Assembly (NCBI RefSeq): GCF_028657945.1
Contig: NZ_CP059693.1
Location: 1,240,001 to 1,304,000, forward strand
Reading direction: 5' to 3'
Length of the DNA: 64,000 nt
Source of the DNA: Thalassomonas haliotis
Lineage (GTDB): Bacteria; Pseudomonadota; Gammaproteobacteria; Enterobacterales; Alteromonadaceae
Below the pieces are notes generated by a model, which was not told the DNA's origin, did no database searches, and was given only the letters and a program-made list of their open reading frames with translations. This document shows, piece after piece, positions 1 to 64,000 of the stretch; position 1 is the stretch's first letter, and every line of letters starts with the position of its first letter. Both the position numbers and the translations under genes were made by a program.

Positions 1-1389
1 GGTGACCTGCCCTAAACGCAGCAGGTCTCCCCTGAGCATAAAAGGGAGTTTGGCCCGGACATCAAAAACCAGCGGTATGCCTTTTTCCCTGACGTGTTCA
101 AAGGTGAGGCGATCTAGGTAGTTCAGGCAGTCATCTAACATGAAGTCTGTTATTTCCAATTCCATTTTTCCGGCATCAATTTTGGAAAAGTCTAAGATGC
201 TGTTAAGCAGGCCAAGTAAGGAGCTGGCGGTGTGATGGATATTGTTGATATAACGGGCCTGTTTCGAAGAAAGTTCGGTGCGCTGGCATAAATAGGACAT
301 GCCGAGGATGGCATTCATCGGGGTTCGGATTTCATGGCTCATATTGGCAAGAAAATCTCCCCGGGCACGGTTTGCTTTTATTGCCTGCTCCCTGGATTGT
401 TCTGCTTCATCCCTGGCCTGTTCGGCATCGTCTTTGGCAAGGCGGAGCTGAAAAGTTCGATAATCGACTTCTTTTTTAATTTCCTGATTGATCTTTTTTA
501 TTTTGGCGTTGTATATACAAAACAGGGTTAATAAGGTGGTGCCGAGCAATAACAGGCTGAGCAAGATAGTGATCAGGGTCAGGGTGCTGGCATCGATACC
601 GCGCATGGTGATATCACGGGGAATATTGGCGTGTATTTTTAATGCCGGCTGGTTGAAGATATCCCTGAGCAAACCGTGGACGATAAGCACATGTTTATTG
701 GCGGTGATCAGCTTTTGTTCCTGCTCCTGGCTTGAGGCCAGGTGACGGTGATTTTTTATTTCGCCTTTTTCTATCGGTTCAACAAAGAAATTAATCTTGG
801 TTTGTTTTGATAACCTTCTGGTGGTGTCCTGGCTGATAAAACGGCCCATAATTAAAGTGCCGTTAACCGGACCGGAACCATCATCTTTGAGTATAGGTAG
901 GGCACTGATAAGTAAGGGGCCATATTCGCTCAGTACTATGCCCTGGAGCAGGTCTTCGGCCCGGGTTTGCAAGAGAATATTTTTTTGCGGCAGTTCTCTC
1001 TGGTCAAACAGGCTTAAGGTGATGTTTTTCAGGTAGAGGGGATCAAATATATCTTCTTTGATTTTTTTTCCTGTCCGGTCATAAATTTGGAAAAGGTGTA
1101 TCTGGGTGATTTGCATCACATCCATGCCGAAGTTGTTTTCGATATAGGTTTGATTGGCATCCCGGGTAAATTGATAGGTATCGATCCAGGAAGAAAAAGT
1201 ATTGGCAACATTGGTTAAGTGATTTGTTTCCTGCTCTATGGCATCAAGTACCCGGTTCAGATCTTTAATGGCCAGCTCCCGCTCCAACTGGTAAAAACTC
1301 GGCAGGATAATCCATTGCTGAATGCCGTAGCTTAACCCCGCTAAAAAAAGGGCGAAAAAAACGATGAGCAGGACTATTTTTTTTGCCAA
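1..1389 (-). CDS. CHASE4-domain sensor histidine kinase, C-terminus cut by window edge
   Basis: Partial gene read leftward; 463 codons are visible and the ATP-binding domain lies beyond base 1. A TTG start at 1389 is chosen because GGAG lies nine bases upstream and the first residues (LAKKIVLLIVFFALFLAG) form transmembrane helix 1. Residues about 40-255 resemble a periplasmic CHASE4 sensor (Trp-Ile-Asp-Thr-Tyr-Gln-Phe region), helix 2 is at about 266-292, a coiled coil follows, and a HisKA dimerisation domain carries the H-box SHEIRTP with phospho-acceptor His at about residue 352. It lies 50 bp downstream of a response regulator gene on the same strand, so the two probably form one transcript. 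Whether it carries receiver domains (hybrid kinase) cannot be seen here. The ligand is unknown. Confidence 0.85.
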   Translation of the reverse strand, partial: MAKKIVLLIVFFALFLAGLSYGIQQWIILPSFYQLERELAIKDLNRVLDAIEQETNHLTNVANTFSSWIDTYQFTRDANQTYIENNFGMDVMQITQIHLFQIYDRTGKKIKEDIFDPLYLKNITLSLFDQRELPQKNILLQTRAEDLLQGIVLSEYGPLLISALPILKDDGSGPVNGTLIMGRFISQDTTRRLSKQTKINFFVEPIEKGEIKNHRHLASSQEQEQKLITANKHVLIVHGLLRDIFNQPALKIHANIPRDITMRGIDASTLTLITILLSLLLLGTTLLTLFCIYNAKIKKINQEIKKEVDYRTFQLRLAKDDAEQARDEAEQSREQAIKANRARGDFLANMSHEIRTPMNAILGMSYLCQRTELSSKQARYINNIHHTASSLLGLLNSILDFSKIDAGKMELEITDFMLDDCLNYLDRLTFEHVREKGIPLVFDVRAKLPFMLRGDLLRLGQVT

Positions 1390-1439
1390 GGCAGGTAACT
1401 CCAGCCAATAGCCGAGCTGTCAGCAGCAGACAGTTCGCC

Positions 1440-2552
1440 TCAGTGAACAAATTTTTGCAGCTTGGTGATAATGATATTAAACGCCTTAGTGATCATGCTG
1501 GTTTTATCTATCGCCCCAAACGCCCGTTCGGTATGGCTGTGAATAATTTCATTGAGCTGCTCTTCCTGCTCTTCGGTTAACGCCAGAAATTGCAGGCTTT
1601 TTTCCATGTCTTTGGTCATATCGAACATGGCAGCCTCAAAAACACTGTGATTGACTTTTAATTCCCGTTCAATAACGACAAATTGTTCGCTGACTTCCTG
1701 TACGGTTTCGCGCAACAATTTTTCCTGTTTAGCCAGTTGGAAGCCGATATCCAGGTTTTTTAAATAGCCGTCGGTGAGCCTGAGCATAAAGGGTAAGTGG
1801 TCTTTTAAGCGGCCATACTCTTCCGGATCTTCCGGCATTTTATTGATCAATACGCTCACCCTTTTTTCATTGAACTGTGAGCGTTGCTCGAAATCATATA
1901 TACGTCCCCTGTCCTTTAGCAGGATCAAAATTTCCTGTTCCATAGGGGAGCACTGGCCGCGGTTAGAATAAAATCCTTCACCGTATTCGGCTCTGAGGTA
2001 TACCGAGGCATCGACATTAAACAAGCCTAATGTGCGCAGCATGGTTTCCGCCACCTGGCTGTAGCTTTTGGCGTTATAGATCTCCAGGGCAAAATCCACG
2101 ACATAGCCAAATTCGCTGCTAAAGCTCAGGGCATTCATAAAGGCGCTGGTGGTTTCTTGGGCGGTTTGTTCCAGGGCTTTTTTCTCGGCCTGATGCTCAA
2201 GGATAAGTTTGATCTTTGCCAGTAATTCATAGCCGTCAACGGGTTTGACGATATAATCATAACCGCCGGCGGCATAACCGGCTAAGCGCTCTTCCAGGCT
2301 GCCTTTGGCGGAAACAAAGACGATAGGGGACTGGGCGATGATTTGCAGTTCGCGTGAGACTTGTAAGCCATCCATGACCGGCATTTCGACATCAAGCAGC
2401 ACTATATCCGGGTCTATGGACAGAAACTGTTCCAGGCATTGTTCACCGCTGGTCAATGCGGTAACTTCATAATCATCTTCCAGGATACCGGTTATCAACG
2501 ACAGGTTGAGCTCTTCATCGTCTACGACTAAAATGCGTTTTTTTTCGGTCAT
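1440..2552 (-). CDS. Response regulator with uncharacterised C-terminal region
   Basis: 370 residues. Residues 1-125 are a receiver domain: acidic pair DDEE near residue 11, phospho-acceptor Asp54 in LLDVEMPVMDG, Ser-Ala-Lys around 83 and the VKP lysine near 104. The remaining 240 residues match no DNA-binding, GGDEF or EAL signature that I can recognise. They are rich in Gln, Glu and Leu and look helical, with a probable coiled coil at about 270-300. The gene precedes the CHASE4 kinase by 50 bp on the same strand, so the kinase is the natural phosphodonor. The output domain could be a protein-interaction or phosphatase-type module; no function is assigned. GAGAAG precedes the ATG as a ribosome-binding site. 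Confidence 0.82.
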   Translation of the reverse strand: MTEKKRILVVDDEELNLSLITGILEDDYEVTALTSGEQCLEQFLSIDPDIVLLDVEMPVMDGLQVSRELQIIAQSPIVFVSAKGSLEERLAGYAAGGYDYIVKPVDGYELLAKIKLILEHQAEKKALEQTAQETTSAFMNALSFSSEFGYVVDFALEIYNAKSYSQVAETMLRTLGLFNVDASVYLRAEYGEGFYSNRGQCSPMEQEILILLKDRGRIYDFEQRSQFNEKRVSVLINKMPEDPEEYGRLKDHLPFMLRLTDGYLKNLDIGFQLAKQEKLLRETVQEVSEQFVVIERELKVNHSVFEAAMFDMTKDMEKSLQFLALTEEQEEQLNEIIHSHTERAFGAIDKTSMITKAFNIIITKLQKFVH

Positions 2553-2966
2553 CAGAACTTCTCATATCTTGAACTTAAGTAATCATGATTTGACCCGAGC
2601 TCTTTATTCCTCCTTGAAAATGTTTCCCTGTTAAATAGCCAGGGCGGTATTTTGCCCTTTCAGTATAGTAAAAATATTATTTTTGCTGCCTCCCGGAAAT
2701 AAAAACTCTGTTGATAAGTGGCAAAGCTGCCGGCAAGGTTCTTTTGACCTGGCTTTTAGAAAAGCGGGAAAAGTTTATGCCGAAATTATTTTTTAAGGTG
2801 ATGATTTAGTTGCTGTTAACATTGCCGGATAAGCTCCCTGGCGGCAGGCTGGTGACAAATTAAGGAAAAATATCTACTTGTATCTATAATTGAACAAGCA
2901 AACTTATGATTCATTGACGAATGCCTCATTCATAAAGGGAGTTCTAAGTGGAAAATAGGTATACAG
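2553..2966. other. Intergenic region between divergent signalling operons
   Basis: 414 bases without a convincing gene. It must hold the divergent promoters of the response regulator/kinase pair (leftward) and of the chemosensory operon (rightward). A TATAAT hexamer lies at 2885-2890 on the plus strand, but no well-spaced -35 partner was found. An AAGGAGG stretch on the minus strand about 60 bases before the regulator ATG has no usable start codon at normal spacing. No sigma-28 or sigma-54 consensus was recognised. Confidence 0.5.
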
Positions 2967-4133
2967 GTGGTTGATAAAAGCAAAAGTAACTGGCTAAACG
3001 CTTCACCTTTGATTATTTCTGTACTGGCTGTTGGTGTTATCTTATTCAATGACCTTTCCTTGTTCTCCTGGTTTGGTATCAGCGTTTTATTGGTTCTGGG
3101 TATAATTTCCAGCCTGAAATTGCATAATAACGGCAAACTTGTCTGGCAAAGTAGCCAAAAGCCGGAAGAGCAAACCCGCAAAGAAAAACAAGCCTATCAA
3201 TATTTAAATCAAGCTATTTGTACCCTGATGCCGATATGGTCCCGGCAAATCAGCCACTCCAGAGATATCAGTGGCGATGCCATTACCCAATTAAGCCGGA
3301 AATTCACCGACATAGTTAACCGTTTAACGGCAACCATAGACACGACACATCAAATGAGTGCCGCGGGGGAGCAAGGGGCTCTTGGCCATATTAACAACAG
3401 CAATAAGCAGCTGAATATTACCCTGGATACCCTGGCGGAAGCTTTTGCCAGCCAGGAGCAGGCGCTAAAGGAAATGAATGTTTTGGTTGATTTAACCGAG
3501 GAGCTTAAAGCCATGGCGGTTGAGGTTTCCGGTATCGCAGAACAAACCAATATGCTGGCGCTTAATGCCGCCATAGAAGCTGCCCGGGCAGGAGATAGCG
3601 GCCGGGGATTTGCCGTGGTTGCCGATGAAGTACGTAACTTATCTATCCGTTCATCACAAACCGGTAGCAGTATGTCGCAAAAAGTAGACGACATTAATAC
3701 CGCTATGGGCTCGGCGTTAACTACGGTAAAAAGCGGGGTGAATACAGCAGAAAACCTCCTGGAGGACAGCCGGGACAAGATAGGCAAAGTCGTCGCAGGC
3801 TTTCACCTTGTTACCGGTAAAATGTCTGAGTCTACTAAAGTCATTCAGCATGAAAACACTGAGTTGTTGAAGGACGTTTCTGATGTCCTGGTGTCGCTGC
3901 AATTTCAGGACAGGGTCAGCCAGATGTTAACGCACATTTGTGATTTCATGAGCAAGGTTGAGCAGGAGTTGCCTGGTTACCATGCAGGCTTATTTGATGG
4001 CGGCATTATTGAAAAATGGCTGGCAGAAAGTGAAGCCACTTACACTATGGTTGAGCAAAAACAGCTCCACCATAATAGCGCGCCGGAGCAAGCTAAATCT
4101 TCCGGTAATAACGATGAAGTCGAGTTCTTTTAA
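2967..4133 (+). CDS. Methyl-accepting chemotaxis protein without a sensory ectodomain
   Basis: 388 residues from a GTG start; no in-frame ATG, GTG or TTG was found just upstream, and AGG sits seven bases before it. Two adjacent hydrophobic helices (about residues 12-30 and 32-48) form an N-terminal hairpin with almost no periplasmic loop. No HAMP domain is visible. The second half is an MCP signalling domain with the hairpin tip [21 protein letters not shown] and the following [14 protein letters not shown]. The C-terminal part ([11 protein letters not shown]) is typical of short MCPs. It is the first gene of the chemosensory operon, 11 bp before cheY. With no ectodomain it may sense membrane state or act as an array scaffold; that is inference. 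Confidence 0.88.
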
Positions 4134-4144
4134 CGGGGAATATT

Positions 4145-4510
4145 ATGGCGAAAACTATTCTTATTGTGGATGATTCGGCGTCACTTCGCCAGATCATAAA
4201 AATCACCTTAACGGGAGCCGGCTATCAGGTAATTGAAGGAGAAAATGGCCAGGATGCGCTGGATAAGTTGGCGGGACAAAAAATCAACCTGGTGGTCAGT
4301 GATGTCAATATGCCGGTAATGGATGGAATTACCTTTGTGACGGAACTGAAAAAATTACCTTTGTATAAATTCACTCCGGTGATCATGCTGACAACAGAGT
4401 CCGAGCAGGAAATAAAAGAGGCGGGTAAAGCGGCGGGGGTCAGGGCATGGATGGTCAAACCTTTTAAACCGGCGCAAATGCTCACAGCCGTGCAAAAGCT
4501 TATTATGTGA
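4145..4510 (+). CDS. cheY: CheY-type single-domain response regulator
   Basis: 121 residues, only a receiver domain. The acidic pair is Asp9-Asp10, the phospho-acceptor is Asp53 in SDVNMPVMDG, the switch Thr lies in MLTTESE and the conserved Lys105 is in MVKPF. Phosphorylated by the CheA two genes downstream, it would carry the array output to a motor or other target. It is separated by 11 bp from the upstream MCP gene, with GGGGAAT upstream as ribosome-binding site. No CheZ phosphatase gene is in this operon, so dephosphorylation must be intrinsic or supplied elsewhere. Confidence 0.92.
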   Translation: MAKTILIVDDSASLRQIIKITLTGAGYQVIEGENGQDALDKLAGQKINLVVSDVNMPVMDGITFVTELKKLPLYKFTPVIMLTTESEQEIKEAGKAAGVRAWMVKPFKPAQMLTAVQKLIM

Positions 4511-4520
4511 GTTGTTCAGG

Positions 4521-4835
4521 ATGCTGACGATTTTAACATCGCAGGAGAAGAAGGAAGTTGTGTTTGAGAGTGACATGACCATCTATGAAGCGGCATTGTT
4601 ATATCAGGAAATCATCGAAAAACTCACCTTTGATGCAGATATTACGGTGAATTTAACTCAGGTGGCAGAGATCGACACATCGGGTATTCAGCTTATTTTA
4701 CAGCTGTATTTTCTTGCTCAAGACCGTCATTTCACTTTGAACCATATTGTCCACGGTGATGCCAGTGCTCAGGCATTTGAATTATTACAGCTCGATGTTG
4801 ACCGTTTTGATCATATCTTTGATGTTAAGGTTTAA
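4521..4835 (+). CDS. STAS-domain protein (anti-sigma-factor-antagonist-like)
   Basis: 104 residues from the ATG at 4521, preferred over an upstream TTG at 4512 because GTGAG (4507-4511) is correctly spaced from the ATG. The protein is a stand-alone STAS fold with the signature EIDTSGIQLI; Ser54 is the residue phosphorylated in SpoIIAA-type antagonists. It sits between cheY and cheA with spacers of 10 and 2 bp, so it is an integral member of the chemosensory operon. STAS proteins occur in several alternative Che clusters of gammaproteobacteria. A scaffold or CheA-phosphorylated antagonist role is inference; no partner kinase of the SpoIIAB/RsbW type is nearby. Confidence 0.85.
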   Translation: MLTILTSQEKKEVVFESDMTIYEAALLYQEIIEKLTFDADITVNLTQVAEIDTSGIQLILQLYFLAQDRHFTLNHIVHGDASAQAFELLQLDVDRFDHIFDVKV

Positions 4836-4837
4836 CC

Positions 4838-7057
4838 ATGGATTTAGATCCGGTAATACAAACATTTCTTATTGAAGCGAAAGAGCAGCTGGAAGAGATG
4901 GAAGAAAAGCTATTATCGCTGGAACAAGATCCCGGGAATGCCGAAGCGGTAAATGCGGTTTTTCGCGCTGCCCATACCATTAAAGGCAGCGGCGGTATGT
5001 TTGGCTTCGAACACCTGGTTGCCTTTACCCATGAGGTTGAGTCTGTCTTGATGCGCATGCGAAAAGGGGAGTTGGCAGTTGATCAGGGACTGATCTCGGT
5101 ATTGCTCAACTGTAGTGATCATATCAGGCAATTGGTGGATTGTACCTGTGCTGAGGGTGAAAATATTTCCGGGGAAACCGGGCGGGCGAGCCGGGAGTTG
5201 ATGGATAAACTTTTCCCTTATGCTGGTAAAGCCAGACAAGCGCATGAAGACAGTGGAATTAAAATACCGGGGCCGGGTGATACAGATTCGGTGGATAATA
5301 ATGAACCGGGTTTGGAGGGGGCTGAGTCGGCAACGGTTTCTGATAACTGGCATATCTCACTCAGGTTTACTGCCTCGGTATTAAAAAATGGCATGGATCC
5401 GCTGTCATTTATTCGTTTTCTCGCTACTGTCGGCGATATTAAATCGGTACATACTTTGGCTGATAACCTGATCGCTGCCGGTGAAGCATTCGACCCCGAA
5501 AATTGTTATCTCGGTTTTGAGGTGCAGTTATATTCCCGGGCGGAAAGAAAAGATATCGAAGAAGTCTTTGAGTTTGTCCGTGATGACTGCACTCTGACTA
5601 TTATTGCCCCCCACAGCAAGACCGAAGAATATATAACCCTGATCAATTCCCGGGCAGACGACGATGCTAAGCTGGGACAGATTTTATTGCAGGTCGGGGC
5701 ACTGACGCCGAAAGAGCTGGAAAGTATTTTACAAATGCAGATGGCCACGCCGACGGAGCAAGAACCGGTAAAAGTCGGTGAACTCATCCCCGCTCAAGGG
5801 GTGGATAAACAAGTTGTGGATACTGCCCTGAACAAGCAAAAACAGTCCCGGGAGCGGCAGGCAAAAAGCAAAGCAAATGAAAGTACCAGCATGCGCATAG
5901 ATGCCGATAAACTCGACAGCCTGATCAACCTGGTTGGGGAGTTGGTAATTGCCCAGGCAAACAGTGCTTTGTTGGCCAAACAGAGCCGTATCAGTAACCT
6001 GATTGATGCCATGGCATCTACTTCGAACCTGATTGAAAGTATCAGGGATAATTGCCTGAAGCTGCGTATGGTACCTATAGGGCAAACCTTTTCACGCTTT
6101 CAGCGTGTGGTCCGGGATATCAGCCTGGAGCTGGATAAGGACATACGTTTGACCACTTCCGGGGAAGATACCGAACTTGATAAAAGTATGGTGGAAAAGC
6201 TGGTGGACCCCCTGATGCATTTAGTGAGGAATTCTATGGATCACGGCATTGAAAATGCCGAACAAAGGCTTGCGGCCGGTAAACCCGAATACGGGCAACT
6301 TGCCCTGAGGGCCTATCACGACTCCGGCAATATAGTGATTGAAGTCAGTGATGATGGTCAGGGGATCACCAAAGCGAAAGTTATCAAAAAAGCGCTAGAA
6401 AATGGCCTGATAAAAAGTGCTGACGGCATGGAGGATTATGATATCTACCGTTTGATTTTCGAACCCGGGTTTTCTACCGCAGAAACCATCAGCAATATCT
6501 CCGGGCGCGGCGTTGGTATGGATGTTGTTAAGCAAAACATTGAACAGCTTAAGGGCTCTATTGAAATCGATTCCCGCCCGGGACAGGGATTGACCATGCG
6601 TATCAGGGTACCGCTAACCTTAGCGATAATCGATGGTTTTTTGCTGGAGATCAGCAACAGTCAGTATGTGTTGCCGTTAAACAGTGTGATCGAGTGCCTG
6701 GAACTGTCCGAGTCGAGCGATATTAAAGAGATCACCCGTAATTTGATCAATTTGCGCGGTGAGGTTTTGCCTATTGTCCGTTTACGGGAGTTATTTGCCT
6801 GCCAGGACAGGCCGCCGCCCAGGCAAAATATTATTGTGGTGCGCTATGGCAACCGTAAAGGGGGTGTGCTGATTGACCGCTCTCTTGGCGAATATCAAAC
6901 AGTGATCAAACCTCTGTCCAATATTTTCAAGCGCTTAGACTGGCTCGCAGGTTCGACTATCCTGGGCAGTGGCGAGGTTGCGATGATCCTTGATGTTGCC
7001 GGTTTATTTAAAAATGCCGACTTGCAGGCGAGCGCTAAAAACTCAGGCCTGTATTAG
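4838..7057 (+). CDS. cheA: Chemotaxis histidine kinase CheA
   Basis: 739 residues. The N-terminal HPt domain carries the phospho-accepting His46 in [10 protein letters not shown]. Residues about 170-260 form a central domain of the type found in several alternative CheA proteins (HISLRF through FVRDDCTL). A linker and the dimerisation helix follow, then the kinase domain with N-box [12 protein letters not shown]1 box DDGQGI and G2 GRGVGMDVV, and finally a CheW-like regulatory domain (about 600-735, IDGFLLEI onward). It starts 2 bp after the STAS gene. It takes signals from the two MCPs of the operon through CheW and phosphorylates CheY and CheB. Confidence 0.95.
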
Positions 7058-7092
7058 TTTTAGACACAGCTATATGTTTGTGGAGAGCACTT

Positions 7093-9429
7093 ATGAAAAT
7101 GTCACTTCATTTGAAATTAGGTAATAAGGTGACCCTGGCTTTTGTTATTGTGACGCTGATCACTATTATTTTTACTGCTATCCTCAGTTACAACGCCGCC
7201 CATGATGCCTTGGTTTCCAGTGCCTTTTCCCGGCTGACATCGGTAAGGGAAATTCAGAAATCCCGGATTGAAGACTATTTCAAAAAGATCCGGGCGCAAA
7301 TTATTACTTATTCCGAAGATCGTATGATAGTAGATGCTATGAAAGCCTTTAAAAAAGACTTTAACAGCATAGAGAAAGAGCTGGCCTTTAATGATAAAGC
7401 CCTTGCTGGCCTGGATAGTAAACTGCGCGCCGAATATAACAATGAATTTTTAAAGCGGTTAAATAATAACCTGGATACTAAGGCCGAGCTCAATCAATAC
7501 TTGCCGAAAAACAGTACCACCAGGCTGTTGCAACATTTGTATATTGTTGAAAATCCGGAGGCAACCGGGGATAAACATAATCTGGATGTTGCACCCGACG
7601 GCAGCAACTATAGTAAAACCCATGCCAGCTACCATCCGGTCATACATAACTTTCTGAAGCAGTTCGGCTATCACGATATTTTCTTGGTGGATAATAAAAC
7701 CGGCGATATCGTTTATTCCGTATATAAAGAAATGGATTACGCAACTTCATTGTTAACCGGCCCGTATAAGGACAGCAATATCGCGGATGTTTTTCGCAGT
7801 ACCCGGGCCTCTGCCGCGGCAGATGAAATAAAGATTGTTGATTTTAAGCCCTATATTCCGACATTCAATGCCCCCGCTTCTTTTATTGCTTCCCCTATTT
7901 TTGATGGAAATGAACAGATTGGCGTGCTTATTTTTGAGATGCCGGTGGATCGCATCAATGACATCATGACAAATAATAACCGTTGGCTAGAGGCGGGCTT
8001 TGGCGAGTCGGGAGAAACTTACCTGGTAGGGGAAGATCTGACCCTGCGCAACCAGACCCGTTTTTTAATTGAAGATCAAAGTGCATACATCGAAGTGCTC
8101 AGAGATTCGGGCATGGATAACAAGCTTGTTGATAAAATTAATAAGATTAGCAGTGCCATAGGCCTGCAACCGGTGAAAAGCAAGGGAGTCAAAGCGGCCC
8201 AGCAGGGGGAAACCGGAGAAGATATTTTTAATGACTACCGCAATGTCCCTGTGCTGTCTGCCTATGCGCCACTTGATATTATCGGGGTGAACTGGATTAT
8301 TTTAAATGAACTTGATGAAAGCGAAGCCCTGGCGCCTGCATACGAGTTGAGAAATACGATTTTAATGTCGGCTTTGTTTTTATTGCTGATTGCCACTATC
8401 GTTGCCTTGTGGTTTTCCCGCACTATTATCATCCGGCCCATTAATGCCATGTTAACGGCCGCAGAAGACTTACGTTCCGGTGAAGGGGACTTGACCGCCA
8501 GGATCCCCAACTTTGGACAGGATGAGCTGGGACAAACGGCCCGATCATTAAACGGCTTTCTGGAAAAACTGCATGATGTTATTTATGAAATACGCGATTC
8601 TATCCAGGTGCTGACGGTTGCATCGACGGAAGTTAAAACTACGGCGCATTCGGTCAGCGACGGGGCTTCCCAGCAGGCCAGCAGTGTGGAAGAGACCAGC
8701 GCCGCCCTGGAACAGATGACGGCATCGATAGGTCAAAATGCGGAAAGTTCTAAAATTACCGATAATATTGCCTCCAAGGCCGCCACCGATGCCCGCGGGG
8801 GCGGTAAAGCGGTGGAACAAACGGTGTCTGCGATGCAAGAAATTGTCGAGAAAATCAGTATCATCGATGATATTGCCTATAAGACTAATTTATTATCGCT
8901 AAATGCCGCCATTGAAGCGGCACGTGCCGGCGAGCATGGCAAAGGTTTTGCCGTGGTTGCGGCCGAAGTGAGCAAACTGGCGGAGCGCAGTCAGATTGCC
9001 GCCAAAGAAATCGGCGAACTGGCGAAAAAAAGTACGGCAACGGCTGAAGGGGCGGGGGAGTTACTTGATGCCATAGTACCGGGCATAGAACAAACTGCCG
9101 ACCTGGTGCAGGAAATTGCCAATGCTTCCGACGAACAGGCAGGAGGGGTTAGTCAGATCAGTGAGGCGATGAACCTGGTGGATCAAACCACGCAAAAAAA
9201 TGCCGCCGCCGCTGAAGAGCTGGCCGCCACTTCAGAAGAAATGAGTAACCGTATTATCCAGGTCAGTCGTTTAGTCTCTTATTTTAAAGTCAGCGAGCAG
9301 GGAACTTCTTCTGCTGTGTCCACCCCCCTTAAAAGTGCGGCCAGCCCTATGGCTGGAGAGAGCGGCAAAGATGTGGCGAGAGTCCCCCAGCCTAAAATCA
9401 ATAAACAAGACTTTGAACCTTTTGAGTAA
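7093..9429 (+). CDS. Methyl-accepting chemotaxis protein with large dCache-like ectodomain
   Basis: 778 residues from the ATG at 7093, which has GGAGAG eight bases upstream; the in-frame TTG at 7078 would lie before that site. Helix 1 is at about 12-34. A periplasmic region of some 380 residues resembles a double Cache/PAS-like sensor. Helix 2 is at about 425-445, followed by HAMP and an MCP signalling domain with the tip [21 protein letters not shown]. The last residues are KQDFEPFE, in which DFEPF fits the loose x-[HFYW]-x-x-[HFYW] pattern of CheR/CheB tether pentapeptides. The gene lies between cheA and cheW, so this is likely the dedicated receptor of the operon. Confidence 0.92.
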
Positions 9430-9440
9430 GGAATAAACCT

Positions 9441-10013
9441 ATGTCTGAGCATGAAAGTCATCAAGGGGAAGAAGCGGCAGTCAGCTGCGATCAGTTTCTG
9501 ACTTTTTCCCTGGGAGATGATGAATATGGGTTGGATATACTCTCCATCAAAGAAATTATTGAATATGTTGAGTTAACCAGAATCCCCCTGATGCCTGACT
9601 TTATCCGCGGCGTACTTAACCTGCGTGGCCTGGTGGTGCCTATTATTGATTTACTGGCCAGATTTGGCAATGAACCGGCACAAACAAGCCGGCGTTCCTG
9701 TTTTGTTATCGTTGAACTGGCAACGGATGAGGGGCCATTAGAGCTAGGCATGCTGGTAGACGGCGTCAACGATGTGGTTGAAATTAGCAGCGACAATATC
9801 GAGCCGCCACCTTCATTTGGTAATCAGATCCGGGCCGATTTTATTTTTGGCATGGGAAAAATAGCCGGGCACTTTATTGTCTTACTGCAAATAAATAAGG
9901 TGTTATCCATAGATGAACTCTCGATGTTGAGCGAGATAAACCAGAGCGTTGCTCAAGCCTGTAAAGCTAACCTGAGTGAGCAGACCCGGCAACAAGATCA
10001 TGAAAACGAATGA
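9441..10013 (+). CDS. cheW: CheW coupling protein
   Basis: 190 residues. The CheW SH3-like fold is recognisable from FLTFSLGDDEYGLDI, the IKEIIEYVELTRIP segment, FIRGVLNLRGLVVPIIDL and the later LGMLVDGVNDVVEI. It couples MCP cytoplasmic tips to CheA. It lies 11 bp after the MCP gene with AAGGAAT upstream of the ATG, and its 3' end overlaps the cheR start by 14 bases. The acidic, Gln-rich tail (about 170-190) is unlike the compact end of enteric CheW. Confidence 0.93.
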   Translation: MSEHESHQGEEAAVSCDQFLTFSLGDDEYGLDILSIKEIIEYVELTRIPLMPDFIRGVLNLRGLVVPIIDLLARFGNEPAQTSRRSCFVIVELATDEGPLELGMLVDGVNDVVEISSDNIEPPPSFGNQIRADFIFGMGKIAGHFIVLLQINKVLSIDELSMLSEINQSVAQACKANLSEQTRQQDHENE

Positions 10014-10827
10014 TATGCTTGATACCAATCAACTTACCTTAAGCAAGCGGGTATTTGAGCAATTTAAAAGTCTGATGTTTAAGGAATCCGGGGTGACGCT
10101 TGGCGATGAAAAGCAAGTCATGGTTAAAGCAAGGTTGGCGAAACGGTTACGGCAATTGCAGCTGAACAGTTTTGAACAGTACTTGCAACGGGTGAAGTCA
10201 CCGGATCACCGTCAGGAAATACAACATTTAATTGATGCCCTTACCACCAATGAAACCAGCTTTTTCAGGGAAGCGCAGCATTTTGAGTTTCTGAATCATC
10301 AGCTGGCATCGTTTTCCGTTACAGTGCCGATCAGGATCTGGAGTGCCGCCTGCTCCACCGGGGAAGAAGCTTACAGCCTGGCGATGACGGTTGCCGAAAA
10401 CCGCTGTCATCCCGATTGGCAAATATTGGCAAGCGATATCAATACTCAGGTTTTGGCCAGTGCCGGACTGGGTATATATGACATAACCCGGGCTTCCTCC
10501 ATTCCCCGCCGTTATTTGATCAAGTATTGCCTTAAGGGCGTACGCAGCCAGGCCGGGCAATTGTTGTTCAGTGAGCGGTTAAAGCAACATATACGTTTTG
10601 TTTTATTAAATTTAGACGGCGAACTGCCGGAAATCGGCCGGTTCCAGTTTATTTTTCTGCGTAATGTTTTAATTTATTTTAATGAAATCAAGAGAAAACA
10701 AATCATCAACAAAATTATCAGTAAGTTAGTGCCGGGAGGTTATTTATTTATTGGCCATTCGGAAAGCCTCAGGGGGATCACGGATCTCTTGCGCCCGGTA
10801 CAGGCGACTATTTATCAAAAATGCTGA
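10000..10827 (+). CDS. cheR: Chemoreceptor methyltransferase CheR
   Basis: 275 residues from the ATG at 10000; an in-frame GTG lies at 9976 deeper inside cheW. The N-terminal helical CheR domain is followed by a SAM-dependent methyltransferase fold with TTNETSFFRE, the SAM-binding WSAACSTGEEAYS and the FIFLRNVLIYF segment. It methylates glutamates in the MCP methylation helices. It overlaps cheW by 14 bases and cheD by 7, suggesting translational coupling. The neighbouring MCP may tether it through its C-terminal pentapeptide-like end. Confidence 0.94.
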   Translation: MKTNDMLDTNQLTLSKRVFEQFKSLMFKESGVTLGDEKQVMVKARLAKRLRQLQLNSFEQYLQRVKSPDHRQEIQHLIDALTTNETSFFREAQHFEFLNHQLASFSVTVPIRIWSAACSTGEEAYSLAMTVAENRCHPDWQILASDINTQVLASAGLGIYDITRASSIPRRYLIKYCLKGVRSQAGQLLFSERLKQHIRFVLLNLDGELPEIGRFQFIFLRNVLIYFNEIKRKQIINKIISKLVPGGYLFIGHSESLRGITDLLRPVQATIYQKC

Positions 10828-11345
10828 TTATGCTTTATCTCGATAGTAAAGTGGTGCTCTTACCCGGTGATTTTTATTTTGGCAAACAAGAAGAATATCA
10901 ATATATACAAACCTTGCTTGGCAGCTGTGTCGCGTTAACCTTCTGGCATCCGGTAAAGAAAATCGGCGGTATGTGTCACTTTGTGATCCCAAGGGATGTC
11001 AGCCGGGAACAGCAGGGGGCAGCAAAGGGAGCTTTGTTAAACGGGCGCTACGGCGACCAGGCGATTAAATTGTTTCAGCAGCATATTGCCCTTCAGCAAA
11101 GTGATATACAAGAATACCGCTTGGGGCTGTACGGAGGCATGCAGACACTAAAGCTGGCGGATGAAGGAACTATGGGGCGGATCGGAAAAATAAACCTGGA
11201 TTTTGCCCGGAAGCAGATACGGGAGAATAACTGGTCGATTGCCCACAGTTATACCTCAGGTAAGGGAGCTTTAAAAATTTTAATGGATCTGGCCGACGGC
11301 ACAGTAGAGGTTTCGACGGTGGCAGAACCCAAGGGACTGACTTAA
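10821..11345 (+). CDS. cheD: Chemoreceptor glutamine deamidase CheD
   Basis: 174 residues. The deamidase signature is clear: Cys36 in LLGSCVALTF is the catalytic nucleophile and His53 in MCHFVIP is its partner; a conserved glycine-rich stretch LYGGMQTL follows. CheD hydrolyses receptor glutamines to glutamates, preparing sites for CheR, and in some systems binds a CheY phosphatase. The start overlaps cheR; a second in-frame ATG at 10830 would also serve. Presence of CheD marks this as an alternative chemosensory system rather than the enteric type. Confidence 0.92.
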   Translation: MLIMLYLDSKVVLLPGDFYFGKQEEYQYIQTLLGSCVALTFWHPVKKIGGMCHFVIPRDVSREQQGAAKGALLNGRYGDQAIKLFQQHIALQQSDIQEYRLGLYGGMQTLKLADEGTMGRIGKINLDFARKQIRENNWSIAHSYTSGKGALKILMDLADGTVEVSTVAEPKGLT

Positions 11346-11468
11346 AGCGGATATCAATCAGCAGCTTGAATCCGGTTTTGTGACAAGTGAATTTAATTTC
11401 CGGGGGAGTAAGAAATAATATGCCGGTTGATGTAAGTGCTGTTAACAAGGGGGATATACGAGGTAAAA

Positions 11469-12551
11469 GTGTCAAAAATTAAGGTATTAATCGTTGATGA
11501 TTCGGCAACGGTGAGAACGGTGATCGCCAATATTTTATCCCGGGATAATGATATCGAAATCCTGGGAGCGGCGGCGAACCCGGTTTTTGCCCAAAGAAAA
11601 ATGGAAAAAGCCTGGCCCGATGTCATTATTCTCGATCTTGAAATGCCGAAAATGGATGGTTTTACATTTTTAAAACACATCATGTCTACCCGGCCAACCC
11701 CGGTGATTATTTGCTCCGCACATGTGGAATCGGGCGCCGGGGATGCCATCAAGGCCTTGTCTTTAGGGGCGGTGGAAGTTATCAGTAAACCCGCCTTAGG
11801 AATACAAACTTTTTTAACCGAAAATGCCCGGGGGTTTATCCACTCGGTTAAAGCGGCAGCTTGCGCCAATACCACTAAATTAACAGCCAATGTCGCCGTC
11901 GCGGGTGAGCAGGAATCGTTAAAAAAACAAGGTGCCGGGGTTATTCTGCCTTTATCAATACCGCCGGAGAAAAAGCTTGTCTGTTCGGCTACTAAGATCG
12001 TAGCCATTGGCAGCTCAACCGGCGGTACCATAGCGATTGAAAGTGTACTCGCCCAGTTAAGCGATAATATTCCGCCAGTGCTTATTGTTCAGCATATGCC
12101 GGGGAAGTTTACCCGGGCTTTTGCCAATAGGTTAAATAATATTTGCCGGTTAACCGTTAAAGAGGCGGAAGACGGAGATCGGCTGAATGCGGGGTGTGTC
12201 TATATTTCTCCGGGAGACCTACATATGCTTTTGAAATATAAGGATAACCAATATTATGTTCAGTTAAAGGACGGCCCTTTGGTCAGCCGCCACAAGCCAT
12301 CGGTCGATGTCTTATTTCGCTCGGTAGCTTCTTGTGCCGGGAAAAACGCCATGGGGATCATTCTTACCGGTATGGGCAACGACGGCGCACAAGGTATGCT
12401 GGAAATGCGCAAGGCAGGGGCCTTGACCCTGGCCCAGGATGAAGCGAGCAGTATCATTTTTGGCATGCCAAAAGCCGCGCTGAAAAACGGCGGCGCGATA
12501 CGTGCCGTGAATTTAGCCGATATTCCCGGTAACATTTGTCAATTTAAATAA
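11469..12551 (+). CDS. cheB: Chemoreceptor methylesterase CheB
   Basis: 360 residues from a GTG at 11469 with GAGG five bases upstream; an in-frame TTG at 11436 lacks a good site. The receiver domain has the acidic pair Asp10-Asp11 and phospho-acceptor Asp56 (LDLEMPKMDG). A linker of about 50 residues precedes the methylesterase domain, whose catalytic triad is visible as Ser in GSSTGG, His in VQHMPGKFT and Asp in GMGNDGAQGM. It removes receptor methyl groups when phosphorylated by CheA. It is the last gene of the operon, 123 bp after cheD, and ends against a convergent MCP gene. Confidence 0.94.
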   Translation: MSKIKVLIVDDSATVRTVIANILSRDNDIEILGAAANPVFAQRKMEKAWPDVIILDLEMPKMDGFTFLKHIMSTRPTPVIICSAHVESGAGDAIKALSLGAVEVISKPALGIQTFLTENARGFIHSVKAAACANTTKLTANVAVAGEQESLKKQGAGVILPLSIPPEKKLVCSATKIVAIGSSTGGTIAIESVLAQLSDNIPPVLIVQHMPGKFTRAFANRLNNICRLTVKEAEDGDRLNAGCVYISPGDLHMLLKYKDNQYYVQLKDGPLVSRHKPSVDVLFRSVASCAGKNAMGIILTGMGNDGAQGMLEMRKAGALTLAQDEASSIIFGMPKAALKNGGAIRAVNLADIPGNICQFK

Positions 12552-12571
12552 AGGGCTGGTTTAAGTTTCGG

Positions 12572-12598
12572 CGCCGGTTTTAGCTTGCTGAACCGGCG
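12572..12598. terminator. Hairpin between convergent cheB and MCP genes
   Basis: CGCCGGTT and AACCGGCG form a perfect 8-bp stem around an 11-base loop. It lies in the 49-bp gap between convergent stop codons. There is no T-run on either side, so it is not a canonical intrinsic terminator; it may protect 3' ends or stop both transcripts. Confidence 0.5.
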
Positions 12599-12600
12599 GT

Positions 12601-14319
12601 TCAAACCTTAAACTGGCTTACCAGCTGCTCCAGCTGTCGGGATAATTGCAGCAGGTTTTCTCCACATTTTACCGTGGCTTTTACCGCTTCCGTGGTGGTG
12701 GTGGAGGTATCGCTGATATCCACGACATTCTGGTTGATCTCATCGGCGACTACGCGCTGTTGCTCCGCGGAGGTGGCGATGATGTTGTTTAAATCGTTGA
12801 TCTCCCCGACCTGGTTGGCAATTTGCTGCAGGGAGCTTTCGGCATTTTCCGCCTGGTTGGCGACACTTTTGACCTCTTCATTGCCTTTGCCCATTAAGTT
12901 AACGGCCTGGGCTGTACGGGCCTGAAGGCTGGAGATCATAGTATCGATTTCTTCCGTCGACTCCTGGGTTCTTTGCGCCAGGGTCCTGACTTCATCGGCG
13001 ACCACGGCAAATCCCCTTCCGGCCTCACCGGCCCGGGCGGCCTCAATGGCGGCATTTAACGCCAGCAGGTTGGTTTGCTCGGAAATACCGCGGATCACAT
13101 CTAACACTCCGCCGATTTCCTTGCTGTATTTTTCCACCAGGGCGATGGAGTCATTGGTGTCGTTAAACAGGGTGGCTAAACCTTGAGTGGCGGCCACCGA
13201 ACTTTGTACCACTTCACGGCTTTCTTCAGCAGTGAGTTTAGCTGAAGCGGTGGATTTGCTGGCGGTTTCCGTATGCCCGGCTACTTCCTGTACCGTATTG
13301 GCCATCTGGTTGATCGCTGCGGCCACCTGGTCGGTGGCTCTTTCCTGGGAAACCACTCCTTCCTGAGTTTCCTGCATTAAATCAACCAGGTAGTTGGTGG
13401 CTTTTTCCATTTCATCACACGCGGTTTTTACCTGCAAAATGATATCGGAAAACTGTGTCATCATTTCATTAAACGAACTGCCGGTGACGCCAATTTCATC
13501 CATGCTGACAACTTTAAATCTTTCCCGAAGATCGGAATTAAGCTGAATCCTCTCCACAGTAGTGCGTAATCTTTTGATAGGGTTACAAATTTCTCGCCTC
13601 AGTACTATGCTAAAGGCGATGCTGAGCAGGGTTGATAATATCAGGATCACTATGGTGATATCCCGCATGGTGGTATTTTCAGAAACTATGGTATCTGAGG
13701 CCAGTTTGACTTTATTGGCGGAGTCTGCCACAGACTGGCCCGCCAGGGTGACCTGCTGGTTTGCCCTGCTGAGGGTTTCATCAATATTGGCGGTAAACTC
13801 CCGGATCAGGTAGTCGACTTCCGAGGCGATAAGGCGGGAGTCAGCCGTTAACGAGTTGCCTCTTACCCGGTTTTCATCGACATAGGCATCAACGGCGTCG
13901 AGCATGGTTTGGTAAAACAACTCGGATTTTTCTTTGATTCTCTGGCTGAGGTTTTCGTCGATGGCGCTGAGCTTTTCCAACTGATTATTGAGTTTTTGCC
14001 GGGAGAGCTCGGCATTTTCTTCCGCTTCATTTAACCAGCTGACGGTCAGATCTAACAGCCATACCCGCATATCGGTAAAATGCCGGTCTATGGCAAGGAT
14101 CACCATTTGTTCATTGACAGCCCGGCGCTGGTTTTGCAGCTGATTGCCCTGGTTGGTGACCGCGGTGATTTGCTGGTTTACCAACCCCTGTTGCCGCCCT
14201 ATGATGTTAGAGGTTGAATTGACCGTGATCAGGATATACACAAAAGCTATAGTCACCAAAGCCGAAAAACCGCCACTGGAAAGATTGAGTTTAGTGGCGA
14301 TAGTCATGTACTTAAACAT
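12601..14319 (-). CDS. Methyl-accepting chemotaxis protein with helical periplasmic sensor
   Basis: 572 residues. Helix 1 is at about 13-35, a mostly helical periplasmic domain of 170-190 residues (four-helix-bundle type, rich in Gln, Asn and Leu) follows, helix 2 is at about 222-244, then HAMP ([13 protein letters not shown]) and an MCP signalling domain with tip [21 protein letters not shown]. Its start is 20 bp downstream of the haem-c Tll0287-like gene on the same strand, implying one transcript. It converges on the Che operon, whose CheA and CheW are plausible partners. No C-terminal pentapeptide is seen. Confidence 0.92.
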
Positions 14320-14339
14320 TTGAGCTCTCCGTTAATCCG

Positions 14340-15074
14340 TTAATGGAAGATGGTCAGACTAATGGCTCCGCCCAATTCATTTAATACCCCGCCTTCTTTC
14401 TTGCCGCCGGTAATATCCCGCTCCCCCTTCGGGTTGCCGTGACAGCCCAGGCAGGAAGGCCCGTAATATTCGGGTAAAATAAAACGGAAGGCACTTTTTC
14501 CTTTAACCTTGGTATCTTCAAAAAATGATTTGCCTTTTTCATAATCCGGGCTTTTAAAAACGGTTTCCACAACATTGTGTTCCCATTTATCCGGGCGGTT
14601 GGCCCGGTTTCTGACGTACTTTTTCGGGGCGGTGAGCTTGATGTTCATTTTGCCTTTCATGTCCTGGCTAAACCTGGTGGCTACCTGGCGGGCAAAGATG
14701 GCGGGTAAAAAACCTTTTAGTCCCGTGCCTTTTTCATTGATCAAATCCTGGTTTTCGTCCATGACTTTTTTCACGGCATTAAGCATTGCCGCCTGCGCCT
14801 GGGTCATCTTGGCTTTACTGATGGTTTTTCCGGTCGCCGCCTGATAGTTTTTCAGGGTCTTATTCGCCACCACTGCTCCGGATAAGCCTTTATCACCTAT
14901 AGCAGCATTATTGATATGTCCCTGGTGATCGGAGATGACCTTCCTGGCTGCCCGGTATAAGGTGGTCAGTTCTTCACTTATTTCGATATTGCTGGCGGCA
15001 TATAGCGGCCCGGGGGTAACAAAGATTAATAGCGGTAGGCATAGCAGGATCCTGGCAATAAGGGCATTCATCAT
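14340..15074 (-). CDS. Periplasmic haem-c protein of the Tll0287-like (DUF3365) family
   Basis: 244 residues. A signal peptide (about 1-27, hydrophobic core ending in YAASN) exports the protein. The body matches the Tll0287-like/DUF3365 pattern, and a single c-type haem motif C-L-G-C-H is at residues 208-212 near the C-terminus, followed by GNPKGERD. Related domains occur as stand-alone periplasmic proteins or as sensor modules of kinases and MCPs, and are proposed to sense redox state or small gases. Here the gene is immediately upstream of an MCP gene (20 bp), so the haem protein may feed that receptor in trans; this is inference. The start has an AGAGAG sequence upstream. Confidence 0.85.
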   Translation of the reverse strand: MMNALIARILLCLPLLIFVTPGPLYAASNIEISEELTTLYRAARKVISDHQGHINNAAIGDKGLSGAVVANKTLKNYQAATGKTISKAKMTQAQAAMLNAVKKVMDENQDLINEKGTGLKGFLPAIFARQVATRFSQDMKGKMNIKLTAPKKYVRNRANRPDKWEHNVVETVFKSPDYEKGKSFFEDTKVKGKSAFRFILPEYYGPSCLGCHGNPKGERDITGGKKEGGVLNELGGAISLTIFH

Positions 15075-15398
15075 CTCTCTCCATAAGATAAGTTTAAAGA
15101 GTAAAAGCTATTATATAATGAGTGGTTTTGTTACTTAGGTATCCGAATAATTCGGTACTCATAAATGTGGTAAATAATGCACTTTCTGTCAAACTTTGAG
15201 TGAAAAATAAATGAGCTGTGCCTGCCCTTTGAAAGCCAGGCGGCTAATATTAAGATCACTGCAGTTCAGAGGCATTAATGCCGGACGGATAGAAAAATAC
15301 CCGGGATGCTTTCATTGCCCTTGCCGGCTAAATCCGGTATGCTGCACCGCCGCTGAGCCGGCAGTAATAACAAAGCCAACGCAACAAGAGACATATCT
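15075..15398. other. Divergent intergenic region before rhlE
   Basis: 324 bases. It must carry promoters for the haem protein/MCP pair (leftward) and rhlE (rightward). A 63-codon reading frame (15211-15402) overlaps the rhlE start, is unusually rich in Cys, Arg and Pro and has no ribosome-binding site, so it is not called. CAAGAGACA before the rhlE ATG is a weak ribosome-binding site. No clear promoter pair or riboswitch was recognised. Confidence 0.5.
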
Positions 15399-16772
15399 AT
15401 GAGTTTTTCCTCACTGGGCTTATCAGACCCTATCCTTAAAGCAGTCACGGAACAAGGTTATGAGACGCCGTCTCCGATACAGCAACAGGCGATCCCTGCG
15501 GTTATCCAGGGCAAAGACGTTATGGCCGCGGCACAAACCGGTACCGGTAAAACGGCGGGATTCACCTTACCTTTGCTGCAAAGGTTAAGTAAAGGGGAGC
15601 AGGCCAAGGCCAATAATGTCCGCGCCCTGGTGTTAACTCCTACGCGGGAGTTGGCAGCCCAGGTCAGCGACAGCATCAGCACTTATGGCAAGTACCTGCC
15701 GCTGCGCTCAACCGTGGTTTTTGGCGGGGTGAAAATAAATCCGCAAATGATGCGGCTGCGCCAGGGGGTTGATATCCTGGTGGCAACCCCGGGGCGTTTA
15801 CTGGATTTGTACAACCAAAATGCCGTTCGTTTCAGTCAGCTGGAAGTGTTGATTTTAGACGAAGCCGACCGCATGCTGGATATGGGGTTTATCCGGGATA
15901 TTAAAAAAATACTGGCTTTATTGCCTAAGCAAAGACAGAATCTGTTGTTTTCTGCGACTTTTTCCGAGGAAATCCGTGACTTGGCCAAAGGCCTGGTACA
16001 TAACCCGGTAGAAATTTCCGTTACCCCGCGCAATACCACCGCAGAAAAAATTACGCAATGGGTTTCTGCGGTAGATAAAAAGCGTAAGCCGGCCTTGCTG
16101 ACCCATTTAATTAAAGAAAATCAATGGCAACAGGTACTGGTGTTTACCAAAACCAAACACGGTGCCAATAAGTTAACCCGGCATTTAGAAGCCGAAGGCA
16201 TTAAAGCGGCGGCTATCCACGGCAATAAGAGCCAGGGAGCAAGAACAAAAGCGCTGGCGGCTTTTAAAGATAAGAGTATCGAGGTACTGGTGGCCACAGA
16301 TATTGCTGCCCGCGGCATAGACATAGACTTATTGCCCCAGGTGGTTAATTTTGAATTGCCCAATGTCCCGGAAGACTATGTGCACCGCATTGGCCGTACC
16401 GGCCGTGCGGGCAGCAGCGGGCAGGCGGTGTCCCTGGTGTGTGCCGACGAGCACAAGCTATTATGCGATATTGAACGCCTGATCCAGCAAATCATTCCCC
16501 GCAAGGTGATTGACGGTTATGTGCCGGTCAATGAACTGCCGGAATCCCGGGCGCTGCGTCCCAATAAACCAAAAAAACCGAAAAAGCCGAAAAAGCCTAA
16601 GGTTGAACATAAGGACGGACAAAGATCCGGTGAAAATGCCCGCGGCCATAAACCGGCTTCCGGCAGGCATGGCGATAACAATGCCGCAAACAGAAGATCT
16701 TCAGGCAATAAACGCCCGGAAAATAAGGGTAACAGCAATAAGGCCGGCGGTAACCGGCGCAAACCGGTTTAA
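15399..16772 (+). CDS. rhlE: DEAD-box ATP-dependent RNA helicase, RhlE-like
   Basis: 457 residues. All helicase motifs are visible: Q motif ([13 protein letters not shown]), motif [11 protein letters not shown], Ia PTRELAAQV, motif II DEAD in [12 protein letters not shown], motif III SATF, and motifs V and VI ([23 protein letters not shown]). The tail from about residue 385 is disordered and very basic, with [10 protein letters not shown] repeats and then a Gly/Asn/Arg-rich end, as usual for RNA-binding tails of RhlE proteins. RhlE family members unwind RNA in ribosome assembly and RNA turnover. It stands alone. Confidence 0.9.
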
Positions 16773-16902
16773 TTGCTGATAAGAGCCAGATTCAGCCTAA
16801 GCGGCGCTTTGTCAGGCGGGAATTGTGATACAAGCCCGTCTGGCTGTGGCTGCTAAATTAAGGGATAAGCCGGCATTGAGGGAAAAGCCCGCTAAGTTAA
16901 TG

Positions 16903-17700
16903 TCAACTTGCCGATAAATAACCTAAATTTTTCAGATATTCTTCATTAAAGGTATCAACCACATCCCCGATCACGATTAAGGTCGGTGGCCTGATATTAT
17001 GGGCGGCCACCAGTTTATTCAGCTGGCTGAGCTCTCCCCGGATCACTTGTTGATCCGCCTGGGTGCCTTTTCTGATCAGGGCAGCAGGGGTTGACGGCGC
17101 CCGGCCGGCGTTAACCAGCTTATCGGCGATAATATCCAGGCTTTTAACCCCCATATAAAATACCAGGGTCTGTTTGGCATCATTAAGAATTTGCCAGGGC
17201 AAATCCAGCTCGCCGCTTTGTTGTAAATGGCCGGTAATAAAGGTACAGCTTTGGGCAACCTGGCGATGGGTTAACGGGATACCGACATAGCTGGTACAGG
17301 CAGAAGCTGCGGTAAGCCCGGGAACGACATGTACCGCAACCTTATGTTCAAGCAGGTATAGGGCTTCTTCGCCGCCGCGGCCAAAGACAAACGGATCTCC
17401 CCCTTTGAGGCGGACGACTCTCTTCCCCCGGCGGGCATGTTTCACCAGCAAATCATTGATGCCTTCCTGAGGCACCCGGTGATCCGCCTGTTTTTTACCG
17501 ACATAAACTTTTTCGCATGGGCGGGGCAGCAGGGCCATAATGGCTTCACTGACCAGGCGATCATAAATAACCACTTCCGCCTGCTGGATAAAACGGTATG
17601 CCTGCAGGGTAAGCAGATCGGGATCTCCTGGGCCTGCACCCACTAAGGCGACTTCTCCGGCTAAAAAGGGCTGTTTATCGGGATTTAAGCTGTTGATCAT
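16903..17700 (-). CDS. cobA: Uroporphyrinogen-III C-methyltransferase (siroheme/cobalamin pathway)
   Basis: 265 residues, a stand-alone SUMT rather than a CysG fusion. Family motifs: VGAGPGDPDLLT near the N-terminus, the VRLKGGDPFVFGRGGEE block and the VVPGLTAASA and PLTHR segments. It adds two methyl groups from SAM to uroporphyrinogen III, giving precorrin-2 for siroheme, the cofactor of sulfite and nitrite reductases. No precorrin-2 dehydrogenase or assimilatory reductase gene is adjacent. A 15-bp palindrome lies about 50 bp before its start. Confidence 0.92.
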   Translation of the reverse strand: MINSLNPDKQPFLAGEVALVGAGPGDPDLLTLQAYRFIQQAEVVIYDRLVSEAIMALLPRPCEKVYVGKKQADHRVPQEGINDLLVKHARRGKRVVRLKGGDPFVFGRGGEEALYLLEHKVAVHVVPGLTAASACTSYVGIPLTHRQVAQSCTFITGHLQQSGELDLPWQILNDAKQTLVFYMGVKSLDIIADKLVNAGRAPSTPAALIRKGTQADQQVIRGELSQLNKLVAAHNIRPPTLIVIGDVVDTFNEEYLKNLGYLSAS

Positions 17701-17750
17701 CGTTGCTCCGGCGCAGGTCAGACATTTTCAAGGGGAAAATGCTACTTCTG

Positions 17751-17765
17751 GCGCTATTCTAGCGC
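17751..17765. promoter_or_regulatory. Palindrome in the cobA promoter region
   Basis: GCGCTATTCTAGCGC is a 6-3-6 perfect inverted repeat located 51-65 bp upstream of the cobA start. On the minus strand it contains TAGAAT, which could serve as a -10 element, so a bound regulator would block polymerase. The regulator is unknown. Confidence 0.4.
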
Positions 17766-17902
17766 GTTTTATGTATAACATACTAGTTAACTATTTCGAT
17801 TTGTTATTCTAAATGGTTATATGTGGTGGTGGCTATAAGCGCGTTAGCGGCTATAGGATAAAAGCCCGGTCCAGCAGCTGAGCCGGGGAGGGATTATGAG
17901 GT

Positions 17903-19279
17903 TTATCCGGGATCTTTAATGCCAACTTCGGTGAGTTGGCCGTATTTTGCTATTTTATCCCGGATCTTGTCGGCTTTGCCTATGACAACAAATTGCAGGT
18001 TTTCCCGTGGAAAATACTTGTTTATTAACTGCCTGGCTTTATCCACAGTTAAAGAGTCCACTTGCTGTTCGAAGTTGTTGATATAGCTTTGGTCAAATCC
18101 GTATCCGTACATCTTAACCAGTAAATTTGCCAACTGGCTTGAGGTCTCGAACCTGGGGGGAAACTGGCCTTTAACATAAGCCTTGGCAGAGGCCAGGGTC
18201 TTTTCATCTATGCCTTGTTGCCATAACCTGTGATAGGTTTTTAAGGCGAGATCTATGGCAGCCACCGTTGTTTCTGTTTTAGTGAAGGTGAAAATTGAAA
18301 AGGTACCGTCCCTGCTGTAGGAAGTAAAATCGCTGCCGGCGCCATAGGTCAGGCCGGCATTAACCCTTAATTCATCATTGAGCCAGGATGTAAAACGTCC
18401 GCCGAGTATGGTATTGACCACGGAAATTCCTACCAGGTCGGGGTTGCTGCGCCTGATGCCCCGACCGCCGATTAAGAAGGTACTTTCAATGGCATCTTCC
18501 TTATTGACCAGCAAAACTTTTGCTGCTTTTACCGGTTTTATCTCGGTTTTTGGGGTTGCGGCCAGGGGGGAATGGTTCTGCCAGGAGGAGAATAAGTCGG
18601 TGAGCTGTTTTTTCATCTCTTTGGTTGAAAAATCACCGACAGCAACAAGGGCGGCATTTTTCGGCTGATACCACTGGTGATGATAGGCTTTGATATCCGC
18701 CAGGGTGATGGCGGCAATGCTTGCCTCCCGACCCATGGCGTTGGCGCCGTAACCTGAGGGACCAAACAGCAGTTGATTGAAATAATTGTCTATTACAGAC
18801 TTAGGGCTTTCTTTATTTTGCTCTATTTCCAGTAAATGGCGTTTTTTGAAATGGTTAAATTCACCGGCATCAAATTTCGGCTTTATTGCCAGATCCCGCA
18901 AAATGGGCAAGACCAGCTCTTTGTCTTTTGCGGCAAAAGACGCCCCCAGTTGGGAAAATTCCAGGTTACTGGTGTTGTATAAATCTGCGCCGATAAAGTC
19001 CAGTTTGCTTTCCAGCTGGTTTTTGTTCAGGTTTTGGCTGCCCATGGCAAGGTTTTTTATCGTTAACCGGCTTAATCCCGCCTGTTGGCCGTCATTTACC
19101 GCACCTGTTTTCACCACCAGGCTGATATCAATCAAGGGGACTTCATGCTGGCTCATCAGGTATAGGGTCAAGCCATTGCCTAAGATGATTTTTTCATATT
19201 CTGGCAACTGGTAGGCGGCAAAAAGCTTGCTGCTGCCAAGCATTAGCAGTAAAGTTAGCAACGTGTTGATTTTAATCAT
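17903..19279 (-). CDS. M16 family peptidase-like protein, subunit without zinc site
   Basis: 458 residues with a signal peptide (about 1-22). The M16 insulinase/MPP fold is recognisable across the length, but where active members have HxxEH this protein reads R71-L-T-I-K-N in GLSRLTIKN, so no zinc can be bound. It keeps the substrate-side region near PPRFETSSQLANLL typical of non-catalytic partners. It lies 66 bp downstream of a catalytically intact M16 gene on the same strand, and AGGAG is seven bases before the ATG. The pair probably forms a periplasmic heterodimer like mitochondrial processing peptidase or bacterial M16B pairs. Confidence 0.88.
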   Translation of the reverse strand: MIKINTLLTLLLMLGSSKLFAAYQLPEYEKIILGNGLTLYLMSQHEVPLIDISLVVKTGAVNDGQQAGLSRLTIKNLAMGSQNLNKNQLESKLDFIGADLYNTSNLEFSQLGASFAAKDKELVLPILRDLAIKPKFDAGEFNHFKKRHLLEIEQNKESPKSVIDNYFNQLLFGPSGYGANAMGREASIAAITLADIKAYHHQWYQPKNAALVAVGDFSTKEMKKQLTDLFSSWQNHSPLAATPKTEIKPVKAAKVLLVNKEDAIESTFLIGGRGIRRSNPDLVGISVVNTILGGRFTSWLNDELRVNAGLTYGAGSDFTSYSRDGTFSIFTFTKTETTVAAIDLALKTYHRLWQQGIDEKTLASAKAYVKGQFPPRFETSSQLANLLVKMYGYGFDQSYINNFEQQVDSLTVDKARQLINKYFPRENLQFVVIGKADKIRDKIAKYGQLTEVGIKDPG

Positions 19280-19345
19280 TAAAATGCTCCTGTTCCGGCA
19301 CCGGCGCTGAGCTGGAAAGTGAAAGTTGTAAACGGCATTAAGGAA

Positions 19346-20686
19346 TTAGATATCATCTGCAAGGCAGTCCTTTTGTGAAGATAAAATACCGACGGTACGG
19401 TTGGCTTTTACCAGGTAAGTCTTCGCAACCCGCTGGATATCCTCAGCCGTTACCTGGTTATACTCTTGCGGCGCAGAAAACAGCTTGCGGTAATCCCCGA
19501 AATAAAGCTCATAACTTCCTATGCTGTCAGACTTACCGTCTATGGTGGACATAGTGCGGTAGAAGTCCACCAGCTTGCGGTTTTTGACCTTCTGCAATTC
19601 CCGGTTATTTATCCCGTGGCGTATGATGTCGTTGACCTCTTTGATCATGGCTTTTTCCAAGGTTGCCACGTCAATATCTTTGGCGGCGACACCGTAAAGG
19701 TAGAATAAATTGGCATCCAGGCTTTTGGGAAAATAGGTGAATACATCGCTGGCGAATTGCTGTTCGTTAACCAGGGCATGGTATAAACGTGAGCTTTTGC
19801 CGGTAGCAAGAATATCGCTAAGAATATCTAAGGCATAAAAATCCCGGTGCCTGCTGTTTGGGACATGGTAGGCCAGCATGATGTTGTCTGTGGTGACCGA
19901 GGCCTTTTCGGCATAAACCCGCCGCTCTCCCGTTTGTTTTGGCTCTGTGGTATGAATTTCTTTCGGGGCCGGTTGCGCAGGGATCGCGGCAAAATATTTC
20001 TTGGCCAGGGCTTTGACTTCATTGACGTCAACATCGCCGGAAATAACCACGACGGCATTATTCGGGGCATAATAGGTTTTATAGTATTGTTTCAGATCGG
20101 CTATGCTCCAGTTTTCAATGTCTGATGCATGGCCGATAACCGGCCAGCTATAAGGATGCGCCCGAAAGGCAGCGCCTTTGACCTCTTGCCACAGGGTGTC
20201 AAAATTGGAATTTTCCAGCCCTGTGGTGCGCTCTGAACTCACCACGGAGCGCTCACTTTCGACCATGGCCTGATCAATGGCGAGATCCGCGATACGGTCG
20301 GCTTCCAGGGCAAATATAGTTTCCATCGCCTGGGTCGGGAACCAGTTGCTATACACAGTTAAATTTTCCGTGGTATATGCATTGTTGCTGCCGCCGGCGG
20401 CTTCCATGGTGCGGTCAAACATTTTCGGACCATATTTTTTGGCGCCATTGAACATCATATGCTCAAAAAAGTGCGATAAGCCGGTAATGCCCGGATATTC
20501 GTTACGTGAGCCCACTCTCCAAAACAGGTACATATTGGCATTGGGAATAGAATTATCTGGCAACACCATGATCTTCATGCCATTTTTCAGGGTGAATGTT
20601 TTTATATCTTCTGCGGTTGTTGCCGCCTGCGTACCAGATGTAAGCAGGGTTATGGTCAACAGGATCCCTTTTAAAAACGGCTTCAT
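19346..20686 (-). CDS. M16 family zinc metallopeptidase, catalytic subunit
   Basis: 446 residues with a signal peptide (cleavage after TQA near residue 21). The inverted zinc motif is intact: His72, Glu75 and His76 in SHFFEHMMFNG, with the distal Glu in ESERSVVSSE (about 145). The C-terminal half is the second M16 repeat. It begins after an AAGGAG ribosome-binding site and leads a two-gene operon with the zinc-less partner. Likely role is degradation of periplasmic peptides; the substrate cannot be told. The acidic end CLADDI carries a lone Cys. Confidence 0.9.
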   Translation of the reverse strand: MKPFLKGILLTITLLTSGTQAATTAEDIKTFTLKNGMKIMVLPDNSIPNANMYLFWRVGSRNEYPGITGLSHFFEHMMFNGAKKYGPKMFDRTMEAAGGSNNAYTTENLTVYSNWFPTQAMETIFALEADRIADLAIDQAMVESERSVVSSERTTGLENSNFDTLWQEVKGAAFRAHPYSWPVIGHASDIENWSIADLKQYYKTYYAPNNAVVVISGDVDVNEVKALAKKYFAAIPAQPAPKEIHTTEPKQTGERRVYAEKASVTTDNIMLAYHVPNSRHRDFYALDILSDILATGKSSRLYHALVNEQQFASDVFTYFPKSLDANLFYLYGVAAKDIDVATLEKAMIKEVNDIIRHGINNRELQKVKNRKLVDFYRTMSTIDGKSDSIGSYELYFGDYRKLFSAPQEYNQVTAEDIQRVAKTYLVKANRTVGILSSQKDCLADDI

Positions 20687-20867
20687 GCCCGACTCCTTGG
20701 TGGTTAACTTGTGTGATGGATTAAAAACGGCAAATTTTGCTTAGCACAGTCATGAGCCGGCAAGGGATAAGGCGTTTGGGGTAATTGTAAACCTTAACCT
20801 TGGGCATTGTAAAAAAATTGTAATGTCTTGGTTTTTAATAGGCTTTTTTATTGGCAAGATATGCCGC

Positions 20868-23800
20868 TTAATCCGGGTTAGCGCCAGGCGGCAGAGCTGT
20901 CTGTAGCGGTTTGAGTGGCCTGCTGTTTTTACCCAACTGTAATAAACTGGGTAAAAACAGCAGGGTAAACAGGGTGCTGATGCTCATGCCGCCGACGATA
21001 ACGGCGGCAATACCGCGATAGAGCTCAGCACCGGCGCCGGGGATCAGCAATAGCGGCAACATGCCGCAAATACTGGTTAGGGTACTCATTAATATCGGGC
21101 GCAGTCTCAAGCGTACCGCCTGTTCCACCGCCCGGTGACGGCTCAGGCCCTCTTCTTCGCCGCTGCGGGTTTGATAGACCAGTAAAATGGCATTATTGAC
21201 CACCAGGCCGAGCAAGATCACAAAACCTATCATGGTCAATAAGTCCAGCGGCTGGAAGATCACTAAGTTGGTTAGCTGTAACAAGCCCAGGCCGCCGACG
21301 GTGGCCAGTGGTATGGTCAGCACCACAAGTAAGCTGTCCTTGAAAGATTTAAATAATGCGGACATTAATAAATAAAGAATGACGAGTGCCAGGACAAAAC
21401 TCTGGCTCATATTCGCCAGGGCTTCGGTGAGGGCTTCGGCGCTGCCGCGAAAAGCAATCGCGCCATTGTCGGTAAGGCGGGTCAGTATTGCCGGCTCTGC
21501 CTGGCTTTTAAGTCTGGCAATGGCTTCTTCCAGGCTTAAATCGGCCGGTGGCGTGACTTGCAAGGTAATGGTACGCTTTCGGTTGATGCGCCGGATAGAG
21601 CTTGGCCCGGCGGTACGCTTGAGTTCAACCAGTTCCCCCACGGGTTGTATGCCCGCTTGTGGCGTGAATAAAGGCAGTGCGGCCAACTCTTCCGGCGTTT
21701 GCCATTGCTGTGAGCGTAAAAATACATTTAAGCGCTTTTGGCCGTTAAAAAAGTCTCCGACATACAGGCCGGTGCCCAGGGCGCGTGAAATCGCCGATAC
21801 CTGTTGGCGGGTCCAACCGGCTTCTGCCACTCTGCGCTCATCGGGGAGCAGGCGAAGTTCCGGCTCTGCCAGGGTTAAACCCGGCACCGGCCTGATTTGC
21901 GCCCCGGGCAAGATTTCATTGATAACGCCGTAACCGATACGCGCCGCCAGCAATAACTCATCCACCTGGTTGCCCTGAATATCTATGTCTATACGCCGCC
22001 CTCCGCCGAGGTTGCGGAATAATTGGCTTTGTGTGGCAAACGCCATGGTATCGGGAAAACCGGCGAGCAATTCACTGTTGACGATTTGCACAACTTTTTG
22101 GATGTCATCGGCATTTTCACCGCGTCCACCCATAAAGCCAAAGCTGCCGAAGAACCCCATCCAGCTATGGGCAATTTTCGGTTGTTTTTCTCCTTTGAGA
22201 TAAGGCATCAGCCTCTGGTTTATCTTATCACTGAGCTCAATACGGGCCGCCGGATAACTCAGGCCCGGCGGCGGCATAATAAAGGCCTGGAACTGGTTTT
22301 GGTTGCCTTTGGGCAGGTAATCGACTTTAGGGAATATCAGGTAGCTGCCGGCGATAGAAAAAAACAATAACCCCAAGATCCAGGCATAACGCCTGGCCGG
22401 GGTGGCGGTGAGCAGCATCACGGTTTGAGTGATACGATGCCACCAGTGGCTATGGGGATCGACTGTTGATACCCGGGTCAGTAACTTGCGCGCGGCGGTG
22501 GGTAAAACCGTGACGGCAATCACCAGGGAGGCAAAGATGGCTACCGCTATGGTAATGGCCAGATCGGCAAATAGCTGGCCCGAGACTTCTTCGAGAAAGG
22601 CGATGGGCAGAAAAATGGCTATTGTGGTGATGGTGGAGGCAAGCAAGGCTCCCCAAACCTGGCTGGCCCCCTGCAATGAGGCCTTCTCCGGCGGCAGTCC
22701 CTGCTCCCGTAAACGCACGATATTTTCCAGTACTACGATGGCGGCATCCAGGACCATGCCGACGGCAAAAGCCAGCCCCGCCATGGAAATGATATTCAGG
22801 CTGCGGCCGCTGGCAAACATAACGATAACCGTGATGATGATGGAGATGGGAATGGCGACGGCGACAATCAAGGTGGCGCGAAACTTACGTAAAAACCACC
22901 ACAGGACACTGATGGCGAGCAGGATCCCCAGCAGCAGGTTGTTCTGGACCAGGGTCATGGAGCGGCCGATATAGACAGTTTCATCATACATCTGGATGAG
23001 TTCCAGGCCTTCGCGTTTCAGCGGCCCCTGGTTGAGTTCAGTTAATGCCGCTTTAAGGCCATGCATGACCTGGATAACGTTCACCCCTTGTTCGGCCTGG
23101 GCATTCATGGCTATCGCCGGTTCGCCGTCCAGGGTTAATATCCCGGTTCTGTCGGCGAAAGTCATCTCAACCCGGGCGACATCCCTGAGCAATATCGGCC
23201 GGCCGTCGCGCCACTCCAGCACCATTTCTTCGAGCTGTTTGATACCATATTTTCCTGAAAATCTCAGGGTGTATTTTCGCCTGCCGATGTCATTAAAACC
23301 GCCTGAGCTGTCGGTATTGCCGGCTAATTTCACGGCCAGATCAGGTATGTTTAATCCTAAAGCCGCTGTTTTATAGGGATTGAAGGAAACTCTTAATTCG
23401 CTGGACAGACCGCCGAAGGCATTGGTTTGCGAGATGCCTGCAACCCGTTCCAGCCGGCTTTGTATCACTTCTTCGACATAATCCTGGTAAAAGGCGATAT
23501 CCCGGTTATTGCCGGGCAGGGGTTTAAGGGCAAACCAGGCTATGGCGGTAAAAGTACTGCTGCCGCCGACGGCAATTACAGGTTCATCGGCATCGGGCGG
23601 ATAGCTGGGCACCTGGTTTAAGGCATTCATTACATCAATTAATGCCCGCTCCAGATTGACGCCGGTGCGGTAGCGCAAGGTGATACTGCCGTTACCCTGG
23701 CCCGAGTCTGACTCAAGGGAGAGCAGGCCTTGCAAGCCTTTTAATACATCTTCCTGGCGTTCGATGATCTCTGCTTCCATTTCTTCGGGGGCGGCGCTGC

Positions 23801-23954
23801 GCCAGTTGGTGGAAATAGTGATTTTCGGCTGGCTGATATCCGGGGTCAGCTGTACCGGTAGCTTGAACAGGCTGATGCCGCCGAATAAGGCGGCGAGCAG
23901 GATGCCGACCACGACAGCCGTGGGGTTTTTCAGGGAAAGGGCGGTTAGCTTCAT
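20868..23954 (-). CDS. RND-family inner-membrane efflux transporter
   Basis: 1028 residues, normal length for HAE1-type or related RND pumps. Twelve membrane helices in the 1+5, 1+5 arrangement and two periplasmic loops are apparent. In helix 4 the proton-relay pair reads VLDAAIVVLEN: the second Asp of the AcrB DD pair is kept and the first is Leu. The end of the second half (GLVVNNAILLVY) is typical. It is 10 bp downstream of the adaptor gene. No outer-membrane TolC-type gene is adjacent, so it must borrow one. The substrate is unknown. Confidence 0.9.
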   Translation of the reverse strand: MKLTALSLKNPTAVVVGILLAALFGGISLFKLPVQLTPDISQPKITISTNWRSAAPEEMEAEIIERQEDVLKGLQGLLSLESDSGQGNGSITLRYRTGVNLERALIDVMNALNQVPSYPPDADEPVIAVGGSSTFTAIAWFALKPLPGNNRDIAFYQDYVEEVIQSRLERVAGISQTNAFGGLSSELRVSFNPYKTAALGLNIPDLAVKLAGNTDSSGGFNDIGRRKYTLRFSGKYGIKQLEEMVLEWRDGRPILLRDVARVEMTFADRTGILTLDGEPAIAMNAQAEQGVNVIQVMHGLKAALTELNQGPLKREGLELIQMYDETVYIGRSMTLVQNNLLLGILLAISVLWWFLRKFRATLIVAVAIPISIIITVIVMFASGRSLNIISMAGLAFAVGMVLDAAIVVLENIVRLREQGLPPEKASLQGASQVWGALLASTITTIAIFLPIAFLEEVSGQLFADLAITIAVAIFASLVIAVTVLPTAARKLLTRVSTVDPHSHWWHRITQTVMLLTATPARRYAWILGLLFFSIAGSYLIFPKVDYLPKGNQNQFQAFIMPPPGLSYPAARIELSDKINQRLMPYLKGEKQPKIAHSWMGFFGSFGFMGGRGENADDIQKVVQIVNSELLAGFPDTMAFATQSQLFRNLGGGRRIDIDIQGNQVDELLLAARIGYGVINEILPGAQIRPVPGLTLAEPELRLLPDERRVAEAGWTRQQVSAISRALGTGLYVGDFFNGQKRLNVFLRSQQWQTPEELAALPLFTPQAGIQPVGELVELKRTAGPSSIRRINRKRTITLQVTPPADLSLEEAIARLKSQAEPAILTRLTDNGAIAFRGSAEALTEALANMSQSFVLALVILYLLMSALFKSFKDSLLVVLTIPLATVGGLGLLQLTNLVIFQPLDLLTMIGFVILLGLVVNNAILLVYQTRSGEEEGLSRHRAVEQAVRLRLRPILMSTLTSICGMLPLLLIPGAGAELYRGIAAVIVGGMSISTLFTLLFLPSLLQLGKNSRPLKPLQTALPPGANPD

Positions 23955-23964
23955 GGCGGTAAGC

Positions 23965-25038
23965 CTATTGTCCGGAAATTAATTCTTGGTTGTTTTTGTT
24001 AATTTTTACTGCCTGACCGGGGTTGAGGCGCTCGGCCCCGCGGATCACTATATTATCCCCTTCCCTGACATCGCCTATCACCTGCACCATGTTACCGGCC
24101 CCTATGCCGACCTTTATCGGGATTTGTTCCGCCAGGTTTTCCCCGTTGATCCTGAAGATACTGGCTCCCTCGCGCCTGAGCACCAGGGCATCCCGGGGGA
24201 CGGCAAGCACGGTCTTGCTTTCGCCGTAGGCAATGGCGACTTTTATATCCAGTCCTATCGGCCAGTCAAAGCCGGACATATCCAGGCGAACTTCCATCAA
24301 GTGTGAGCGTTGATCTGCCACGGGGATCAGGCTTTTTATCTTCGCCAGGCCTTTGCCTAACGGTGATTCAACGGCTAAGTTTTTCGCTTTTTGTAAATAA
24401 CGGTAGGCGGTGAGCGGCGCAAATACCGAAGCTTCGATATTCTCGGTTTCGACCACCCGGATAATGGCGGTGCCGTCTTTAACATATTCCCCCTGATTGC
24501 TGAGCCGTTCTACCACTAAGCCGTTAAAAGGGGCCTTTAAACGGGTAAATGCCAGGTTTTGCCGGGTCCGGGCGAGCTTGGTTTCGGCGATCGTCAGTTC
24601 ACCCCGGGCAATATCCCGCTGGGAAATATTTTCGTCGAGATCTGTGATCGCCGACAGGTTTATTTTCGCCAGGGTTTTTTTCCGTTCAACTTCTGATTGT
24701 AAAAAGATTAATTTTGCTTTGGCATTTTCTATGGCGGCAAGGTCTTGTTGCTGTTGAATGAGCAGCTGGCTGTCGTCGACTGTGGCTAGAATATCGCCTT
24801 TACGGACCCGGGTGCCGGGATGCAGCAGCGTTACCAGCCGACCGGAGACTTCGGCGGCTATTTGCGAATTGTTTGGGCTGACCAGGGTGCCCGATACCCA
24901 GGAAACCGGCGATAAAGGGGTTATTTTGGCCGGCACGACATTGACGCTGGCCGGGGGGAAACCCTGAGCAATAACTGCTACCGGCATAAGCAGCATAGCA
25001 GTCAAAGTGAGTGTGTTTAAATACGAAGTTTTTGCCAT
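23965..25038 (-). CDS. RND efflux periplasmic adaptor (membrane fusion protein)
   Basis: 357 residues with a signal peptide (about 1-24). Order of parts: barrel-sandwich/lipoyl half (AEVSGRLVTLLHPGTRVRKGD), alpha-helical hairpin coiled coil (about 90-150), second lipoyl half (RLKAPFNGLVVERLSNQGEYV), beta-barrel and membrane-proximal domain (VIRGAERLNPGQAVKI). It links the RND pump, whose gene follows after 10 bp, to an outer-membrane channel. It is the first gene of the pair and is divergent from the bacterioferritin genes. Confidence 0.9.
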   Translation of the reverse strand: MAKTSYLNTLTLTAMLLMPVAVIAQGFPPASVNVVPAKITPLSPVSWVSGTLVSPNNSQIAAEVSGRLVTLLHPGTRVRKGDILATVDDSQLLIQQQQDLAAIENAKAKLIFLQSEVERKKTLAKINLSAITDLDENISQRDIARGELTIAETKLARTRQNLAFTRLKAPFNGLVVERLSNQGEYVKDGTAIIRVVETENIEASVFAPLTAYRYLQKAKNLAVESPLGKGLAKIKSLIPVADQRSHLMEVRLDMSGFDWPIGLDIKVAIAYGESKTVLAVPRDALVLRREGASIFRINGENLAEQIPIKVGIGAGNMVQVIGDVREGDNIVIRGAERLNPGQAVKINKNNQELISGQ

Positions 25039-25404
25039 ATCTGCTTCTGTCAGCCTTATCCCATAAACTCTGAGCGTGATTTATTAGCGGTAAATTTTTG
25101 TGCCAGAGCCTTTATTGATAACACTAATCGATGTTAACAGCTGAGGTGGGCTTGTTATTCATCGAGATTGGCAGCTAAGGAAAAGTTCTTGTTGAAGAGC
25201 TGTCTGCTGCAAGCTGCTGGTTATATTAAACTTGTCTTTGCTTCTTCACCGGTTTAATTTTTACTGGCTTTATCATAATGAGACACATTCGTAAAAACTT
25301 CAAATTTAAGGCTTTTTTTCTTAATTACTTGCTGCTTCTTGCCTGAAAAATGCAGGGTTATCATCTAGGATTATTATTGACGGAAACTGAACAGGAGATA
25401 ATAA
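25039..25404. other. Divergent intergenic region between RND operon and bacterioferritin genes
   Basis: 366 bases without a recognisable gene. It holds promoters for both directions and ends in a good ribosome-binding site (AGGAGATAATA) for the first bfr. An AT-rich stretch near 25270 (TTATCATAATGAG) shows faint similarity to half of a Fur site but is not called. Confidence 0.45.
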
Positions 25405-25887
25405 ATGAAAGGTAATGATAAAGTACTTGCCAGCCTTAATGGCTTATTGCACAACGAACTGGCCGCTATCGACCAGTATTTCACCCACTCAAGAATGTAC
25501 GATGATTGGGGATTAAAAAGGTTATACCATCAGTTAGACCATGAAATGCAGGAAGAAATTACCCATGCGGATGCCTTAATCAAACGGATTTTATTTTTAG
25601 AAGGCACGCCTAACTTAAAAGATCGCCGGGATCTGCTTATCGGCAATGATGTCCCCAGTATGTTGAAAAATGATCTGGTGCTGGAAATGGAAGTGGTGGC
25701 GGCATTAAAAGCCAGTATCGAATTGTGCGAGCAGGAAAGTGACTTTCAAAGCCGGGAAATGTTGGAGAAGCTGCTTGAAGATACCGAAGAAGACCATGTT
25801 TACTGGCTGGAGAAACAGCTGGGGTTAATCGATAAAATCGGATTGCAGAATTATATTCAGTCCCAAATGTCAGGCGATAGTGAATAA
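25405..25887 (+). CDS. bfr: Bacterioferritin subunit with ferroxidase centre, haem Met absent
   Basis: 160 residues, full length for bacterioferritin. The di-iron ferroxidase ligands are all present: Glu18, Glu51, His54, Glu94, and the Glu/His pair at 128 and 131 (equivalent to 127 and 130 of E. coli Bfr). The inter-subunit haem ligand Met52 is Ile here (EEITHAD). It should oxidise and mineralise iron but not bind haem by itself. It is 9 bp upstream of a second bfr with the opposite pattern, so a mixed 24-mer is expected. Confidence 0.93.
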   Translation: MKGNDKVLASLNGLLHNELAAIDQYFTHSRMYDDWGLKRLYHQLDHEMQEEITHADALIKRILFLEGTPNLKDRRDLLIGNDVPSMLKNDLVLEMEVVAALKASIELCEQESDFQSREMLEKLLEDTEEDHVYWLEKQLGLIDKIGLQNYIQSQMSGDSE

Positions 25888-25896
25888 GGCGAAATT

Positions 25897-26370
25897 ATGA
25901 AAGGTGACAGCAAGGCGATAGCCTTATTGAATAAAGCGTTAGGTATCAAACTGGTGGCGATCAACCAATACTTTCTTCATGCCCGCATGTATAAAAACTG
26001 GGGCGTAGATGAATTAAATGAGGCGGATTACGATCAATCGATCTTAAAAATGAAACATGCCGATAAACTTATCGAGCGGATTTTATTTTTAGAAGGTTTA
26101 CCTAATTTACAGGATCTGGGGCGGTTATTTATCGGTGAAAATACCCCGGAAATGTTAAAGAGCAACCTGGAGCTGGAGCATAACTGCCGGGAAATTCTCC
26201 AGGAATTGATCCGCGAATGTGAACTGCTTAAGGATTATATCAGCCGGGATTTAGGGGAAGATATTCTTGAAGATGTTGAAGAGCAAATTGACTGGATCGA
26301 AAGTCAAGAGTACCTGATTGCCCATGCCGGCCTGGAAAATTATATACAGTCAAAAATGGGAGATGATTAA
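25897..26370 (+). CDS. bfr: Bacterioferritin subunit with haem Met, ferroxidase centre lost
   Basis: 157 residues. Met52, the axial haem ligand, is present in LKMKHADK, but the ferroxidase ligands are broken: Glu18 is Lys, Glu51 is Lys, the residue equivalent to Glu127 is Val and that to His130 is Gln; only His54 and Glu94 remain. The remaining sequence (NQYFLHARMYKNWG, IERILFLEGLPNLQDL) is close to E. coli Bfr, so this is a specialised subunit rather than a decayed gene. It would supply haem for electron transfer and iron release to the neighbouring catalytic subunit, as in two-subunit bacterioferritins of Neisseria and Pseudomonas putida. Confidence 0.93.
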   Translation: MKGDSKAIALLNKALGIKLVAINQYFLHARMYKNWGVDELNEADYDQSILKMKHADKLIERILFLEGLPNLQDLGRLFIGENTPEMLKSNLELEHNCREILQELIRECELLKDYISRDLGEDILEDVEEQIDWIESQEYLIAHAGLENYIQSKMGDD

Positions 26371-26469
26371 CGGTTTGTCTTAATCTTTAGCCAAAATCTG
26401 CTGGATAGAGCGGCCGGAATTAACGCTGTTGGTTGCCGAACATAACAACCGGGCATTTGCTTAAGCGTG

Positions 26470-26664
26470 TCAGGCGACGTCTGCCTGCGCTTCTGCTATT
26501 TGCATCAGTTTGCTATTGAGGATTTTTTTCGTACACTGGCAGCATTTTCCACACTGTGAGCCGACTTTAAGCTCAGCAGTCAGATCTTTCAGGGTATGCG
26601 CGCCATCGTCTATGGATTCTGCAATTTTACTGTCGGTTACACCGTGACAGATACATACGTACAT
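26470..26664 (-). CDS. bfd: Bacterioferritin-associated ferredoxin Bfd
   Basis: 64 residues. Four cysteines bind a [2Fe-2S] cluster: Cys4 and Cys6 (VCICHGVT) and Cys38 and Cys41 (SQCGKCC). Bfd docks on bacterioferritin haem and delivers electrons to release stored iron. It converges on the two bfr genes and has a strong Fur box about 50 bp upstream, which fits induction on iron starvation. An additional Cys42 and Cys44 follow the usual set. Confidence 0.93.
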   Translation of the reverse strand: MYVCICHGVTDSKIAESIDDGAHTLKDLTAELKVGSQCGKCCQCTKKILNSKLMQIAEAQADVA

Positions 26665-26712
26665 AAATTTTCTTTGTCAGTTCAATTCATCTTGACTACA
26701 TCATAATCTAAG

Positions 26713-26727
26713 TGAGAATGATTATCA
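26713..26727 (-). promoter_or_regulatory. Fur box upstream of bfd
   Basis: TGAGAATGATTATCA matches the 7-1-7 Fur palindrome TGATAATnATTATCA at 13 of 14 defined positions. It lies 49 bp before the bfd start. Iron-loaded Fur is expected to repress bfd. Confidence 0.75.
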
Positions 26728-26765
26728 ACTTTGTTAACTTGATTTAAGACAAAGTTTTTGTCGCT

Positions 26766-28016
26766 TTATTGCTCCCGGGTCCAGCCAACAGGAATGTTCT
26801 CTTTGACCAGCTGGGTGATACTGACATTGATGATATTATGCTCTTTTCCCACTTCCTGAGCAAATTCAGAGGGTTGATGACTTCGAGCTATGATCATCGC
26901 CTTGGGGTACTTTCCCCTGAGCCATAAGGCGGTGCGTAAATTATCTTCTGCCGAACCTGTGCCTAAAATAATCACCGGCTCTACTTTGGTTAAATCGACT
27001 TTTGTGCTGAGTTTTTGCCAGACCTCAGGGTGGGAAATATTGCCTTCGAAAACCTCGCGCCGCTCAAAATTAGACAGGTGCAGCTGTTCATCCACCACCA
27101 GTACCCGGCGGTTGGCATCGACATCTATGATGGCCAGGGTATCAATCTCCTGTTTGGCATGTTGCTGCAACTCTTCCAGTATGGTTTGCCCGAATAAGCC
27201 GAAACCGGCAAGCACCACCACATCTTTAGGTTGGGTCTGCTGAAAGTGCTGGATTAATTTATGCCTGACCAGGCCGGCGGCGGCCAGCTGATAGGAGTTA
27301 AAATTAATACATTGCTGGGCGACATGTGAGTTGGCCATAGAGCGCATAAAGCGGATGCTGGAGCAATGAATAATGATCTTTTGCGCCAACTTCGGCTCCA
27401 GTTTGAGAATTTTATTGGCGGTTTCATAACTTTGAAAGTTATCTGCCCCCAGAAGCAGCACCTTGGAGGCCTGGTTTAAGCGCAGGCGTTTGAGAAAAAA
27501 GCTATGGTTGATATCCCCTAAGATCACTTTGGCATTAAATTGCTGGCGCAGTTCATCCCGTCTCAGGGGCTCCATGGCACTGTCTATGATCAGCACAGGA
27601 ACTTTGGGGTTATGCTCGCGCAGGGCTTTGAGGTAACTGATGGTCAGATCATCCGAGCCGATAATTACCAGATGATTTTTAATACGCTTAAGCCGCCACC
27701 TGTGGGGTTCAAGGGTTTTGATCAGGGCTTCAATCAAGGTGGAGGCGGTTAAGATCGGTGCGCCGAAATAACCTATCCAGAGCAGAAAACGGCCAACGAC
27801 ATGGCCTCCCCGGGGTAAGCCGACATCCAGTCCTCCCATCACAAAAAAGCCCAGGCTGTAATAGGCCTTGGTGAGCATATCTGCATTTACTACATCCGGG
27901 CGCTCGCTTAAGGAAACCCCCAGATGTAAACCCATTAAGGGGCACAGGAAAAATAACAGTGCCGCCGGCCAGCGCCAGCCGACATTTAACGGGGGAAAAC
28001 TTGTGAAATGCTGCAA
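26766..28016 (-). CDS. Ion-channel-like protein with two TrkA-N/RCK domains
   Basis: 416 residues. The N-terminal 95 residues hold two hydrophobic helices flanking a pore-like segment (YYSLGFFVMGGLDVGLP); the canonical K+ filter TVGYG is absent and reads GGLDVG. Two Rossmann-type TrkA-N domains follow: about 108-230 (HLVIIGSDDLTISYL) and 255-400 (VVVLAGFGLFGQTIL). The first lacks the usual GxGxxG and has GSDDL; the second has GFGLFG. The layout is that of a ligand-gated channel or RCK-containing transporter subunit. Ion selectivity and ligand are unknown. It is a single gene, 79 bp before the solute-binding gene. Confidence 0.78.
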   Translation of the reverse strand: MQHFTSFPPLNVGWRWPAALLFFLCPLMGLHLGVSLSERPDVVNADMLTKAYYSLGFFVMGGLDVGLPRGGHVVGRFLLWIGYFGAPILTASTLIEALIKTLEPHRWRLKRIKNHLVIIGSDDLTISYLKALREHNPKVPVLIIDSAMEPLRRDELRQQFNAKVILGDINHSFFLKRLRLNQASKVLLLGADNFQSYETANKILKLEPKLAQKIIIHCSSIRFMRSMANSHVAQQCINFNSYQLAAAGLVRHKLIQHFQQTQPKDVVVLAGFGLFGQTILEELQQHAKQEIDTLAIIDVDANRRVLVVDEQLHLSNFERREVFEGNISHPEVWQKLSTKVDLTKVEPVIILGTGSAEDNLRTALWLRGKYPKAMIIARSHQPSEFAQEVGKEHNIINVSITQLVKENIPVGWTREQ

Positions 28017-28094
28017 AAATTAACTCCGGTAATGTTATAAACCACTTGACCCCCGCACCTTAAAAAACAGGGGGAGGGGCGCCTGCGCCTGCTG

Positions 28095-29042
28095 TTACTC
28101 CTGTTGTCCGCTATTCGGGGAGGATGTCGGCGTCACTTGCTGAATGTGTTTGCTGGTGCCGTATACCTGATTGTAATACCTGGCCATATCCTGCCTGGCT
28201 GACTCACTGACCCAGTTGATATGGCTGTTAAAATAATCATCCGCCCGGCTGATTTTTTCAATGACTTTATCAATTTTATTCACCAGGGCGAGTCCCTGCG
28301 GCGTTTTCGAGCAAAGGATATAACCGAGCACATAGGGAGGGGATTCGGCAATGGCGAAACTGGTGATTAAGGGGTTTTCACCGCCATCCGGGCGGTAGCG
28401 GTCAAAAATGCTGGGGTATTCAAAAATAAAGTCCACCCGTTCGGCAAACAACATATCTATTATGCCGCTTGCCATGTCTTCTCCCGAGCGGCTCCAGAAG
28501 TGCTTTTTCCAGGTAGGAGCCGAGATCAGCTTATCCAGTTGGCCGGTATAGGATCTGCCGTTGACAACGCCGAATTTAGCGTCTTTGATTTGTGTTAATG
28601 CCTGCTCCACCGATATTGCCTGGTGCTTATCCAACAGCTCTTTTATTTTTTTGAAGTAAGGGGAGTTTTTCTTCAGGTACAGGCGCAGTCCGGGATAAAT
28701 GGACTGGGGATATTTGCTGGCATAGCTGAACTTGAGCCTTTGCTCGGAAAGGGTCTTATTGCCGGTACAGGCATGGCTTTTACTCTTCAGCAGGTTAAAA
28801 GCACTGTTGGTATTGGCGTACAGTACTCGGGTCTGGTAGTCGCCGAGGCCGTCTAATATCATGGTCATGGTTTCCCCCATGATATCCATGCTTTGTGAGT
28901 GTTTTTCGTTCGGGTTGAAAAAGCTGGAATGGGTCAGCCAAAGCAGTTCCTGGCCTTTGGCAGTAAAGCTGAAACCGGCACATAAGCTGGCAACCAGGGG
29001 CCAGATGACAAGTTTAGGCATCAATGAAGTGAAAAAAGACAT
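28095..29042 (-). CDS. Periplasmic solute-binding-like protein (TIGR02285 type)
   Basis: 315 residues with a signal peptide (about 1-30, ending in FTAKG). The body resembles ABC-type family 3 substrate-binding proteins without transport genes nearby, like the TIGR02285 family (opening LLWLTHSSFFN, AEPPYVLGY-like EAESPPYVLGYIL region). No permease or ATPase is adjacent and a PAS-MCP gene lies 150 bp away on the same strand, upstream. It could act as a periplasmic sensor module. The C-terminus is Ser/Thr/Pro-rich and probably disordered. An alternative ATG lies seven codons in. Confidence 0.72.
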   Translation of the reverse strand: MSFFTSLMPKLVIWPLVASLCAGFSFTAKGQELLWLTHSSFFNPNEKHSQSMDIMGETMTMILDGLGDYQTRVLYANTNSAFNLLKSKSHACTGNKTLSEQRLKFSYASKYPQSIYPGLRLYLKKNSPYFKKIKELLDKHQAISVEQALTQIKDAKFGVVNGRSYTGQLDKLISAPTWKKHFWSRSGEDMASGIIDMLFAERVDFIFEYPSIFDRYRPDGGENPLITSFAIAESPPYVLGYILCSKTPQGLALVNKIDKVIEKISRADDYFNSHINWVSESARQDMARYYNQVYGTSKHIQQVTPTSSPNSGQQE

Positions 29043-29195
29043 AAAGAATGATTATCCCGGATCACGGCTTTATTGCCTTGGCAGAGCAGGGCACAGCTAA
29101 AATAGGTTCAGAAGGTAAGTTTATCATTATCCTGCCCCAACTAAAAAGCCGTAAAAAGCAGGATAATGAACTAGATGCAAAACTATGGCAAGACG

Positions 29196-30734
29196 TTATT
29201 TAAAGGTGGTACTTAAGGCGTCTATTTCTGCAGCGCTATGGTGCACTCCCAAACCATGCTCATTGACCTGTTGCGCCCTCTGGGTGTTCTCTCGCGAGAT
29301 ATCGTCTATGGTATGAATGCTTTGGGTGATCTGCTCGGCAACAAGATTTTGTTGCTCGGTAGCCGTGGCAATTTGTGCGGTAATATCGCCGACGCCGTTC
29401 ATCATTTCGGTGATATCCGCCATGGTTTGCTTGATCTGGCTTGATTCCTGACTACATTCTTCGGCATTGTCTTTGCTGCTCAGCATAGCTACACTCCACT
29501 GTTTCAAGGTGGTTTGCAGCTCAACCACGGAATCCTGAATCTGAACCGCGGCATCCTGGGTTCTGTTGGCCAGGGTCCTGACTTCATCGGCGACCACCGC
29601 AAAACCGCGTCCCTGCTCACCGGCACGGGCAGCTTCTATGGCGGCATTAAGAGCCAGCAAGTTGGTTTGATCGGCAATGCCCTGTATTTCAGCCATCAGC
29701 GTGGAAATTTTATCTGCGTCGGAAACCAATTCATTGGCACTTACCGAAGCATTGCCGACCTCTGAGCTCAGGGTAACAATTTTATCCTGGCTGGCATTGA
29801 TGACTTTAATGGCCTGCTGGCATTCCGTTTGTACTTCCTGAACCTTATCATGGGCATGGACAGTGTTTTTGCTGACATCTTCGATAGTGGCGCTCATTTC
29901 GGTAATGGCGGTGGCCAGCTGCTCTAAATGATTATTTTCATCCAGTAGCCCTTCGAGGGACTTAGAAGAGTTTTGGGTTAAGGTGGTTGATAAATCGAAT
30001 ATTTTCTTTCCGGTATCATGACTGCGACCTAAGATGGTCCTGACCTTGGCCTGCATTAACTTCAGCGAGTAATCGGCAATACCGCTTGCTCCCTTGCCGG
30101 AATAGATATGGCGGGACGGGCTGTCAAAAGAAGATTGTAACTCTTTGATGTATTTGGGCAGACGGAAAAGTTCATCAAAATAAATACCAAACAGGCCAGC
30201 GATCAATAGCAGTTGTATTAATGCTGTGGTGGCAGCTTCACCGTATAACCAGGTTAGCAAAAAAGTAAATAGAAACAACAGGATGGCAAGCGTTCTTTTT
30301 AAAGAGAAATTGGCATCGAAATCGCTAATGCTCTTGCCCTGGTTGATTTGTTCGTAGACTTTTTGTGCTTTGCTTTTTTGCTCGCTCGTGGGGCAACAGC
30401 GAACAGATTGATAACCAATGATTTTATTATTTTCATATAACGGGGTGACGTAGGCATCAACCCAATAATACTGGCCGTTTTTACAGCGGTTTTTCACCAT
30501 GCCGCGCCAGGAGTCTCCGCGCTTGAGCTTTAGCCATAAGTCATAAAAGGCGGCTTTGGGCATATCCGGGTGGCGCACTATGTTGTGATCCTGGCCGAGC
30601 AATTCTTGATAACTGTAGCCGGCTACCCGGCAAAAGCTCTCATTGGCATAGGTGATTTTGCCCTGGGTATCCGTGGTAGAAACGAGCTGTTCTGATTCGG
30701 GAAAGGTGACTTCACTGTCAACGGAATGATTCAT
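29196..30734 (-). CDS. PAS-domain methyl-accepting chemotaxis protein (Aer-like)
   Basis: 512 residues. An N-terminal PAS domain (about 20-120) has the Aer-type features [31 protein letters not shown] and [15 protein letters not shown], suggesting FAD or haem binding for redox or oxygen sensing. Two membrane helices follow (about 145-190), then a HAMP-like segment and an MCP signalling domain with tip [21 protein letters not shown]. No periplasmic domain. It is monocistronic and likely signals through a CheA encoded elsewhere or through the operon at 2967-12551. Confidence 0.9.
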
Positions 30735-31006
30735 AATATGGTAAATAGCAAAGAGCGGAAAAATAAAGATAGCGCATTTTTACTATTTTTGATTTAAATA
30801 CAAGAAGTTTAAAGTAATTATGAGTCTTTGTTGATTTAGATCAAGGTTTTTATTTTTAATTGTGCCATGGCATGAGCAATGCGTAAATGCGGTTTTGTTT
30901 TTTTGTTAATTTAATCAAATAGCTGGACTATTCAATATAATAGTCCTTTTTATGTATTTCACTGTATGATCGGGGATTATTTTTAGATGAATGTGATGGG
31001 GAAATG

Positions 31007-32464
31007 ATGGAGCAGTTAAAGGATATTGCCTTGTTTAAGCAGGCTTCTTTTATCAATGGCGTCTGGTCAGGCGCAGGGGCTGTTTTTCCCGTGACCAATC
31101 CGGCCGATGGCAAGGTGATCGCCGAGGTGGCGGATGCCGGGACTGCTGAAGTCGAACTGGCGATAGGGGCGGCAAAAGGTGCTTTTAGCGCCTGGTCGTC
31201 CTTAACGGCGAATGAAAGAGGCAGTATTCTGCGACGCTGGTTTGATTTGATTGTCCTGCACCGGGAAGATTTAGCACGGATCCTGACCTTGGAGCAGGGC
31301 AAACCCCTGACCGAAGCAAGAGGGGAGATAAGCTATGGCGCTTCTTTTATCGACTGGTTTGCCGAGGAGGGCAAGCGGGCTTACGGGGATGTTATTCCTA
31401 TGCCGTCAGCAGATAAGCGCCTGGTAACCATTAAGCAGGCGGTTGGCGTGGTGGCTGCGATCACCCCGTGGAACTTTCCCCATGCCATGATTGCCCGTAA
31501 GGCGGCTGCGGCGCTGGCAGCAGGTTGTACCTTTGTAGTCAGACCCGCCAGTCAAACGCCGTTATCGGCGCTGGCTATGGCTGAGCTGGCCCAAAGAGCG
31601 GGGTTGCCTGACGGTGTTTTTAATGTTGTTGTCGGGACCGATGCCAGGGCAATCGGCAAGGTGCTGACCGAACATCCGGATGTGGCCAAGTTTACCTTTA
31701 CCGGTTCTACTGCGGTGGGGAAAATGCTTATCAGTCAATGTGCGGGCACGGTAAAAAAAGTCTCGATGGAATTAGGGGGCAATGCGCCCTTTATTGTCTT
31801 TGATGATGCCGATCTCGATGCTGCGGTGCAGGGGGCTATTGTCTCAAAATATCGTAATGCCGGGCAAACCTGTGTCTGCGCCAACCGTATTTTTGTTCAG
31901 GAAAAGATTGCCCGGGCTTTTACCGACAAGTTTGTTAAAGCCGTGGCTGCGCTTAAAGTCGGCGATGGCCTGGCGATGGAGACGGCAATAGGGCCTTTGA
32001 TTTCCCCAGAAGCGGTTACAGACGTTGAGTGCCTGGTAAACAACAGCTTGCAAAGCGGCGCCGAACTGTTACTTGGCGGAGCGCGCCATCCGGCTGGAGA
32101 GCATTTTTACCAGCCGACTGTGGTTGCCAGGGTGAGTCAGGAGATGCCTTTGGCGCAAGAGGAAATTTTTGCTCCTGTCTCTGCTGTGCTCACTTTTAAA
32201 GACGAGGCCGAGGTACTGGCCATGGCCAATGATACCGACTACGGGCTGGCGGCTTATTTTTATGCCCGGGATATCGGCCGTATCTGGCGCATTGCCGAAG
32301 GGCTGGAATTTGGCATGGTGGGGATCAATGAAGGCATAATTTCCAATGCGGCGGCGCCTTTTGGCGGCATCAAACAATCGGGTAATGGCCGGGAAGGCTC
32401 GCGTTATGGTTTGGATGATTATATGGAGATTAAGTATTTATGTTTTGGCGGAGTGGATACTTAG
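31007..32464 (+). CDS. gabD: NAD(P)-dependent succinate-semialdehyde dehydrogenase
   Basis: 485 residues from the second of two consecutive ATG codons (31007), which is five bases after GGGG; the first ATG at 31004 is only two bases away from it. Aldehyde dehydrogenase motifs: PWNFPHAM, the cofactor loop FTGSTAVGK, general base Glu in SMELGGNAP and the catalytic cysteine in NAGQTCVCANR; the second Cys two residues later is typical of GabD. It oxidises succinate semialdehyde to succinate in GABA breakdown. No GABA transaminase is adjacent. The exact aldehyde is inferred from the motif. Confidence 0.85.
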   Translation: MEQLKDIALFKQASFINGVWSGAGAVFPVTNPADGKVIAEVADAGTAEVELAIGAAKGAFSAWSSLTANERGSILRRWFDLIVLHREDLARILTLEQGKPLTEARGEISYGASFIDWFAEEGKRAYGDVIPMPSADKRLVTIKQAVGVVAAITPWNFPHAMIARKAAAALAAGCTFVVRPASQTPLSALAMAELAQRAGLPDGVFNVVVGTDARAIGKVLTEHPDVAKFTFTGSTAVGKMLISQCAGTVKKVSMELGGNAPFIVFDDADLDAAVQGAIVSKYRNAGQTCVCANRIFVQEKIARAFTDKFVKAVAALKVGDGLAMETAIGPLISPEAVTDVECLVNNSLQSGAELLLGGARHPAGEHFYQPTVVARVSQEMPLAQEEIFAPVSAVLTFKDEAEVLAMANDTDYGLAAYFYARDIGRIWRIAEGLEFGMVGINEGIISNAAAPFGGIKQSGNGREGSRYGLDDYMEIKYLCFGGVDT

Positions 32465-32721
32465 GCAGCAGCAACTTGCTGTGTACTTTGCTTTGTACTT
32501 GGGCTGCAGCGGATTCACTTTTCCTGGCGAGCTATGGCATCTGTTTTGATATCAGACCCTTTAATACCCTGGACCTCTAACAGGATCGACATGGTGGGAA
32601 TGTCATTTATTTAACGCCTTAAAAAGCCGCAGGGGATGTCTTATCGTCCCCTGTGAACCTTTTTCGATTTTTACTCAGGCTATCGGTTAGGCTGAACAAA
32701 ATGACTCTGTTGTCTTTAGCT

Positions 32722-33876
32722 TTAAAAGGCCTTTTGCCATCCCAGCATAAACATGGTGCCTGAGTCCATGCCGATCCCGGCATAATCTTCATCAATATCC
32801 CGGCCGACTTCGGCGGCTAACCTGTGGCCTTTTAAACTGCCGCCGGTGAAGAGGTAGTTGGCCCCCAAAAAGAGCGAGGTTTTTTGCTGCTCGTAATTAT
32901 CGCTTACGGCAGTAGCGGCCATCATAGGGTTGAGGCGGCTGTCGCTGCCTTCGATGGCATCTTTATCAAGATGATTTAACCTGAGCGACAGTGAGAGCTG
33001 ATGGGAGACCCTATAGGCCAGCCAGCTGTTGAGAGTGAGCTGGTCGCCGGCTTTATAATCCTGATCATTGTTCTCCACGGCGGTTTTCCATAAGAGCTGT
33101 GCGCCCCAGGAAAAGTTGCCCCGGGCCTGATTGCCGCTGTAGGTGATGCCGGTTTCCAGCTGCCAGGTATCGAAACCGGTTTGCATGCCGTAGGGTAAAA
33201 GGGCATTGTCTGCCATCGGCGTGGTATCGCGCTTTGAAATATCGCCGGTTGGCAGGGTAAAAGTGACATTGGCATGCAGGCGCTGGTTTTTGCTGTCTAA
33301 TACAGAGCCAGGCCAGGGCAGCTTGATTAACGCACCTAAGGTAATATCACCTAACGCGGAGGATGCTGTGTTGAATGAACTGCTGTTTGCCGCGTGCATA
33401 GTGCTTGAGTGCATAGCCGGGACATTTTGGCTTTGCATGTTCATGTTATTCATGATCAGATCCATGTCCTTGTCTATATAAGGCAGCATGGCCATCAGGG
33501 TGACTTCATCGCTGGGGGCATACATCAGGCCGAGCATATGCATTTGCATGGTCATTTTTTTCGGCCTTACCATAAAGTTGGTATTTGCAGCATAGTCACT
33601 GGCAGATAGCTTACTGTTGCCCTGCAACAGGCCGTCCATATCCATGTGCATATAACGGTACGACAACATCCATTCGCCGCTTTTGTGCATATGGTCCGCC
33701 ATCACGCCTATAGGGGCATGGGCATCTACCTGGCTGCTGAAGCTGGGGTGGTCTGTGCCATGGCCATAACTGACGGCGGGTAACATACTGCTTACCGAGG
33801 CAAGCAATGCGCTGGTTAAAAGTAAGGGTTTTGCCTTACTGGTTTGTCTGCTGAAGGTTTTCATTGAGAGTATCAT
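32722..33876 (-). CDS. Met/His-rich outer-membrane transporter-like protein
   Basis: 384 residues with a signal peptide (about 1-38). The mature region starts HGTDHPSF and is strikingly rich in Met and His (for example HMDMDG, MTMQMHMLG, MNNMNMQSQ, MHSSTMHAA), as in copper-handling proteins. Amphipathic strands with aromatic ends and the terminal GWQKAF suggest a beta-barrel related to the phenol-degradation meta-pathway transporter family. It is 79 bp downstream of the two-domain multicopper oxidase on the same strand. Copper binding in the outer membrane is inferred from composition and context. Confidence 0.7.
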   Translation of the reverse strand: MILSMKTFSRQTSKAKPLLLTSALLASVSSMLPAVSYGHGTDHPSFSSQVDAHAPIGVMADHMHKSGEWMLSYRYMHMDMDGLLQGNSKLSASDYAANTNFMVRPKKMTMQMHMLGLMYAPSDEVTLMAMLPYIDKDMDLIMNNMNMQSQNVPAMHSSTMHAANSSSFNTASSALGDITLGALIKLPWPGSVLDSKNQRLHANVTFTLPTGDISKRDTTPMADNALLPYGMQTGFDTWQLETGITYSGNQARGNFSWGAQLLWKTAVENNDQDYKAGDQLTLNSWLAYRVSHQLSLSLRLNHLDKDAIEGSDSRLNPMMAATAVSDNYEQQKTSLFLGANYLFTGGSLKGHRLAAEVGRDIDEDYAGIGMDSGTMFMLGWQKAF

Positions 33877-33955
33877 CCTGGCATTGGTTTTCTAAATTGT
33901 GCTTATCAGCTCTGCCGATAAGCACAGGGGGAAAGCAAGCGCTTAATCGCGGGCC

Positions 33956-35029
33956 TTAATGGCTTTTGGATTTCTTTTTACGCTTTTTCTTTCTGGAAGA
34001 GCGGTCCGACTCCGGCGCCTTGCCTTTAAATAACTCGATGTTATGCAGTCCGGAGCCTTTTTTCATGGTTTCGGACATGTAAAAGTCCGCCTGGTATTCT
34101 TTGTTTTTCCAGCTATACCAGTCTTCAGTTTCCACACCTTCGTACTCTATGATAGTAACCGCGCCGCCGGGCATTTTTCCTGCGTTGGAGGTATGGTGTT
34201 CGATATGATCATGGTTGATCCAGATCCCCGGGTTATCCATACGGGCAATAATATCGACCCGGCCGCCCATAGGCACATGTACTACATCTGACCAGTAGGG
34301 GCTTTCCAGCGGCAAACCGTCTTTATGGGTCACCAGTACGTCATGACCGTGCAGGTGATAAGCAACCTCAGAGCTGGCGGCAAATAAACGAATTCTGACC
34401 ACGTCGCCTTCTTTCACCCTCAAAGGTTGGGTGATCGGGAAAGACTTGCCGTTAATGGAGAAATAATCGCTTTTCTCTGCAGGGTGACCGCCTTTGCCGT
34501 ATTCCATAGCCACTTCCGAGTTCCAGCCGGAGAACATCATGATGGCTTCCTTGGTAACTTCTTTTTCTATGTCAGCAGGTTCTTTCGGATCTATGATCAT
34601 AGGTCCCCACATGCCGCGCAGGCCCACGTGTTCGGGGACATTGACATGGCAGTGGTACCAGAGGCTGCCGGGACGGTCGACAATAAAGTCATAAACAAAA
34701 GATTCACCCGGTTCTATCGCCTTTTGGGTGACGTTGGGCACGCCGTCCATTTTCCAGCTGTTGGTTTGCAAAGTGCCGTGCCAGTGTACGGTGTGGGCCA
34801 GGCTTGAGTTATTGATGACTTTGACTTTCAGCCGGTCGCCTTCTTTGGCGCGGATCAAGGGACCGGGCACCTGGCCGTTAAAGGCCCAGACCTTGTTTTT
34901 AAAGCCGGGGGCGACATCCACGGTCATTTCTTCTACCGTCATTTCAAATTCTAAAGTTTCTGCGCCTGCCAGCTGGCTAAACAGCAAGGCTAACGGCAGG
35001 CATAAGTGTCTGAGGTGTTTGAATGTCAT
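33956..35029 (-). CDS. Two-domain multicopper oxidase (laccase-like)
   Basis: 357 residues with a signal peptide (about 1-23). Two cupredoxin domains carry the four His-x-His motifs needed for a trinuclear copper cluster: His82-Trp-His84, His126-Cys-His128, His225-Leu-His227 and His273-Asp-His275. The type 1 copper ligands are in domain 1 (Cys127, His134, Met140), giving a two-domain oxidase with T1 in the first domain; it would work as a trimer. The C-terminus ends in a Lys/Arg-rich tail (RKKKRKKKSKSH). The start codon lies only 3 bp after the cytochrome c stop and its ribosome-binding site is inside that gene. Confidence 0.85.
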   Translation of the reverse strand: MTFKHLRHLCLPLALLFSQLAGAETLEFEMTVEEMTVDVAPGFKNKVWAFNGQVPGPLIRAKEGDRLKVKVINNSSLAHTVHWHGTLQTNSWKMDGVPNVTQKAIEPGESFVYDFIVDRPGSLWYHCHVNVPEHVGLRGMWGPMIIDPKEPADIEKEVTKEAIMMFSGWNSEVAMEYGKGGHPAEKSDYFSINGKSFPITQPLRVKEGDVVRIRLFAASSEVAYHLHGHDVLVTHKDGLPLESPYWSDVVHVPMGGRVDIIARMDNPGIWINHDHIEHHTSNAGKMPGGAVTIIEYEGVETEDWYSWKNKEYQADFYMSETMKKGSGLHNIELFKGKAPESDRSSRKKKRKKKSKSH

Positions 35030-35032
35030 GTG

Positions 35033-35392
35033 TTATTCCTCTTTTTCACAGCAGATGGTTCTGACATAGGCCACTAAGTCGTGGATTTCTTCATCTGTCA
35101 TATTGGCGTCCCAGTTGGGCATCAGGTTGGACTTGCTCACCGCTTTACCGCCTTCTTTGATGGCTTTAAAGATATCTTCATCGGTACGGGTGATCATTTC
35201 TTTGGTTTCGGTATGGTCTTTGGGCAAGACATCCATAGTGGCGGCATTCACCCCCCAGCCATCGCCGTTAACGCCGTGACATTGGGTGCAATAGGCCTGG
35301 TAAAATACTTCACCTTTGACGGCATCGGCGGCAAAGGCAAGCTTTGTTGCTGCCAGCAGGGTGAGTAACGTTATTGTCTGAAGTAATTTCAT
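35033..35392 (-). CDS. Periplasmic mono-haem cytochrome c
   Basis: 119 residues with a signal peptide (about 1-21, ALAFA-D). One haem site C-T-Q-C-H (AYCTQCHGVNGDGWG) and the distal Met in SNLMPNWDANMTDEEI. The fold is a class I cytochrome of about 95 residues, ending in a Cys-Cys-Glu-Lys-Glu-Glu tail. It is placed between a di-haem cytochrome and the multicopper oxidase with 11- and 3-bp gaps and most likely carries electrons to or from the copper enzymes. Confidence 0.88.
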   Translation of the reverse strand: MKLLQTITLLTLLAATKLAFAADAVKGEVFYQAYCTQCHGVNGDGWGVNAATMDVLPKDHTETKEMITRTDEDIFKAIKEGGKAVSKSNLMPNWDANMTDEEIHDLVAYVRTICCEKEE

Positions 35393-35403
35393 GCGACGTC
35401 TCC

Positions 35404-36111
35404 TTATTCTTGTGAGATAACATTAAGGTAATTCAGTAATTTCTTAACCGAATTGTCGTTGAGATGGCGGTTGGGCATCAGGGTTTTCGGATCCCATTTC
35501 TCCGGCGCCTGGGTATAAGAGGCGATAAACGCCGGTTGCAGCCGCTTCACTGAGGTATAAAGTTCAGGGCCGGAAACACCGCCGTAGCCGTCTTCATCCT
35601 GGTGGCAGGAGCCGCAGCCTTTAAATTTGTGGAAATCTTTCTCGCCTAAGGTGCGGTTGGTTTTACCTAAGGTGACGTTTTGTTGCTGGATCAGGGCCGT
35701 TTTTGGCGTTTGCGCCATCAAATAGCCGGTAAGCTGCTGCGCCTGTTCAGGCGTGACCGCGATATGTTTGCCCAACTTGGCTTCATCTATTATGTCGCCG
35801 TCTTCGGTGACTTTGACATTATTCATAAAGAAGTGGCCGCCGGGACGAAGGCGGGTAGGGGCCGTCAGCCAGTTTTGCAGCCATGCCTTATTAAACTTGT
35901 TGCCGGCATAATAAAGGGTCGGGGCTTTTTCTTTTAATCTTTGCGCTAAAGTTATGTTGTCATTGCTGGTGATGCTGTGGCAGTCGGCACAGCTTTTTTC
36001 AAATAATTGTTTGCCTGCTTCGTTGCCCGTAGCGCTATAAGCGTTATGGGCAAAGAGCATGGCCGCCGGTAACAGCACCAGGCTGGCTTTTTTCAATAGT
36101 GTGGATTTCAT
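35404..36111 (-). CDS. Periplasmic di-haem cytochrome c
   Basis: 235 residues with a signal peptide (about 1-26). Two class I haem domains: C-A-D-C-H near residue 40 (KSCADCHSITSND) and C-G-S-C-H near residue 170 (GCGSCHQDEDGYGG), with candidate distal Met residues in FFMNN and TLMPNRH. It follows nirK after 116 bp and leads the cytochrome/oxidase genes. It is the probable electron donor to the copper nitrite reductase. A separate promoter in the 116-bp gap cannot be excluded. Confidence 0.87.
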   Translation of the reverse strand: MKSTLLKKASLVLLPAAMLFAHNAYSATGNEAGKQLFEKSCADCHSITSNDNITLAQRLKEKAPTLYYAGNKFNKAWLQNWLTAPTRLRPGGHFFMNNVKVTEDGDIIDEAKLGKHIAVTPEQAQQLTGYLMAQTPKTALIQQQNVTLGKTNRTLGEKDFHKFKGCGSCHQDEDGYGGVSGPELYTSVKRLQPAFIASYTQAPEKWDPKTLMPNRHLNDNSVKKLLNYLNVISQE

Positions 36112-36227
36112 TATCTACTCCTGAAATGGATTTCACTGTCGGTTGATGTCTGCTCAAGCGCGGTAAAGGGAAGAAAAAGAGCATCCCTGCTCACTCTCTC
36201 TACACACTTGCCAAAGACTGATGACTT

Positions 36228-37172
36228 TTATCTGATCACCAGGTTACCGTTTCTGCCGAGCTCAGGGTTGGCATCGGATTTGTTCATCAAGACAGTGATG
36301 GCGCCGTTTAGGGCCGACTTCATCCGGTGATCTACCAGGGCGTTATTGGTATCGCGATCGCTTGGACTGACAATGTCGGCAATCACACCGTGGGCGGGGG
36401 CGACGTCTATGGTCTGCAGGCCATGCCTGAGGTTTTTCGGATGGCCGTTATCCCAAACCTTGTCCCAGATACCGGCAATCGGGTGGAAAGCAGCGTTTTC
36501 GTTGATCTTGGCGTTGACGAAGTAAATGCGTACCCGCTCGCCCGGCTTGGACTCAAGCACCATAGAAGCATTTTGATCATGTACCGGATCGTAGTTGAAT
36601 TGTTTGCCGTTAATTAAGGCGCCTTTCCATTTTTCGTTGTTGGTCATTTCGCTTGGCGTGGCATCATCTTCAAACAAGTCTCCCTCGACAATGACATATT
36701 CGCGATCCGGCTTAGGGAAGTCTTTACTGTAGCCTTCCTTGGGATCGACGATGATCACCCCGTACATGCCGCGGGAAATATGCTCAGACATGGAGTCGGC
36801 GCCACAGTGGTAGATAAAAACTCCAGGGTATTTGGCTTCAAATTTAAAATCTTTGCGCTTACCCGGTCTGACCCCTTCAAATTCGTCCAAAACATCGACG
36901 ATAGCGGCGTGAAAATCCATGGAGTGGGACTGCTTATTGCCTTTTTTATTCAACAGGGAAAAATCCACGATATCCCCTTCGGTGACCCTGATCACAGGGC
37001 CGGGAATAGTGCCGCCGTAGGTCCACATATTATGTTTGGTGCCGGCGTTATCTATGGCGATTTCTTTTTCAATGACGGGGATTTCCACCTTGACGATTTT
37101 GGCGCTGGCGCTAAAACCTGCGGTGATGGTGAATGCGGCCAGCAGGCCGGTAGCTAACTTAGATAGTTTCAT
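36228..37172 (-). CDS. nirK: Copper-containing nitrite reductase NirK
   Basis: 314 residues with a signal peptide (about 1-24). All copper and catalytic residues of NirK are in place: type 1 ligands His83, Cys123, His131 and Met136; type 2 ligands His88, His122 and, from domain 2, His282; catalytic Asp86 (HSMDFHAA) and His230 (AAFHPIAG). It reduces nitrite to nitric oxide in the periplasm. The loop between Cys123 and His131 (GADSMSE) differs from the usual PPGMVPW type. A sigma-54 promoter and two NorR-like palindromes lie upstream, so expression is likely NO-activated. Confidence 0.92.
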   Translation of the reverse strand: MKLSKLATGLLAAFTITAGFSASAKIVKVEIPVIEKEIAIDNAGTKHNMWTYGGTIPGPVIRVTEGDIVDFSLLNKKGNKQSHSMDFHAAIVDVLDEFEGVRPGKRKDFKFEAKYPGVFIYHCGADSMSEHISRGMYGVIIVDPKEGYSKDFPKPDREYVIVEGDLFEDDATPSEMTNNEKWKGALINGKQFNYDPVHDQNASMVLESKPGERVRIYFVNAKINENAAFHPIAGIWDKVWDNGHPKNLRHGLQTIDVAPAHGVIADIVSPSDRDTNNALVDHRMKSALNGAITVLMNKSDANPELGRNGNLVIR

Positions 37173-37292
37173 ATACTTCTCCGATAAATGATTTGTCTTC
37201 TTTTAAAAAGTTGTTTTATTCTGTTTTTAATTGATTTGGTTAAAGGTTTTTCCTTGGTTTTTCTGTTAAGGCCTTAGTGCTGTCTAAGGTAT

Positions 37293-37308
37293 TACATTAA
37301 GCGTGCCA
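37293..37308 (-). promoter_or_regulatory. Sigma-54 promoter of nirK
   Basis: On the minus strand the sequence reads TGGCACGCTTAATGTA. It matches TGGCACG-N4-TTGCW at the full -24 element, with T and G kept at -12 (ATGTA instead of TTGCA). It lies 121-136 bp before the nirK start. It needs an enhancer-binding protein such as the NorR encoded nearby. Confidence 0.75.
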
Positions 37309-37371
37309 AGTTTTTATTTCTTATTTATCAGTGTGTTATGTGGTTTGGTTTTTTGGGGCAAGCCTTGGCGC

Positions 37372-37404
37372 TGTACTTTTAACAATGGGAATGTCATTAA
37401 GACA
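37372..37404. promoter_or_regulatory. Two NorR-like binding sites upstream of nirK
   Basis: TGTACTTTTAACA (37372-37384) and TGTCATTAAGACA (37392-37404) both fit TGT-N7-ACA, containing the GT-N7-AC core known for NorR. Their starts are 20 bp apart, two helical turns, and they lie about 65-95 bp upstream of the -24 element, the usual place for enhancer sites. Confidence 0.65.
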
Positions 37405-37525
37405 ACCGCGAGTTTTATGTTTTTGAGCTGCTGGTGTCTGGCAAAGAATGAGGGTGGCGCTAGTGAGATCCAGGCCGCCGGCAGTAGAAACATTACCAGT
37501 GGCCCGGAGTTTTACTGGGCTTTAA

Positions 37526-38458
37526 TCAGGCCTTTTGGGGCTCCAGGCCGGGCGCTTTATTACCTGTCATTAAGGCGTAGATATAAGAAAGGGATAATAA
37601 AAGCAGCGGACAAAGCTGATAAAAAAATTCAGTGATATTGCCGGTATCTCCCTGTTGCCTGCTAAAGCAGCAATCAAGGAAAATGGGCAATAAGCATAGC
37701 GGCAGGCATAGCAATAAGCCCTGAAAATTACGCCCTTTGGACCCGAGCCGGGCTTTGACCGGCAATACCGTCAGCACTGTAAAGAGCAGCAATAATACCG
37801 CGGCAAAGCCGAAGACCTGCTGGTAAACGGAATAAATATCTAAAGCTTCGGCGGTGATTTTAAACAGCGTATACAATACCAGCAGCCATTTGCTTTGCTC
37901 TGCCAGGTAATGGGCGGCGCTGTATCTGTTGTTGTGCGGCATCAACAGTGTTAAATGGTCAAAGTAGAGGATGAGCACTAACAGCACCGAAGTGGTTAAG
38001 GTAAGTAAGGCATTGACAGCGGCGATCGTCTGCTCTGATGTCAGCCCGGTTAACAGCACATGGCGGGCCAAAAACAAACAGGCGCTGGCGCCGATGGCGA
38101 TAATGCCGGCATCAACATTAAAATCGCCATGGCGGCTTTGCTGGATAAGCAGGGCATAGGCACAGGCGAAAAAGATCACGGCATCAAGATATAATACCGG
38201 CGCCAGCAATGCCTGCCAGACAATAAAGTGTTTAATTGACATCATTAAGAGAATGAAAAAGAACATGTTTGTTAAATTAACACAGCTGTTTGAATGCCGA
38301 CGCCTGATGATCTCGACATTGGCCCTCAACGCCAGCAGAGAAAGCAACAGCAGGTGATTGGCACCGCTTAGTGTCGTTAATGACAAGATAAGCAAAATGA
38401 AGGTTTGCAGTATCGCTATTTTGTTCCGGCCATAGAGATAAAGGGGATGATAAAGCAT
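37526..38458 (-). CDS. Multi-pass membrane protein of unknown function
   Basis: 310 residues, about eight hydrophobic helices, with short loops. I do not recognise the family; it is shorter than NnrS and lacks its landmarks. Several histidines lie at or near helix ends (SIKHFIVW, FLARHVLLTG, YFDHLTLLMPH, SAAHYL), which would allow haem or copper binding. It begins 3 bp after the 139-residue membrane gene with AAGGAG before the ATG. The pair lies between nirK and norR, divergent from norR, so a link to NO or nitrite metabolism is likely but unproven. Confidence 0.75.
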   Translation of the reverse strand: MLYHPLYLYGRNKIAILQTFILLILSLTTLSGANHLLLLSLLALRANVEIIRRRHSNSCVNLTNMFFFILLMMSIKHFIVWQALLAPVLYLDAVIFFACAYALLIQQSRHGDFNVDAGIIAIGASACLFLARHVLLTGLTSEQTIAAVNALLTLTTSVLLVLILYFDHLTLLMPHNNRYSAAHYLAEQSKWLLVLYTLFKITAEALDIYSVYQQVFGFAAVLLLLFTVLTVLPVKARLGSKGRNFQGLLLCLPLCLLPIFLDCCFSRQQGDTGNITEFFYQLCPLLLLSLSYIYALMTGNKAPGLEPQKA

Positions 38459-38461
38459 AGC

Positions 38462-38881
38462 TTACTCCTTTATTTTAATGGCAATCAGGGTGAGCCAGGT
38501 TAATAAAATAACCTTGGTCAGTTCGGCTGTCAGGTAAAGCCAGTGATGGTTGCCGCCGGAATGTATGCCTTGCTCTATATAGATTGCGGCTTGCTGGCTT
38601 AGTTGCGGCAGCAGGTAGTAAGACTGGTAACTAAATAACAACAATAAGGACAGGGAGAGTATCCATAAGTCCCTGGTTTTGTAGCGCAGGACCGTCATTA
38701 GCAGCGCCAGCATCAGCAGCCACTGGAAGCTGTCAAAGGCATTAAACACAGTACGGCCGACATCCAGGCCTATTTTTAAATCCACCAGGGATGCATTGAA
38801 TTTAACTTTGGCTTCCATGGTGATGGCAGCAATAGCGCCAAGCCAGAAGCAACAGAGTAAAGCAAGAAGTCTTTTTGACAT
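38462..38881 (-). CDS. Small four-helix membrane protein of unknown function
   Basis: 139 residues with four predicted membrane helices (about 5-22, 48-68, 72-93, 115-135). The first loop contains MEAKVKFNASLV and LDVGRTVFNAF, a pattern I have seen in small DUF4149-like or TMEM205-like membrane proteins but cannot assign with confidence. It is translationally adjacent to the 310-residue membrane protein (3 bp apart) and divergent from norR across an 83-bp gap to its proposed start, so it may share the regulatory region. Confidence 0.7.
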   Translation of the reverse strand: MSKRLLALLCCFWLGAIAAITMEAKVKFNASLVDLKIGLDVGRTVFNAFDSFQWLLMLALLMTVLRYKTRDLWILSLSLLLLFSYQSYYLLPQLSQQAAIYIEQGIHSGGNHHWLYLTAELTKVILLTWLTLIAIKIKE

Positions 38882-38964
38882 TAAAACTGTTCCGATTTAA
38901 GCTAGATAACTCCTATACAGCAAGTAGCAGGCCAGAGCGGTCAGAGGCTGATCAGAAGTATCCT

Positions 38965-40578
38965 ATGAGTCAAAAAACACCCTACGAAATCAATACCGAA
39001 CGCTTGTGTATGGACCTGCTTGCGGCACTTGAACCGGAAGACAGTCTCAGCGCCCTGGCCGAGGTGATAGCAAAATATTTTCATGCCGATGCGGTGTCTA
39101 TTTTGGAATTTAACGAGCCGTTATTGCATCCGGTAGCCCTGTACGGGTTTTCTAAAGATACCTATGGCCGGCGTTTTGACCTGGCCAATAACCCGAGACT
39201 GATGAAAATTGTCAGCGATGAACAGCCGACGATTTTTGCCGACGATATCGGCCTGCCGGATCCTTTTGACGGCTTGATTCTGGATAAACAGGGACGGCTG
39301 GAAGTACACTCCTGCAGTGGTTTGCCCATCAGGCAACATGGCAACCTGCGTGGCATTATTACCCTGGACTCCCTGGATTTGCAGGTCTTTAACCGCTTCC
39401 CTGAGGAAAACTTTAATACGGCGTCGGCGTTAACCTCGAAAATTGTCTTGGCGGCGATAGATAACCAAAACCTGAAAGAACAACTTTCCAAGAAAACCAT
39501 CTTAAACCAGACCTTGATTGAAGCCTCTATCGGGGTGAAAACCGAACTGGTGGGCGAATCGGAGCAAATCGAGCATTTAAGAAGGGAGATCAATATCGTG
39601 GCCCCTTCGGATTTGTCGGTGCTGGTGACCGGGGAAACCGGGGTCGGTAAGGAAATCGTCGCCAAGTCTATCCATGGCCAGTCCAAGCGTTTCGATAAAC
39701 CGCTGATTTATGTCAACTGTGCCGCCTTGCCTGAGTCTATTGCCGAGTCTGAATTATTCGGCCATGTGAAAGGGGCCTTTACCGGCGCGACGACCAACCG
39801 CAGCGGCAAGTTCGAACTGGCCAATGGCGGTACCTTATTTTTAGATGAAGTCGGCGAATTGCCGCTGGCGATTCAGGCCAAGATATTACGCGCTATCCAG
39901 TACGGCGATGTCCAGCGAGTCGGCAGCGACCGCCATGTTACCGTTGATGTCCGCCTGGTGGCGGCAACGAACCGCAATTTGATGGATGAAGTCAAAGAAG
40001 GCCATTTTCGTGAAGACTTGTACCACAGGTTAAGTGTTTATCCTATCCATATTCCGCCGCTGAGGGATCGTTTGTCGGATATTGAATTGCTGGTGGGCTT
40101 TTTTATGGAAAAAAACCGCATCAAATTGGGCCTGCAAAGTGTACGCCTGGATAAGCAGGTGTTGCCTGAGCTGCTCAGCTATAGCTGGCCCGGTAATGTC
40201 CGGGAACTTGAACATGTGATGAGCAGGGCCATGCTCAGGGCGGCCTCGGCCCGGCATGGCAAAATAGTCACCTTATTACCCGACGATATCGACAGTTCGG
40301 TCAGAGCAAGTAGCACAGTGAAAGCAACCGGGGGAAGCACTTTGGAGGGCCATAGCGATAATAACCAGATTGTGGATAATAAAGCACCGGTTGTTATTCC
40401 TGAGCTTGAGACGGGGGAATTAAACCAGGGCCTCAATACCATGATGGATAATTACCAGCGGACTTTGCTGCAGCACGCCTTAAAGCAGTCCGGCGGTAAA
40501 TGGAATAAGGCGGCAGAGCTGCTGGCCATAGATAAGGGCAATATCCACCGTTTGGGAAAACGCCTGGGGTTAAAATAG
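38965..40578 (+). CDS. norR: NO-responsive sigma-54 activator NorR
   Basis: 537 residues from the ATG at 38965; an in-frame ATG at 38875 overlaps the divergent gene and adds a non-conserved, low-complexity leader. The GAF domain keeps the iron-nitrosyl region of NorR: Asp-Pro-Phe-Asp-Gly-Leu-Ile after residue 98, and His115 and Cys117 in EVHSCSGLP. The AAA+ domain has Walker [15 protein letters not shown], the sigma-54 contact, and Walker [10 protein letters not shown]. The C-terminal Fis-type helix-turn-helix ends with [18 protein letters not shown] binding relieves GAF repression of the ATPase. No flavorubredoxin or NO reductase gene is adjacent; nirK is the best local target. Confidence 0.93.
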
Positions 40579-40696
40579 CGCAGTTGTTGCGGGGATAGCA
40601 GGGTATAGGTAAGTTTGGTTATGCCCGAACCGGGCGGCAAAAGAAATGGTCAAATAATTGCTATCGGCTAATAACATCACATTAGCCGTAACCCGA

Positions 40697-40725
40697 TTCA
40701 CGGCAGGAGGACGCCGTGAAGTTTT
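40697..40725 (+). terminator. Hairpin downstream of norR
   Basis: TTCACGGC and GCCGTGAA form a perfect 8-bp stem over an 8-base loop, followed by GTTTTG. It lies between convergent norR and the EF-hand gene and may terminate norR. Confidence 0.5.
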
Positions 40726-40738
40726 GCAGCCGGCAAGC

Positions 40739-40957
40739 TTACAGCGCCAGCTCTATCACCATTTCTTTTAATTCTTCTTTTGAGATCGAATTACTGTGGT
40801 TGGTGTCGAAGCGGTTGAAAATGGTTTCACACATGCGAATGCCTTTGTCTTGCAATAAAACGTCGATTAACTCAACAAACTCACTGCGGTTGATCACACC
40901 ATCTTTATCTTCATCGAATACTTCAAATAATTCGTCTACCCACTGATTAAGTTCCAT
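40739..40957 (-). CDS. Small EF-hand calcium-binding protein
   Basis: 72 residues, essentially two EF-hands. Loop 1 is residues 15-26 with Asp15, Asp17, Asp19, Gly20, Asn23 and Glu26. Loop 2 is residues 51-62 with Asp51, Asn53, Ser55, Ser57 and Glu62; Asn replaces the usual Gly at position 6. No signal peptide, so cytoplasmic. AAGGAAG precedes the ATG. Small calmodulin-like proteins like this occur in Alteromonadales; partners are unknown. It is monocistronic and convergent with norR. Confidence 0.85.
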   Translation of the reverse strand: MELNQWVDELFEVFDEDKDGVINRSEFVELIDVLLQDKGIRMCETIFNRFDTNHSNSISKEELKEMVIELAL

Positions 40958-41288
40958 TAGACTTCCTTTGATGCCAGGTAAAAACTATACCTAAACTTTA
41001 TCTGTTATTTTGATGATTTGGAATGACTATTTTCGATAATTCCTTCGTTAACTGATATTTTTCAGCTTATTGCTGAATATTAGCGCAAATTGATTTGTTT
41101 TGCTCCAGGGCAAGAGCCGGGAGAACCTTTTATTTACCCCGGGTGAGCATCGTCAGTTCAGCAAATGAATATTCATACAAGTATTCAGCGTAAAGATAAT
41201 ATTACGTGTAAGCGCTTTCATCTTGGCCGTTGTTTTTATAAGATGGGTAACTTTCATAAAATTGTTGATCATGTGTTGAGGTGAAATT
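40958..41288. other. Intergenic region upstream of the CBM9-like gene
   Basis: 331 bases, AT-rich, with no gene seen. It contains a LacI-type operator (listed separately) and the start region of the CBM9-like gene, whose GTG is preceded by GAGGTGA at five bases. Confidence 0.5.
41207..41220. promoter_or_regulatory. LacI/GalR-family operator candidate
   Basis: TGTAAGCGCTTTCA contains the perfect core AAGCGCTT and resembles the TGTAAGCGCTTACA operators of sugar-utilisation LacI regulators in marine gammaproteobacteria. It lies 69-82 bp before the CBM9-like gene. No lacI gene is in the window. Confidence 0.6.
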
Positions 41289-42110
41289 GTGGCAGTTAAA
41301 AAGGTTAGGGTTACAAGTATTAGCTCTGGTTGGCGACAAGTTAAACCTTTTGTGCTTGGCTGTTTACTCCTGGTTGCCGGTGTAGCCGGTCATAGCTTTG
41401 CTTTTGCCGAGGAAAAGGTTGCTGATCATGCCATTGCTGCCGGCGGTTATCAGGCCTTGTTCAGTAAAGAGAAGCCGGGCATAGACGGTTACTTGAATGA
41501 AACTGTCTGGCAAGATGCCACTTGGTACCCGATAGATTTTTTAATGCTGGGGAAAGCGCCGGACAGTCGGGATTTTCAAGGCAGTTTTGCCCTGGCCTGG
41601 GATGAAAACCGCCTTTATCTGAGTGCGAAAATTATCGACGATGTCCTGCTCGACAAACACGCCGATCCCCTGGTGTCTTATTGGGATGACGATACCCTGG
41701 AAATTTTTATTGATGAAGACTTTTCCGGCGGCGATCACCAATATAACCACAATGCCTTTGCCTACCATGTCGCCCTGGACAATCAGGTGGTGGATATCGG
41801 CAGCAATGGTAAAGCCCAATTTTATAATGATCATATCAACAGCCGCTGGCGCAGGCAGGGAGAGCATATTATCTGGGAAGCAGAGATCACCGTTTACAGC
41901 GATAACTACCGGGACGATAAAGCGGATAATCCGTCGGTGAAGCTGCGAAAAGGCAAAAAAATGGGGTTTATGCTGGCCTATTGCGATAATGACGGCAGTA
42001 GTGAACGTGAACATTTTATCGGCTCACAGCAGATCAAAGGGCAGGATAAAAACCTCGGCTGGATAAATGCCGATGTTTTTGCGGCCTTGTTATTGGTAGG
42101 CAGTGACTGA
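41289..42110 (+). CDS. Secreted CBM9-like sugar-binding protein
   Basis: 273 residues from a GTG start with GAGGTGA upstream. An N-terminal membrane segment (about 21-42, ending in SFAFAEE) acts as a signal peptide. The body has the family 9 carbohydrate-binding/DOMON-like layout: KPGIDGYLNETVWQDA near the start, then LYLSAKIIDD, the acidic DDDTLEIFIDED, the IWEAEITV strand and the end LGWINADVFAALLL. No catalytic domain is fused. With the LacI-type operator upstream it probably belongs to a polysaccharide or sugar regulon; the ligand is unknown. Confidence 0.8.
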   Translation: MAVKKVRVTSISSGWRQVKPFVLGCLLLVAGVAGHSFAFAEEKVADHAIAAGGYQALFSKEKPGIDGYLNETVWQDATWYPIDFLMLGKAPDSRDFQGSFALAWDENRLYLSAKIIDDVLLDKHADPLVSYWDDDTLEIFIDEDFSGGDHQYNHNAFAYHVALDNQVVDIGSNGKAQFYNDHINSRWRRQGEHIIWEAEITVYSDNYRDDKADNPSVKLRKGKKMGFMLAYCDNDGSSEREHFIGSQQIKGQDKNLGWINADVFAALLLVGSD

Positions 42111-42240
42111 TATAAACTGGCAGCGCTGACTGAGCAACCCTGATTAATAAACCTTTAGTAAAATAAATTTTAATTTTTTGTAATAAATATCAATTTTAGC
42201 AGACTAGTGTCTACAGGTATTAAAAACAAAGGATAAATAA

Positions 42241-43677
42241 ATGTTTTACAGAGATTTATTTGCATCGCTTTTTTTCGCTCTAAGCTGTTGCCCTGTGGTT
42301 AACGCAGCCCCGCTTGAGCTTAAAGATTGCCACCTCGACGGCATCAAGGAAAAAGTGAAATGTGGCCAGTTACAGGTGCCGGAAAATTATGCCGACCCTG
42401 AAGGCAAAACCATCAGTATTAATTTTGCCGTGTTGCCTGGCATAGATCAGAGTCAGCAAAAAACACCGCTGATGTTTCTGGCGGGGGGGCCGGGACAGGC
42501 GGCAGTTGAACTGGCCGCCGGTTTAAGAAAAGTGTTTTACGAAAGCCGTAAAACCCGGGATTTGATCTTGGTGGACCAGCGCGGTACCGGCGAGTCGAAA
42601 CCTTTCCAGTGCGACCTGGCTGCACAAAGCAATATTTATCAGCTGTTGCCGGAAGACTTTTCCGGCAAAGAAGTGCAGGACTGCCTGTCGGGATTTGACG
42701 GCGAGTTAAGCCAATACAACTCAGAAAATGCCATCCGTGATTTTGAGGCGCTGCGCAAAGCTTTAGGTTACCAACAGGTAAATCTTTATGGCGGCTCTTA
42801 TGGTACCCGGGCGGCACTGGTGTATATGCGCTTATTCCCTGATGCCATCCGCAGCGTCGTACTCGACAGTGTGGGTCCGGTAGAAGTACCTATCGGTCTT
42901 TTTGGCCAGAGCATAGCCCGCTCTTTTGATTTGTTAGTGGCCAACTGCCATCAGGACAAAAGCTGCCGGCAGGCGTTTCCCGACTTGGAAAGCGAATTTC
43001 ACCAGGTATTGGCGGCGCTGGAGCAAAAGCCGCAATCGGTAACTATTCCCCATCCCAGGTTGGGAGAGGCAACGACTTTTGTTATCAGCAAAAGCAAGTT
43101 TATCGGCACGTTAACACAGCAGCTTTATTCCACAGGCAGCCGGGCATTTGTGCCTTTAGTGATCCATCAGGCGGCTAAGGGGAATTATTTACCTTTAGCC
43201 GGACTTATCGCGACCACAGATGGTAAACAACCCCTTTACCTGGGGTTACATATGAATATTATCTGTAATGAAGATTTCCCCAAGATCACGCCTGAGGCAT
43301 TAACTGCAGATGCCGCCAATAGCTTTGGCGGCGATATCACGCATAATGCTATGCTAACGGCCTGCCCGTTATGGCCCCAATACCGGCCCGGTAAAGCATT
43401 TTACCAGCCGGTGACCGCCGATATTCCTACGCTGATTTTATCCGGCGAGCTAGATCCGGTGACGCCGCCAAGCAATGCTGAATTTTCAGATCAAACCCTG
43501 GCCAACAGCCATCATATCGTAGTTAAACATACCGGGCATACCGTGGCCATGAGCACATGCGCCTCCGATATTATCAACGAATTTATGAATGTATTAACCC
43601 CGGCAAAACTTGATGAGTCCTGTCTTGAGGATATCCCGGGCGAGTCTTTTATGACCGGCTTAAACGGCAGCTTTTAA
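42241..43677 (+). CDS. Secreted alpha/beta hydrolase with TAP-like C-terminus
   Basis: 478 residues with a signal peptide (about 1-22, NAAPLE). The alpha/beta-hydrolase core has the oxyanion region LAGGPGQAA, then DQRGTGESKPF, the nucleophile elbow G-G-S-Y-G (catalytic Ser in LYGGSYGTRAAL), Asp in SGELDPVTPP and His in VKHTGHTVAM. The arrangement matches the SlpD/E and TAP-like peptidase family that removes N-terminal residues from peptides. Several Cys pairs suit a periplasmic or secreted enzyme. It precedes the ABC exporter genes by 34 bp and could share a transcript. Confidence 0.85.
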   Translation: MFYRDLFASLFFALSCCPVVNAAPLELKDCHLDGIKEKVKCGQLQVPENYADPEGKTISINFAVLPGIDQSQQKTPLMFLAGGPGQAAVELAAGLRKVFYESRKTRDLILVDQRGTGESKPFQCDLAAQSNIYQLLPEDFSGKEVQDCLSGFDGELSQYNSENAIRDFEALRKALGYQQVNLYGGSYGTRAALVYMRLFPDAIRSVVLDSVGPVEVPIGLFGQSIARSFDLLVANCHQDKSCRQAFPDLESEFHQVLAALEQKPQSVTIPHPRLGEATTFVISKSKFIGTLTQQLYSTGSRAFVPLVIHQAAKGNYLPLAGLIATTDGKQPLYLGLHMNIICNEDFPKITPEALTADAANSFGGDITHNAMLTACPLWPQYRPGKAFYQPVTADIPTLILSGELDPVTPPSNAEFSDQTLANSHHIVVKHTGHTVAMSTCASDIINEFMNVLTPAKLDESCLEDIPGESFMTGLNGSF

Positions 43678-43711
43678 GGGCGTTTCTTGTCAGGAATTTT
43701 TAGGAAAACAA

Positions 43712-44446
43712 ATGATAGAAGTAAATAATTTACATAAGAGTTTTGGACAGGTCAAAGCCCTGGACGGTTTGTCTTTTAGCGCCCGGGACGGGGAAATCAC
43801 CGGTATTTTAGGCCCGAACGGCGCCGGAAAAACCACCTGCTTGCGTACTTTGTACGGCTTGTTAAAAGCGGATCGGGGCAGTGCCAAAATAGATGATATC
43901 GACGTCAGTAAGCAGCCGATATTGGCGCGCGGACGTTTAGGTATTTTTCCGGATAAGTTTGGGCTTTATGAGCGCTTAACTGCCTATGAACAAATCGACT
44001 ATTTTGCCAGTATCCATGGCTTGCAGGGCCGGGCAAAAAAAACGGCGATTGAAGAAGTGATCGCCGATCTGGATCTGCAGGATCTGGCCTACCGCAAAAC
44101 CGCCGGTTTCTCCCAGGGGCAAAGGATGAAAGTCACCCTGGCGCAGGCCTTAGTGCATAAGCCGAAAAACTTTGTCCTGGACGAACCGACCCGAGGGCTG
44201 GATGTGATGAGCACCCGGATTTTACGTAATTACCTGGCCCGTTTTAAGGCCAAGGGACATTGTATTTTATTTTCTTCCCATGTGATGCAGGAAGTGGCCG
44301 CCCTGTGCGATCGGGTGATCATCGTAGCCAACGGCAAACTTGCCGCAGTAGGTACCCCGGATGAATTATGTACCCTGGCGGATAAAAGCAATTTGGAAGA
44401 GGCGTTTGTGAAAATTATCGGCAGTGATGAGGGCATAGCGGCATGA
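43712..44446 (+). CDS. ABC exporter ATP-binding protein (NatA-like)
   Basis: 244 residues. Walker A GPNGAGKTT, signature FSQGQRMK (variant of LSGGQ), Walker B FVLDEPTRGLD and the H-loop SSHVMQEV. The C-terminal region resembles the NatA/CcmA group that drives two-component exporters. It overlaps the permease gene by 4 bases (ATGA), so the two are translationally coupled. NatAB extrudes sodium in Bacillus; the substrate here is not established. Confidence 0.9.
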   Translation: MIEVNNLHKSFGQVKALDGLSFSARDGEITGILGPNGAGKTTCLRTLYGLLKADRGSAKIDDIDVSKQPILARGRLGIFPDKFGLYERLTAYEQIDYFASIHGLQGRAKKTAIEEVIADLDLQDLAYRKTAGFSQGQRMKVTLAQALVHKPKNFVLDEPTRGLDVMSTRILRNYLARFKAKGHCILFSSHVMQEVAALCDRVIIVANGKLAAVGTPDELCTLADKSNLEEAFVKIIGSDEGIAA

Positions 44447-45606
44447 TCCAGTTTAATGCACTATTGAAAAAAGAGCTTAAAGAAGCCTTCAGGGATAAAC
44501 GGGCGGTGATGTATGCCCTGATGATGGCTTTTATGGCGCCGGTGATGATATATGCGGTGTCGAATTCTATGATCAAGGATATGACAGATACCCCTGCGCT
44601 ATATGTCAATATCCAGGGGGGAGAAGCGGCGCCGAAATTAATGGCTTTGCTCAAAGATGAAAATATTTTGCCGTTATCTGAGGTGACAGCAGATGAAAAG
44701 CGCCTGTGGCAAGAGCGCAATATTGAGCTGATATTGCCAAAAAGTTTTGTCGAAGATATGCGCGAAGGCAGGATGGTTGACGTCATTTTACGTGCCGACT
44801 ACCAGGATAAATCGCTTTTCTCGCCATTAAGGCGCATCAAAGACGTGATCCGCACCTATTCCGCGACAATCGGCAGCCAGCGCTTGTTAGTGCGGGGTAT
44901 CGATATCCGGTTAATGCAGCCGGTGAAACTGCTGGAGCAGGATACGGCCGAGCCGACCAGCGGACCTATGCTGATTATTATGAGTCTGGGCATGTATTTA
45001 ATGATGGCGGTCTTTGTTTCCGGTTTGTCGGTGGCAATTGACTCCAGCGCCGGTGAACGTGAACGTAATGTGCTGGAAATGCTGTTATGCCAGCCGGTGG
45101 ACACCATGAAAATTGTCCTGGCAAAACTCTCATGCGCCAGTTTGCTCGCCGCTATCGGTGTCGTTTTAACCCTGGCATTAACTTACTTCGCGATAGGTTT
45201 TGTTGATTTAAGCAAGATAGGGGCAACCTTTAACCTCGATTTTATCAGCGTCAGTGCTTTATTATTGCTGCTGTTGCCGTTATGCTTTTTTGCCTCGGCG
45301 CTACAGTTGTTTTTCGCCTTTGGCGCGAAAAGCTTTAAGGAAGCCCAGTCTACCGTGACTATGGTGGTTATGCTGCCGGCGTTTATTCCTTTAGTTTTGT
45401 CCTTTATGAACAACAAACCCCAGTGGCTGGACTGGGCGCCGATCGCAGGTCAGTCAATACTGATTGAAGATATCTTCAAAGGCGCGCCGGTTAACTGGCC
45501 GCTGCTGGGCTTTACCACTTTGGTGACTTTGGTCTTGACTGGGGTATTGGTAAAAGTGATGGCAGAAAAACTTAAGTCAGAGAAAGTGGTACTTGCATTA
45601 AGTTAA
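44443..45606 (+). CDS. ABC exporter permease (NatB-like)
   Basis: 387 residues. One membrane helix near the N-terminus (about 25-45), a large extracytoplasmic region (about 50-180), then five further helices (about 180-375). This is the ABC-2/NatB architecture; the segment SAGERERNVLEMLLCQPV between helices is typical of the family. It pairs with the overlapping ATPase. Substrate unknown; sodium is one option from the NatAB resemblance. Confidence 0.88.
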   Translation: MIQFNALLKKELKEAFRDKRAVMYALMMAFMAPVMIYAVSNSMIKDMTDTPALYVNIQGGEAAPKLMALLKDENILPLSEVTADEKRLWQERNIELILPKSFVEDMREGRMVDVILRADYQDKSLFSPLRRIKDVIRTYSATIGSQRLLVRGIDIRLMQPVKLLEQDTAEPTSGPMLIIMSLGMYLMMAVFVSGLSVAIDSSAGERERNVLEMLLCQPVDTMKIVLAKLSCASLLAAIGVVLTLALTYFAIGFVDLSKIGATFNLDFISVSALLLLLLPLCFFASALQLFFAFGAKSFKEAQSTVTMVVMLPAFIPLVLSFMNNKPQWLDWAPIAGQSILIEDIFKGAPVNWPLLGFTTLVTLVLTGVLVKVMAEKLKSEKVVLALS

Positions 45607-45665
45607 CTGTATTAAAGAAATGCAGCTAATAGAGTAATAATAATAAAAACAGGCGTAGTTATTAG

Positions 45666-46256
45666 ATGTTTTCTTCTTTAAAACTCCGGCAGAAATCACC
45701 GGTGGCAGTTGCTGCTGCCGGCGACTCAAAGCCGGACGAGGGCCAAAGTGTTAGTCAGGCCTTATTTAAACAGTGGATGGCGGAGCATGAAAAAATGCTG
45801 CGCCATCTTATTTGTGGTTTTGAAGCGAAACCTGCGTTGCAGGAAGAGTTATTTCAGGACATTGCCCTGAATATCTGGCAGGCGATGCCTAAGTTTCGAC
45901 AAGATGCCGGTGTGAAAACATTCGTTGCCCGTATTGCCCACAATATTTTAGTGACCCATGTCGCTAAATCTGTGCGTACGGTCAAAACCGAGCACGGCGA
46001 GCAAGCATATCATCAGCAGGCAGCAACAGATGTCACGCCGTACCAGGCTTTAGATCAAAAACAGCGCCAGCAGCGCCTGTCTTGTGCTATCCGGCAATTA
46101 AAGCTGGAGCAAAGGCAAGTGATCACCCTGGCACTTGAAGGCATGAGTTATCAGGAAATGGCCGATATTCTTTGCCTTTCCGTCAATTTGGTTGGGGTGC
46201 GCCTGCAGCGCGGAAAAACCGCGTTAAGTCAATTATTAAAAGTGCAGGAGGGCTGA
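45666..46256 (+). CDS. ECF-type sigma-70 family RNA polymerase sigma factor
   Basis: 196 residues. Region 2 (about 33-105) has LFQDIALNIWQAMPKFRQDAG and VKTFVARIAHNIL, region 4 (about 130-190) has LEQRQVITLALEGMSYQEMADIL and ends in RGKTALSQLL. There is no region 1 or 3. It precedes a membrane protein gene by 2 bp, the classic sigma/anti-sigma layout, although the partner lacks a known anti-sigma motif. The target promoter cannot be told from here. Confidence 0.88.
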   Translation: MFSSLKLRQKSPVAVAAAGDSKPDEGQSVSQALFKQWMAEHEKMLRHLICGFEAKPALQEELFQDIALNIWQAMPKFRQDAGVKTFVARIAHNILVTHVAKSVRTVKTEHGEQAYHQQAATDVTPYQALDQKQRQQRLSCAIRQLKLEQRQVITLALEGMSYQEMADILCLSVNLVGVRLQRGKTALSQLLKVQEG

Positions 46257-46258
46257 AT

Positions 46259-46855
46259 ATGACCAAGCAATCTCCCTTAAACGAACAAGCTCCCTTAGAT
46301 GACAACTGGCTGGCGATTAGCCAGGACTGGCAGGCACAGCCCTATGAAAAAGCCAACCTCGATGCCCTGGTAAAGAAAACCCGGCGCCGTACCTGGTGGG
46401 CAAAACTCGTACTGGCAGCCAATGTCCTGGCAACGGGTGGCATTTTACTGGCGTTAATTATCGGCTACTACCTGGGAAAATGGCAAACCCCGACCTTGGC
46501 TTATCTGGCTTTTGGTTTTGTTTTTTCTGTGGTTTTTGTTTATTACGAAATTAAAATCCGCCGCTCTGCATGGCAGCTAACGAATGCCGGTGCCGATGAA
46601 GCCCTTAAGGCCGCGGTGCTTGGCTGTCAGTCATCGCTGCAATATGCCAGGCTGATGAAATGGAGTTTTTATTTCTTAGTGATCCCGGTGAACTGGTATG
46701 TCTATGCCATGATGCAAATCAGGGAGACTGTGGGCTGGGATGCTTTTGTTTTTGCCAACACCTTGTTGGCGGTGATGTATATCGGCAGTCATCGCTATCA
46801 GAAAAAACGTCAACGGGAGCTGAATTCACTTAATCAGTTTTCTGACAATAATTAA
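46259..46855 (+). CDS. Membrane protein, putative partner of the ECF sigma factor
   Basis: 198 residues from the ATG at 46259, with AGGAGG at good spacing; an in-frame ATG at 46172 lies inside the sigma gene. The first 50 residues are polar and cytoplasmic (a possible sigma-binding segment), followed by four hydrophobic helices (about 52-74, 80-96, 138-155, 165-182). No zinc-binding anti-sigma motif (HxxxCxxC) is present. Position two bases after the sigma gene suggests regulation of that sigma factor, but this is inference. Confidence 0.78.
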   Translation: MTKQSPLNEQAPLDDNWLAISQDWQAQPYEKANLDALVKKTRRRTWWAKLVLAANVLATGGILLALIIGYYLGKWQTPTLAYLAFGFVFSVVFVYYEIKIRRSAWQLTNAGADEALKAAVLGCQSSLQYARLMKWSFYFLVIPVNWYVYAMMQIRETVGWDAFVFANTLLAVMYIGSHRYQKKRQRELNSLNQFSDNN

Positions 46856-46874
46856 ACTCATTCATGAATATTTG

Positions 46875-46915
46875 AAATAAAATTCAGGTATTTTGTTTAT
46901 ATCTGAATTTTATTT
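46875..46915. terminator. Long AT-rich hairpin after the sigma/membrane operon
   Basis: AAATAAAATTCAG and CTGAATTTTATTT form a perfect 13-bp stem with a 15-base loop, 20 bp after the stop. No U-run continues beyond the stem, but the 3' arm itself ends in TTTTATTT, so it could terminate rightward transcription. Confidence 0.6.
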
Positions 46916-47189
46916 GTTGTCTTCTCGTTTTTAGTTATTTATAGTGTTTAATTATCAGCGCCAGAACTGTGCTCGTTTTCTGTGTCATTTTTTCTGATGG
47001 CGGCGCTAAAAACTTTTACCGAATAAAACATTGCCAATAGTGCTAAAACTAAGCGTTTTAATCATGTACAACCCGGCCCGGTTCAGGCAGAATATGCCGC
47101 ATTTCTACACCGGGTTTAAACCTCTGGTTTGAAGGGGCGTGATCTAAACCTGCTGCTGTAGCTACCGGCTTACTAATTGAGGAGAAAAC
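46916..47189. other. glyA upstream region
   Basis: 274 bases with no gene seen. It contains an imperfect GC-rich repeat (AGCGCC near 46950 and GGCGGCGCT near 47000) and ends in GAGGAG before glyA. No glycine riboswitch or clear PurR site was recognised. Confidence 0.45.
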
Positions 47190-48446
47190 ATGCTTACTCG
47201 TGATATGAATATTGCTGATTATGATGCTGAACTTCATCAGGCGATAACCGATGAGGTTGTACGTCAGGAAGAACACATAGAGTTAATTGCTTCTGAAAAT
47301 TACTGTAGTCCCCGTGTGCTTGAAGCACAAGGTTCTCAGCTTACCAACAAATACGCCGAAGGTTACCCGGGCAAGCGTTATTACGGTGGTTGTGAGTATG
47401 TCGATAAAGCCGAGCACTTAGCCATTGAGCGTGCCAAAGAATTATTCGGCGCTACTTATGCCAATGTTCAGCCTCACGCCGGTTCTCAGGCCAATGCCGC
47501 GGTATTCCAGGCGCTGGTAACCCCGGGCGCTAAAGTTTTAGGCATGAGTCTGGCCCACGGCGGTCACTTAACCCACGGTTCACATGTAAACTTCTCCGGT
47601 AAGTTATATGACGCTATCCAGTACGGTTTAGACCCGGAAACCGGTGAAATCGATTACGCCGAAGTTGAGCGCCTAGCACTGGAGCACAAGCCGGAAATGA
47701 TCATCGGTGGCTTCTCTGCTTATTCCGGTATCGTTGACTGGGCCCGTATGCGTGAGATTGCCGATAAAATCGGCGCCTACTTTATGGTAGATATGGCTCA
47801 CGTTGCCGGTTTAGTTGCCGCAGGCCTGTATCCTAACCCGGTTCCTCATGCCCATGTTGTGACGACGACTACCCATAAGACCTTAGCCGGTCCTCGCGGC
47901 GGCTTGATCATTTCAGGTTGTGATGACGAAGACATTTATAAAAAGCTTAACAGCGCGGTATTCCCTGGTGGTCAGGGCGGTCCTTTGATGCATGTTATTG
48001 CTGCTAAAGCCGTTGCCTTTAAAGAAGCATTGGCGCCTGAGTTTAAAGTATACCAGCAGCAGGTTCTGGATAATGCCAAAGCCATGGTGGCGGTATTACA
48101 GGAGCGTGGTTACAAGGTTGTTTCTAACGGTACCGAAAATCACTTGTTGCTGTTGGATCTGATCGACAAAGACATCACAGGTAAAGATGCCGATGCCGCT
48201 TTAGGTCGTGCCCATATCACGGTAAACAAAAACTCGGTACCAAACGATCCGCGTTCACCGTTTGTCACCTCAGGTTTACGTTTAGGTACACCGGCCATCA
48301 CCCGTCGTGGTTTCGGCGTTGAAGAAACCAGGGAGCTGACCGGTTGGATTTGTGATATTTTAGACGATATCAGCAATGAAGACGTGATCAAGCGCGTGAA
48401 AGAGCAGGTTAAAGAGATTTGTGCCAAGCACCCGGTTTACGCATAA
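47190..48446 (+). CDS. glyA: Serine hydroxymethyltransferase
   Basis: 418 residues, normal length, starting [12 protein letters not shown] after GAGGAGAAAAC. PLP-binding Lys lies in [22 protein letters not shown], the YPGKRYYGG substrate loop and the VDMAHVAGL segment are all as in the family. It interconverts serine and glycine with tetrahydrofolate to supply one-carbon units. It is monocistronic with a strong terminator 45 bp downstream. Codon use is the most highly biased of the window, fitting high expression. Confidence 0.97.
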
Positions 48447-48491
48447 CTTTAGACATAAGTAAAGCGCAAGCAAGCATAAGCAATAGCTGAT

Positions 48492-48523
48492 AAAAGGCCG
48501 CATCATGATGCGGCCTTTTTTAT
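48492..48523 (+). terminator. Rho-independent terminator of glyA
   Basis: AAAAGGCCGCATCA and TGATGCGGCCTTTT form an uninterrupted GC-rich stem followed by a T-run. It is strong and works in both directions in principle. Confidence 0.9.
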
Positions 48524-48641
48524 TTACAGGACGTAATGCATGTCATGGGTTGACGGATGAACAGGAATGACGAGCGCTTTTCTTTAAAGCTTTTTGTTTA
48601 TAGTAAGCGGGGCTGGTTTTATGAATCTATGCCCCCATATA

Positions 48642-48670
48642 GTGATAGTGTTCACGGCTCTTGATATAAT
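48642..48670 (+). promoter_or_regulatory. Probable promoter of nrdR
   Basis: GTGATA (48642-48647), 17-bp spacer and TATAAT (48665-48670). The -10 is perfect and the -35 matches TTGACA at four of six positions. It lies 87 bp before the nrdR start. Confidence 0.5.
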
Positions 48671-48756
48671 AGCCGGGATTAATAAGCGGGTTTGTGAGTA
48701 TTGGGGGACAAACTTAAGAAATGAACCTTGCCCCAGTGAGTTTTTGGAGTATATAA

Positions 48757-49209
48757 ATGCATTGTCCATTCTGTTCGGCAAATGATACCAAGGTGATAGA
48801 TTCCCGCCTGGTTTCCGATGGTCACCAGGTGCGCAGGCGCCGGGAGTGCCTGGCTTGCCATGAAAGATTTACGACCTTTGAGTCAGCAGAACTGGTAATG
48901 CCGCGTATTATCAAGCGCGATGGCTCCCGCGAGCCCTTTAATGAAGATAAACTGCGCAACGGCCTGTTAAGGTCATTGGAGAAAAGGCCGGTCAGTGTCG
49001 AGCAGATGGAGCTGGCGATTAACAAATTAAAGTCTCAGCTGCGGGCGACCGGCGAGCGCGAGCTGTCCAGTGAAATGCTGGGCAATATTATTATGGAGCA
49101 GCTTAAGCAACTGGATAAAGTGGCTTATGTGCGTTTTGCTTCGGTATACCGCTCCTTTGAAGATATCCGCGAATTCGGCGAAGAAATTGCGAAATTAGGT
49201 GATGAATAA
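48757..49209 (+). CDS. nrdR: Transcriptional repressor NrdR
   Basis: 150 residues. The N-terminal zinc ribbon has Cys3, Cys6, Cys31 and Cys34, and the ATP-cone domain (about 45-140) contains [20 protein letters not shown]. NrdR binds ATP or dATP and represses ribonucleotide reductase genes. It begins the NrdR-RibD-RibE-RibBX cluster; the gap to ribD is 3 bp. Confidence 0.96.
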
Positions 49210-49212
49210 CTT

Positions 49213-50466
49213 ATGTCTGCCTCCACGTTAAAAAAAGCCGGGCCAAAAACAGAAACCGCCTGGCAAAGCAGACCGTTAGCTGCGCAGGTGACTAGGGCTG
49301 ATAATGCCGACAATAAGTTTTCCGCGGATGATCATGCCTTTATGCAGCGGGCCATCAGCCTGGCGAAAAAAGGCCATTACACTACCTCCCCCAACCCCAG
49401 GGTCGGCTGTGTCATCGTCAAGGACCGGCAAATCGTCGGCGAAGGCTACCATATTAAAGCCGGTACCGAGCATGCCGAAGTGCATGCCCTGGCCATGGCC
49501 AAAGAGCAGGCCAATGGCGCCATTGCCTACGTGACCTTAGAGCCGTGCAGCCATTTTGGCCGTACGCCTCCCTGCGCACAGGCCTTAATTGACTCGGGTG
49601 TTGAACAGGTAGTCGTTGCCATGGTGGATCCTAATCCCCAGGTATCCGGCGGCGGCATAAGCTTGCTGGAACAGGCGGGCATAACAACCCAAGTCGGCTT
49701 GTTATCGGAGCAGGCCAGGGCGTTGAATCCGGGGTTTGTCAAAGTGATGTCTACCGGTTTGCCTTATCTGAGATGCAAACTGGCGTCGAGCTTAGACGGC
49801 AAAACCGCCATGGCCAACGGCGAAAGTAAATGGATCACCTCCGCGCAGGCCCGCTCTGATGTTCAGCGCTTGAGGGCGCAGAGTTGCGCCATTATTAGCG
49901 GCGCCGATTCAATCATCATGGATCAGGCGAAAATGACGGTGCGCTGGCAAGAGCTGGGGCAGCTAAAAGAAAGTTATCCGAAAAACGAAGTTCGCCAGCC
50001 GGTGCGGGTGATCATCGACTCCCAAAACCGTATCACTCCTGATTTACCTTTATTTGCTACCCCGGGTGAAGTGTTGCTGGTACGCGCTGCTGTCGAAAAT
50101 AACCCGAAATGGCCTTCTTTTGTGCAGCAGATACAGTTACCATTAGCCGCCACCGGTGCAGGCAGTGAAAAAATAGACCTTAAATTGTTGTTGCACGCCC
50201 TGGCGCAGCGCGGCTTGAACGATATCTTACTCGAATCCGGCGCCCGCCTTGCCGGAGCCTTTATTGAGCAGGACCTGGTGGATGAGCTGGTATTATACCA
50301 GGCGCCGAAATTAATGGGCGGTGATGGCAAAAGCCTGGTGGCCATGCCCGGGATAGAAAGCCTGTCATCGGCCAAACAGTTAGCGATTAAAGATATAGCC
50401 ATGGTGGGTCCGGATATCCGCATCACCGCCCAATTAGAAGAGAATAAAACATGTTTACCGGAATAA
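49213..50466 (+). CDS. ribD: Bifunctional riboflavin deaminase/reductase RibD
   Basis: 417 residues, somewhat longer than usual because of a polar leader of about 35 residues before the deaminase domain. Zinc-binding residues are in TEHAEVHAL and PCSHFGRTPPCAQAL. The C-terminal reductase domain starts near RCKLASSLDGKTAM and ends with LILESGARLAG-type sequence (DILLESGARLAG). It catalyses the second and third steps of riboflavin synthesis. It overlaps ribE by 16 bases. A later start at the deaminase core is possible. Confidence 0.94.
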   Translation: MSASTLKKAGPKTETAWQSRPLAAQVTRADNADNKFSADDHAFMQRAISLAKKGHYTTSPNPRVGCVIVKDRQIVGEGYHIKAGTEHAEVHALAMAKEQANGAIAYVTLEPCSHFGRTPPCAQALIDSGVEQVVVAMVDPNPQVSGGGISLLEQAGITTQVGLLSEQARALNPGFVKVMSTGLPYLRCKLASSLDGKTAMANGESKWITSAQARSDVQRLRAQSCAIISGADSIIMDQAKMTVRWQELGQLKESYPKNEVRQPVRVIIDSQNRITPDLPLFATPGEVLLVRAAVENNPKWPSFVQQIQLPLAATGAGSEKIDLKLLLHALAQRGLNDILLESGARLAGAFIEQDLVDELVLYQAPKLMGGDGKSLVAMPGIESLSSAKQLAIKDIAMVGPDIRITAQLEENKTCLPE

Positions 50467-51125
50467 TTGAAGCGACCGGCCGGCTGTCGGCGATAAATAT
50501 CAATAGCCAGGGCGCCCGTGTAGTGGTGCAAAGCGGCGCTTTGGATATGAGTGATGTCCGCCTCGGAGATTCAATTGCCACCAATGGCGTGTGTTTAACT
50601 GTGGTTGCTTTTGACAGCCAAAGCTTTAGCGCCGATGTTTCCAGCGAAACCTTAACCCGTACCGGCTTTGTCGATTACAAGGTAGGCACAGAAGTAAACC
50701 TGGAAAAAGCCATGCTCGCCAGCACCCGCTTTGGCGGCCATATGGTGTCCGGGCATGTTGACGCCCTGAGCCAGGTGTTATCGATAGAGCACAAGGGCAA
50801 CAGCATAGATTACTGGCTGGCGATGCCGGCAGATTTAGCGCCTTATATTGCCGAAAAGGGCTCGGTGACCATTGACGGCGTCAGCCTGACGGTAAACGGT
50901 TTAACGGCGGACAGTTTCCGCATTACCATAGTACCCCATACCCAACAGGAAACCATTATCAAGTCCTACCAGGCCGGTAGCCGGGTGAACCTGGAAGTAG
51001 ACTTGATTGCCCGTTACCTTGAGCGTTTATTACTGGCGAGCAGCGGTGAACCGGCGCCGGATGCCCAGCGCAAACCGTCCGGGGTAACCGAAGCATTACT
51101 AAAAAAATCCGGGTTTCTTTCTTAA
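50451..51125 (+). CDS. ribE: Riboflavin synthase, alpha subunit type
   Basis: 224 residues. Two homologous lumazine-binding barrels: the first opens MFTGIIEATGRLSAI, the second begins near GGHMVSGHVD; TNGVCLTVV and IDGVSLTVN are the paired motifs. It dismutates two lumazines to riboflavin. The start overlaps ribD by 16 bases, so translation is coupled. The C-terminal tail after about 195 is disordered. Confidence 0.95.
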   Translation: MFTGIIEATGRLSAININSQGARVVVQSGALDMSDVRLGDSIATNGVCLTVVAFDSQSFSADVSSETLTRTGFVDYKVGTEVNLEKAMLASTRFGGHMVSGHVDALSQVLSIEHKGNSIDYWLAMPADLAPYIAEKGSVTIDGVSLTVNGLTADSFRITIVPHTQQETIIKSYQAGSRVNLEVDLIARYLERLLLASSGEPAPDAQRKPSGVTEALLKKSGFLS

Positions 51126-51211
51126 CAGAAGGTACAACCGGGAAAAGAGAATATAACAAAAAAACAACAAGCAATTAAATTATCTTATAGCTTAAAAATT
51201 AAGAGGTTGGC

Positions 51212-52321
51212 ATGCAATTAAATACCCCGCAGGAGATTATCGAAGATATTGCTCAGGGTAAAATGGTTATTTTAATGGATGATGAAGATCGCGAAAACGA
51301 AGGCGATTTCATTATGGCCGCAGAAAAAGTCACCCCGGAAGCCATTAACTTTATGGCAACCCATGGACGTGGTTTGATTTGCATGCCGATGACACTGGAA
51401 AAATGCCGCAAGTTGAAATTGCCTTTAATGGTAGACAATAACAATGCCCAGTTCAGCACCAACTTTACCGTGTCGATTGAAGCGGCTGAAGGGGTGACCA
51501 CAGGTATTTCTGCCTCAGACCGGGCAAAAACGGTACTGGCGGCGGCAGCCAAAGATGCCGATCATTTGTCGATAGTACAGCCGGGACATATCTTCCCGTT
51601 AATGGCACAAGACGGCGGCGTACTCAACCGCGCCGGTCATACCGAAGCCGGCGTTGATCTGGCGCGCATGGCAGGGTTAGAGTCGAGTGCGGTGATTGTT
51701 GAGATCTTAAATGAAGACGGCACTATGGCCCGTCGTCCGGATCTGGAATTAATCGCGCAAAAACACGGTTTAAAAATGGGTACCATTGCCGATTTGATCG
51801 AATACCGTAATGCCACCGAAACCACGATAGAAAAAGTTTCTACCTGTAAATTGCCAACGGCTTACGGTGATTTTGACTTAACCGTTTTTCAGGACACCAT
51901 CGACGGTCAGGCGCACTTTGCCCTGAGCAAAGGGGAAATCAAGGCGGATGAGCCGACCTTAGTGCGGGTGCATCTGGAAAATACCTTCCGCGACTTGCTC
52001 TTTAGCCAGCGCGAAAGTGTTGCCAAGTGGCCCATTGCCCATGCCATGGAAAAGATCGGCAAAGAAGGCGGGGTACTGGTATTGCTAGGCAAGCATGAAT
52101 CGCCGCTGGAGCTGATTGCCCAGACCCAGAAATATGCCAAGCAGGATGCCGGTGAGGTGGTAAAAGAAGTGCAGCGCCATGTTGGCTCCCGTAATGTCGG
52201 GGTCGGTTCGCAAATCTTATCCAGCTTAGGGGTCAGTAAAATGCGCCTGCTGAGTTCGCAAACCAAATATCACTCCCTGTCTGGTTTTGGCCTGGAAGTG
52301 GTGGAATATATTCCGGAATAA
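51212..52321 (+). CDS. ribBA: DHBP synthase fused to a degenerate GTP cyclohydrolase II domain (RibBX type)
   Basis: 369 residues. The N-terminal RibB domain (about 1-200) is intact, with the acidic [10 protein letters not shown] loop, HGRGLICMP and the [13 protein letters not shown] segment. The C-terminal half aligns with GTP cyclohydrolase II but lacks the three zinc cysteines: where active enzymes have a C-x10-C-x-C region after VRVHSE it reads [19 protein letters not shown]. It therefore should make dihydroxybutanone phosphate but not open GTP, as in the RibBX variants known from Shewanella and relatives. A true ribA must be elsewhere. No FMN riboswitch was found upstream. Confidence 0.92.
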
Positions 52322-52348
52322 GCCTGCAGCGCTATTCGCTACAGGCTT
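52321..52348 (+). terminator. Hairpin immediately after ribBX
   Basis: AGCCTG-C-AGCG and CGCT-A-CAGGCT pair around a 5-base loop with one internal mismatch, directly at the stop codon. There is no strong T-run after it (TGTAAG). Possible terminator of the rib operon. Confidence 0.5.
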
Positions 52349-52731
52349 GTAAGTAAAGCGTCGCTGATATGCTCTCAGAGCGGGGGTTTATATGCGGCGT
52401 TTTTCTCTTTCTGCTGTTAAAATTTACCTTTGCAAGCCTGCTGTTTTTTTGTGGATAACAGCGGCAGAAACCATGCCTTAATCTAACGGAACACTCTCTT
52501 CAAATCGATTTTTAGCTATCGTAAATAAATGGCAAAAAAGTCTGTTCTACTGCCGATTTAACCAGCTTTTTAAGCTTTGATTAAAGAGGCAGCCCACCCC
52601 AGCAGGAGGTCGTCTATCTCAGTCTTTCTCCATAGCTTTATGGTAATAAACCAGTTGTAATTTAAGTCGCAACCCCTGAGTGCAGAAACACCCAGAGGTC
52701 GCTGACCACAACGAACTTAGCGGGGTACGTC
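52349..52731. other. Intergenic region before the SymE-like gene
   Basis: 383 bases without a recognisable protein gene. Just before the toxin-like gene, CCCCTGAGTG and CACCCAGAGG (52673-52699) form an imperfect stem with eight of ten pairs. It is a candidate site for an antisense RNA or a structured leader, as SymE-type toxins are controlled by an antisense RNA in E. coli, but I cannot show one here. Confidence 0.4.
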
Positions 52732-53070
52732 ATGGCTGAATATCATCATACGTCAGAGTTTTTCCTGGCAAAAGTAAAATATCCCATTTATCGCCAACTT
52801 ACCGTACTGGAAACTGTTTGTGAAACGGCAGTGAAAGTGCGCGGCATCGCTATTAACTACCAACCTGTGAATCTTGAACCTTGCCTTGTGCTTCGGGGAA
52901 AATGGCTGCGGGCAGCAGGTTTTCAATCGGGTCAAAAAGTACAGCTTGTCGTTAATCCGGGGAAGGTGTTTATCATCCCTACACATATCACTTCTGAACA
53001 AGTCATTGCTAAGCAAACTGACTCAACACCGTCTGGTGAAAGGGATGAAGCAGGGCAGGCGAAAGGCTAG
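52732..53070 (+). CDS. SymE-like type I toxin family protein
   Basis: 112 residues. The central stretch, about 50-85, matches the SymE toxin domain: an LEPCLVLRGKWLRAAGF segment followed by GQKVQLVVNPGKVFIIP, the AbrB-like beta fold. The first 50 residues and the last 25 (acidic, SGERDEAGQAKG) are not part of the domain. In E. coli SymE is an SOS-induced RNA-cleaving toxin repressed by the antisense SymR RNA. No LexA box was found upstream. The leader hairpin at 52673-52699 is a possible regulatory element. Confidence 0.75.
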   Translation: MAEYHHTSEFFLAKVKYPIYRQLTVLETVCETAVKVRGIAINYQPVNLEPCLVLRGKWLRAAGFQSGQKVQLVVNPGKVFIIPTHITSEQVIAKQTDSTPSGERDEAGQAKG

Positions 53071-53288
53071 CTTTTAACGTAATCGAAACCTTTAAAACAT
53101 GGGGGTTAAGCTACTGTTTCTAAAGCCGGTGCAGTAGCTTTTTATTATGTTAACTGTTTGTAAGTAAGTTGATCTTGCTAGTGTTTCTAGTTATTGTACT
53201 TTTCTATATTGTATAGATGAAAAATACCTGTGTTTACACACGGCATTTTTCCGTCTATTAAGCTGTTTTGCTCAAGGAACTATCGGTC

Positions 53289-54017
53289 ATGCAACAATAT
53301 TTGAATAAAATATGTATAGTTTTTTTATGTGTATCAACTTTAAGTTATGCCAGCCCTACTAAAGAAGAAAATGACCCATGGGATAAAGCCTATAATAGCT
53401 CAACGAAAGAGAGATTCATTCCGGTTGAGCTTTTTACGGGAGCAAAATGGGATGGAAAACATGAATTAACACTAAAGAAGGTTTCTACTTCTGCCTGCGC
53501 CGCGGTCAGTGGAAAAAAAAGACCATGCGACAATTATTACATTAGCGGTCCTTTCAAAACAGAAAAAAATAACACCAAAATTGAATGGGCTGGCAATGAA
53601 GTTTCCTACTATCGAAGAACATATAGCACCCCACGTGGTGGGGAGGTAGAATCTTTTTTTACCATAAATAATTCAAAAGACGGACTGGTAAGAATTTATG
53701 ATAAGAGAAAACAGTGGGGGGCCAGAACTTACAATGGATTAGGGAGTAAATTCCCACTTGGTTACTGGAAGGAAGGTGAAGTGCGTAGTTACCCCTCACG
53801 CAGACCAACGAGGATCGAAATTATAGAACTTGATGGACCGAATCATTGCCTTACTTTTCGATGGGTAATCGGACTCGGTAAGAAAAGAAATCAAGATAAT
53901 ATTTACACTTTTTGTCCTGAACGTGGCTTTACAAATTTTCGCCACAATAACCAAAGTGCTGATTCGAAAAAAATGCAAAACAGCCTAAACTCTAACGTTG
54001 GCAATAAACAGAGCTAA
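53289..54017 (+). CDS. Orphan secreted protein of unknown function
   Basis: 242 residues from the ATG at 53289 (AAGGA 11 bases upstream); an upstream in-frame TTG at 53268 is less likely. A signal peptide (about 1-21, LSYAS) is clear. Mature sequence is polar and aromatic (many Tyr, Trp, Arg, Lys, Asn) with Cys residues in SACAAVSGKKRPCDN, NHCLTF and YTFCPE, enough for two disulfides. I recognise no family. AT content is visibly higher than in the flanking housekeeping genes, suggesting transfer. It sits between the SymE-like gene and a broken fragment. Confidence 0.7.
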   Translation: MQQYLNKICIVFLCVSTLSYASPTKEENDPWDKAYNSSTKERFIPVELFTGAKWDGKHELTLKKVSTSACAAVSGKKRPCDNYYISGPFKTEKNNTKIEWAGNEVSYYRRTYSTPRGGEVESFFTINNSKDGLVRIYDKRKQWGARTYNGLGSKFPLGYWKEGEVRSYPSRRPTRIEIIELDGPNHCLTFRWVIGLGKKRNQDNIYTFCPERGFTNFRHNNQSADSKKMQNSLNSNVGNKQS

Positions 54018-54073
54018 CAACCGCAGAGTTGGACATAGATGGACGCTCCTCCTGCGTCAAGCACTGCAGGCTT

Positions 54074-54099
54074 ATTTGTGGTGATTTTTCACCACAAAT
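54074..54099. terminator. Perfect 11-bp inverted repeat after the orphan gene
   Basis: ATTTGTGGTGA and TCACCACAAAT pair perfectly around a TTTT loop, 57 bp after the orphan stop. The following bases CCCTTTCTTTTCTG are T-rich. It could be an intrinsic terminator or part of a repeat element; further on, ATTATGG and CCATAAT (about 54131-54170) form a second, looser inverted repeat. Confidence 0.55.
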
Positions 54100-54173
54100 C
54101 CCTTTCTTTTCTGTTCCCTTCATTCGCGAATTATGGTGAGCTTGACGTTCGCTATCAGAGTTACCCATAATGA

Positions 54174-54401
54174 GCGGATACTTTCTCTACAGGGTTAAAT
54201 GAAGTAAAATCATTGGAATTCACCAAGGTTAAAATTTCAGTAATTGATAAAAATACAGCTGTTTTGGTAAATGAGTATGAGCAAAGTATGATGCTTGCCA
54301 ATGGTGAATTAGCTGAAGGTGCCGGAGGTGGCACTCAGGTTTGGTCTAAAGCAAGCGGAAACTGGTTGCTTGTTAGTATTTCTGCAAGTTCAAAGCGCTA
54401 A
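54174..54401 (+). pseudogene. Truncated NTF2/SnoaL-like (DUF4440-type) fragment
   Basis: An open frame after the stop at 54171 reads ADTFSTGLNEVKSLEFTKVK and on to a stop at 54401. The pattern AVLVNEY, then GAGGGTQVWSKASGNWLLVSIS, is the C-terminal half of a SnoaL/DUF4440 small-molecule-binding domain, which normally has about 50 more residues at the front. Only a TTG at 54213 could start it, without a ribosome-binding site. It is best read as a 5'-deleted gene remnant, though a small expressed protein of 62 residues cannot be excluded. Confidence 0.65.
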
Positions 54402-54726
54402 ATAAACAAATAATTGAATATGGAAAGAGCCAAAGAGTATTGCAGATTTTCGGCTAAATTTGCAAAGGCTGGTTCTGCTGGTACAGATGTGGCAACAGAA
54501 GTATTGCCGGAGCGAGTTTTTGTTTTTATTCAATATTAATCCCCGGTACATCTCTAGTTTTCTTTTTCATCGGCTTGGTTAAATTTCACTTGGAATACGA
54601 TTTTAAAAATAAAACCTGGGATGACGGCTTCTAAGTTAGTTAAGGTTTACTTGGGTTTGACTGGGCAATATAACATGATGAAGGTAATATCAGGGAAAGC
54701 GCTGGATATGGTTAGAGGCTTTGTTA
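54402..54726. other. Non-coding or decayed DNA before the AraC-type gene
   Basis: 325 bases with short unconvincing frames only. One frame ends FIGLVKFHLEYDFKNKTWDDGF (stop near 54633) and looks like the end of a membrane protein, but its upstream part is Cys/Trp-rich and lacks a start, so it may be another remnant. AGAGG eight bases before 54727 is the ribosome-binding site of the next gene. Confidence 0.4.
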
Positions 54727-55884
54727 ATGGCTGTTGATATAGTACCAAGCGTTATTTATTCAAGTATGATGGGCATGACAGTTTTTGCCTTAATCGATGT
54801 GGCGAGCAGGCCCAGGCAAAGGCAGTCTGTCTACCTTGGCGGGTTACTGGCTCTGCTACTGATTCACATTCTCGGCGAGCTGTTTATCTATTCCGGCGCC
54901 TATCAATATGCCCCTGCTTTAGCCGGTGCGCAGTTTCCAATTCGAATGCTGTTGGGACCCGCATTGTACTTTTATGCCTTCGCTACTATGTCTTTTGAGA
55001 AAACATTGCCGAAGAAAGCTTATATGCTTGCCCTGCTTGGCCCTGTCATTGTCATTTTAGGCATGCTGCCATTCGTTTTTGGCATCAGTGCTGAAGACAA
55101 GCTGGCACTGGCCGACCCAGCCACCCGGGATGCAGACTTGTTTCAAATAGCGCTGCTTACCTGTTTATTTGCCTTGTCGGCTTTTATTTTTGTTACTTGT
55201 GCCTATCTGGCCGCCACGCTCAGGCTGCAAAGCCGACATCGTCTGCAATTAATGGAACGGTTTTCCTCCATTGAAAAGCGCTCCATGGACTGGTTTAAAG
55301 TGATATTGGTGCTTTGGGGTTGTGTCTGGTTTTTGTTTGCCCTGGAGTATGGTCTTAACTTTGTTGGCTGGAACTGGTTTGGTTCAGGTATCGTTTTACC
55401 GGCATTAGAAGCCTTGGTGTTAATGATCTTTGCACATTTTGCCCTCAAACAAGCTGTGCTTGAGGAGGCTGACAAAGGAGAGCCGCAAACCAGGCAGGTG
55501 CGAACCACGACCTTGGAGCTGACTCAAATGGAGCAGATAGCCGACAAGCTAAAAAGTGTGATGACTAAAGAGGCGCTTTTCCTGGAGGAGGAGTTGTCGC
55601 TAAAACGGCTTTCGGATGCCATTTCGGTCAGTGAAAACTATATTTCAGAAACCCTGTCTCAATTTTTAAAGACTAACTTTTTCCAATTTGTGAACAGCTA
55701 TCGGGTTGAGCAGGCAAAGTCTTTGCTTGTTAGCACAGACAAAACCGTCTCCAGTATTGCCTTTGAAGTGGGCTTTAATTCCAAATCTACTTTTAATGCC
55801 GCGTTTAAAAAATCAGCAGGTACAACCCCCACGGCTTACAGAAAACAAGAAAAATTGTTAGTTATTGAAAAAACAGTGAATTAA
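54727..55884 (+). CDS. Membrane-anchored AraC-family transcriptional regulator
   Basis: 385 residues from the ATG at 54727 (AGAGG upstream; an in-frame TTG lies two codons earlier). Seven hydrophobic helices fill about residues 5-235 (7TM-type sensor region), followed by a linker and a C-terminal AraC double helix-turn-helix (about 280-375): LSLKRLSDAISVSENYISETLSQ and then VSSIAFEVGFNSKSTFNAAFKK, GTTPTAYR. It likely senses a membrane or extracellular cue and acts on the adjacent DUF2306 gene 86 bp downstream. Start and context are well supported; the signal is unknown. Confidence 0.85.
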   Translation: MAVDIVPSVIYSSMMGMTVFALIDVASRPRQRQSVYLGGLLALLLIHILGELFIYSGAYQYAPALAGAQFPIRMLLGPALYFYAFATMSFEKTLPKKAYMLALLGPVIVILGMLPFVFGISAEDKLALADPATRDADLFQIALLTCLFALSAFIFVTCAYLAATLRLQSRHRLQLMERFSSIEKRSMDWFKVILVLWGCVWFLFALEYGLNFVGWNWFGSGIVLPALEALVLMIFAHFALKQAVLEEADKGEPQTRQVRTTTLELTQMEQIADKLKSVMTKEALFLEEELSLKRLSDAISVSENYISETLSQFLKTNFFQFVNSYRVEQAKSLLVSTDKTVSSIAFEVGFNSKSTFNAAFKKSAGTTPTAYRKQEKLLVIEKTVN

Positions 55885-55970
55885 AATGTACGAATAGGCC
55901 CATTCGGACGAAATAAACGGGTCAATTCCTCAAACTTAAGCGGTATTTCCGTAGGTATGAGGATTTTATA

Positions 55971-56864
55971 ATGGAAAAAACATCAGTCACCGTTGCTGAC
56001 TTAGCAGCAATAAAACACGACACAAAAAAAACACAGTCACAAAAAGTATCATCCGCTAAGTTCGCTGACCGATCATTAAAATATTCGGCGACGTTCTGGT
56101 TTGTATCGGTTATGGCCGGTCAGTGGTTTTTCTTTTATTACATCATGGCATTTTACGGCTTTTCAGTGATTAACGATAATATGGAAATCTGGAATCGCTG
56201 GGAAGTCATGGGGGTTAAGCCTTATCTCGCCGGTGATTTTGCCGGTAATCTTGCTTTTGCAGCACATGCCATTGGCGCCGGTGTTGTGGCATTTGGCGGC
56301 GCACTGCAATTAATGCCACAAGTGCGCAGCTATTTTCCGAGATTCCATAAAATAAATGGTTATGTTTACCTGATCACCGTATTTTGTCTGGCAGTCTCAG
56401 GCTTTTATTTAGTCTGGATCAGAGATGCCGACCCGATCACCCTTTCGGGAATTGGCTCCAGCATCAACGGTTTTCTGATCTTTGCTTTTGCTTACCTTGC
56501 CTTGCGCCGGGCCATAAACAGGGATATCGCCAGCCACAAGAAATGGGCATTACGGTTATTTCTGGTATCAAATGCGCAATGGACTTTAAGAGTCGGTGTA
56601 TTCAGCTACCTGGTGACGGGATCTATGCTTGGACTTAAACCCAGTTTCAATGACGTGTTTTTTCCGGTATGGACCTTTGGTTGTTTTGTTCTGCCGCTTG
56701 CTACGCTGCAGCTGTATTTTTATGCCAAAGAAAAAGGGGGGAGCAGGGTAAAATATATAACCAGCGGTGCTTTGTGTGTACTGACGGCGCTGATGTTGAT
56801 AGGAGCAGTTGGTTTTACACCTTTTTTAATGACAGTGATGTCCGGTGGAGAGATGGCTTTGTAA
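55971..56864 (+). CDS. DUF2306 multi-pass membrane protein
   Basis: 297 residues. A polar N-terminus of about 35 residues is followed by roughly seven helices. The DUF2306 pattern is visible as HAIGAGVVAFGGALQLMPQVR, FHKINGYVYLI and the SHKKWALRLFLVSNAQWTLR region, with histidines in the helices that may bind haem or metal. It follows the membrane AraC gene on the same strand and is its most likely target. Function unknown. Similar AraC-DUF2306 pairs occur in related marine bacteria. Confidence 0.8.
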   Translation: MEKTSVTVADLAAIKHDTKKTQSQKVSSAKFADRSLKYSATFWFVSVMAGQWFFFYYIMAFYGFSVINDNMEIWNRWEVMGVKPYLAGDFAGNLAFAAHAIGAGVVAFGGALQLMPQVRSYFPRFHKINGYVYLITVFCLAVSGFYLVWIRDADPITLSGIGSSINGFLIFAFAYLALRRAINRDIASHKKWALRLFLVSNAQWTLRVGVFSYLVTGSMLGLKPSFNDVFFPVWTFGCFVLPLATLQLYFYAKEKGGSRVKYITSGALCVLTALMLIGAVGFTPFLMTVMSGGEMAL

Positions 56865-56918
56865 TTTTAGCTCGCGGTAAATTAGCCATAATTGCTGTGC
56901 ATAGTGCCCAGATTCAAA

Positions 56919-56952
56919 AACGCCGAGACTGTTTTAAGACAATCCCGGCGTT
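56919..56952 (-). terminator. Rho-independent terminator of the xseB-ispA-dxs operon
   Basis: On the minus strand AACGCCG and CGGCGTT form the outer stem with an inner partly paired region, followed by a T-run (GGCGTTTTTG). It lies 31 bp beyond the dxs stop, between convergent genes. Confidence 0.8.
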
Positions 56953-56982
56953 GTTAGTTAATGAAGCTAATGCTTAAAAAGT

Positions 56983-58845
56983 TTAATTTAAGAAGGCATT
57001 AACCTTGTCGATGATGCCTTCGCAGTCCAGGCCTAGCTCTTCATGAATTTCTGCCTGGGTACCGTGTTTGACAAAGACATCCGGCAGGCCGATATTCAGC
57101 ACTTTCACGGCTAAGCCCTGGCTCAGAATATATTCGTTTACGCCAGAGCCTGCGCCGCCGGCAATTACGTTGTCTTCTAATGTCACTAAGGTGTGGTGGC
57201 TTTGTGCCAGCTCGGTGATCAAGGCTTCGTCTAAAGGTTTGACGAAGCGCATATCAACCAAGGTGGCATTAAGGGCTTTAGCGGCTTGCTCCGCTTCACC
57301 AAGCAGGGTACCAAAACTTAACAGGGCAATTTTCTCACCCGACTGGATCAGGCGCCCCTTACCGACTTCAATGGTTTCATCCATGCCTGGCAAGGTTTCA
57401 CCGCTACCTGTGCCTCTGGGGTAGCGTACCGCTGCCGGTTTGTCTAGCTTATGTCCGGTAGTGAGCATTAACTGACACTCGCGTTCGTTGGCGGGTGCCA
57501 TGATCACCATGTTGGGGATACAGCGCAGGAAGCTTAAATCAAAGGCGCCCTGGTGGGTCGGGCCGTCGGCGCCGACGATACCGGCCCGGTCGATGGCAAA
57601 CAGCACCGGCAGGTTCTGGATGGCAACATCGTGAATGAGCTGATCATAACCGCGCTGTAAAAAGCTTGAGTAAATGGCGACAATGGCGTTTTGCCCGCCG
57701 ATGGCTAAACCGGCGGCATAAGTGACCGCGTGCTGTTCGGCAATCGCAACATCATAATATTGATCCGGGAAACGCTGGCTGAACTCCACCATGCCCGAGC
57801 CTTCGCGCATGGCCGGGGTAATGGCGGCCAGCTTAGGATCCAGCTCAGCGGTTTTACATAACCAGTCGCCGAACACCTGCGAGTAGGTCGGCAGGCTGGG
57901 TTTGCTTGCCGGTAAGCTGGTATCGTCCGGGTTGAATTTAGGCACCGCATGGTATTTGATCGGATCCTGCTCGGCGGCGTGGTAGCCTTTACCTTTAGTG
58001 GTGGCAATATGTAATATCTGCGGCCCCTTGAGGTTGCGCATATTACGGATAGTATCCACCAGGCCGTTAACATCATGGCCGTCGATGGGGCCGATGTAGT
58101 TAAAACCAAGCTCTTCGAAGAAGGTGCTGGGTACTACCATGCCTTTTAAATGCTCTTCGGCGCGACTTGCCAGTTCTTTGATTGGCGGAATGTTTTTCAG
58201 GATACGTTTGCTGCCTTCGCGCAAGCCGGTGTACAGGCTGCCGGAAAGCATTTTTGCCAGGTGATTGTTTAACGCGCCGACATTCTCGGAAATCGACATT
58301 TCATTATCGTTGAGGATCACCAGCATGTCTTTATGGATATCGCCGCCGTGGTTGAGGGCTTCAAAAGCCATACCTGCGGTCATGGCGCCGTCGCCGATCA
58401 CCGCCACGACTTTGCGGCCTATGCCTTCTTTTTCTGCGGCCACGGCTAAACCTAAGGCGGCGGAAATAGAGGTACTGGAATGACCGACGCTCAGTACGTC
58501 ATATTCGCTCTCTTCCCGCCAGGGGAAAGGGTGCAGGCCGTCTTTTTGCCGTATGGTATGCAGCTGATCGCGGCGGCCGGTTAAAATTTTATGGGGATAG
58601 GCCTGGTGGCCGACATCCCAGATCAGGTGATCTAACGGGGTATCGTAAACATAATGCAAGGCAACCGTTAACTCTATGGTACCCAGTCCGGAGGCGAAGT
58701 GGCCGCTGCTTTTACTGACCGAATTAAGCAGGTAGCTGCGCAATTCGTTGCTGACTCCAGTTAACTGGTCTTGGCTGAGCTGACGCAGTTGCGCGGGCGC
58801 ATCGATTTGTGACAATAAAGGATAGTCGGCTAGGTTTGTAGTCAT
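56983..58845 (-). CDS. dxs: 1-deoxy-D-xylulose-5-phosphate synthase
   Basis: 620 residues, full length. Thiamine-diphosphate site [18 protein letters not shown] with the metal-binding [14 protein letters not shown]; transketolase motifs [13 protein letters not shown] and [23 protein letters not shown] are intact. It makes DXP from pyruvate and glyceraldehyde 3-phosphate, the first step of the MEP isoprenoid pathway, and supplies thiamine and pyridoxal precursors. It is the last gene of the operon, 18 bp after ispA. Confidence 0.97.
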
Positions 58846-58863
58846 AGTGTATTAGATCGGTTG

Positions 58864-59763
58864 TTAATTCGTGCGTTTTACGATAAAAGTCGCAAATTCA
58901 GATAAATTCTGCGTATTGTAGGGCAAAGTGGCCAAAGCTTGAAGTGCTTGTTGATATAAGTGGTCAGCTTTTTCCTGCGCGCCTTGTAAACCCAGCAGGG
59001 CCGGGTAGGTGCTTTTGTTGGCTGCCAGGTCGGAACCCGCCGGTTTGCCCAGCTCTTCCGCCGAGGAAGTGATGTCGATAATATCATCGCGCACCTGGTA
59101 GGCCAGGCCAACGTGCTTGGCATAATCGGCCAGCGCCTGTTTTTCTTCATTTGTGATGCTTGGCGCGCAATTGGCGGCCATCAATACCGAGGCCTGCAAC
59201 AGGGCGCCGGTTTTTAATTTATGGATTTGCTCCAGTTGCGCCAAATCGGCGCTTTTGCCTGTGGCCGCCAGATCCAATGCCTGACCGCCGCACATGCCCT
59301 GGTAGCCGCTGGCGTTGACCAGCTGGCGGATCAGGGTCAGGCGCATCGGTTCGACCGCTTGCGAAAATGCATGATTGGCCAGAATATCAAAGGCCAGGGT
59401 CTGCAGGCTGTCACCGGCGAGGATGGCGGTGGCTTCGTCAAAAGCCTTATGACAGGTAGGCTGGCCGCGGCGTAAATCGTCGTCGTCCATGGCGGGCAGG
59501 TCGTCGTGTACGAGGGAATAGGCATGAATACATTCCAGTGCGCTGGCGATACCGTCGATATCGCCCTCCGTGGCGCCTAAGGCTTCGCCGGTAATATAGG
59601 CGAGATAGGGGCGCATGCGTTTGCCCCCCAGCAGCAGGCTATAGCGCATGGCCTCAAGCAATTTCTCATCATTAACGGCCAAGTCGGCCAGTTTTTGCGA
59701 TAAAAAGTTGTTAATGCGGGTTTGGTAATGCGCTAGACGGGCGATTTTTTCTGGCGTGTTCAC
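58864..59763 (-). CDS. ispA: Farnesyl diphosphate synthase
   Basis: 299 residues. The two aspartate-rich motifs are present: DDLPAMDDDDLRRGQPTCH (FARM) and DDIIDITSSAEELGK (SARM). GGKRMRPYL binds substrate. It condenses IPP with DMAPP and GPP to farnesyl diphosphate. The start overlaps the xseB stop by 4 bases. Confidence 0.95.
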   Translation of the reverse strand: MNTPEKIARLAHYQTRINNFLSQKLADLAVNDEKLLEAMRYSLLLGGKRMRPYLAYITGEALGATEGDIDGIASALECIHAYSLVHDDLPAMDDDDLRRGQPTCHKAFDEATAILAGDSLQTLAFDILANHAFSQAVEPMRLTLIRQLVNASGYQGMCGGQALDLAATGKSADLAQLEQIHKLKTGALLQASVLMAANCAPSITNEEKQALADYAKHVGLAYQVRDDIIDITSSAEELGKPAGSDLAANKSTYPALLGLQGAQEKADHLYQQALQALATLPYNTQNLSEFATFIVKRTN

Positions 59764-60011
59764 GAATTTTCCTGGTCTTGGAGCACAAACGGCTCTAATT
59801 GCTGCTCACCGTTTTTTTCCAGTAAGATTTTTATTTTCTGCTCTGCGTCCTGCAGTTTTACCTGACTTTGCCGGCTTAAGCCCAGGCCGCGTTCAAACAG
59901 GGCCATAGAGGCTTCCAGGCTCTGGTCTCCCTGCTCAAGACTCTGTACGATATTTTCTAATTCTGCTAGTGATTCTTCGAAGCTTAAATTCTCGATTTTT
60001 TTCTTGGCCAT
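59760..60011 (-). CDS. xseB: Exodeoxyribonuclease VII small subunit
   Basis: 83 residues. The XseB pattern FEESLAELENIVQSLEQGDQSLEASMALFERGLGLS is intact, followed by an acidic C-terminal tail. With XseA (not in the window) it forms exonuclease VII for single-stranded DNA. It is the first gene of the operon and overlaps ispA. The first residues MAKKKIE are basic as usual. Confidence 0.95.
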   Translation of the reverse strand: MAKKKIENLSFEESLAELENIVQSLEQGDQSLEASMALFERGLGLSRQSQVKLQDAEQKIKILLEKNGEQQLEPFVLQDQENS

Positions 60012-60237
60012 CGTCTTGTTTTAAGTCAGTTCGGATTTCTAGCGGCAAAGGTACCTTAGCTGGGCCTTGGGGTCAATCTAAGCGGGTGAAATAACCGCAT
60101 TGCCGGGGGAAAAAATTTTCATTAAGTGTCTGACAAAATAGGCGATAACACCGGGATTACTATTAGCGTATAAGGTATAGTTGAGGTATTATCATGGACA
60201 TATGCCCAATAAATAAGTGCTTGATTAGGAGGCTTTT

Positions 60238-61002
60238 GTGGATTTAGCTACGCTACTTGGAATTTTAGGTGCCATAGGTTTTATTGTGATGGCTATGATA
60301 TTAGGTGGCGATATCGGTATGTTTGTTGACACCCAGTCAATACTTATTGTTTTTTGTGGTTCATTTTTTATCGTTTTGTCAAATTACAACCTCGGCCAGT
60401 TTTTTACCATCGGCAAAATTGCTGCCAAGGCTTTTTTGTTTAAGCTGGAAAAGCCGGACGAGCTGATTGAAAAGTCGGTGGAAATGGCGGATGCGGCGCG
60501 CAAAGGCGGCTTTTTGGCCCTGGAAGAAGCCGAAATATCCAACTCTTTTATGCAAAAGGGCGTCGATATGCTTGTTGACGGTCACGATGCCGATGTGGTG
60601 CGCGGCACTTTGCAAAAAGATATCAGCCTGACCAGTGAACGCCATGAAACCGGCATAGGTATGATGATGTCGTTAGCCGACATCGCCCCTGCCATGGGCA
60701 TGATAGGTACCCTTATCGGTCTGGTGGCCATGCTGTCGAATATGGACGACCCTAAAGCGATAGGCCCGGCGATGGCGGTGGCGCTGTTAACAACCCTGTA
60801 TGGCGCCTTTTTGGCCAATGTTATTGCTATTCCTATCGCCAATAAATTAAAGCTGCGCCTGGCGGAAGAAAAAATGAACCAGCAGCTGATCCTTGATGCG
60901 GTATTAGGTATACAGGACGGTCAGAACCCAAGGGTGATTGAAGGTTTACTGAAAAATTACCTGGCGGAAGGTAAACGCACCGTAAGTACCACCGAAGAGT
61001 AG
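60238..61002 (+). CDS. pomA: Sodium-driven flagellar stator protein PomA
   Basis: 254 residues from a GTG preceded by TTAGGAGG. Four membrane helices (about 5-25, 31-52, 145-170, 180-200); helices 3 and 4 have GMIGTLIGLVAMLSNM and the cytoplasmic loop holds the charged residues used to contact FliG. With PomB it forms the Na+-driven stator of the polar flagellum. It is 27 bp before pomB and divergent from xseB. No other flagellar gene is in the window. Confidence 0.94.
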   Translation: MDLATLLGILGAIGFIVMAMILGGDIGMFVDTQSILIVFCGSFFIVLSNYNLGQFFTIGKIAAKAFLFKLEKPDELIEKSVEMADAARKGGFLALEEAEISNSFMQKGVDMLVDGHDADVVRGTLQKDISLTSERHETGIGMMMSLADIAPAMGMIGTLIGLVAMLSNMDDPKAIGPAMAVALLTTLYGAFLANVIAIPIANKLKLRLAEEKMNQQLILDAVLGIQDGQNPRVIEGLLKNYLAEGKRTVSTTEE

Positions 61003-61029
61003 CCTGGCGGAAATAAGCGGGAGTAAGTT

Positions 61030-61977
61030 ATGAGTGATGAAGAAGAGTGCAAATGCCCGCCCCCCGGTTTACCGGCGTGGATGGGCACTTTTGCCGACTT
61101 GATGTCGCTGCTGATGTGCTTTTTTGTACTGTTATTGTCTTTTTCCGAAATGGACGTGCTCAAATTTAAGCAAATAGCCGGCTCGATGAAGTTTGCTTTT
61201 GGGGTACAAAATAAAATTGAGGTTAAAGATATTCCCAAAGGCACCAGCATTATCGCCCAGGAATTTCGCCCGGGTAAGCCTGAGCCGACGCCGATTGAAG
61301 TGATCCAACAACAAACCATGGAAATGACCCAGCAAATGCTGGAATTCCAGGCGGGTGATGAAACTTCTGCCGGTGGCCGCCAGGAGCAGCGTGGTACCGA
61401 GCGCGGCGGTCAGTCGCAAAGTACCGCCGATGAGCAATCGGCCCAGGCGCGCCAGTTGGCCAAAGAAGAGCAGGAGCAGGCGTCGCAGGAACAAGTAAAC
61501 GAGCTGGTGAAAAAAATTGCCGAGCAGCTGGAGCAGCAAATTCAGGATGGCGCCATCGAGCTTGAATCGCTGGGGCAGCAGGTGATTATCCGTATTCGGG
61601 AAAATGGTTCTTTCCCTTCCGGTTCGGCGTTTTTACAGCCTAAGTTCAAGCCCATTATCCAGGAGATAGGCGCTTTGCTGAATACTATCCCCGGTGAAAT
61701 TTCGGTGTCCGGTAATACCGATAGCCAGGGGGTCAGCTCTGAGCTGTTCAGTTCCAACTGGGATCTTTCCAGTAAACGTGCGGTGGCGATTGCCCATGAG
61801 CTGATCAAGGTGCCGGGATTTGACGATACCCGCTTACTGGTGGTGGGCCATGCCGATACCCGGCCGCTGGTGCCCAATACCAATGCCCTGAACCGGCGTC
61901 GTAACCGCCGGGTGGAAATTGCCATTAACCAGGGGAAAGCAAAAGAAACTGACCCCGTGTCTTTGTATCAGCAATAA
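61030..61977 (+). CDS. pomB: Sodium-driven flagellar stator protein PomB
   Basis: 315 residues. One membrane helix (about 20-42) with the essential ion-binding Asp in MGTFADLMSLLMCFFVLLLSF. A plug and Gln/Glu-rich linker (about 45-175) follow, unusually long in repeated EQ and QQ. The C-terminal OmpA/MotB peptidoglycan-binding domain (about 180-300) has VSGNTDSQG and RNRRVEI. It anchors the stator to the cell wall. It ends 37 bp before a terminator hairpin. Confidence 0.94.
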   Translation: MSDEEECKCPPPGLPAWMGTFADLMSLLMCFFVLLLSFSEMDVLKFKQIAGSMKFAFGVQNKIEVKDIPKGTSIIAQEFRPGKPEPTPIEVIQQQTMEMTQQMLEFQAGDETSAGGRQEQRGTERGGQSQSTADEQSAQARQLAKEEQEQASQEQVNELVKKIAEQLEQQIQDGAIELESLGQQVIIRIRENGSFPSGSAFLQPKFKPIIQEIGALLNTIPGEISVSGNTDSQGVSSELFSSNWDLSSKRAVAIAHELIKVPGFDDTRLLVVGHADTRPLVPNTNALNRRRNRRVEIAINQGKAKETDPVSLYQQ

Positions 61978-62014
61978 AGGGCGGTAATAAAAAGTAAGCT
62001 CTTACTTATTGTTC

Positions 62015-62045
62015 ACGGCTTGTCTTGCGGCAAGCCGTTATTTTA
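62015..62045 (+). terminator. Terminator of pomAB
   Basis: ACGGCTTG and CAAGCCGT form an 8-bp perfect stem around an 8-base loop, followed by TATTTTAT. It lies 37 bp after the pomB stop. Confidence 0.75.
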
Positions 62046-62089
62046 TCCCGCTGTTTTTTCTATATCTTTGTTAAACTTCCCGCCAAGTT

Positions 62090-62117
62090 TTCACACCGCC
62101 GTCAGATAGTGTATAAT
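62090..62117 (+). promoter_or_regulatory. Promoter of thiI
   Basis: TTCACA (62090-62095; five of six to TTGACA), 16-bp spacer, TATAAT (62112-62117). The expected start of transcription near 62124 gives a leader of about 25 nt before the thiI ATG. Confidence 0.7.
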
Positions 62118-62149
62118 GCGCGCCACTTTGAATACATGTGGTTTTGTTG

Positions 62150-63604
62150 ATGAAATTTATTGTTAAGTTACAAGCTGAAATTACCATTAAAAGTCGCCCT
62201 GTGCGCAAGCGTTTTAGTAAAATATTAGAGTCGAACGTTAAGAATGTGCTGCGTCGTGTTGACGAGCAGGTAACGACGCGCTTGAACTGGGACAATATTG
62301 AAGTTAACAGTAAAAATGAATCGCCTGAAAACCGCCTGCTGCTGATCGATACCTTAAAGAGCATCCCGGGGATCCCGACCTTTATCGAAGTGCAAAAAAG
62401 TACCTTCACCGATGTACATGATATTTTCGAACAAACCTTAAAAGTCCATGCGAAAACCATAGAAAACAAAAGCTTCTGTGTACGGGTAAAACGCAGTGGC
62501 AACCACGATTTTAACTCGTTAAAGGTTGAGCAATATGTTGGCGGCGGTTTGAACCAGAATGTTGACAGTGCCAGCGTAAAATTAAAAAATCCGGATGTCA
62601 CCATACGTCTGGAAATTAAAAATGATAATTTGTTTGTGGTTACCGAAACCCATAAAGGTATGGGCGGTTTCCCTATCGCCACCCAGGAAGATGTCTTATC
62701 CCTGATGTCCGGCGGCTTTGACTCGGGTGTTGCCAGTTACCAGATGATCAAAAAAGGCGCCCGTACCCATTATTGTTTCTTTAACTTGGGCGGCTCGGCC
62801 CATGAAGTTGGCGTCAAGCAGGTCAGCTATTATCTGTGGAACAAGTTCGGCGCTTCTCATCGCATTAAGTTTTTTGCCGTTGATTTTGAACCCGTTGTTG
62901 CCGAGATCCTGGAAAAGGTTGAAAACGGCCAGATGGGCGTAGTGCTTAAACGTATGATGATGCGTGCCGCCAGTAAAATTGCCGAGCAAAAAGGCATTAT
63001 GTCGCTGGTTACCGGTGAAAGCCTGGGGCAGGTTTCCAGCCAGACCCTGACTAACTTGAATGTGATTGACCGGGTAACCGATACCCTGATTTTAAGACCG
63101 CTGGCGGCTTATGATAAGCAGGAAATTATTGATATTGCCCGTAAAATCGGCACCGAAGATTTTGCGAAAACCATTCCTGAGTATTGTGGTGTAATTTCGA
63201 AAAAGCCGACGGTAAAGGCGGTATTATCGAAAGTAGAAGCGGAAGAAGACAATTTTGACTTCGATATTTTAGATAAAGTTGTCGAAGAAACCCGGGTATT
63301 TGATATCCGCGATATCGGCCAGGAAACCGAAGCGGAAATTCAGGCGGTGGACATGGTGGCGGATATTGATGCTGGCGCCGTAGTTCTTGATATCCGCAGC
63401 CCGGAAGAAGAAGATGAAAAGCCGTTAGAGATTGATAACGTTGAAGTAAAACATCTGCCTTTTTATAAGCTGGCGACCCAGTTCGGCGATTTGGATCAAA
63501 GTAAACAATACCTGCTTTATTGTGATCACGGGGTGATGAGTAAATTACAGGCTCTTTACCTGATAGACAACGGCTTTAGCAACGTGAAGGTTTACCGACC
63601 GTAA
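62150..63604 (+). CDS. thiI: tRNA 4-thiouridine synthase/thiamine sulfur carrier ThiI
   Basis: 484 residues from the ATG at 62150 (MKFIVKL, matching known ThiI starts); a GTG four codons earlier is possible. Ferredoxin-like and THUMP domains (about 1-165), PP-loop adenylation site SGGFDSG near 190, and a C-terminal rhodanese domain (about 400-484) with the reactive Cys in YCDHGVMSK. It thiolates uridine 8 of tRNA and supplies sulfur for the thiazole of thiamine. The C-terminus (FSNVKVYRP) matches long, rhodanese-bearing ThiI proteins. Its stop is inside the terminator stem. Confidence 0.96.
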
Positions 63605-63614
63605 ACCTTCTTTT
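63586..63614 (+). terminator. Rho-independent terminator at the thiI stop
   Basis: GAAGGTTTAC and GTAAACCTTC form a perfect 10-bp stem over CGACC and are followed by TTTT. The thiI TAA stop lies inside the structure. Confidence 0.85.
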
Positions 63615-63622
63615 CTGCATTA

Positions 63623-63650
63623 ATCCCTGGTATTTACCGGGGATTTTTTA
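63623..63650 (+). terminator. Second terminator after thiI
   Basis: ATCCCTGGT and ACCGGGGAT pair (one T-G wobble) around ATTT, followed by a six-T run. Tandem with the first terminator. Confidence 0.85.
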
Positions 63651-63706
63651 TGCAGGGTTTATGATGAAACTTTCTGTGGTGAATATTACTTCAACCCGAG
63701 TTGAGG

Positions 63707-64000
63707 TTATTTTAACAAGGTTGAAACCTGCTGCCATAAGCGGGTATTTTCCGGGGTAGCAAGATGCTCTTTTACTCCGAGTCGGTGAATATAACCACTG
63801 ATATAATCAATTTCGGTTTTTTTACCGCCAAGCACATCACAGCGCATCGAAGAAATATTATTGCTGGTTGCCTGCGCCACGCCTGTTACGACTTGCTCTA
63901 ATTCCCTGAGATCCAGCTCAATCCCCTGGCTTTTTGCTACTTGGCTAACTTCGGTTAATATCGCCGTTATTTGCGCCGTAAACTTATCTGCCAGTATCTG
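63707..64000 (-). CDS. panE: Ketopantoate reductase, C-terminal part cut by window edge
   Basis: 97 residues at the right edge, read leftward; the start lies beyond base 64000. The C-terminal helical domain of 2-dehydropantoate 2-reductase is recognisable from NNISSMRCDVLGGKKTEIDYISGYIHRLG and the closing TPENTRLWQQV. The enzyme reduces ketopantoate to pantoate with NADPH for coenzyme A synthesis. The NADPH-binding half is not visible, so the assignment rests on this segment. Confidence 0.85.
   Translation of the reverse strand, partial: QILADKFTAQITAILTEVSQVAKSQGIELDLRELEQVVTGVAQATSNNISSMRCDVLGGKKTEIDYISGYIHRLGVKEHLATPENTRLWQQVSTLLK

What the first reader, a model, noticed from the sequence alone, without database searches (positions are those of the whole stretch)
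36228..40578. NorR, a sigma-54 promoter and paired palindromes appear to put nirK under NO control
The sequence 136-121 bp before nirK has a TGGCACG -24 element at sigma-54 spacing. Two TGT-N7-ACA palindromes lie 20 bp apart about 65-95 bp further upstream. NorR, a sigma-54 activator binding GT-N7-AC, is encoded in the same region. NorR is known for flavorubredoxin or NO reductase genes; nirK under NorR would be positive feedback, since NirK makes the NO that activates NorR, and no NO-removing enzyme is seen here. The link between regulator and site is inference.
Basis: partly seen in the sequence, partly recalled or inferred. Interest (0 to 1): 0.72.

Follow-up and report, generated by a model that had tools for sequence, protein, structure and literature searches.

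The report
NorR-controlled nirK-ncg gene cluster
A copper nitrite reductase gene in a probably marine bacterium, followed by three electron-transfer genes, carries a conserved DNA switch that looks built to turn it on when nitric oxide is present, where many relatives seem to use a different nitric-oxide switch.

Summary
In detail: two TGT-N7-ACA palindromes 20 bp apart and TGGCACGCTTAATGTA precede nirK as stated. The strict tandem occurs once in the 6.45-Mb genome. In two congeners these elements are conserved islands (39 of 42 bases invariant; 78 of 191 elsewhere upstream of the promoter). In 62 nirK loci, tandem sites plus a sigma-54 element precede 9 of 10 norR-linked clusters, 0 of 13 Rrf2-linked and 1 of 39 with neither in view. 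NsrR-like boxes stand out in 12 of 13 Rrf2-linked loci and 0 of 10 norR-linked. NorR keeps its iron ligands, RpoN is present, and the only Rrf2 protein is IscR.

NorR's other apparent targets here remove NO, so the cluster probably serves NO/nitrite tolerance rather than runaway feedback. I found no report of NorR at nirK. All evidence is sequence-based.

The parts
36228..37172 (-). nirK: two-domain copper nitrite reductase, nitrifier type, with signal-peptide-like N-terminus (by eye)
   Evidence: Best solved relative 4kns (329 bits, next 146); TIGR02376 175 bits, under its 296-bit cut-off; Cu and catalytic residues H83 D86 H88 H122 C123 H131 M136 H230 H282 present (assignment recalled)
35404..36111 (-). 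dihaem cytochrome c (ncg-type)
   Evidence: two CXXCH, Pfam Cytochrom_C, found beside nirK in relatives
35033..35392 (-). monohaem cytochrome c (ncg-type)
   Evidence: one CXXCH, Pfam Cytochrome_CBB3, found beside nirK in relatives
33956..35029 (-). two-domain multicopper oxidase (ncgA-like)
   Evidence: 2zwn 446 bits, 3g5w 359 bits; found beside nirK in relatives
32722..33876 (-). outer-membrane-type protein (Phenol_MetA_deg family), possible last gene of the operon
   Evidence: Pfam; follows the MCO in L081 and, as a split match, L083, and in L013, L019, L028
37293..37308 (-). sigma-54 promoter-like element TGGCACGCTTAATGTA in front of nirK
   Evidence: 15 of 16 positions invariant in two congeners
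37372..37384 (.). NorR-type site, promoter-proximal
   Evidence: TGT-N7-ACA; 12 of 13 positions invariant
37392..37404 (.). NorR-type site, distal (GTC-N5-GAC)
   Evidence: TGT-N7-ACA; 12 of 13 positions invariant
38965..40578 (+). norR: GAF - AAA+ - Fis-type HTH activator; ATG 38965 preferred over TTG 38875
   Evidence: NCBIfam NorR 646.7 bits, cut-off 476; iron-ligand residues conserved; only full-length NorR match in the genome
38919..38934 (-). second, stronger sigma-54-like element TGGCCTGCTACTTGCT, 53 bp before the 139-aa gene
   Evidence: Score 13.5 of 15, only one that high in the window; identical in all three congeners, also the one without nirK. No GT-N7-AC upstream of it in the 420 bp scanned
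38869..38879 (.). single NorR-type site GTCTTTTTGAC overlapping the start of the 139-aa gene, 86 bp before the norR ATG
   Evidence: Same 11-mer in all three congeners; codes for the first residues of the 139-aa gene, so conservation may be coding
37526..38458 (-). unknown hydrophobic protein, 310 aa, between nirK and norR
   Evidence: no Pfam or NCBIfam match; 66-69% identical in two congeners; structure model too poor to use
38462..38881 (-). unknown hydrophobic protein, 139 aa, divergent from norR
   Evidence: no Pfam or NCBIfam match; beside norR in all three congeners

Best explanation
The NorR encoded at 38965-40578 binds the two palindromes at 37372-37404 and, when NO occupies its GAF-domain iron, activates sigma-54 RNA polymerase at 37308-37293. 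This transcribes nirK - dihaem cyt c - cyt c - two-domain copper oxidase (an ncgABC-nirK cluster in another gene order), perhaps with the porin gene. The divergent pair beside norR probably has a sigma-54 promoter of its own. The cluster most likely serves NO/nitrite tolerance rather than respiratory denitrification, so the loop is induction of a defence by its stressor, not runaway feedback. Many relatives seem to keep the same cluster under an NsrR-type repressor; here an NO-activated activator stands in its place. Shown: genes, sites, conservation, association with norR. Inferred: binding, NO response, transcription start, operon, role.
For: Sites and promoter present, strict tandem unique in the genome. 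Footprint in congeners. Arrangement upstream of 9 of 10 norR-linked loci, 0 of 13 Rrf2-linked, 1 of 39 with neither in view. E. coli norV shows the same geometry when scanned for sites and sigma-54 element. The five linked NorRs tested (L014, L018, L021, L027, L028) all pass the NCBIfam NorR cut-off. R75, D96, D99, H111, C113, D131 identical in all 24 aligned rows, one gene counted twice. RpoN present. The only Rrf2 protein passes the IscR cut-off TIGR02010. L016's genome has NorR elsewhere and still shows two sites and a sigma-54 element at nirK. ncgABC/nirK tied in print to nitrite tolerance and NO consumption (PMC5080386 passages).
Against: Two sites, not the three that E. coli NorR needs at norV (PMC2941729 passages). 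The -12 half is degenerate, and the score of the nirK element is common (56 in the window). The stronger sigma-54-like element lies in front of the 139-aa gene, so part or all of nirK transcription could start there. The residue at E. coli R81 is S here; PMC2941729 reports that serine there removes repression in E. coli, though the position varies among NorRs. L028, norR-linked, fails the rule: good sigma-54 element, one site, in front of an extra gene. L023's and L030's genomes have NorR, yet nirK there has NsrR-like boxes. In L083 the sites lie 13 bp further out. No experiment.
Confidence: 0.68

Rival explanations
1. NorR control is real, but the cluster is a denitrification NirK that makes NO, giving positive feedback, limited by the NO reductases elsewhere in the genome.
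For: All Cu and catalytic residues of a nitrite reductase are present; the genome has likely NO reductases to take up the NO.
Against: The ncgABC-nirK cluster is linked in print to nitrite tolerance and NO consumption; the other apparent NorR targets seen here remove NO; norC shows no NorR arrangement upstream.
Confidence: 0.2
2. The sigma-54 promoter that matters is 38934-38919, in front of the divergent pair; nirK is reached by read-through, and the sites at 37372-37404 are secondary or act on that promoter from downstream.
For: That element scores 13.5 of 15, the only one so high in the window, and is identical in all three congeners, including the one without nirK; a single NorR-type site overlaps the start of the 139-aa gene. 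The pair lies directly upstream of nirK on the same strand.
Against: No GT-N7-AC in the 420 bp upstream of it; the pair has no match in L013, L014, L018, L019, L021 or L027, whose nirK carries its own sites and sigma-54 element; sites and -24 element before nirK are conserved islands.
Confidence: 0.1
3. NorR does not control nirK; the sites serve another regulator and nirK runs from a sigma-70 promoter.
For: GT-N7-AC is short and the -12 half is weak; the loose arrangement also turns up at two other places in the window.
Against: Association with linked norR and the NorR/Rrf2 dichotomy; footprint; no sigma-70-like site passed the simple consensus scan of 37170-37530.
Confidence: 0.08

Closest known systems
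E. coli NorR - norVW
   Same: NorR with GAF/AAA+/HTH, tandem GT-N7-AC sites, sigma-54 element 66 bp beyond the last site
   Different: Target is nirK-ncg rather than flavorubredoxin; two clear sites instead of three; degenerate -12; two genes lie between regulator and target
Nitrosomonas europaea NsrR - ncgABC-nirK (PMC4940428 and PMC5080386 passages; PMC1274295)
   Same: Cluster of a two-domain copper oxidase, two cytochromes c and nirK; 4kns and 3g5w are recalled to be the N. europaea NirK and blue copper oxidase, and the roles of NcgA-C are recalled
   Different: nirK first instead of last, and NorR/sigma-54 instead of an NsrR-type repressor
NorR - hmp and NorR - norB regulons predicted by Rodionov et al. 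2005 (PMC1274295)
   Same: norR clustered with its target, tandem sites, sigma-54 promoter, and a lone NorR site before a norR gene (norR2); relatives here show NorR beside hmp and norCB-like and qnorB-like genes (by eye)
   Different: In section 10 and the passages read, nirK is listed under NsrR and DNR, not NorR

Membership tests
NorR (NO-responsive sigma-54 activator) | Full-length match to the curated NorR model | tested here: met
   NF003451 646.7 bits over cut-off 476
NorR (NO-responsive sigma-54 activator) | Non-haem iron ligands in the GAF domain (set recalled; R75 also in PMC2941729) | tested here: met
   R75, D96, D99, H111, C113, D131 as in E. coli in 24 of 24 rows
NorR (NO-responsive sigma-54 activator) | R81 interdomain-repression residue of E. 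coli | tested here: not met
   S in the window; the position varies across the 24 rows, so it does not define the family
NorR (NO-responsive sigma-54 activator) | GAFTGA loop and Fis-type HTH | tested here: met
   kgaftga in the alignment; [15 protein letters not shown] against E. coli NLHRLAKRLGLK
NorR (NO-responsive sigma-54 activator) | Responds to NO | not testable with these tools
   Needs protein or reporter
NorR-dependent promoter | Tandem GT-N7-AC sites upstream of a -24/-12 element | tested here: met
   Two sites, -24 perfect, -12 partial
NorR-dependent promoter | Three sites as at norVW | tested here: not met
   Two in the window, L081 and L083; three or four in L013, L014, L018, L019, L027; two predicted at Vibrio hcp
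ncgABC-nirK cluster | nirK with two-domain copper oxidase and two cytochromes c in one run | tested here: met
   same content in relatives
Copper nitrite reductase (NirK) | Type 1 and type 2 Cu ligands and catalytic Asp/His | tested here: met
   assignment to known numbering recalled
Copper nitrite reductase (NirK) | TIGR02376 equivalog cut-off | tested here: not met
   175.2 bits against 296.3; this subtype is divergent

The most novel reading that the evidence does not exclude
The nirK-ncg cluster is an NO-consuming device (NirK and partners oxidising NO to nitrite, or otherwise removing NO). That is why it sits under whichever NO sensor is at hand: an NsrR-type repressor in many lineages, NorR in several. 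The NorR link is then regulon evidence that this NirK type runs, in vivo, opposite to its textbook direction.
Probability: 0.25. Interest if true: 0.82.

Novelty: new variant of a known kind. Interest (0 to 1): 0.62.

Why it matters
What nitrifier-type NirK and its ncg partners do is unsettled: suggestions in print include nitrite tolerance, NO consumption and NO oxidation (passages). The same cluster behind two unrelated kinds of NO sensor, one of which otherwise governs NO-removing enzymes, points to NO as the substrate or stress that matters. It also offers a non-nitrifier host in which to test this. For NorR it adds a target class that I did not find in print.

Tried and rejected
Rejected: the sites as chance; NsrR control in this genome (best NsrR-like match at nirK reached by 100 of 100 shuffles, and the only Rrf2 protein is IscR); a second NorR in this genome (one full-length match); Hmp in this genome (the only globin is part of a 1118-aa MCP-type chemoreceptor). 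Led nowhere: the structure of the 310-aa protein (mean pLDDT 44.7 with 3 sequences), so no fold search was run; Beaumont 2005 (not held); Thalassomonas with nitrite reductase in print (listing only). The NorC- and NorB-like proteins of L114, L115, L135 and L136 had no NCBIfam match at E 1e-15 (6 of 6); their names rest on PF00115 (own genome), a neighbouring NorQ-type AAA protein and reading by eye.

NorR at nirK in print: searches of an open-licence library. Of the 22 papers with both words (listing seen), passages were read in PMC1274295 (and its section 10), PMC5710167 and PMC6977074; none reports it. The other 19 were not opened.

Rows: 62 loci from 57 genomes, some being tandem nirK copies. 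Left out: L010-L012 (same places as L013, L015, L016); L051 and L053 of the 23 class hits; L082, which has no nirK. Six of the 39 rows with neither regulator in view had no upstream sequence, and many phylum loci have 1.5-kb flanks, so their lead gene may not be the operon start. L029's genome is not held and was not searched.

Full report
What is there. nirK (36228-37172, minus strand) leads a run of same-strand genes: a dihaem cytochrome c, a monohaem cytochrome c, a two-domain multicopper oxidase and an outer-membrane-type protein. The nearest solved relative of NirK is 4kns (329 bits; the next is 146), and the oxidase matches 2zwn and 3g5w. I recall 4kns and 3g5w as Nitrosomonas europaea NirK and blue copper oxidase; the tool names no organism. 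The gene content is that of ncgABC-nirK, here with nirK first. norR (38965-40578, plus strand) lies beyond two unknown hydrophobic proteins and scores 646.7 bits on the curated NorR model (cut-off 476). The source organism was not identified; relatives among the order's hits are marine-looking alteromonads by record title.

The sites. The strict tandem occurs at one place in the whole genome and the reversed control pattern nowhere. In two congeners with the locus, 39 of 42 bases in the three elements are invariant, against 165 of 311 in the rest of the region and 78 of 191 in the rest upstream of the promoter; 2 of 242 placements of the same geometry, the true one included, do as well. The third congener, G1087, lacks nirK, the cytochromes, the oxidase and the 310-aa gene at this place but keeps norR and the 139-aa gene.

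A second promoter-like element. The strongest sigma-54-like match of the window, TGGCCTGCTACTTGCT at 38934-38919 (minus strand), lies 53 bp before the 139-aa gene and is identical in all three congeners, G1087 included. A lone GTC-N5-GAC site at 38869-38879 overlaps the start of that gene in all four. No GT-N7-AC lies in the 420 bp upstream of the element. Rodionov et al. describe a lone NorR site before norR2 in Vibrionales and suggest autoregulation. So the divergent pair is probably sigma-54-dependent too; whether NorR acts there is open.

Comparison. One search gave 18 relatives from named genomes; two searches gave 23 and 15 further genomes in samples of 369 and 398 (the window's own excluded), and one search gave 3 of 394 in the order besides the window. 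I scanned 62 loci from 57 genomes with one rule: two GT-N7-AC sites 13-30 bp apart, then a sigma-54 element scoring at least 11.5 of 15, 35-130 bp on. Result: 9 of 10 norR-linked, 0 of 13 Rrf2-linked, 1 of 39 with neither in view; expected from shuffles 0.02, 0.03 and 0.07. The exception among the 39, L015, is a cut contig whose genome has a norR 67% identical to the window's. Fisher's test gives 5e-9 without correction for kinship; with norR-linked loci collapsed by hand to seven lineages, 6 of 7 against 0 of 13 gives 2e-4 (the collapse is mine, and Rrf2 loci were not collapsed). The norR-linked miss, L028, has a good sigma-54 element and one site in front of an extra gene before nirK. L016 misses the rule because its two sites are 34 bp apart; its NorRs lie elsewhere in the genome. 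L017 has a good sigma-54 element, one weak site and a NorR elsewhere.

The other regulator. Against a recalled NsrR consensus, 12 of 13 Rrf2-linked upstream regions have a best match reached by at most 2 of 100 shuffles, as do 11 of the 18 scanned with neither regulator in view; 0 of 10 norR-linked do. Four of the Rrf2 proteins (L020, L022, L023, L030) match both the NsrR and RirA models under their cut-offs, and L026's matches Pfam Rrf2, so 'NsrR-type' is the safe name. Five of 13 genomes searched have no NorR match at E 1e-90, and none of these five shows the arrangement at nirK. Two genomes, of L023 and L030, have NorR (beside norCB-like genes by eye, and beside hmp by NCBIfam) but an Rrf2 gene and NsrR-like boxes at nirK.

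The regulator. In a 22-row tree the NorRs of the window, its congeners, L014 and L015's genome form a 100/100 group. The nirK-linked NorRs of L018/L019 and L021/L027 fall outside it, among NorRs beside norCB-like (L136) and hmp (L084-L086, L138) genes. This suggests that NorR met nirK-ncg more than once; the tree is small and midpoint-rooted, and L028 is a long branch. Iron-ligand residues are identical in all 24 aligned rows (one gene is in twice). The residue at R81, critical for repression in E. coli, is S here; PMC2941729 (passages) reports that serine there removes repression in E. coli. The position varies among NorRs, so I read nothing firm into it.

The genome. One RpoN. One Rrf2 protein, over the IscR cut-off of TIGR02010 and next to iscS. 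NorCB-like proteins with a CbbQ/NirQ/NorQ-type protein nearby, and a 756-aa NorB-like protein. No Hmp: the only globin is in an MCP-type protein. norC shows no NorR arrangement upstream.

What it probably does. NorR's other targets, known or apparent, remove NO: norVW in E. coli, hmp, norCB-like and qnorB-like genes (by eye). Passages of PMC5080386 report that nirK and ncgABC confer nitrite tolerance in N. europaea, with nirK harmful in ncgABC mutants, and that Nitrobacter winogradskyi could consume NO while NO production by its nirK could not be confirmed. PMC10999283 (passage) cites a suggestion that N. europaea NirK oxidises NO to nitrite. I therefore favour a defence role over runaway feedback, with the direction of NirK chemistry unsettled.

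Novelty. Rodionov et al. 2005 (PMC1274295, section 10 and passages) give norVW, norB, hmp, hcp, nnrS and dnrN for NorR, and nirK for NsrR and DNR. Searches found no report of NorR at nirK in an open-licence library; most subscription papers are not held.

Noticed in passing
L115:8824-8836 and 8867-8879 (own genome, upstream of the NorB-like gene): Two perfect TGTC-N5-GACA palindromes 43 bp apart, about 19 and 62 bp before the start codon, too close to act as an ordinary sigma-54 enhancer; a third lies at 9664. They may belong to an unidentified repressor, or to NorR acting otherwise.
   Followed up: partly
L084, L085, L086, L116 (congeners): Three congeners carry a second NorR divergent from a 393-aa flavohaemoprotein-type gene (NCBIfam tested on L116), with GT-N7-AC sites seen upstream in L116 and L085; the window's genome has neither gene.
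   Followed up: partly
window 37526-38881: Two hydrophobic proteins (310 and 139 aa) between nirK and norR have no Pfam or NCBIfam match; the 310-aa one is 66-69% identical in congeners whose NirK is 97% identical. The pair has the strongest sigma-54-like element of the window.
   Followed up: partly
L014:9685 and gene 9824-10861: A second NorR-type arrangement (two sites and TGGCATAATCCCTGCA) precedes a pyridine-nucleotide reductase gene between the ncg cluster and norR: a possible further NorR target.
   Followed up: no
L131:3951-4382 and 4644-5696: Near the norR of L015's genome lie an Rrf2 gene and a Pyr_redox_2 gene (Pfam), so both kinds of NO regulator may meet there.
   Followed up: partly
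L082/L117 (G1087): nirK-ncg genes absent at the locus while norR and the 139-aa gene with its sigma-54-like element are kept; what NorR does there is open.
   Followed up: partly
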